IMG/VR virus record: IMGVR_UViG_3300035035_000128
Location: 1 to 24,300 of that record
Source: a virus
Length of the DNA stretch: 24,300 nt
Strand: one strand, 5' to 3'
This document shows, piece after piece, positions 1 to 24,300 of this stretch. Within the stretch, counting starts at the first letter, position 1. Every line of letters starts with the position of its first letter. Both the position numbers and the translations under genes were made by a program. The notes under the pieces were generated by a model, which worked only from the letters and a program-made list of their open reading frames with translations, was not told where the DNA came from and searched no databases.

Positions 1-862
1 GTAGTTCACACCCATTATAGTATCTTCCTAAAGATTTTGCAACCATCGCAGTGGTTCCAGATCCCATAAAAGGATCTAATACTATATCACCCTTTTGAGA
101 TCCTGCTAAGATACAAGGTTCAATTAAATCAGGTGGGTATGTTGCAAAGTGTGCATCACGATATGGTTTGTTTGTCACAGACCATACTGATCTTTTATTC
201 TTAGTAGGATAAGATTTACTCAACCCAGTGTGAGGGGATAAACCAGTGCCAGGATTATGATACTTACCTTTAGTGCGATCTCTGGTGCCCCAATCTTTTG
301 CGGGTTCTTTGATTGCTTCATTGTCATAATAATAATTCTTGTTCTTACTGAAAAGAAAAATATATTCGTGTGCTTTAGTACATCTATCACGAACTGACTC
401 GGGCATAGGATTAGGTTTATGCCAAATAATATCTTGTCTCAAATACCACCCATCTTTTCTCATTGCAAATGCAAACATCCATGGGATACCAATCAAATCT
501 TTCTCTTTATAACCCTCTAATTTATTACCACGCTTTGATACTTTGTCTGGTAGATCTTGTTTAGTTTTAGATACAGTTTGCTTTGGGTATGCTTGTCCTT
601 TACCAGGTCTATAGTTGTAATAACTATCGCCAAGATTAACCCAACAGGTTCCATCATCAGTAAGAACATTTCTTACCTCTCTGAATACCTTTACTAACTC
701 ATCAATAAATTCTTCTGGAGTTTGCTCTTGACCAATCTGTGATTGCTCACCACCATAATCTCTCAACCCATAGTACGGTGGTGATGTAACACACATCCTT
801 GCTTTCTCATCAAACTGCTTGAGTGTTTCTCTACAGTCTCCATATAATATAGTATCTTTCAT
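1..862 (-). CDS. Beta-class DNA methyltransferase, C-terminal end cut by window edge
   Basis: This frame is open from an ATG at 862 to the window edge, giving about 287 residues. The motif order is that of a beta-class amino-methyltransferase: catalytic motif IV TSPPYYG lies near residue 25, and the AdoMet-binding motif DPFMGSGTT comes near the C-terminus, only about 20 residues before the edge. An SPPY form is common in N4-cytosine enzymes but also occurs in N6-adenine enzymes, so the modified base is open. The protein is probably missing only a few residues. Its start overlaps the preceding small gene by four bases (ATGA), so it is the last visible member of the long polymerase-mazG operon. 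Likely roles are self-modification against host restriction or control of phage DNA. A second methylase of a different class lies at 14237-15064. No partner endonuclease is visible beside it. Confidence 0.9.
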   Translation of the reverse strand, partial: MKDTILYGDCRETLKQFDEKARMCVTSPPYYGLRDYGGEQSQIGQEQTPEEFIDELVKVFREVRNVLTDDGTCWVNLGDSYYNYRPGKGQAYPKQTVSKTKQDLPDKVSKRGNKLEGYKEKDLIGIPWMFAFAMRKDGWYLRQDIIWHKPNPMPESVRDRCTKAHEYIFLFSKNKNYYYDNEAIKEPAKDWGTRDRTKGKYHNPGTGLSPHTGLSKSYPTKNKRSVWSVTNKPYRDAHFATYPPDLIEPCILAGSQKGDIVLDPFMGSGTTAMVAKSLGRYYNGCEL

Positions 863-966
863 CCGTAAGTCGCAGCGTTGTAATGTCTTCTAGAAGGAGG
901 ATAAAGATCCTTAATGACTCTGACCTTCTTGTAAATTTTTAGAAGTTGTTCAGTTGTCAATTCCAT
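859..966 (-). CDS. Small unknown protein, 35 aa
   Basis: A 35-residue reading frame starts MELTTEQLL and ends RRHYNAATYG. It fills the gap between the 63-aa gene upstream and the methyltransferase, overlapping each (17 and 4 bases), which is the usual spacing in this operon. The frame stays open upstream to an ATG at 1074 (71 aa), but the extra part would sit in another frame of the 63-aa gene and is rich in Lys, Asn, His and Ser, so I prefer the internal start. No clear ribosome binding site is seen for either start. No family is recognised. A frameshifted continuation of the 63-aa gene is a possible alternative. Confidence 0.45.
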   Translation of the reverse strand: MELTTEQLLKIYKKVRVIKDLYPPSRRHYNAATYG

Positions 967-1141
967 ACTGGGAGAGATCGTATTTTGCGAGAACCAATGG
1001 TTCGCCTTTGCGTGGTTGAGGTTGTCCAATTTTCTCCAAGATTTGTGCAGGGATTTTTTTCTTTGTGATGTCATATGGGATAGGTGCGTTTGCTACACAT
1101 ACTCTAACACATTCCCACTCTTCTTGCGTTAGTTTATCCAT
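950..1141 (-). CDS. Small unknown protein, 63 aa
   Basis: This is a 63-residue soluble, charged protein beginning MDKLTQEEWE. Its start overlaps the last 13 bases of the glycosylase-like gene, so it is probably translated by coupling to it; no strong ribosome binding site precedes it. I see no signal peptide, membrane segment or known motif. It belongs to the run of small accessory genes that follows mazG in this operon. The function is unknown. Confidence 0.55.
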   Translation of the reverse strand: MDKLTQEEWECVRVCVANAPIPYDITKKKIPAQILEKIGQPQPRKGEPLVLAKYDLSQYGIDN

Positions 1142-1647
1142 TCTGGTTTACGGTCTGGTTTACGAAGATAGTTATCTGCTACCCAAGGTTTAGATGCAAC
1201 GTAACGTTTGTATGCAGTGAAGATATCAATACTCATGTCGTACTTGAACTTGTCAGGACCTGCAAATACAAATGGTGTAGGACGAAATGGTAATGGTGTT
1301 TCAGGTAGAATCTTTGTTGCTTCTAACAATGTTTCTTCACAACTATGAACTTTACCATAGCGATAGGTATACTCTTCACAAAGTGCAAGACCATGTGCAA
1401 GTAACCACCACGCATTCTGTAATGAATCATTTGCCCATACTGTACAAGGGTGATTGCGAAATGCACCCTTCTCAGTCTTGTAATATCCACCCTCTTTGCG
1501 TGGTAATCTACCGTAACCATGACCCCACTCTACAGAACAAACAATAGAAAGCATTTGACATGTTTCTAGAGGCATCTTTACAACGTGCTTATCAGGTAAG
1601 TGTTGTGCAGATACTGTAGGGTCGGGGTCAGTTACAAAGATGTTCAT
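1129..1647 (-). CDS. Pyrimidine-dimer DNA glycosylase-like protein (Pyr_excise-like)
   Basis: This is a 172-residue protein. Its N-terminal part (MNIFVTDPDP, then LPDKHVVKMPLETCQML) and the middle RNHPCTVW followed by LAHGLALCEEYTYR follow the layout of the Pyr_excise/DenV-related family: an N-terminal Asp-Lys-His/Arg block, a Val-Glu-xx-Gln-Met-Leu block, an Asn-His-Pro-x-x-x-Trp motif and a Gly-x-Ala-x-Cys-x-Glu helix. Characterised relatives such as T4 endonuclease V excise UV dimers, which would suit a phage of sunlit surface water. The match is by pattern only, and the protein is longer than DenV (138 aa). It overlaps the next upstream gene by four bases. The coding call is firm; the repair function is tentative. 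Confidence 0.75.
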   Translation of the reverse strand: MNIFVTDPDPTVSAQHLPDKHVVKMPLETCQMLSIVCSVEWGHGYGRLPRKEGGYYKTEKGAFRNHPCTVWANDSLQNAWWLLAHGLALCEEYTYRYGKVHSCEETLLEATKILPETPLPFRPTPFVFAGPDKFKYDMSIDIFTAYKRYVASKPWVADNYLRKPDRKPEWIN

Positions 1648-1847
1648 TTGTCAAGATACTTTTTGATCATTTCAAAGTTATCATCCCACTTAGCAAGGTG
1701 CTCTAGTTCTACTTCCATCGCTGCAATGATATCAGGATGTTCACCGATACCTACAGGATTGGAAAGATATACTTCTAGGTTTGCTTTGTGTTTTTGAATG
1801 TGACCTTGTGCATGTGCTTTCAATGCACGGAGTAAATCATCTCTCAT
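1644..1847 (-). CDS. Conserved-looking small protein, 67 aa
   Basis: This is a 67-residue, probably all-helical protein (MRDDLLRALKAHAQGHIQKHKANLE), with a conserved-looking NPVGIGEHPD turn in the middle and an acidic-basic helix at the end. It resembles small hypothetical proteins that I recall from other T4-like cyanophages, but no function is known to me. It is coupled by four-base overlaps to the genes on both sides, which supports it being real. No membrane segment, signal peptide or metal motif is seen. Confidence 0.75.
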   Translation of the reverse strand: MRDDLLRALKAHAQGHIQKHKANLEVYLSNPVGIGEHPDIIAAMEVELEHLAKWDDNFEMIKKYLDK

Positions 1848-2035
1848 TTGTCCTCTACAATTTTTACTTTGTAAATGATGTTGCGAGCATTTTTCTTTGC
1901 AAAGTGCAAATCAATACGCTTCTTGATATAGTATAGCACAATCAATACGATTAGGAATTGAATACCTTCACCCCATGACATATTCCATGCATCTACAAGG
2001 TCTAGTTGTGCTGCTGCGAGCATATGTGAATCCAT
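1844..2035 (-). CDS. Small single-span membrane protein, 63 aa
   Basis: This 63-residue protein has one strongly hydrophobic stretch (roughly residues 24-41, IQFLIVLIVLYYIKK) followed by a basic tail. That predicts a single inner-membrane span with the positive C-terminal side in the cytoplasm. It overlaps mazG upstream by one base and the 67-aa gene downstream by four bases. No family is recognised. Lysis accessory or superinfection-exclusion roles are possible for such proteins, but nothing in the sequence selects one. Confidence 0.65.
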   Translation of the reverse strand: MDSHMLAAAQLDLVDAWNMSWGEGIQFLIVLIVLYYIKKRIDLHFAKKNARNIIYKVKIVEDK

Positions 2036-2499
2036 TAGCGATCTCCTGCTGCACGGTTTTCAGATCTCTCAATAGAGAACTCTCCACCAGGATAACGCTT
2101 AAGAAGTTTGTGAGTATTACCGAGAGTAATCTCATCAAAAGAAGCACCGAGTGCCATCATTGCCTGAGCAATGTACCACATACAGTCTCCAAGTTCAATT
2201 TTCATGTGATCAATATTGTCTTGATTATATGGTTTACCTTGGAAGGTAATTTTTTTAACAATCTCTGCAAACTCACCTGCTTCAGCACTAAGACCAATAG
2301 CAGAAGTAAGTAAGCGTTGAATGTCAGCACCCTGATCTTCAAGAGAACCAATACGCTCTAGGAAAGAGTCAGTATATTTGGTTTCGTCAGAGGTGACTTC
2401 ATCTACAAATTCGCAGTATTTCTCGTAATCAACTTTGGGGATCTCGTTAGTGATCTCCTCCTCTTTGATGTTCGGAGTTGCTTGGAATCCTTGCGCCAT
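2035..2499 (-). CDS. mazG: MazG-like nucleotide pyrophosphohydrolase
   Basis: This 154-residue protein has the MazG/all-alpha NTP pyrophosphohydrolase fold signature: an EAGEFAE motif near residues 73-79 and ELGD at 102-105, which together bind magnesium, followed by NTHKLLKRYPGG. These enzymes hydrolyse nucleoside triphosphates to monophosphates. MazG is a widespread accessory gene of T4-like cyanophages, where roles in dNTP recycling from host DNA or in altering ppGpp levels have been discussed. It lies two bases after the helicase gene, in the same operon as the polymerase and recombinase, which fits a nucleotide-supply role. The N-terminal 60 residues are an acidic extension before the core domain. 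Confidence 0.92.
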   Translation of the reverse strand: MAQGFQATPNIKEEEITNEIPKVDYEKYCEFVDEVTSDETKYTDSFLERIGSLEDQGADIQRLLTSAIGLSAEAGEFAEIVKKITFQGKPYNQDNIDHMKIELGDCMWYIAQAMMALGASFDEITLGNTHKLLKRYPGGEFSIERSENRAAGDR

Positions 2500-2501
2500 A
2501 A

Positions 2502-3884
2502 TTAAAAATTAAGTTTTGAAAGTTTGCTTGCAGTAAATCTCTTTACGAGTTCTACTTTCTCTTCATCGGTGCCTTGGTTGGCATCTACGAGATTGTTCTG
2601 CGCCGACTGTTCTACATCATACAGCCTCATCTTCGCTCTGTCAATACCCACGCAGAATCTTTTATTAATAGTAGGGTCATTATATCTATTCTTCAATTGC
2701 TTGACCATAATCTGATTCATACCTTCAAGTTCTTCGGTGCTAATAAGGGCAAACATAATGTCAGCAGTAGCAGGGAGACCAAAGGATTCAGAAGTGTCAG
2801 TAAGGTCAACATCAGAGCTGCCATAACCTGAACGAGTGGTCTGTGTAGCAGATACGATAGGGACGTTTGCTTCACAAGCAAGTCCTCTAAGTTCTTCTGC
2901 AATACTCTTAATATATGAATATGAATTGATAGTGCCACCCTGCTTATAGCGGGAGGAAGCGCATATATTAAGGTAATCAATGAAAATAATATCAGGCTTG
3001 AATGATTTCTTAAGAGCGAGTTCATTAAGCAAAGCACGGAAGTGTCCACTGTGTGCAGATGCAGTTGGATACTCTTTAATTATAAGTCTTCCTTCAGTCT
3101 TCTTAGCAAGATTATTAATCTTACCATCAAACATAACTTTAGGAAGTGATGCTATGTCTTGGATATTAACATTGAGAAGGTTCGCGTCAATACGCTCCGC
3201 GATCTTTTCTTCTGCCATCTCCAATGTGATGTAGAGTACGTTCTTCCCTTGTAGAAGTGTTGCAGAGGCCATGTGACACATAAACAATGATTTGCCCACC
3301 CCAGTGCCAGCGAGTGCCACATTAAGCGTCTTGTTAGATATACCGCCCTTCGTGATCTTGTTGAAAAATTCCAGATCAAACGGTATTTTATTTTCAACTT
3401 GGTGATAAGATTCATATCTTGCATCGGAATCTGAGATATAATCGTGACCGATATGTGCATCAAAAGAAACACCTAATGCCTCACTTAAAATGTGAGGTAT
3501 CGCACCTTTGTCACGATCTTTGTCTTGCCCTTCTGCAATTTTAATAGAAGACATCAATGCCAAATAAATGGCACGTTCCTGACACCATTTTTCTGTGGTA
3601 TCATACAACCATTCAAGGTTATTATCTTCGTAAGTTATTTCTTCAACAATTCTTTTAATCGTATTGTACGATTCATCGGTGAGATCGGTGCGTTTCTCTA
3701 ACTCAATGAATAGAACTTCCTTCGTGGCAAGACGATTGTAGGTATTTATATAAGATTCAATCTCTTCAAAGATCAAACGATAGTTTACATCAGTAAAATA
3801 GTCTTTCTTCATGAAGGGTACTACCTTTCGGCAATACTCCTCATTGAATAACATATGTGTAGTAATGAGGAGTTCTGTGTTCAT
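2502..3884 (-). CDS. 41: Replicative DNA helicase gp41 (DnaB family)
   Basis: This 460-residue protein is the DnaB-type 5'-3' hexameric replicative helicase of T4-like phages (T4 gp41 is about 475 aa). The N-terminal helical domain (about 1-150) precedes the RecA-like motor. Walker A is GTGVGKS at 193-199, Walker B IIFIDYLN at 299-306, and a SATQTTRSG sensor-like loop is at 345-353. It unwinds the lagging-strand template and works with primase and polymerase gp43; the primase is not in this window. The start overlaps the upstream oxygenase gene by four bases. The order gp43-uvsX-oxygenase-gp41 on one transcript ties recombination to replication, as in T4. Nothing is truncated. Confidence 0.96.
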   Translation of the reverse strand: MNTELLITTHMLFNEEYCRKVVPFMKKDYFTDVNYRLIFEEIESYINTYNRLATKEVLFIELEKRTDLTDESYNTIKRIVEEITYEDNNLEWLYDTTEKWCQERAIYLALMSSIKIAEGQDKDRDKGAIPHILSEALGVSFDAHIGHDYISDSDARYESYHQVENKIPFDLEFFNKITKGGISNKTLNVALAGTGVGKSLFMCHMASATLLQGKNVLYITLEMAEEKIAERIDANLLNVNIQDIASLPKVMFDGKINNLAKKTEGRLIIKEYPTASAHSGHFRALLNELALKKSFKPDIIFIDYLNICASSRYKQGGTINSYSYIKSIAEELRGLACEANVPIVSATQTTRSGYGSSDVDLTDTSESFGLPATADIMFALISTEELEGMNQIMVKQLKNRYNDPTINKRFCVGIDRAKMRLYDVEQSAQNNLVDANQGTDEEKVELVKRFTASKLSKLNF

Positions 3885-4486
3885 AGGTAGTGAAGATAAG
3901 ATCCAATAATGTACTTTGCTCTAACCGTACATGGGTTACCTTTATGAGGATATTGCCAAGTGGGAGGGAACATCAATAGTCTACCTGCTTCAGGTTTAAT
4001 GTATTGATGCCATTTTGTAAATACTGTTTCCCCACCGTTGGGTTTGTTTAAGTATAAGAAGAATGCTAGGTATCTTCTAGCAGAATTGTAATCACCTACA
4101 TCAATGTGTTCTGAGAACTGATCAGGTTTTCTGTCTTGTACACAAGTATCACATGGTTCGTCTCGTTGCTTCCATGGATTATACTTCTTAATACGAAATT
4201 CTTCAAGTGCAAGTTTCTCTGGTAATTCAAAAGTAAGACTGCACTCTGTCTTATAGATGTTAATAAATTTTAGAAAACTATTCTGAAGTTTTTGATGCAC
4301 GTCAGAGTAGTCACCATTCTCTCTAGAGAGTTCTGTAAGATTCAGTTGTGTAAATTTTGGCGTAGTGTTTCTTTCTACACGATCATGGAATGATGGATTG
4401 TTCTCAAAGATATTAATTAGTTCTTTGGCAAACTTTCCATCAATTACATTATCATATGTACGCACATAGTCTCTTAGTTGCTTCAT
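3881..4486 (-). CDS. 2OG-Fe(II) oxygenase (prolyl 4-hydroxylase-like)
   Basis: This 201-residue protein has the jelly-roll iron site of 2-oxoglutarate oxygenases: HID at 127-129, a distal His at 181 within the [11 protein letters not shown] stretch, and a basic 2OG-binding residue near 189-191. The segment GGETVF at 151-156 and the spacing match the P4H-like family. A CDTC pair (112-115) just before the iron site is unusual. Its substrate cannot be told from sequence; candidates are a protein side chain or a modified base. It is embedded between uvsX and gp41 with four-base overlaps on both sides, so it is made together with the replisome. A second, different 2OG oxygenase lies at 17137-17670. 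Confidence 0.88.
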
Positions 4487-5493
4487 GCTCCGTACATAAA
4501 TTCTTTCTTTGCTGCCTCATCAAGTGCTTGCATTACTTCGGACGTGAAATACTTATCAGGAGAGGCAAGAATAGACTTAGGATAAACGCTAGATTCACCA
4601 AACTTGATACGAGTCCCATTGCGTTGGAAGACTCCGTGTTTAATACCCAATTCCAGTAATCCGTAATACTTGTCAAGTCCACGGTCGTAGTAAAGACGGG
4701 TCTCAACATCAGCATTCTCCTTGGTCAGTCTTGATTTTTGTGTTTTACATTTGATAATATTTCCAACAACCTCCGTACCATCTTTTTCCTTCTTCTTTGA
4801 TAGATATATAATTGTTGATGAAGCGTATTTGAGTCCACTTCCACCTCCCATTTCTTTCATCGGGACATACGACCCTATTACATCATATGTATGATTAGTA
4901 ACTAGCATTGGAACGTTTGCTTTGCCTAATTTTAACGTAAGCACACGAAACGCACCTTTGATTAGTTGAGATTTAGTCATGTCTCTAACTTGTTTATCGT
5001 TAGCAACATCTTCAATCTCTTTAGCTGTGGAAAGCATTCCCAAAGAATCAAGAACGAACATCATAGGTTGACGATCTTCCTTCGGTTGCTCCATATATTT
5101 GTCAAGGATACGACACGATTGTGTACGGAACTCTTCAATAGTAGATACAGGAACGATCATCATACGATCTGAATCCATACCTCTACTCTCAATCATATCT
5201 TTGCTAATGGCAGACTCAGATTCAAAATAGATAACTCCTGCTTCTGGGTTAGATTCCAAGAAATGCTGAACAATGCTAAGACAAAAGAAAGTCTTACCAG
5301 TGCTTGACTCACCTGCAATAGCAGTGATCTTGTTACCTGGTACTCCACCATAAATTGAGCCAGAAACCAGAGCGTTGAAGATATGGCTACCAGTATCAAT
5401 GAAGTTATTTGTATCACCTGCAGCGATTCCATCGCTGACCAGTGCGGCATACTCATTGCCAATCTCCTTTGCTACGTCTTTTAGAAAACTCAT
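4483..5493 (-). CDS. uvsX: RecA-like recombinase UvsX
   Basis: This 336-residue protein is the phage strand-exchange ATPase. Walker A is GESSTGKT at 61-68, Walker [10 protein letters not shown] at 144-152, and the central RecA fold runs from about 45 to 250. It coats single-stranded DNA and drives recombination-dependent replication and repair, working with gp41 and the gp46/47 nuclease. It is shorter than T4 UvsX (391 aa), mainly in the C-terminal region. The start overlaps the gp43 stop by four bases and its end overlaps the oxygenase start by four bases, giving tight translational coupling. The call is secure. Confidence 0.96.
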
Positions 5494-7967
5494 GCGAATA
5501 AAAATTCTAGTGTTGCGATTTTTTCAGGCTTCCAGCCTATAGTATCCAAGATGACCTTAAGAGGGTCAAGAAATGACTTCTCAAATTGTAGATCATAATC
5601 TATACTATTGTCAAGCCCCAATTCTTTGGGAAACTGTCCCATAAACGAAATCACATTCTCTGTAATCTTGTTAGGAGTTTTCAAATAGATGAACTTGATC
5701 TTCTCACCGTCTCTTACAAGGGGATACTTGTGGGTGAGTTTGTTCTTTTTAATGTAGTGATTATATAGTAGAACTCCACGAACATGAATAGGAGTTCCTT
5801 TACTGTATAGTGTGGCAGGATTAGACCACTTACCAATACCATTACATCCACGAGGAAATGCAATATCTTCAGGAGGTAGAGTGCTAAACTCTTCACGAAA
5901 CTCAGCAATAAACTGCTGAACAGACTCCTCATCCTTCTGCATGATAACCTTAAGACCATCCTTAATCTTCTGACGACAAGGTGCAGGAGTAGAAGACTTA
6001 ACTGCTTCAATACCCATGATCTTTAGTTTGGGTTCTGCAAATCTGACACCTTCAATGTCCCATGCGTTGAGAATATATCGCTTCTTAGCAGTCCAGATAC
6101 CTTTGTTAGCGATAGTCTCACGCTTCATTTGCATCTTTTGATCATACGCATTAACATACGTCGCCAAGGTTTGATAAGAGTTATCAATAAAAGGTTCAAG
6201 TTCCAACGAACACACCTTGTCAAGGAACGTGACAACGCTTTCATTAGTTTTCTCTCGCCCTTTGTATACACGGTCAACCAGAGGACCCAGATTGAGGTAG
6301 ATACTATCAGTATCACTGGCAATAACATAATCTTCTTCCTCCGTTTTAAGTATCTTGTTTAGATACTCGTTCATTTGATTCTCAATCCAACGGATAGAAA
6401 CTTGACCAGATAAAGTAATAGCTTCTGCGTTGGCAAGATTGTAATAGCGAAAATATTGATTGCCAATAGCACCATAAGCACTATTGAGTTGAATCTTTCT
6501 CGCCATTTGAATATTGTTGTACCTTGAGATTTGTTTCTCAAGATCATTTGATGGGTTCTTTTCATTCTCCTGCTTTGCTTTGAGCATAAGTTTCTTGTAC
6601 AACTTACGTTCATCGTAAATCTTCTGCATCATTTCTGGCAGGAAACCATGGATGTCTTTGCGATATTGAGCGCCGTTTGCACAAACAGCATACTTACCAG
6701 AAAGGTCAACTTCTCTATTCAGTAACTTATCTACTGTAGCGTATGGATGCTTCGTGTCAACCAACGTCTCTGGCGAGATGTTGTACTGCATAATGAGGTG
6801 AGGGTATAGGGAGTTGAGATCAAAACTAACCACCCATTCGTAAAGACCTGGAATAGGTTCTTTGACGTATGCACCAGCATATTTCTCATCTTTTTTAGCG
6901 ACTCTCTTCGGGGGAACTACAAGGTTTTTTGTCTTGAGATAATTGTAAATCAAGGTGTCCCACATGCGAACCTGTGAGTACACATCTTCAAAGTTTACTT
7001 TAGCATCATATGCCATAGTAACTGCAAGTTCTAGAAGACGCATCTTGTCCTCTAGTTTGTCAACCAGTTCTACGTCAATGATGTTATAGTCAATAAACTT
7101 CTGCCAGTCATTAGTATAGAATGCTTTGAAGTTATCGTGTTCAGACCAATCTAGTTTCTTCTGACCAAGTTCTACATGAGCAATGTGATCTAGTTTGTAA
7201 GACTCTTGATTTGTGTATGTAAATTTCTTATACAGATCAAGATAGTCTAGGATTGCGACACCACAAAGATTAAACTGTACATTACGACGACCCTGAATAT
7301 AGATCTCTTCTTCATCAACCTTATTCCAAGGTGACAAAGACTTCATCCACTTCTCACCTAGTACACGAGATACGCGGCGACAAATGTATGGGATATCGTA
7401 AAGGTTACAGTTCCAACCAGTAATAATATCGGGAGTATTCTGTGCCCACCAGTTAATGAAATGAGTTAGCATCTCATTTTCGGTGTCAAAGATGTAATGT
7501 TCGTGTTCGGATTCAAACTCACGAATACCCCAGACAGTAAACTTCTTAGTATTCATATCTCTGACGGTGATACAGAGCATACGTTCTGCTGCTGCATCAG
7601 TATCAGGGAATCCATTCTCACATTCAACCTCAATGTCAATAGTGAGGATGTTCATCTTAGTCATGTCGTAAGAAACTTCCTCAGGAAAGTTCTCACTAAT
7701 GAATTGATATAGGAAGCGATCATAACCATGAACTTCCACACCTTCTACACCTTCATACTTGGCAGCAAACTCTCTTGCTTCCCGAGCATTTTGAAATTTG
7801 ATTGGTTTTACATCACGACCAGTTAATGTTTTATACTTTTCTTTTTTATTGCTAGTAATAAAAAGAGTGGGAGAAAATTCAGTACGAGACTGAACTCTCT
7901 CTCCACCTTCATACCCTCGGTAGAGGATGTTATTACCAATCAATTTGACGTTAGTATAGAAACTCAC
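5490..7967 (-). CDS. 43: Family B replicative DNA polymerase gp43
   Basis: This 825-residue protein is the T4-type family B polymerase with proofreading (T4 gp43 is 898 aa). Exonuclease motifs are Exo I LTIDIEVE at 108-115, Exo [11 protein letters not shown] at 186-194 and Exo [11 protein letters not shown] at 294-301. Polymerase motif A is FDLNSLYP at 382-389, motif [15 protein letters not shown] at 491-504 and motif C SDTDSIYL at 551-558; all catalytic acids are present. The last residues (IATLEFLFA) resemble the C-terminal clamp-binding peptide that docks on gp45. It is coupled to the small Sm-like gene upstream and to uvsX downstream. In T4, RegA lies directly upstream of gene 43; here about 5 kb of other genes separates them. 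Confidence 0.98.
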
Positions 7968-8203
7968 AGGGATTTGTACTTCTTAGCGATGTCTTGACTT
8001 GGATCTACTATAGTAAAAACTGACTCAGATGTCAAGAACAAGTCACGTTGTCCTGAGTAGAGGGGGTATGGTGATAGTTCACCATCTTTAATACGATGGC
8101 AGTTTTCAATGAAGAGTGATGGTTCTTCATCAAGTTCCTCCACATTACCAATCAGGTAATCATCTAGATTACCATTTTTAAGAAGGACTACTTTTAGTGC
8201 CAT
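7964..8203 (-). CDS. Small Sm-like-fold protein, paralogue A
   Basis: This 79-residue protein begins with a predicted beta strand and turn (MALKVVLLKNGNLDDYLIGN) and ends [18 protein letters not shown]. The beginning and end match those of the next gene upstream (8178-8579) and of the protein at 15913-16206: an LK-x-G strand-turn-strand, then a V-x-x-hydrophobic segment and a terminal KY. Such proteins are sometimes annotated in cyanophages as Sm-like. The fold call is inference, and an RNA-binding role would follow only from that. It overlaps both neighbours (26 and 4 bases), so it is co-translated with the polymerase. Confidence 0.75.
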   Translation of the reverse strand: MALKVVLLKNGNLDDYLIGNVEELDEEPSLFIENCHRIKDGELSPYPLYSGQRDLFLTSESVFTIVDPSQDIAKKYKSL

Positions 8204-8579
8204 TTTTCTTATCGTTTAGAAGTTGTTCATATTTGTCGTTAACCTGAGTATGAGCATCGTAGACTGTTACTACTTCCTCAATACGAAGATAAAATTCACG
8301 ACTGCGAGCAAGTGGACACCAAGGATAAAGAATCAAAGTAGGATTCTTTGACTCATCTTCATTCTCAGGTAAGAGTTCTTCTTCAAACTCTTCCTGTTCA
8401 TCATCCCCCATGCCCCACATATCCATTTCCAATGATTCACTGTCCTCTAGGATAACAGTATATGGATCAACGAATTGAAAAGCGACTGCATTTTTATTAG
8501 GATCATCCTTTGCGCTCACTTCTTTGATGTCAGCAATGACATCTTCACCGCTTTTTAGTCTTGCGATTTTTACGGACAT
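8178..8579 (-). CDS. Sm-like-fold protein with acidic insert, paralogue B
   Basis: This 133-residue protein starts MSVKIARLKSGEDVIADI, a strand-turn-strand typical of small Sm-like barrels. The middle (about residues 50-80) is a very acidic insert with Asp/Glu runs and a GMGDDEQEEFEEE stretch, and the end has VVTVYDAHTQVNDKYEQLL. The core matches paralogues A and C in this window; the acidic insert is specific to this copy. The gene sits upstream of paralogue A and the polymerase. A nucleic-acid or replisome regulator is conceivable, but no function is established. It overlaps the 76-aa gene upstream by 35 bases. Confidence 0.8.
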   Translation of the reverse strand: MSVKIARLKSGEDVIADIKEVSAKDDPNKNAVAFQFVDPYTVILEDSESLEMDMWGMGDDEQEEFEEELLPENEDESKNPTLILYPWCPLARSREFYLRIEEVVTVYDAHTQVNDKYEQLLNDKKNGTKSSPS

Positions 8580-8775
8580 AATTTTTTTGACTAATTGTGT
8601 TTACAGATTCAGTTACGATGTCGTTTAAGACCTTTGACGAATTTGTATTCTGTTCATATGCAATATCTCTTGCATATTTCAAGACCGTTTCCATTATAGA
8701 CGATGGTAGTTCAACTGTCAAGATCTCTCTTTCGCCTTCGTAACCTGGTGGAATGCAATTATAAAAGAAATTCAT
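8545..8775 (-). CDS. Small basic protein, 76 aa, unknown
   Basis: I start this gene at the ATG at 8775 (MNFFYNCIPPGYEG) because a good ribosome binding site, GGAG at 8781-8784, lies five bases before it. A longer frame to 8805 would start inside the terminator stem of the preceding gene. The 76-residue product has a likely beta segment (REILTVELPSS), a helix (IMETVLKYARDIAYEQN) and a strongly basic tail ending RKNRKTKKR. The layout recalls small ribbon-helix-helix or other DNA-binding proteins, but this is only a resemblance. It is the first gene of the long polymerase operon in this window. Confidence 0.7.
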   Translation of the reverse strand: MNFFYNCIPPGYEGEREILTVELPSSIMETVLKYARDIAYEQNTNSSKVLNDIVTESVNTISQKNYVRKNRKTKKR

Positions 8776-8780
8776 TATTA

Positions 8781-8784
8781 CTCC
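8781..8784 (-). promoter_or_regulatory. Ribosome binding site of the 76-aa gene
   Basis: GGAG lies on the minus strand five bases before the ATG at 8775. It decides between the start at 8775 and the longer frame beginning at 8805, which lies in the terminator stem. Confidence 0.75.
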
Positions 8785-8789
8785 AAAAG

Positions 8790-8816
8790 AAAAAGAGACC
8801 CCCAAGGGAGTCTCTT
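8790..8816 (-). terminator. Rho-independent terminator after the porin-like gene
   Basis: On the minus strand AAGAGACTCCC pairs with GGGGGTCTCTT around a two-base loop (7 bp plus 3 bp with small mismatches), followed by a run of five T residues. It lies 30 bases after the stop of the porin-like gene and just before the ribosome binding site of the 76-aa gene. It therefore separates the highly regulated porin-like unit from the polymerase operon, though read-through may feed the latter, because I see no separate promoter between them. Confidence 0.85.
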
Positions 8817-8845
8817 CAGTTCAACTGTATTTAGCGTGTTTGGAA

Positions 8846-9211
8846 TTAGAAGGAATACTTAAGACCAACTTTTCCACCAACACCAAGGTCATCAGCGTTG
8901 TCTGCAGTGATGAAAGAAAGTTCACCATAGACTCCAACTGCCTCAGAAACAGGAATACCAAGTCCTGCTTTACCAGAGAAACGAGTCTCAGCATCAGTAC
9001 CATCCACAGCGACCACAGCAGGTCCGCCCTGAACATAGTAAGAAGCAGCGCCTACTTCACCTTCATAACCTACATGAACGTCAGTAGTAGTACCAGTGTA
9101 ATCGTTACCAGTCCAAGAAGAGTTTGCCTCTACATTAACGTAAGGACCAGCGAAAGCAGCGCCAGCGAAGAGAGGAGCAGCAGCTGCTGCAGCGAAAATA
9201 GTTTTAATCAT
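8846..9211 (-). CDS. Exported small beta-barrel (porin-like) protein
   Basis: This 121-residue protein has a clear signal peptide (MIKTIFAAAAAAPLFAGAAFA, cleavage about residue 21). Its body has alternating hydrophobic and polar residues, many Gly and Tyr, and a final aromatic residue (VGLKYSF). A C-terminal Phe on an amphipathic strand is the hallmark of outer-membrane barrels, and the repeated strand-turn pattern fits a small barrel. Its role in infection is unknown; altering the host envelope or its permeability is one option. It has its own strong host-type promoter (9319-9347), a structured leader of about 100 bases and its own terminator (8790-8816), so it is a monocistronic unit unlike nearly all other genes here. 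Ala-rich composition also sets it apart. Confidence 0.85.
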   Translation of the reverse strand: MIKTIFAAAAAAPLFAGAAFAGPYVNVEANSSWTGNDYTGTTTDVHVGYEGEVGAASYYVQGGPAVVAVDGTDAETRFSGKAGLGIPVSEAVGVYGELSFITADNADDLGVGGKVGLKYSF

Positions 9212-9286
9212 TTTTAGTTTGTACCTTTTTGTCTCGTGGAGATTAACCCACGGATGGAAGAGAGACCGACTATCTCTCGTTGTTTA

Positions 9287-9311
9287 CATTCTGTAACGGC
9301 CGTTACGAATG
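9287..9311 (-). repeat. Palindrome at the predicted 5' end of the porin-like mRNA
   Basis: The core GTAACGGCCGTTAC is a perfect 14-base palindrome. It is flanked by CATTC and GAATG, so the whole 25 bases form an inverted repeat with a single bulged base. It begins within one or two bases of the transcription start predicted from the promoter. It could be a 5' mRNA-stabilising stem-loop, an operator, or both. Confidence 0.7.
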
Positions 9312-9318
9312 AATATTT

Positions 9319-9347
9319 AGTATAGCACAAATACCTATTTGTGTCAA
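9319..9347 (-). promoter_or_regulatory. Sigma-70-type promoter of the porin-like gene
   Basis: TTGACA (9342-9347) and TATACT (9319-9324) are separated by exactly 17 bases on the minus strand, a near-consensus host-type promoter. The predicted start is near 9312. It reads into the porin-like gene through a structured leader. The match to the vegetative sigma consensus suggests early transcription by unmodified host polymerase. Confidence 0.8.
9326..9343. promoter_or_regulatory. Candidate operator palindrome in the promoter spacer
   Basis: CACAAATA and TATTTGTG form a perfect 8-base inverted repeat with a two-base centre. It fills the space between the -10 and -35 boxes and overlaps the -35 box by two bases. 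A dimeric regulator bound here would block RNA polymerase. No such regulator gene is identified in the window. Confidence 0.5.
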
Positions 9348-9528
9348 ATTTTGGTATCCTGCATCACCATTTCTGATGGTATCCATAAGTTTGTCTTATC
9401 AATACTCATCAGACTGATTGCTGTATTCCATATTGTTCTTGCAGTAAGCATGAACATCCATTTCCATTTTGTAATGGGCATGGGTATGGATAATTTGAAT
9501 GATGCAGAGGAAACCAACAATGAGGAGG

Positions 9529-10011
9529 TTAAACTGAGTCACTGGGTGCAGTAGCACCCGCGTCAGAGATTTCATAGACCTTCAGTTTCTGGTGATCAGG
9601 AATTACCTTCATCAATTCTACCACAAGAAGTCCATTATTGAAACTGACTGTTCCGATTTCAACATCGTCTGACAAATTGAATCCTCTCGCGAAGGAACGT
9701 GAAGAGATACCTCTGTGCATGTACTCTTCTTCACCTTTGCTCTTCGCGGTCTTGGACTTGATTAGAAGGACGTTTGATTCTGTGGTAACTTCCACCTCAT
9801 CCTTACTCCAACCAGCAAGTGCTACTTCAATTCTCCATTTAATATTTGATTCTTCAACGATGTTGTATGGAGGGTATGCATCGTTGACTGATCCCATCCC
9901 GTAGGAATGGAGTCTGTAGAATAGGTCATCAAAACCTACACTATATTTCTGTGCAGCGTCCACAACTGCATTAAGATCTTTGTGTGTGAACTTTCGTAAT
10001 GATCCTGTCAT
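9529..10011 (-). CDS. hsp20: Small heat shock protein Hsp20
   Basis: This 160-residue protein has an alpha-crystallin domain from about residue 48 to 146: YPPYNI at the start, WRIEVALAGWSKDEVEV, then GISSRSFARGFNL at 101-113 and NGLLVVEL at 126-133. The first 45 residues form the variable N-terminal arm. Small heat shock proteins hold unfolded proteins without ATP. An hsp20 gene is a common feature of T4-like cyanophages, where it may assist virion assembly or stress survival. AGGAG at 10019-10023 lies seven bases before the ATG. A late-type promoter (10110-10117) lies about 100 bases upstream, which suggests late expression. The gene is divergent from the exported plus-strand trio. Confidence 0.95.
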   Translation of the reverse strand: MTGSLRKFTHKDLNAVVDAAQKYSVGFDDLFYRLHSYGMGSVNDAYPPYNIVEESNIKWRIEVALAGWSKDEVEVTTESNVLLIKSKTAKSKGEEEYMHRGISSRSFARGFNLSDDVEIGTVSFNNGLLVVELMKVIPDHQKLKVYEISDAGATAPSDSV

Positions 10012-10074
10012 TGTAATTCTCCTTAATAAAGCGAGTTTTTATGTGTGGTCCCCGTAGGCAACCGTACTATTTAA

Positions 10075-10103
10075 CCACCATATATACTGTATGGTACTGG
10101 TGG
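10075..10103. repeat. Inverted repeat in the hsp20 leader
   Basis: CCACCA (10075-10080) and TGGTGG (10098-10103) are perfectly complementary, with an inner imperfect CCATA/TATGG pairing. The repeat lies between the late-type promoter motif and the hsp20 start, so it could fold near the 5' end of the hsp20 mRNA. Function unknown. Confidence 0.4.
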
Positions 10104-10109
10104 ATACCG

Positions 10110-10117
10110 TATTTATA
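10110..10117 (-). promoter_or_regulatory. T4-type late promoter motif before hsp20
   Basis: The minus strand reads TATAAATA exactly, the T4 late promoter box, here in an intergenic region about 100 bases before the hsp20 ATG. In T4 such boxes are recognised by gp55 polymerase tethered to gp45. Identical octamers also occur inside coding regions of this window, so position is the main support. Confidence 0.6.
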
Positions 10118-10147
10118 CTTTCGGATCTCCGTCTAAATCTTTTGTAG

Positions 10148-10154
10148 CTAAATA
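10148..10154 (+). promoter_or_regulatory. Late-type promoter motif before the exported trio
   Basis: CTAAATA on the plus strand, followed by C, is a cyanophage-like variant of the late box. It is 27 bases upstream of the ATG at 10181 and 31 bases from the opposite-strand late box. The short distance would give a leader of about 15-20 bases. Confidence 0.5.
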
Positions 10155-10180
10155 CAGATAGGGTATTTGTCAAAGCATTC

Positions 10181-10696
10181 ATGAAAAAACTACTACCTAT
10201 TATTATGCTTTTGGCTGCTGGATCTGCTGCTAACGCTGGTGGATTGACGCACAAATTGAGTAGCAGTGTCCAATTAACCGTAGACGCTGCAGCAACTAAC
10301 GTACAACGTGTGGGTAACTCTTACACTGTATCGGGAAACAACGTCGGCACTAGCTATACTGGCACTGGTCAAGGTGCAAGTGCAGTTACTAATGGCATTG
10401 GTCAACTAGATATCAGTTCAGGAGTGAGTTCTTTAGGTACGGTACAAGCAACTCAGGCCACCGCTGGAGAAAGTTTCAGCTTTAGCCAAGTTTACACACA
10501 AGGAGATTCAATTGTGACATCAGCACCTAGTGTTGGTGCAGTAAGTGCATACAGCAATCAAACTTCAACTGCCTCAGGCAGTGCGGGCGATTTAGCTGGA
10601 ACTATTGACAGTTCTGGAACTCTCGCAATTACTGCAGGTGGTGCTGGTACTAGTGCTGTTGGTCAATTTGTATCTGAAATTTCCATCCTAAATTAA
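10181..10696 (+). CDS. Exported Ser/Thr/Gly-rich protein 1
   Basis: This 171-residue protein has a clear signal peptide (MKKLLPIIMLLAAGSAANA, cleavage about residue 19). The body is rich in Ser, Thr, Gly and Ala, with short beta-prone repeats, no Cys and almost no Trp. It contains YTVSG near residue 48 and GESFSFSQVYTQG near 96-108; similar YTVSG and G-x-FSF-x-x-x-Y elements occur in the same order in the next gene, so the two may be paralogues. It is the first of three plus-strand genes, opposite in direction to everything else, behind a late-type promoter. A surface or virion-attached protein is plausible. I do not recognise a characterised family. Confidence 0.85.
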   Translation: MKKLLPIIMLLAAGSAANAGGLTHKLSSSVQLTVDAAATNVQRVGNSYTVSGNNVGTSYTGTGQGASAVTNGIGQLDISSGVSSLGTVQATQATAGESFSFSQVYTQGDSIVTSAPSVGAVSAYSNQTSTASGSAGDLAGTIDSSGTLAITAGGAGTSAVGQFVSEISILN

Positions 10697-10697
10697 A

Positions 10698-11147
10698 ATG
10701 AAACGACTTCATGTAGCAACTGCAGGTTTAGTCCTCAGTATTGCTCATGGATCTGCACTAGCAGTGCCTGTAGTCCCAAATTTTCAGCAAGGCCAAATGA
10801 CGAGCCATACTGAAACTACATCTGAAGTGACGGAGACCATAAATTCTATGGATTATTCCACGGGATATACATATACCGTGTCAGGCACAGGTGTAAAACC
10901 TTCAGGAAGTAATATACTTCCGAGCAATATTGATACTACTTCAACAACCTTAAACGGGGTGACCTCACAATGGACAGGATTAAATCTGGGGAGCGGATCG
11001 CGCCCACAGTGGCAACAGAATACACCTGGTGGAAACTTCTCCTTCGTAGAGTCGTACATAGCCCCAGGTCTTCAAAACCACACGATCATTCAAAGAACAA
11101 CGACCATTCAAAGCGTAACAGACACAACAAGTATCTTTACCCAATAG
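10698..11147 (+). CDS. Exported Ser/Thr-rich protein 2
   Basis: This 149-residue protein has a signal peptide (MKRLHVATAGLVLSIAHGSALA, cleavage about residue 22). The body is Thr/Ser-rich with few charges and ends in TT-x-T-rich repeats encoded partly by a 13-base near-repeat (11083-11095 and 11101-11113). YTYTVSG and NFSFVESY elements match protein 1. The ATG overlaps nothing but follows the stop of gene 1 by a single base, so it is likely translated by coupling; no separate ribosome binding site is seen. Its last 178 bases overlap, in another frame, the open frame of the third exported protein. Function unknown. Confidence 0.8.
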   Translation: MKRLHVATAGLVLSIAHGSALAVPVVPNFQQGQMTSHTETTSEVTETINSMDYSTGYTYTVSGTGVKPSGSNILPSNIDTTSTTLNGVTSQWTGLNLGSGSRPQWQQNTPGGNFSFVESYIAPGLQNHTIIQRTTTIQSVTDTTSIFTQ

Positions 11148-11863
11148 CGATATGTCTATCACAATTTGCGACTGCCCCTGTCACTCTGGCGGAGACTGTA
11201 GGGGGTGTAAGTGCAACAGCAAATCCCGTAGCGAATAGTTCGGGCTCGGTCACAAACCAGGCAATTCAGGTTTTACAAGGACCGTATATAACTAACACTT
11301 ATGGAGATGGCATTCAATGTCAAGGACCTACTCTTAATTTTACACCCTATGTTACAAGAAGCGTTTCATGGGCATTTCCTTACGAGGGTTACTATGATAG
11401 CCCTGTATATAATATGCTTGACCTCATCGGTGACACTGACTCTGATGGCAACGCTATTCCAGACGGGATTCCTGACTCACCAGGAGAAATCCTCTACCAT
11501 GAACAAATAAGAACTGGTCAGAAAGATAACTATAACTGGAATGCAGGTTTCTCTGCAACTATTTCTTGGCCATTGGATAGAAAAGCACAAGAACTTTGTA
11601 AGACAGCAGCAACTACCCACAACGAATATCGTAATCAACTACTTGCTAACAAGAGATTAGATTTTGAGATCGCGAGATTAAAAAATTGTGGTGAACTAAT
11701 GAAGGCAGGAATCTCATTCCATCCAAAGTCACCATACTACAAAATATGTGCAGACGTAGTAGTACAGAACGTTAATACTGTACAACAACATAGACACTCT
11801 ACTTTCCCTAATAACTATTCAACTAATGCGGACGACTTAGGTCTTCCTATTTCCTTGCCTTAG
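10970..11863 (+). CDS. Exported protein 3, start uncertain
   Basis: This frame gives up to 297 residues. A signal peptide-like segment (YLYPIAICLSQFATAPVTLA, about residues 55-74 of the open frame) is followed by ETVGGVSATANP and a domain with paired cysteines (GIQCQGP; LCKTAA; KNCGEL; YKICADV). It resembles conserved cyanophage proteins of unknown role that I recall as starting directly with a signal peptide. Here no in-frame ATG, GTG or TTG lies near the signal peptide; the nearest are GTG at 11009 and ATG at 10970, both inside gene 2. Using either gives an odd basic, His/Asn-rich N-terminal extension. A rare start codon, a sequence error or a frameshift from gene 2 (relative frame -1) would also explain this. 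The last 17 bases overlap the end of the convergent gene. Confidence 0.75.
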   Translation: MDRIKSGERIAPTVATEYTWWKLLLRRVVHSPRSSKPHDHSKNNDHSKRNRHNKYLYPIAICLSQFATAPVTLAETVGGVSATANPVANSSGSVTNQAIQVLQGPYITNTYGDGIQCQGPTLNFTPYVTRSVSWAFPYEGYYDSPVYNMLDLIGDTDSDGNAIPDGIPDSPGEILYHEQIRTGQKDNYNWNAGFSATISWPLDRKAQELCKTAATTHNEYRNQLLANKRLDFEIARLKNCGELMKAGISFHPKSPYYKICADVVVQNVNTVQQHRHSTFPNNYSTNADDLGLPISLP

Positions 11864-12626
11864 GACGTTTGAAGGGAGGTAGTCCTCTCTTCTCACGGAA
11901 CTTGTTTGTTTGAATTTCGTTAGCAGATAACTTAGGAGGTTCTTTACCTAGCAACCTCTGAACTTTTTTAATGATTTGTTTAACAATAGGTTTTACAACT
12001 CTCAGTAATAAAGGAGTGGCAGCAGCTGCTGCAGTTGCGACTACAGCAATTGATGCTGTTGTTGTCACTTGATTTGTAGATGGTATTCCTTTTATAATCT
12101 GATCTGCAATAGTAATATCTTCTTTGATTGGTATACATTCTTTTCCTACCAATCTATACTCAGTAATTTTTTTAGTACCACTATCGGTAAGAGTACCAAC
12201 GGGTTGTGTTAATTCTTGCTTTTCTGTAGGGCAGGTTGGCGCAGTTGTTGGAGGGATTTCTGGTGTGTCAGGAACCTCAGTCTCTGGAGGTGCGTTTACT
12301 GGTGGTACGGGTGCCTCGTATTCATACTCAATCTTATCCTTATCGTAGTCTATAGGATTGTACGATGGTATACCAGCGTCACAGAAAACTTTAACCCCAT
12401 TGGGATCGTCTTCCTGTAGAACACCACTCCTTTCCCTATTTGTATTTTGTTCGTGTGCTTCTACACAACCAGGCATATTAATAATAGGCACACCTACCTG
12501 TTGTGTAACAGGTGGAGTAGGTCCTATTACCGTTGGTGCCTTTTTTAACCACTCGGGTGTGTATACATTGGGGATATCAATAGTAGATATCTCTTTAACC
12601 CCAATCTTAATCTGTGGGATATCCAT
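11847..12626 (-). CDS. Proline-rich protein with C-terminal membrane segment and basic tail
   Basis: This 259-residue protein has no signal peptide. The N-terminal 170 residues are rich in Pro, Glu and Thr, with four spaced cysteines (MPGCVEAHE, KVFCDAG, APTCPTE, GKECIPI). Then comes a hydrophobic Ala/Val stretch (about 191-210, ASIAVVATAAAAATPLLLRVV) and a long basic C-terminus ending KRPKARK. This suggests a protein anchored or inserted by its C-terminal span. It could be a structural or lysis-related protein; I do not recognise a characterised family. It ends convergently with exported protein 3, overlapping it by 17 bases, with no visible terminator in between. Confidence 0.8.
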   Translation of the reverse strand: MDIPQIKIGVKEISTIDIPNVYTPEWLKKAPTVIGPTPPVTQQVGVPIINMPGCVEAHEQNTNRERSGVLQEDDPNGVKVFCDAGIPSYNPIDYDKDKIEYEYEAPVPPVNAPPETEVPDTPEIPPTTAPTCPTEKQELTQPVGTLTDSGTKKITEYRLVGKECIPIKEDITIADQIIKGIPSTNQVTTTASIAVVATAAAAATPLLLRVVKPIVKQIIKKVQRLLGKEPPKLSANEIQTNKFREKRGLPPFKRPKARK

Positions 12627-12642
12627 GATATAGGATTATCAA

Positions 12643-12870
12643 TTAGAAAGGAAGTGCTCCTCCAGTTACAGGTGGCAATGCCTCAGGAAGTGCTGCAGGA
12701 AGTTCAGCGTCTAGTGCTGGAATCATAGCACCAGTGATCATTTCCATTGCTTGTTCTTTTACACCGTCAATAATCTTTCCCCTATTAAGGTATACAGCAG
12801 CACCGCCACCGACGATACCTGCTACACCTAGGAAGGAAAGAACTGCTAGTGCGTTAATTACTTTTTGCAT
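12643..12870 (-). CDS. Small membrane protein, 75 aa
   Basis: I start this at the ATG at 12870 (MQKVINALAVLSFLGVAG), which has AAAGG about nine bases upstream, rather than the longer frame at 12936 that would overlap the upstream gene by 83 bases. The 75-residue product has one N-terminal hydrophobic span (about 5-28, ending in a GGG turn), then an amphipathic helix and a Pro/Ala-rich end (ALPEALPPVTGGALPF). The first 20 residues could also act as a signal sequence or lipid-facing helix. It lies between two other membrane-type genes. No known function. Confidence 0.7.
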   Translation of the reverse strand: MQKVINALAVLSFLGVAGIVGGGAAVYLNRGKIIDGVKEQAMEMITGAMIPALDAELPAALPEALPPVTGGALPF

Positions 12871-13144
12871 GATTACAATCGCCTTTGTTAGTGTTGTTTG
12901 AATCTGATTCATCTTTCTTCTTGCCCGTCTGGACACCGAAGGTAGCTAAAGTCGTTGTGAAGACCGAGGCTATAAAAGTTGGATCAATTTGTTTCTGAGG
13001 AATACCTGGAATTGAGACGTAGTTCAAAGTCAAGATCGCTCCGCTCCATCCAAGAATAATTACCCTGATTAGAGTAGAGACTCCTTCGTCTGCCCATTGA
13101 AATTTTTCTTTAGGCGGCTTCTGTGCTGATGTGTTGCTGTCCAT
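12854..13144 (-). CDS. Small two-span membrane protein, 96 aa
   Basis: This 96-residue protein has a polar N-terminus (about 25 residues), two hydrophobic segments (about 26-44, LIRVIILGWSGAILTLNYV, and about 57-71, FIASVFTTTLATFGV) and a short, charged C-terminal tail (GKKKDESDSNN). Two close spans plus a polar tail are a holin-like layout, but no family match is certain and no endolysin gene is seen here. It overlaps the RegA stop by 35 bases and the next gene by 17 bases. Lysis or membrane-associated roles are guesses. Confidence 0.72.
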   Translation of the reverse strand: MDSNTSAQKPPKEKFQWADEGVSTLIRVIILGWSGAILTLNYVSIPGIPQKQIDPTFIASVFTTTLATFGVQTGKKKDESDSNNTNKGDCNHAKSN

Positions 13145-13568
13145 ATTCGGAAGGTTGCTTTTTCTTTCCGATGTTGTACTTGGATTCTAGTATCCACTCA
13201 CCTTTCTCTTTATAAGAGATGATTTTAATTTGACTTAAAGGTGCGATGTCAAGGATAGAATCCTTCTTAGGAACATCTACTAGACCCCAGTCACATAACA
13301 ATTGAACGATACGATTTCTCCGTTGTACATCATTCTGAGAAAGGTTTGTTTTCTTACCATCTAAGGCGAAAAGTTCCTTAAAGTGAACAATGAAGTATTG
13401 TCCTTTCTTATGCAAGATATGACATGACTGATATAGTTTCTTTTCTTTCCTAGAAGCAACTCCGATTCTAGTTAAAGTCTCTCGTACTTTTAGAAAGTCA
13501 TCAGGTTCCCTAAGGGTAACCTCAACCATATCATTTTTCGTCCACGCGATTTCCTGTTCTTCGCCCAT
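13110..13568 (-). CDS. regA: Translational repressor RegA
   Basis: This 152-residue protein matches T4 RegA closely in the core: EPDDFLKVRETLTRIGVA, then LYQSCHILHKKGQYFIVHFKELF, DWGLV, and KYNIG near the end. RegA binds AU-rich ribosome binding sites of early mRNAs such as those for gp44 and gp45 and shuts down their translation. T4 RegA (122 aa) begins at the equivalent of residue 14 (MVEVTL), whose ATG (13529) lies just after the gp62 stop. I keep the longer start because GGAGG sits five bases before the ATG at 13568. There is also a longer C-terminal tail of about 18 residues. In T4 it precedes gene 43 directly; here it does not. Confidence 0.93.
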   Translation of the reverse strand: MGEEQEIAWTKNDMVEVTLREPDDFLKVRETLTRIGVASRKEKKLYQSCHILHKKGQYFIVHFKELFALDGKKTNLSQNDVQRRNRIVQLLCDWGLVDVPKKDSILDIAPLSQIKIISYKEKGEWILESKYNIGKKKQPSEYGQQHISTEAA

Positions 13569-13953
13569 TATGTCCTCCAGTATTCAGTTTATCTTTAATA
13601 TAGTCAAGTTGTTGACGAGACAGGATATCTATAACTTGCCTTGCTTTCTCTACAGAATAACCGTAGTATTTCTGAATGAGTTCAAGGTTATCAATCTTGT
13701 CCTTTTTGTCCCAAGGAGAGAAACGCTTCTTGGGTCTAACCGTATTTATAAAAAAGTCATACTGTAACTTACTTGGAAGATTTGCCCACTGATTCATCTC
13801 GTTAGCATGCATCACAGTATCAAGATGCTGTGCCATACATTTGTTAACGATATATGCTGGATACTTCTTCTCCGCCAGTGGATCTTGGTCCATCAGGTTT
13901 TGCTTGTTCTGGTTGATACTGTTCAGGTAATCTTTCAGTTGGTACATTGTCAT
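13531..13953 (-). CDS. 62: Clamp loader small subunit gp62
   Basis: This 140-residue protein fits the small subunit of the T4-type clamp loader: MYQLKDYLNSINQNKQNLM at the start, AEKKYPAYIVNKCMA, HANEMNQW and then LQYDFFINTVRPKKRFSPW. It is shorter than T4 gp62 (187 aa), in line with other cyanophage versions. One copy assembles with four gp44 ATPase subunits to load gp45 on DNA. The start lies 110 bases inside the end of a membrane-protein gene in another frame, a longer overlap than usual here. Its stop precedes the shorter regA start by one base. In T4 it follows gene 44 directly; here seven genes intervene. Confidence 0.9.
   Translation of the reverse strand: MTMYQLKDYLNSINQNKQNLMDQDPLAEKKYPAYIVNKCMAQHLDTVMHANEMNQWANLPSKLQYDFFINTVRPKKRFSPWDKKDKIDNLELIQKYYGYSVEKARQVIDILSRQQLDYIKDKLNTGGHNGRRTGNRVDEK
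13574..13578 (-). promoter_or_regulatory. Strong ribosome binding site before the longer regA start
   Basis: GGAGG precedes the ATG at 13568 by five bases and lies within the gp62 coding region. The alternative RegA start at 13529 has no such site. This is the reason for choosing a start that adds 13 residues compared with T4. Confidence 0.6.
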
Positions 13954-14104
13954 TCCAGTGTCGTATGTTTCCTGCTATGATAAAGCAATTTGTTATTAGA
14001 TAAGAGAAAAACAGAATTGTGCGTACAATGGCGATGTAGTTGTCATACTTCTCGGTCTTATCATCCGAGAAAGATCCTAACGCATATTTCCATATCTTCC
14101 ACAC
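13844..14104 (-). CDS. Small membrane protein, 86 aa
   Basis: I take the GTG at 14104 as start (MWKIWKYALGSFSD), which overlaps the preceding stop in the sequence TAGTG; a TTG two codons earlier is also possible. The product has a cytoplasm-like N-terminus (WKYALGSFSDDKTEKYDNY), one hydrophobic span (about 25-46, IAIVRTILFFSYLITNCFII), an IRHWN interface and a Pro/Glu-rich soluble tail. I recall similar proteins of unknown function in T4-like cyanophages. Its last 110 bases overlap gp62, and this tail portion has the weaker look. Confidence 0.65.
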   Translation of the reverse strand: MWKIWKYALGSFSDDKTEKYDNYIAIVRTILFFSYLITNCFIIAGNIRHWNDNVPTERLPEQYQPEQAKPDGPRSTGGEEVSSIYR

Positions 14105-14247
14105 TAGCAAAACACCGCTGTTACTGATACGATTGTTGCACCAGGATTTCGTGCTAGTGCAACGTTGCGAGCATCTTCATAGTCTTTACAGATTACTTTC
14201 TCCTTAAAGACTGTGCCCGCTTTGAATAAGGTTACCTCACAGGTCAT
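14104..14247 (-). CDS. Small conserved-looking protein, 47 aa
   Basis: This 47-residue frame runs from the ATG at 14247 to a TAG at 14104-14106. It begins MTCEVTLFKAGTVFKEKV and contains DYEDARNVALARNPGATIVSVTA, a compact beta-alpha-beta pattern that I recall from small unnamed proteins in other T4-like cyanophages. It overlaps the Dam stop by 11 bases and shares one base with the next start, as expected for a real gene in this operon. Two cysteines are present. Function unknown. Confidence 0.65.
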   Translation of the reverse strand: MTCEVTLFKAGTVFKEKVICKDYEDARNVALARNPGATIVSVTAVFC

Positions 14248-15064
14248 AGTTCATTAGTACAAGTTCTTTACGATCGTGTTGATCTTTCATGTAGTCTCCT
14301 ACACTTCTCATAGTGTATGTCAAATCGTATTCAGATGCAACCCATCCAGTGAATCTGTCACGAATCATTTGTGACGAGTTATATGATACAAGTTGACGAC
14401 AGACGTAATTATCACAAACGTGACTAAACTTATCGTGGTCAAAGCGTTTGTGCATTTCTCCTTTCTTTCCGTACAGGTTGTCTTTGATGTCATAAGGGGG
14501 ATCAAGATAAACAAATGCTTCTTTATTATCATCCAGAAGCATGGTGTAGTCATGTCCTGTGATCTGCCAATTCTGAATCAATGTCTGATAGTATTTTAGT
14601 TTTTCAATACCGCGCATTGAGAAGTTGGAGTCTGATGCTTGGGCACTGAAAGATGAACTTTCAGTAAGACCAGAGAAAGAACACTTATTAGCGACGTAAA
14701 AAGCAATAGCTCTTTCAAGGTGACTTTTCTCTCCGTCATTGATAACCTCCTTTGCTTCTAAAAACAATCCTTTTGCTGACCCCTGATCAGGATATCTACT
14801 CTTAAGTTCTTGTAACTTATATCCCAGTTTGTATCCATCATCCTGTAACGTCTTCCAGAAATTTGTAAGAGGTTCATACAGATCGTTTACCCAAATTCTA
14901 AGTGAAGGGTATTTCTGTGTAATATACAGAGCAACACTACCTCCACCAAGAAAAGGTTCACGATAGATTTTGTAAGAGGAAAGGTCGGGAATAAATCTTG
15001 ATAGAGATTTTACTGCACGACTCTTGCCACCAGGATAACGAAGAGGGGTTTTCAGGGATGCCAT
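14237..15064 (-). CDS. dam: DNA adenine methyltransferase (Dam, D12 class)
   Basis: This 275-residue alpha-class enzyme has LRYPGGKSRAV near residue 8, motif I FLGGGSVA at 38-45, WVNDLYEPL at 58-66 and catalytic DPPYD at 188-192, the layout of T4 Dam and EcoDam. Such enzymes methylate adenine N6, usually in GATC; the target here is not proven by sequence. The length matches the family (about 260-280 aa). It lies in an accessory block inserted between gp44 and gp62, next to an HNH endonuclease gene. The ATG at 15064 follows the stop of a tiny membrane-peptide frame by one base. It is a different class from the methylase at the left edge. Confidence 0.94.
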   Translation of the reverse strand: MASLKTPLRYPGGKSRAVKSLSRFIPDLSSYKIYREPFLGGGSVALYITQKYPSLRIWVNDLYEPLTNFWKTLQDDGYKLGYKLQELKSRYPDQGSAKGLFLEAKEVINDGEKSHLERAIAFYVANKCSFSGLTESSSFSAQASDSNFSMRGIEKLKYYQTLIQNWQITGHDYTMLLDDNKEAFVYLDPPYDIKDNLYGKKGEMHKRFDHDKFSHVCDNYVCRQLVSYNSSQMIRDRFTGWVASEYDLTYTMRSVGDYMKDQHDRKELVLMNYDL

Positions 15065-15065
15065 A

Positions 15066-15140
15066 TTAATGGGGATCGTAGTATCTGATAAGTGCTCCTG
15101 CCGCAGCGATAAGCACGATAATAATAATTAAAGTAATCAA
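15066..15140 (-). CDS. Possible 24-aa membrane microprotein
   Basis: A TTG directly after the TAA of the upstream gene opens a 24-codon frame, which reads LITLIIIIVLIAAAGALIRYYDPH and stops one base before the dam ATG. The product would be one hydrophobic span with a short polar end. The perfect fit into the 77-base gap is the main support; the start codon is weak and no ribosome binding site is seen. Confidence 0.4.
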   Translation of the reverse strand: MITLIIIIVLIAAAGALIRYYDPH

Positions 15141-15338
15141 TTAAATTAGTCCTTTATAATCTGGATATACTTTATCTTTGTCAAGAAGTACACCATCTAC
15201 AGATCTCAGCAATCGGTTTACTGAGTCTGACATAATACGATAACCTGTGCCAACATACAGTTGACCGATAAACACACTAATGGTCATAGCACTCCAGAAG
15301 TAATAATAGATTCTGGATTTCATTTGACGCTTACTCAT
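15141..15338 (-). CDS. Small membrane protein, 65 aa
   Basis: This 65-residue protein starts with a basic segment (MSKRQMKSRIYYYFWSAM), passes through one moderately hydrophobic span (about 11-33, FWSAMTISVFIGQLYVGTG) and ends with a charged soluble tail (LLDKDKVYPDYKGLI). I recall similar short proteins from T4-like cyanophages without known function. The start overlaps the HNH endonuclease stop by four bases. The positive N-terminus suggests N-in orientation. Confidence 0.65.
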   Translation of the reverse strand: MSKRQMKSRIYYYFWSAMTISVFIGQLYVGTGYRIMSDSVNRLLRSVDGVLLDKDKVYPDYKGLI

Positions 15339-15916
15339 TTTAATAAGTCCTCAAGTGGGGATGAATTTTTATCTTCTTCAATTATACCATACTTTCTCTT
15401 TTTTCGGTGATGTGAATTCTCTAGAGAAGTACACCAACGAAGATTATCTATACTATTGTTTAGAGGATTGTCATCCCAGTGATCTACGACAACAGTATCT
15501 TTTACAAATTGTTTCCACGCTTGAGGGATTAAAGGTTTCCCTACCATGTCAGGTGTGATAACAGCATTCCAAGTATCTGCCAATTCCTCTGGTGGATATT
15601 CATCAATAGGTCTGAACGTATTCATCATTGCTCTATGAGCACGAATAGTCATAACCTCCCATGAGGTATCTTCCAAACCGTAAGTAGAAAAACTATAGTC
15701 CTCAAAGTAACCAGTTGGAATAGTGAGGTTGTATTTAACTGATGTCTTTCTTACTTCTCCACTAGCAAACCTAGCAACTTCGTATTGTGGTTTTAGAAAT
15801 TTGTTTGTCTTGTCGCTCCACAGTTCACCTTTAATATTAAACTGGTAACCTGGTACTTCTTTGTCCCTCCAGATAACAGGACGGAGGGTTTCATTGCCGA
15901 ATAGATCTACGCTCAT
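15335..15916 (-). CDS. HNH endonuclease (homing-type)
   Basis: This 193-residue protein has an HNH nuclease core at 143-170: VVDHWDDNPLNNSIDNLRW, with the D-H pair at 145-146 and the asparagines at 150, 153, 154 and 158 placed as in homing-type enzymes, then SLENSHHRKK. The N-terminal part (YQFNIKGELWSDKTNKFLKPQ, about 24-44) resembles the NUMOD-like beta segments often fused to HNH nucleases. Such genes spread by cutting unoccupied sites in related phages. It is free-standing, joined to both neighbours by four-base overlaps, and lies between gp44 and gp62, a likely insertion point. The target site cannot be read from this sequence. Confidence 0.88.
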   Translation of the reverse strand: MSVDLFGNETLRPVIWRDKEVPGYQFNIKGELWSDKTNKFLKPQYEVARFASGEVRKTSVKYNLTIPTGYFEDYSFSTYGLEDTSWEVMTIRAHRAMMNTFRPIDEYPPEELADTWNAVITPDMVGKPLIPQAWKQFVKDTVVVDHWDDNPLNNSIDNLRWCTSLENSHHRKKRKYGIIEEDKNSSPLEDLLK

Positions 15917-16206
15917 AGGATTAATTTTTTATCTTCAGGTAATGTCAGGTTGCTACCAAACATTGAATTGTATTTTTCTTGGATTCTAGGATGTACCTCT
16001 GCCATGTAAACAACATGTTTCATGTCAAGAGTAATTTCAGGATGGTCTGGATCAATAACGCTTGCCCATTGCATGAATCCAAACTGCTGACCCTGTGGCA
16101 AAACTACCAATGCATTTTTTACAGTTACAAGACCACCGCTAAAGTCAATAACGTCAGCAATAATCTCCTCCCCAGTAATAATTCTGAGTAGTTTTAAGTC
16201 AATCAT
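15913..16206 (-). CDS. Small Sm-like-fold protein, paralogue C
   Basis: This 97-residue protein begins MIDLKLLRIITGEEIIADVID, the same strand-turn-strand as the two proteins just before gp43 (7964-8203 and 8178-8579), and contains VVYMAEVHPRIQEKYNSM near the end, matching their terminal segment. The middle differs (FMQWASVIDP). It therefore forms a third member of one small family. It overlaps the gp44 stop by four bases and the HNH start by four bases. An RNA-binding or scaffold role is a guess from the Sm-like fold. Confidence 0.8.
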   Translation of the reverse strand: MIDLKLLRIITGEEIIADVIDFSGGLVTVKNALVVLPQGQQFGFMQWASVIDPDHPEITLDMKHVVYMAEVHPRIQEKYNSMFGSNLTLPEDKKLIL

Positions 16207-17147
16207 TTGAATTCACACTCCATCATAATTTGTGTAAGACTTGCCAGAAGATTAATCTCCTGATCAGCAACAAACGCTGCTTTGTATTGATAGTCTGCAA
16301 TGATAAGAACCATAGCAGCAATAGATTGGGATACTAGTTTTGGATATAGGGCATCGTATATCTTACGATACAACGAAGTTACATCGTTGTCAATATTCTG
16401 CGTTACCCACTTCTTAACCTTAGTAAAGTTTTTATGTTTCAATGCATCTAGAAGTTCATCAACCGATGCATCGGAGATGACAGATAGAATGCCTGTATCA
16501 ATCTTACCAGTTGCAGAATATTTTTGCAACTCATTCAAACAGCGTCTCCAATCAGGGAAGAACTTTTGAATAAGTTCAGCAATGACTTTCATTTCAAACT
16601 CAACATTCTCGTAACCAAGAATCTGATTGATACGTTTGAAGAACTGTCCTGCTAGTTGCTGTTTATCTTTACCGCTTACTCCGAAGTCAACGACTGCACA
16701 CCGCGAGTGCAGAGGTTCAATAATTCGGTTCTTGTAATTGCAGGTGAAGATAAAACGACAGTTTTTCTGGAACTCTTCAATGCTTGCGCGGAGAAGGAGT
16801 TGTACATCATTAGTCGTGTTATCCGCCTCATCAATGATAAGAACCTTGTGCTTGCTAGTAGAAGTAAGAGAGACAGTAGAAGCAAACGATTTTGCTTGAT
16901 TGCGAACAGTGTCAAGAAATCTGCCTTCGTCTGACCCATTGATAACATAATAGTCTGCTCCAAGTTCTTCACACAATGCTTTTGCTACAGTGGTCTTTCC
17001 AATACCTGGTGGACCTGACAACAAAAGGTTTGGGATTTCACCATTGTCAAGGAAGGATTGAAAGTTAGTCTTGACATTATCAGTCAGAATACAATCATCA
17101 ATTTTGCGGGGGCGATACTTCTCTACCCACAGGAAATCATTTGCCAT
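16203..17147 (-). CDS. 44: Clamp loader ATPase gp44
   Basis: This 314-residue AAA+ protein starts MANDFLWVEKYRP at 17147; an upstream in-frame ATG at 17168 would lie deeper in the previous gene, so I prefer the internal start. Walker A is SGPPGIGKTT at 44-53, Walker B LIIDEAD at 103-109 and the SRC arginine-finger motif at 148-150, all intact. It forms a 4:1 complex with gp62 and opens the gp45 ring using ATP. Length is close to T4 gp44 (319 aa). Its order (45, oxygenase, 44, accessory block, 62, regA) keeps the T4 order but with insertions. In T4 its translation is repressed by RegA. Confidence 0.95.
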   Translation of the reverse strand: MANDFLWVEKYRPRKIDDCILTDNVKTNFQSFLDNGEIPNLLLSGPPGIGKTTVAKALCEELGADYYVINGSDEGRFLDTVRNQAKSFASTVSLTSTSKHKVLIIDEADNTTNDVQLLLRASIEEFQKNCRFIFTCNYKNRIIEPLHSRCAVVDFGVSGKDKQQLAGQFFKRINQILGYENVEFEMKVIAELIQKFFPDWRRCLNELQKYSATGKIDTGILSVISDASVDELLDALKHKNFTKVKKWVTQNIDNDVTSLYRKIYDALYPKLVSQSIAAMVLIIADYQYKAAFVADQEINLLASLTQIMMECEFK

Positions 17148-17670
17148 CTTCAATAAATTTGGAGTCAATAGTGTGGATGTTATAGTTCACACTGATAATA
17201 GTTTTCCTCGTATCTCCTTTGATAGGAGGTGAACGATGTGGAAAGTGTGCAGGAAATACTACAATATCCCCTTCTTGTGCCTCTGGAGTATAACGCTCCT
17301 TCACATGGGGTATCCAGAATTCAGTTACATGTGGTTCTGGCATCTCCAAATAGTATACCATACTAAAATTAGAAAGTCCATGAGCATGCCACCCATGGGT
17401 ATCTGATTCATAGTATTGCTGATACCATCCATTATACAAGGAGAAATCTCCTAGTGCATAACGTTCATGTAGTTCATGATAAAACTCGGTTAGATTTGAA
17501 TGAAACAATGTAAGATAATGTTTCTCATGCAAATCTAACCCTTCATAATAATCAGTCTTTGCAATCTGGTCTTTACCTTTAACATATTCTTTGCCCTTAG
17601 AATGCTCAATACTTTTCAGTAAAGCACCCTTTATTTCATTGTGAAGAGCAAATCTATGTGTCCAGATCAT
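17137..17670 (-). CDS. 2OG-Fe(II) oxygenase, HxH-type iron site
   Basis: This 177-residue protein has the iron-binding and 2-oxoglutarate motifs of the dioxygenase family: HGWHAHG with His95 and His97, a distal His145 in FPAHFPHRSPP, and Arg155 in GDTRKTIISVNYNI. The first pair is His-x-His rather than the usual His-x-Asp, a variant seen in some family members annotated as putative 2OG-Fe(II) oxygenases. It sits between the clamp gp45 and clamp loader gp44, with short overlaps. It is not a close relative of the oxygenase at 3881-4486. Its substrate is unknown; modification of a replication protein, host protein or nucleic acid are all open. Confidence 0.85.
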   Translation of the reverse strand: MIWTHRFALHNEIKGALLKSIEHSKGKEYVKGKDQIAKTDYYEGLDLHEKHYLTLFHSNLTEFYHELHERYALGDFSLYNGWYQQYYESDTHGWHAHGLSNFSMVYYLEMPEPHVTEFWIPHVKERYTPEAQEGDIVVFPAHFPHRSPPIKGDTRKTIISVNYNIHTIDSKFIEDGK

Positions 17671-18326
17671 GCGTTTGGTTCCAATGCAATCCAGTAACGT
17701 ACGTTTTCTCCTTCAAAGAATGCTACGTTATGCTTACTCACTGTGACTTTATAATCACAAAGGAGAAGTTTCAAGTTCTCAATCTTAAAGCAATAGCAGA
17801 AGTCATCTTTACACTCACCAACTTCCATTGAGAAAGTGTTGGAGGTTTCATTCTTCTTATCGGTAACACACAGTTTCAGCATACCATTCTCACCATACAG
17901 GCACAGGTCAGGAACCTGATATACTGCTGCTGCACGTTGAAGTGACTGAAGTGTTCCTGCTTCAAGAGTAAATTGTACATCCTCAGAAGGCATCTGCAGT
18001 TCTTTATCAGGAGGTTGTACGATCACATCAGGATCAGCATAGAAGAAACGAGTCTTAGAACGACCACTACTATCACTCACAGCAAGATACTGAGAATTAC
18101 TAGTATCAAACTGAGGTTGATCAAACAGACTCAAACAACCTAGGAATGAAGACAGATCGTAGATTGAAATCTGACTATCAAAAGACTCTTGGATCTCAGC
18201 AGTGCTCATAATATTTTTATTGACACTGATAGTGCTGAGTTTACTACCAGGTTTAATAACAATAGACTTATTGATACTGCTGAAGTTCTTCAGAATGTCA
18301 ATAGTCTCTTTAGAAATAACGGTCAT
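17667..18326 (-). CDS. 45: Sliding clamp gp45
   Basis: This 219-residue protein occupies the clamp position just before the clamp loader and has features of the T4-type clamp: MTVISKETIDILKNFSSINKSIVIKPG at the start, an ISIYDLSSFLGCLSLF segment, and alternating beta strands to the end (T4 gp45 is 228 aa). It forms a trimeric ring that holds gp43 on DNA and also activates late transcription. The start overlaps the upstream DUF3310-like gene by four bases, and its end overlaps the oxygenase start by four. No motif is missing as far as this family can be judged by eye. Confidence 0.9.
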   Translation of the reverse strand: MTVISKETIDILKNFSSINKSIVIKPGSKLSTISVNKNIMSTAEIQESFDSQISIYDLSSFLGCLSLFDQPQFDTSNSQYLAVSDSSGRSKTRFFYADPDVIVQPPDKELQMPSEDVQFTLEAGTLQSLQRAAAVYQVPDLCLYGENGMLKLCVTDKKNETSNTFSMEVGECKDDFCYCFKIENLKLLLCDYKVTVSKHNVAFFEGENVRYWIALEPNA

Positions 18327-18601
18327 CGGTTAGGGTAATCTTCGCGGTTGTTAGATTGGTCGCTGAAATGAAGGAGCAGCAAACCATAGTGTAAAATCTT
18401 AATGATGTCACGTCGGGCAGTTCCCTTCTTATCGTAGCGAGAAGCATATTTGAGAATGTTGCTTCTACAAAATGCTTCTGCATCGCCACAGGCATCAATC
18501 AGATCTAGCGTCTGAATTTTATCAGTTGCATAGTGCTGATTGTATGTACCTGCAATGTAGTCACGAAGTTCCTTCAGAAGGGCATCTTCATTATACTTCA
18601 T
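18323..18601 (-). CDS. DUF3310-like protein
   Basis: This 92-residue protein starts MKYNEDALLKELRD at 18601, overlapping the end of the CobS-like gene by 11 bases; a longer frame to 18658 would overlap it by 68 bases and adds a low-complexity Lys/Ile-rich stretch, so I reject it. The central DACGDAEAFCRSNILKYASRYDKKG and DIIKILHYGLLLLHF match the phage family DUF3310, small helical proteins of unknown role often placed among nucleotide and replication genes. It sits between the CobS-like ATPase and the clamp gp45. Confidence 0.8.
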   Translation of the reverse strand: MKYNEDALLKELRDYIAGTYNQHYATDKIQTLDLIDACGDAEAFCRSNILKYASRYDKKGTARRDIIKILHYGLLLLHFSDQSNNREDYPNR

Positions 18602-19676
18602 TATCAAAATTAGAATTCTCTTCTTGATTAGTATAATCCATTTCTTCTCCTGCGTCAACCTTTGTGTACAAATCTAGGAAAGAATTTTTAGTATCGTCAT
18701 CAAAACGATTGACACAACTGGTAACTGCCTTCAAACGATCACCAAAGATCTTGTATGCCTGAGCAATATGAACCAAGCGACGAGTAGTAACGATCTCGTC
18801 TACACCACCATCGTAGAATGTTTTACGGATAGCGTTTGCCCACTTGACTAGGTTATCTGCGAACTCTGTATCGCAACCTACATTGCTGAGGATCTTCTGC
18901 TCAATCTTAGCAGTTGGATAGGATTGCTCAAAAGTGATGGGGAAACGCTCCAAGAACGCTTCGTTGAGTACGTTGGTGCCGATAAAACGTCCATCATCAG
19001 AACCCTTGCCTTTCGTGTTGGCAGTAGCAATAACCGTGAACCCTTCAGTAGGACGGACGTAACGACCGATCTTCTTGAGGAATACACCCTTGCCTTCAAG
19101 TACACTCTGAAGACAAAGAATCTTGTTAGAAGCCAAGTCCAACTCATCAAGGAGAAGAACAGCACCTCGCTCAAGAGCCTCAATGACAGGACCATTATGC
19201 CAAACAGTATCACCATTGACCAAACGGAAACCTCCGAGCAAATCGTCTTCATCAGTTTCAATAGTAATGTTGACACGAATCAGTTCGCGTCCTGCTTTCG
19301 CACATGCTTGCTCAACTGAGAGAGTCTTACCATTTCCAGATAGTCCAGTGATAAACGTTGGATAGAATACTTTAGATTTAATTACTTTATGGAGATCGTT
19401 GAAGTTACCGAAAGGTACATAGGTTTTATCTGTTGCAGGCACCATGCTCACAGTATGAGTTGCAGCAGGTGCTTCATATGCTTGCTCCAATTCTTGAACA
19501 CTAAGGTTCCACTTTCCACGACCTGCTTTATATGCATTCAAACGAGCGCATGCAGTACGATAAGAAAGACCCATCTTACGAGCAACAATCTTTACTTCGT
19601 TAGCGGTTACCTCTTCTCCAAATTTCTTGGTAAGAGCGTTGACAAGTTTTTCAGTTGTTACTGGTGAAGATGGCAT
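18591..19676 (-). CDS. cobS: CobS-like AAA+ ATPase (MoxR group)
   Basis: This 361-residue AAA+ protein has an N-terminal helical part (about 1-70), then Walker A GLSGNGKT at 111-118, a DEDDLLGGF loop at 142-150, Walker B VLLLDELD at 173-180, sensor 1 ATAN at 217-220 and FLERF at 241-245. It is the protein usually annotated in cyanophages as CobS, the ATPase subunit of aerobic cobaltochelatase in the last metal-insertion step of B12. CobS belongs to the MoxR AAA group, which works with VWA proteins; one lies at 21273-23516 in this window. It has its own promoter (19703-19745) almost identical to that of the VWA gene. The cobalamin role is not shown by the sequence, and the large chelatase subunit CobN is absent. 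Confidence 0.93.
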   Translation of the reverse strand: MPSSPVTTEKLVNALTKKFGEEVTANEVKIVARKMGLSYRTACARLNAYKAGRGKWNLSVQELEQAYEAPAATHTVSMVPATDKTYVPFGNFNDLHKVIKSKVFYPTFITGLSGNGKTLSVEQACAKAGRELIRVNITIETDEDDLLGGFRLVNGDTVWHNGPVIEALERGAVLLLDELDLASNKILCLQSVLEGKGVFLKKIGRYVRPTEGFTVIATANTKGKGSDDGRFIGTNVLNEAFLERFPITFEQSYPTAKIEQKILSNVGCDTEFADNLVKWANAIRKTFYDGGVDEIVTTRRLVHIAQAYKIFGDRLKAVTSCVNRFDDDTKNSFLDLYTKVDAGEEMDYTNQEENSNFDNEV

Positions 19677-19702
19677 TGGATTTCCTGTTTGTTTATATAA
19701 TT

Positions 19703-19745
19703 ATTATAGCAGGAAATCTATGTAGGTGCAATAGGGGTGTGACAG
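19703..19745 (-). promoter_or_regulatory. Promoter of the CobS-like gene with CTGTCACAC upstream motif
   Basis: On the minus strand TATAAT (19703-19708) and TTGCAC (19726-19731) are 17 bases apart. CTGTCACAC lies at 19737-19745, 28 bases upstream of the -10 box. The -10 box is followed by AATTATATAAACA. The same arrangement precedes the VWA gene at 23540-23581. A GACAGT/ACTGTC inverted repeat (19741-19758) overlaps the upstream motif and abuts the stop of the glutaredoxin-like gene. Confidence 0.8.
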
Positions 19746-19758
19746 TTATTCTACTGTC
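19741..19758. repeat. GACAGT/ACTGTC inverted repeat
   Basis: Six-base arms are separated by six bases, just after the stop of the glutaredoxin-like gene and overlapping the CTGTCACAC promoter motif. There is no T run on either side, so it is a weak terminator candidate; an operator or attenuating hairpin is equally possible. Confidence 0.4.
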
Positions 19759-19998
19759 TCAAACGAACATACCTTTCTCTTTACAGTAGTTCAGAGTTTC
19801 TTTTAGATCGCCGATATGTTTTGCCCCGATTGACACTTGAGGGTATGGTGTACCTTTTCCAAACTCTGCTTCAAATGCACGTTGAGTAAAGTGTTGATTG
19901 AGTTTGTATTCCAGAAATTCGCCACCTAGTGACTTAAGTAATGATGCAACTCGTTCACACTCCTGACTTCCGTTGCTGTAAATTACTGCTGTGTACAT
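19759..19998 (-). CDS. Glutaredoxin-like protein with unusual active site
   Basis: This 79-residue protein starts MYTAVIYSNGSQECERV at 19998, preceded by GAGGAG; an upstream frame to 20046 lacks a ribosome binding site. It has a thioredoxin-fold outline: strand, active-site loop, EYKLNQHFTQRAFEAEFG, the cis-proline motif TPYPQVSIG and HIGDLKETL, as in small phage glutaredoxins. The usual Cys-x-x-Cys is replaced by Ser-Gln-Glu-Cys, so only one cysteine remains. This would prevent ordinary dithiol reduction and suggests a monothiol or a binding role. It lies close downstream of plastocyanin, separated only by a coiled-coil gene. Confidence 0.82.
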   Translation of the reverse strand: MYTAVIYSNGSQECERVASLLKSLGGEFLEYKLNQHFTQRAFEAEFGKGTPYPQVSIGAKHIGDLKETLNYCKEKGMFV

Positions 19999-20233
19999 CT
20001 GCTCCTCGTGGTAAGTGATCCTTGAACTTATCATGATTACCGTCACCAGGCATTTTACCGTACGCTACATACTGGATTGCCTGCATTGACCCTTCCAATC
20101 TTTTTAGGTCATTTTGATTCTTTACATACTCATCGTATGCACTTTGTAACTCTTGATTCCTACTAGAAAGTTGCATTGTACGATTTGTAAATCGCTGAAT
20201 CAACTGTTCGTAAGATTCTACTTGTTTATTCAA
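19955..20233 (-). CDS. Small coiled-coil protein, start uncertain
   Basis: The likely start is a TTG at 20233, overlapping the plastocyanin stop by 8 bases, giving 92 residues; a longer frame to 20275 would run inside plastocyanin. Residues from about 5 to 50 (KQVESYEQLIQRFTNRTMQLSSRNQELQ in two pieces) form a probable amphipathic coiled coil, followed by a low-complexity Gly/His/Asp/Lys region. The C-terminal end overlaps the start of the glutaredoxin-like gene by 44 bases. I do not recognise the family. Confidence 0.55.
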   Translation of the reverse strand: MNKQVESYEQLIQRFTNRTMQLSSRNQELQSAYDEYVKNQNDLKRLEGSMQAIQYVAYGKMPGDGNHDKFKDHLPRGADVHSSNLQQRKSGV

Positions 20234-20549
20234 CGTGTACAACCCCCACCATACCTGCACCTTGATGAGGACCACAATAGAATTCGTAGTCTCCTACCTC
20301 AGGGAATTGAACATCAAACTCTTCACCAGGCATCATAGCAAGTGCATCATGTGAGAGTTCGTCATGACCATCAACAATAACATTGTGTGGTGGTAGCATG
20401 TTATTTACAAAGTGAACGGAGTCACCTGCGCTAATAGTAATTTCAGATGGTTCAAATACAAGATTACCATCGTAACCCATTTGAACATCAACTGCCCATG
20501 CGGGAGCAGCGAGAAATAGTGTTGCTAAAAAAGTAAATAAAAATTTCAT
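20226..20549 (-). CDS. petE: Plastocyanin
   Basis: This 107-residue precursor starts at 20549 in the TAATG overlap with the previous stop; a longer frame adds six residues before the signal peptide. A signal peptide (MKFLFTFLATLFLAAPAWA, about 19 residues) would direct it to the thylakoid lumen. All four copper ligands of type 1 copper proteins are present: His55 (PPHNV), Cys92, His95 and Met100 in YCGPHQGAGM. Plastocyanin carries electrons from cytochrome b6f to photosystem I. It is a known cyanophage auxiliary gene and here is transcribed with small unknown genes and the VWA protein. The protein is of normal length, with no lost motif. Confidence 0.95.
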   Translation of the reverse strand: MKFLFTFLATLFLAAPAWAVDVQMGYDGNLVFEPSEITISAGDSVHFVNNMLPPHNVIVDGHDELSHDALAMMPGEEFDVQFPEVGDYEFYCGPHQGAGMVGVVHVE

Positions 20550-20863
20550 TAGTCTCTTTGTCTCCAATCGTCTGGTTTGTCTCTATTAAACCATTCATTA
20601 ATATCGTCAGCACCATCAAATCTTGTTTTATGTTTGGATGGGTCAGGGTCTCCGAGTCCCATCCTATTCAGAAAATCATCAGTGCTGCCCTCCTGAATAT
20701 CTTGAGATGCTTGCCGACGTGCTTGACGCAACCATTCGCGAGCAGTGGTATTTGCTTTGGACATTTTTTCTGCCCAAATCATGTCATCCAGAGGAACTTC
20801 TTTTTTGTTTGCGATTTTCTTACAGATACCTTCTAGTCTAAGACGATATGCAGTAGATAGCAT
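20549..20863 (-). CDS. Small soluble protein, 104 aa, unknown
   Basis: This 104-residue protein is charged and mainly helical: MLSTAYRLRLEGICKKIANKKE, then KMSKANTTAREWLRQARRQASQ and a C-terminal GLGDPDPSKHKTRFDG turn and WFNRDKPDDW end. It resembles hypothetical proteins I recall from T4-like cyanophages, but no function is known to me. The stop overlaps the plastocyanin start by one base, and the start lies one base after the upstream stop. No membrane or signal sequence. Confidence 0.75.
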   Translation of the reverse strand: MLSTAYRLRLEGICKKIANKKEVPLDDMIWAEKMSKANTTAREWLRQARRQASQDIQEGSTDDFLNRMGLGDPDPSKHKTRFDGADDINEWFNRDKPDDWRQRD

Positions 20864-20864
20864 T

Positions 20865-21062
20865 TTATTCTTGAGATAGTTTATCAGTCAATTTCGCAAT
20901 CTTATCATATTCTGCTATAGCAGAAGATGCTTTTGCGTTCAGTATGTCTAGAATATCTTCATAGATGATACTGATGTCAACATCATCCTCAAGATAAGTT
21001 TCTAGTGCCTCTTTTAGATATCTCTTACGAGTCCATTGAGGTGAGTATGGTTTGTAATCCAT
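20865..21062 (-). CDS. Small acidic protein, 65 aa, unknown
   Basis: This 65-residue protein starts MDYKPYSPQWTRKRYLKEALETYLEDD and continues with helical, acidic sequence ending DKLSQE. It has no cysteines, membrane segment or known motif. It sits in the VWA-plastocyanin transcription unit, 13 bases after the upstream stop. The function is unknown. Confidence 0.7.
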   Translation of the reverse strand: MDYKPYSPQWTRKRYLKEALETYLEDDVDISIIYEDILDILNAKASSAIAEYDKIAKLTDKLSQE

Positions 21063-21075
21063 GACAATAGTGTGT

Positions 21076-21276
21076 TTACTTTAGAGAGTCAGTCGCAATT
21101 GAATGCTGATCTGATCCTCCGCTCTGTGTGGGTATAGGATACCCTACCATAAAAGCATTCTTAAATGCTTTTCGGAAATTCATACATGCTTGCATTTGAG
21201 TAGCAGCAAAGACATGACCCTTAATGTGTCTGTCTTCGCCTTTATAATAATACTCAAAGTCCCATCGTGTGTTCAT
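21076..21276 (-). CDS. Small protein, 66 aa, unknown
   Basis: This 66-residue protein begins MNTRWDFEYYYKGEDRHIKGHV and has an AATQMQACMNFRKAF helix and a disordered end. The beta-then-helix start resembles small single-domain phage proteins of unknown role. Its start overlaps the VWA gene stop by four bases (ATGA), so it is probably coupled to that gene. No family recognised. Confidence 0.68.
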   Translation of the reverse strand: MNTRWDFEYYYKGEDRHIKGHVFAATQMQACMNFRKAFKNAFMVGYPIPTQSGGSDQHSIATDSLK

Positions 21277-23516
21277 GCAATTTGCTCCACGAATTTATTT
21301 AGGATAACTTTATTAGTCATCTTTGAACCCATGTGCTTTTTGAATGCACGAGTGATTTCTGCTGCAGTAGCATTCTCACCCTTAGATTTTACAGTGATGT
21401 CGTTAGTACCACCGCCAATGTTATTGGATGGGAAGACGTACAACTCAGTGAATCCATATTCTTTAATCGCAGCGAATTTTTGCTTTGACCACTGGTGATC
21501 ATATTCTTTTGCAAGAGTATAATCAAGGTCACGAATAATGGAATGAAGATCACGCTTGTCTCCAATACGGATTCCAATCCAGTTATAGTCAGTGCAACTC
21601 TTGTAGAAATCTACAATTGTTTTTGTGGTCAAAGATGGTTCAGTATCAAGTTTTCTTGAGAAACGAGTCTCAGGATCTCTCAGAATGAACACTTTGTTAT
21701 GGTGATGGCAAAGATAATCAGAGCGGAAATATGTATCATGATCATAATCACTATCACCGTGACGGTATTTATAATTCTCATAAGAAGTCTCACGAGTGAA
21801 ACTTAGAGGGTTTGATTCACCGTCACTCAACATGATGATGTTGACTTTCTCAACCTTCTCAGTAGATTGGAATCTCTTTACGATTTCAGGAGTAACGATA
21901 ACTGCTTCTCCAAGAGGAGTACCGCCGAGACCGTACTTAGCAGGTGTGTGGTATCCGTAGTGTGAATGCATATTCCATACTAGTGCCCAGACAGATGCCA
22001 TCTGTGTCTCTAGTTCTTTCTTCTTCATCTTAGAAGAGAACAATTCAAACAATTCAAAAGATGTATTCAAGGAAAGACCATTATGTTCAATCTTGAATGT
22101 TTCACAACCCATAAGATCCTTACCACCGAATCCGCTGCTGAATGCATACACTCTGAAAGGGATGTTTACTTTCTTACAGAACCAAACAAGATTGTAAGTT
22201 TGCTTGATAGTATCTGTAAGAACAGATCCTGTAGGAGTTCTGTCATTCATAGAACCAGACCAGTCAACATACATGATGAGACCGTGGTTCTTACCATCAG
22301 GAACAATGGTTTGCTTCTTGAAGATATCATCAGTCAACTTATACTTGTACAGAGAGTTAGTGTTAAGAACACCTGTACGAGATACTGCAGCACGAGCATA
22401 TTGTGATGCAGACTTTTTCATTTCAAACTGTTTTACAAGATAGTTAACAGTTTTACCGCTAGACTTCTGAAACTCTGCGTACTTTCTTTCGTTATACTTT
22501 CTCTGCTTTTCATAGTGTGACTTCATATAGTCACTGTCACCTTGACTTTCAGCATACTTTTTCGCTGCATCAAGATCTTCCATTACTTCTTTATATGGAG
22601 TGATGATCTTGTCAAGATAAACTTTAGGAGTGTTAAGATAAACCCACTCCTTAGCACTGTCATCAATCAACTTCTGCTGATTTTCAATAGATGCTAGATC
22701 AGTCTCAGACACCATCTCATCAACTTCGTAACTAGGTACGTCAAGATGAGCAGGATCTTCACCACCAATGTTGCTATCACCTTGTTCTGGTTGTTGCTGT
22801 GGTTCTTGATCTACCTCTTCACCCTCTCCTTTATCTGGAACTGGACTCTCTTCTTTTTCATCAGGAGTCACTTCGTTTGAAGGACTGGACTGAGGATTAA
22901 ACTCAACATCATCTTTGCCATCGTTACCTGCTGTAGGTTGTGGCATTGAAAATGGTACTTCCTTATCTTTCTCTTCTTCTTTTTGCTCTAGATATCCTAC
23001 TAGTTCTTTAGCAAGTTCTACAACATCTTCAAATGTTTCTGTATTAGCAGCACGCTTTACATATACAAGTTCTTCAGGAGTAAACTTGATGAACTCATAA
23101 GAACCAATCTTAAAGTAAAGGTTGATTCTGTCAATGAATGCCATTTTGCTGACATCGTTGCCTTTAGTTCCAAAGAAATCGCGATCGTAGAGTTCGCTGT
23201 AACCTTTGTAGAAGGACTTCTTAAGACCAGGATAGGTCTCTTTCATCATTTTCTCAATACGAGCATCCTCTAGGACGTTGATAAAATCCTTTGGAGCGCC
23301 GCTAAAGTCTGTCAAAGGTGTGTAGAGAGCATGTCCTACCTCATGACCCACTAGAAGGTCGTATACGTCGTTGCTGACATCCTTCCAGATAGGAAGAGCA
23401 AGTACACGCTTCTCAACATCAAAGTATGCAGTAGTAATCTTGCGATGCTCTACTTGAAGGTTCTCAGTAGCGAGCAGTTTTGCAAGTTGACCTTTGACTT
23501 CGGTGTTGACTGTCAT
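21273..23516 (-). CDS. HExxH + VWA (CobT-like) partner of the CobS-like ATPase
   Basis: This 747-residue protein has three parts. The N-terminal part holds HEVGH at 58-62 and, 20 residues on, NVLEDARIEKM (80-90), a zinc-peptidase-like pair with a downstream glutamate. Residues about 180-275 are a very acidic, Pro/Gln-rich linker. The C-terminal part is a von Willebrand A domain with a MIDAS motif DWSGS at 418-422, a Thr at 533 (GGTPLG) and LSDGES at 563-568. CobT has the same order of linker plus VWA, and MoxR/VWA pairs are known chaperone-like systems. The promoter at 23540-23581 is nearly the same as that of the CobS-like gene. Peptidase activity is untested. Confidence 0.88.
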   Translation of the reverse strand: MTVNTEVKGQLAKLLATENLQVEHRKITTAYFDVEKRVLALPIWKDVSNDVYDLLVGHEVGHALYTPLTDFSGAPKDFINVLEDARIEKMMKETYPGLKKSFYKGYSELYDRDFFGTKGNDVSKMAFIDRINLYFKIGSYEFIKFTPEELVYVKRAANTETFEDVVELAKELVGYLEQKEEEKDKEVPFSMPQPTAGNDGKDDVEFNPQSSPSNEVTPDEKEESPVPDKGEGEEVDQEPQQQPEQGDSNIGGEDPAHLDVPSYEVDEMVSETDLASIENQQKLIDDSAKEWVYLNTPKVYLDKIITPYKEVMEDLDAAKKYAESQGDSDYMKSHYEKQRKYNERKYAEFQKSSGKTVNYLVKQFEMKKSASQYARAAVSRTGVLNTNSLYKYKLTDDIFKKQTIVPDGKNHGLIMYVDWSGSMNDRTPTGSVLTDTIKQTYNLVWFCKKVNIPFRVYAFSSGFGGKDLMGCETFKIEHNGLSLNTSFELFELFSSKMKKKELETQMASVWALVWNMHSHYGYHTPAKYGLGGTPLGEAVIVTPEIVKRFQSTEKVEKVNIIMLSDGESNPLSFTRETSYENYKYRHGDSDYDHDTYFRSDYLCHHHNKVFILRDPETRFSRKLDTEPSLTTKTIVDFYKSCTDYNWIGIRIGDKRDLHSIIRDLDYTLAKEYDHQWSKQKFAAIKEYGFTELYVFPSNNIGGGTNDITVKSKGENATAAEITRAFKKHMGSKMTNKVILNKFVEQIA

Positions 23517-23539
23517 TGACTCCCTGTGTTTATATACTT

Positions 23540-23581
23540 ATTATAGCAGAGCATGGCAAGTTTAGCAAGTCAGTGTGACAG
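23540..23581 (-). promoter_or_regulatory. Promoter of the VWA gene with CTGTCACAC upstream motif
   Basis: On the minus strand TATAAT (23540-23545) and TTGCTA (23563-23568) are 17 bases apart, and CTGTCACAC lies at 23573-23581, 27 bases before the -10 box. AAGTATATAAACA follows the -10 box. A GTCACACTGAC palindrome overlaps the upstream motif. GGGAG lies close before the ATG at 23516. Confidence 0.8.
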
Positions 23582-23583
23582 TT

Positions 23584-23718
23584 TTATTTGTGGTTGTAAC
23601 GGTGAGGATGTTTTAGAGCATCGTTGCAGAAGAACGCGATCGGTGCAAGCATTGATGCTGACATGGTTCCTAGGATCAGAGGATGTGACCCTACGAAGGT
23701 GACTATGTTATGAATCAT
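23584..23718 (-). CDS. Small membrane protein, 44 aa
   Basis: A 44-codon frame from the ATG at 23718 to a TAA at 23584-23586 reads MIHNIVTFVGSHPLILGTM and ends HPHRYNHK. The middle (about 5-33) is hydrophobic with several Ala, Met and Leu, suggesting one membrane span, and the tail is His-rich. The start overlaps the gp46 stop by 11 bases, as in other coupled genes here. It is too short for certain calling, but the tight fit supports it. Function unknown. Confidence 0.6.
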   Translation of the reverse strand: MIHNIVTFVGSHPLILGTMSASMLAPIAFFCNDALKHPHRYNHK

Positions 23719-24300
23719 AACTCATCTTAGAAAAATCGTTTGTCTTTTCAAATTTAATAGTTCTCATAAATTTGTCAACAAGGATTTCACCCTTGTGAGA
23801 GATTACAAATAAGTTAGTAGTTTCAAGTCCTCTCAGAATCTTCAACAATTCTCCAGTAGAAGAGTCATCAAGGGAACTATCAAACACCTCATCTAAAATT
23901 AATAGGTTAGTAGAGGCAGAGTTCTTCATTCTTGCCACTTCTCTCCAAGTAAATAGTAATGCTAAGTCAATCTTTTGCTTCTCTCCTTCAGAGAAGGAAG
24001 AATAACTGAAGTCATCACGAAAACGAGACTTGATTACTTCATTGAATTCATTATCTAGAGTAAAATTGACGTAGAACTCCATACTTTGAAGATATTTATT
24101 GATCAAAGTATTAAAAATTGGCACATACTTATTGATTACAACTCGTTTGATCCCAGAATCTCTGAGTAAATGTGATACTGTTTGGAATTCATTAGACTCT
24201 TTGTTGATATCCGCACAACTCTCTTCAATATCGCTCAACTCTTTCTTAAGATTTTCTAAAATTTCAAATTCGTGTTGAATATTTGGACGATCTTTCTGCA
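23708..24300 (-). CDS. 46: Recombination nuclease subunit gp46, C-terminal part (partial)
   Basis: The frame is open from the window's right edge to the stop at 23708 (about 196 residues visible); a TTG within it is not the true start. The sequence has a coiled-coil part (EFEILENLKKELSDI) and the SbcC/Rad50-type ATPase C-lobe: signature SEGEKQKIDLALLF, then Walker B LLILDEVFDSSLD and ISHKGEI as the H-loop. gp46 pairs with gp47 to process DNA ends for recombination-driven replication with UvsX. The N-terminal Walker A half and gene 47 lie outside the window. It heads the minus-strand genes on the right. Confidence 0.93.
   Translation of the reverse strand, partial: QKDRPNIQHEFEILENLKKELSDIEESCADINKESNEFQTVSHLLRDSGIKRVVINKYVPIFNTLINKYLQSMEFYVNFTLDNEFNEVIKSRFRDDFSYSSFSEGEKQKIDLALLFTWREVARMKNSASTNLLILDEVFDSSLDDSSTGELLKILRGLETTNLFVISHKGEILVDKFMRTIKFEKTNDFSKMSYDS

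Follow-up and report, generated by a model that had tools for sequence, protein, structure and literature searches.

A CobS-like ATPase and a metallopeptidase-like VWA protein of marine cyanophages as a probable MoxR-VWA machine acting on protein

Among the auxiliary metabolic genes of marine phages, cobS is commonly assigned to vitamin B12, and the question raised by the present locus is whether it and a CobT-like gene in its vicinity serve cobalt insertion or another task. The window, namely the whole 24,300-nt stretch of DNA analysed here, comes from a Kyanoviridae cyanophage near S-SSM4. On its minus strand are the genes for a CobS-like MoxR AAA+ ATPase of 361 aa (18591..19676; phrog_249, 6e-143) and for a CobT-like metallopeptidase-VWA protein of 747 aa (21273..23516; phrog_459 'peptidase', 4e-288). 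The gap between them is 1596 nt, in agreement with the positions, the common strand and the spacing of about 1.6 kb reported in an earlier note on this DNA, and the AAA+/VWA observation was confirmed to be well beyond chance. On balance, we consider it probable that the pair constitutes one MoxR-VWA machine with a metallopeptidase-like head, which acts on protein and is probably not a cobaltochelatase.

Two genes kept together

Both genes are present in about 450 cyanophage records, with the same counts for either gene (365/61/24), and a search with the concatenated query found 392 phage records having both in one place, the places exceeding the records by 61. In 68 of 80 IMG/VR loci the two genes share a strand; the remaining 12 loci stop 1442 nt or less downstream of the VWA gene. 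The complete cyanophages S-B68, S-N03 and S-H34 have neither gene (3/3), and in S-CRM01 the pair is inverted as one unit. Nearly all marine T4-like cyanophages carry the two-gene pair, and the survey of cyanophages for one gene without the other did not bring up many single-gene phages. The co-occurrence within Kyanoviridae partly reflects common ancestry. Adjacent pairs have also been found in phages of Stenotrophomonas, Ochrobactrum, Pelagibacter, Pseudomonas and Vibrio, and of Gordonia, Escherichia, Salmonella, Klebsiella and Rhizobium. CobS-like genes of Staphylococcus and Mycobacterium phages were rejected as pairs, the neighbour being DUF7192 with no adjoining metallopeptidase-VWA gene. 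Scans of IMG/VR with the Ochrobactrum, DLP6, DSL-LC01 and MJW proteins gave no relatives, and a GTDB scan for close cellular homologues gave 20 loci, several of which are evidently phage contigs from marine assemblies. PADLOC gave no match, and a link to anti-phage defence was dropped.

A promoter-like element precedes each of the two genes on the minus strand: CTGTCACAC-N25-TGCTATAATAATTATATAAACA before cobS (19690..19745) and CTGTCACAC-N24-TGCTATAATAAGTATATAAACA before the VWA gene (23527..23581). In 1.04 Mb of related loci, 91 of the 92 matches to this element precede cobS or the VWA gene, and judged from these matches it appears to be almost specific to the pair; its other sites in two phage genomes have no informative gene downstream. 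Co-occurrence, co-loss, joint inversion and the common promoter-like element together bear out the view of the earlier note that the two genes are a unit.

The setting of this unit is informative on one alternative, in which structural proteins of the virion are remodelled by the VWA protein and the AAA+ ring and processed by the metallopeptidase. This alternative overlaps with a MoxR-VWA machine and differs in the client. For jumbo phages, pairs of MoxR and metallopeptidase-vWA proteins have been described and a role in virion assembly proposed (Iyer 2021, PMC7824862), with citation of an archaeal-virus MoxR-vWA system required for tail assembly. The group 2.2 jumbo-phage pair, likened here by its description (ASV44728/ASV44729), has the same layout of MoxR plus N-terminal metallopeptidase-VWA; Atu_ph07 was tried as its stand-in and rejected, having no clear match. 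Moreover, Staphylococcus phage fRuSau02 has a distant CobS-like ATPase that carries the annotation of a structural protein. In contrast to the jumbo-phage proposal, the cyanophage pair belongs to a replication module of phages of about 180 kb, usually amid the replication and recombination genes gp46/47, gp45 and gp44 and not amid structural genes. Also against assembly, neither gene is preceded by a T4 late-promoter box, a motif whose frequency in the window does not exceed chance, and both have extended -10 elements upstream. PMC3037559 gives T4-GC 15 and 190 as the two core proteins of cyanophages that occur in virions, and cobS is not named among them. We therefore regard a role in virion assembly as unlikely.

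Conserved sites of the two proteins

The ATPase has Pfam matches to AAA_5 (4e-16) and CbbQ_C (4e-7). Its Walker A GLSGNGKT (residues 111-118; 19323..19346, minus strand) and Walker B VLLLDE (residues 173-178; 19143..19160, minus strand) are conserved in 82 aligned homologues, as are ATANTKG, FLERF and TTRR, and the Walker motifs, sensors and Arg finger of the MoxR/CbbQ class are all found. The assignment to the MoxR group on the basis of Walker A, Walker B and FLERF thus stood, and, judged from these motifs, the AAA+ ATPase CobS is of the MoxR type and intact.

The 747-aa protein itself has no Pfam match, including CobT and CobT_C, and no TIGR01651 match. Its VWA domain (about residues 410-700; 21417..22289, minus strand) was assigned because the best PDB match of the family profile is CobT 9uka_G (2.9e-20) and because Foldseek of the predicted model gives the NorD VWA (9qhe_G, 9qhd_G, 9qh6_G) among the top matches; a homologue from Escherichia phage CMS-2020a passes the Pfam cut-offs for CobT/CobT_C. 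The earlier note had described the MIDAS as intact, and its DWSGS (residues 418-422; 22251..22265), Thr533 (21918..21920) and Asp565-Gly566 of LSDGES (21819..21824), all on the minus strand, are indeed invariant in 52 relatives, as are the metal-site residues; numbering in that alignment, which omits the first Met, is one lower than the protein numbering used here. The ATPase accordingly has a genetically linked VWA partner with MIDAS, as in MoxR-VWA pairs. An acidic low-complexity linker (residues 187-263; 22728..22958, minus strand; pLDDT <50) was recognised from sequence and model.

The N-terminal domain (residues 2-190; 22947..23513, minus strand) was modelled by AF2 with pLDDT 91, and its top 12 PDB matches in the fold search are all zincins, with weak E-values of 0.03-0.6. 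The named top matches are the minimal zincins ArdC, selecase/jannalysin/abylysin and PprI/IrrE, which belong to the HExxH family; unlike the phage protein they have no VWA domain, and their sequence identity to the phage domain is low. These matches give weak but consistent indications that the predicted fold is zincin-like. HEVGH (residues 58-62; 23331..23345) supplies predicted metal ligands and the catalytic Glu, and EDARIE (residues 83-88; 23253..23270), both on the minus strand, supplies E83 as the predicted third ligand. H58, E59, H62, E83, D84 and R86 are invariant in 40 N-termini with identity down to about 37-41%, so that HEVGH and the downstream LEDARIE (residues 82-88), to which attention had already been drawn, form the invariant HExxH plus downstream acidic ligand of a zincin-like site. 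The absence of variation at the catalytic Glu and the two His suggests that catalysis or metal use is under selection. The 'peptidase' label was treated as mistaken in PMC8651126; the conservation of HExxH and EDxRIE shows that, at the level of sequence, it has a real basis.

Among cellular proteins, HExxH is missing from all 12 bacterial CobT examined, and EDARIE aligns with their VEQARVE, the second motif ExxRxE being common to cobaltochelatase CobT and the phage protein. Direct profile comparison of cyanophage and cellular CobT N-termini was not significant; the cyanophage N-termini have a profile link to those of other phage CobT, and only this bridge connects them to the cellular ones. 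In Vibrio MJW HExxH is present and the second motif is degenerate, and in Pseudomonas Nican01 HExxH is lost, which indicates that the metal site is dispensable in some phage pairs. The pair may be a MoxR-VWA chaperone whose zincin-like domain binds metal or client without cleaving, as expected for bacterial CobT: the pair is kept where HExxH is lost, in Nican01 and in cellular CobT, so that catalysis is dispensable in relatives, and in NorQD the VWA protein serves metal insertion into a protein (PMC13036017). That the catalytic Glu and the two His do not vary over the 40 sequences speaks against this, and we hold a purely non-cleaving chaperone to be rather improbable.

Cobalt insertion or a protein client

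Cyanophage cobST has been described as a core pair, these being the same two genes, and viral CobST has been proposed to hijack host CobN (Liu 2021, PMC8651126). The result would be a complete aerobic cobaltochelatase giving more cobalamin or pseudocobalamin, for example for ribonucleotide reductase. The host side fits: CobN was above the family cut-off in 32 of 41 Prochlorococcus genomes and CobT was found in 0 of 61 genomes of the Prochlorococcus family, and the VWA part of the phage protein is CobT-like. The aerobic cobaltochelatase CobS/CobT (PDB 9uka, 9ujv) is likewise a gene pair of AAA+ plus VWA-MIDAS proteins. The phage pair differs, however, in its intact HExxH, for which no role in chelation is known, and in its scores, CobS reaching 63.7 bits against the 558.55 required by TIGR01650 and the VWA protein matching neither CobT model. 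CobN was absent from the window, as the earlier note had observed, and from 13 phage records tested; it occurs in 2 of 50,697 phage records, neither of which is a cyanophage. Phages of E. coli and Salmonella carry the pair, yet E. coli, on the control list, gave no CobN profile match. Furthermore, Caulobacter has matches to CobS and CobT and none to CobN, and among 47 Pseudomonadota genomes that encode CobT, 11 lack a CobN above cut-off, in assemblies that may be incomplete. A chelatase completed by host CobN is therefore, in our estimate, quite unlikely. The earlier proposal of a target other than B12 stands as regards the unit of two genes and the absence of CobN in the phage; it does not displace a B12 role through the host, which the CobN of most Prochlorococcus genomes tested keeps in view.

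For the machine acting on protein, NorQ/NorD (PDB 9qhe, 9qhd, 9qh6) offers the nearest analogy, with a MoxR AAA+ ring and a VWA partner, and a finger-in-pore arrangement and linker twisting have been described for it (PMC13036017). The task of NorQD is to insert FeB into nitric oxide reductase, whereas the phage N-terminal domain is zincin-like. By this analogy, CobS would form the AAA+ ring of an ATP-driven machine, the CobT-like protein would dock on it through the VWA domain as NorD does on NorQ, and the MIDAS, linker and N-terminal domain would engage the client. ATP-driven pulling or twisting of the client would most likely be coupled to metal-dependent cleavage or handling, because the N-terminal zincin-like site is intact, unlike the decayed site of bacterial CobT. 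The client would most likely be a phage or host protein in replication or takeover, rather than a corrin receiving cobalt. For the phage pair, we infer the complex, the zinc, the peptidase activity and the client. It is conceivable, though we put it forward tentatively, that the pair is a phage AAA+ protease of new layout under a nearly pair-specific promoter, with a MoxR unfoldase ring and the peptidase in the VWA adaptor, which cleaves a protein of host or phage while replication is under way, and that bacterial CobT is a descendant or sister minus the peptidase site.

Consequences for phage and bacterial CobST

The idea of MoxR plus metallopeptidase-VWA is not new, as PMC7824862 and PMC8651126 precede us; new here are the link between Liu 2021 and Iyer 2021, the conservation test, the co-loss and the common promoter-like element. 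Mutants of E59, H58/H62, MIDAS D418 and Walker B E178 would separate the chelatase, chaperone and protease models. The label 'vitamin B12 gene' is probably wrong for the cyanophage pair. Should the two proteins form a machine that remodels or cleaves proteins, the B12 interpretation of a gene very common in marine phages would be wrong, and there would be a testable reason for the presence of bacterial CobST in genomes without CobN.

The paired genes and their products

The window belongs to a Kyanoviridae (T4-like cyanophage) genome, and its VWA protein (747 aa, 21273-23516, minus strand) and CobS (361 aa, 18591-19676, minus strand) are 96.9% and 98.9% identical, respectively, to their counterparts in Synechococcus phage S-SSM4. 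The minus-strand genes run in the order gp46 (partial), VWA protein, three small ORFs, plastocyanin, glutaredoxin-like ORF, cobS, DUF3310 protein, gp45, 2OG-Fe(II) oxygenase and gp44, with the plastocyanin gene (petE, 20226-20567, minus strand) lying between the two partners. The earlier note had proposed a phage MoxR-VWA machine here, and every motif it named was found in place. Pairs of MoxR and metallopeptidase-vWA proteins have been described in group 2.2 jumbo phages, with a proposed role in virion assembly (PMC7824862); the likeness to the cyanophage pair drawn here is one of description. The cobST genes are known as cyanophage core genes widespread in tailed viruses, and the peptidase label has been called a mistake (PMC8651126).

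By tblastn, each of the two genes matched the same number of cyanophage records (365 Synechococcus, 61 Cyanophage and 24 Prochlorococcus), and a concatenated query found 790 places in 729 records, 392 records having both genes in one place. Both genes lie on the same strand in 68 of 80 IMG/VR loci, as in S-SSM4, DLP6 and Ochrobactrum OC; in the other 12, which lack cobS, the sequence stops at most 1442 nt downstream of the VWA gene. The pair of S-CRM01 is on the strand opposite to gp45/gp44, and phages that infect many unrelated hosts also carry the two genes side by side. Because the clamp loader gene gp44 was found in 376 Synechococcus records, against 365 for the pair genes, about 11 records lack both. 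Three phages of cluster C described as lacking cobS (PMC10665884), S-B68, S-N03 and S-H34, have neither gene, only P-loop-sized fragments matching PHROG 249. The outcome that would have spoken against the proposal of the earlier note, many cyanophages with just one of the two genes, did not turn up.

CobS keeps Walker A, Walker B, ATANTKG, FLERF and TTRR across 82 homologues and is assigned to PHROG 249 (6e-143). Since it scores 63.7 bits against the CobS equivalog model (cut-off 558.55), and its PDB relatives are midasin, CobS, NorQ and CbbQ, it is a MoxR-class ATPase, not a certified CobS. Residues 1-60 are variable among homologues and weakly resemble a helix-turn-helix (DUF2089-HTH, E 0.011). 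Beside the CobS-like ATPases of a Staphylococcus Kayvirus (L084:7707-9682) and a Mycobacterium phage (L090:1657-3799), the metallopeptidase-VWA protein is replaced by an adjoining DUF7192 protein of ~280 aa, which could be, judging from its sequence, a degenerate VWA partner without MIDAS.

The zincin-like domain of the VWA protein

A Pfam search of the VWA protein gave no match; a profile from ten diverse phage relatives matched best, among PDB entries, CobT (9uka_G, E 2.9e-20) across the VWA part. NorD VWA domains of NorQD complexes are among the top structure matches of its AlphaFold2 model (mean pLDDT 76), none of the MIDAS residues varies among 52 relatives, and the linker of the phage protein, ~77 residues long, is acidic and disordered. 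In the N-terminal domain (model pLDDT 91), H58, E59, H62, E83, D84 and R86 are invariant in 40 of 40 N-termini, some just 37-41% identical to that of the window. Its best twelve PDB matches are all zincins (ArdC, selecase/jannalysin/abylysin and PprI), with E-values of just 0.03 to 0.6. With a CobT-like VWA part and an HExxH-bearing N-terminal domain, the labels "peptidase" and "CobT" each fit a real part of the protein.

Profile alignment links the cyanophage N-termini to other phage CobT-like proteins (97.3%, 2.4e-11) and these in turn to cellular CobT (69%, 4e-5); direct comparison of cyanophage N-termini with cellular CobT was not significant. The bridge between the two is the homologue in Escherichia phage CMS-2020a, which scores above the Pfam cut-offs for CobT and CobT_C yet keeps HEVAH and LEDVFIE. 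In an Escherichia phage, a CobT/CobS pair that lacks annotation (L087:5617-9053, CP054387) has an intact HExxH and passes the Pfam CobT cut-offs. Each of the 12 bacterial CobT proteins examined has lost HExxH but kept VEQARVE; HExxH is also lost in Pseudomonas phage Nican01 CobT (L085:5445-7526), where SEISK stands instead and the metal site has decayed independently.

Occurrence of CobN in phages and hosts

CobN was absent from 13 of 13 phage records tested, and 50,697 phage records gave two matches, one in a contig of 7 kb and one in a Pseudomonas phage record. The latter (OQ572414.1, 16418-19996, named Pseudomonas phage Y13 and marked UNVERIFIED) is possibly not phage DNA. Phage cobST has been proposed to hijack host CobN (PMC8651126), and this fits cyanobacteria, where CobN is above the cut-off in 32 of 41 Prochlorococcus genomes and CobT occurs in none of 61 family-member genomes. 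However, two of the control genomes, E. coli and Caulobacter, gave no CobN match, while the pair is present in phages of the former, and CobS and CobT in the genome of the latter. No CobN above the cut-off was found in 11 of 47 Pseudomonadota genomes with CobT, a figure that incomplete assemblies may inflate. CobN thus seems not to be a general requirement of the pair. Since CobT occurs with no CobN match in bacterial genomes (G120, G128, G187, G227, G235, G255, G263 and Caulobacter vibrioides), cellular CobST may have functions other than cobalt chelation as well.

A shared promoter-like element and the proposed mechanism

The element CTGTCACAC-N24/25-TGCTATAATAANTATATAAACA, which is new in this analysis, has just two copies in the window, one immediately before cobS (19690-19745, minus strand) and the other immediately before the VWA gene (23527-23581, minus strand); they are near-identical and conserved in related phages, and 0.01 matches are expected for the 22-base core. 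Across 82 related loci totalling 1.04 Mb, a relaxed form of the pattern matched at 59 sites preceding cobS, 32 preceding the VWA gene and a single other site; this ratio expresses specificity, not probability, because the pattern was built from the same sites and the loci are related. The extended -10 by itself is unspecific: it occurs at 56 further sites, and of the ones listed many have a classical TTGACA box. The strict form occurs at only the two pair genes in the whole S-SSM4 genome, and at cobS plus one other site in two other cyanophages; it was found neither in three Prochlorococcus genomes nor in three pair-less cyanophages, and is not kept in some pair-bearing phages (G108, S-CRM01 and HTVC008M). 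No T4 late-promoter box was found upstream of either gene, and the position among replication genes, together with the extended -10 elements, favours action before late assembly.

By analogy with NorQD (PMC13036017), a VWA finger would insert into the AAA+ pore and ATP hydrolysis would turn the VWA domain; with a client gripped, the linker that leads to the N-terminal domain would be stretched. The intact zincin-like site suggests that remodelling of the client is coupled to cleavage or metal handling. Beyond the linker, the zincin-like site, the gene location and the -10 elements, we infer this mechanism. The present analysis newly joins the jumbo-phage description (PMC7824862) with that of cyanophage cobST (PMC8651126), and shows that the two genes are lost together and that the metal site is invariant in the 40 N-termini compared and lost in bacterial CobT.
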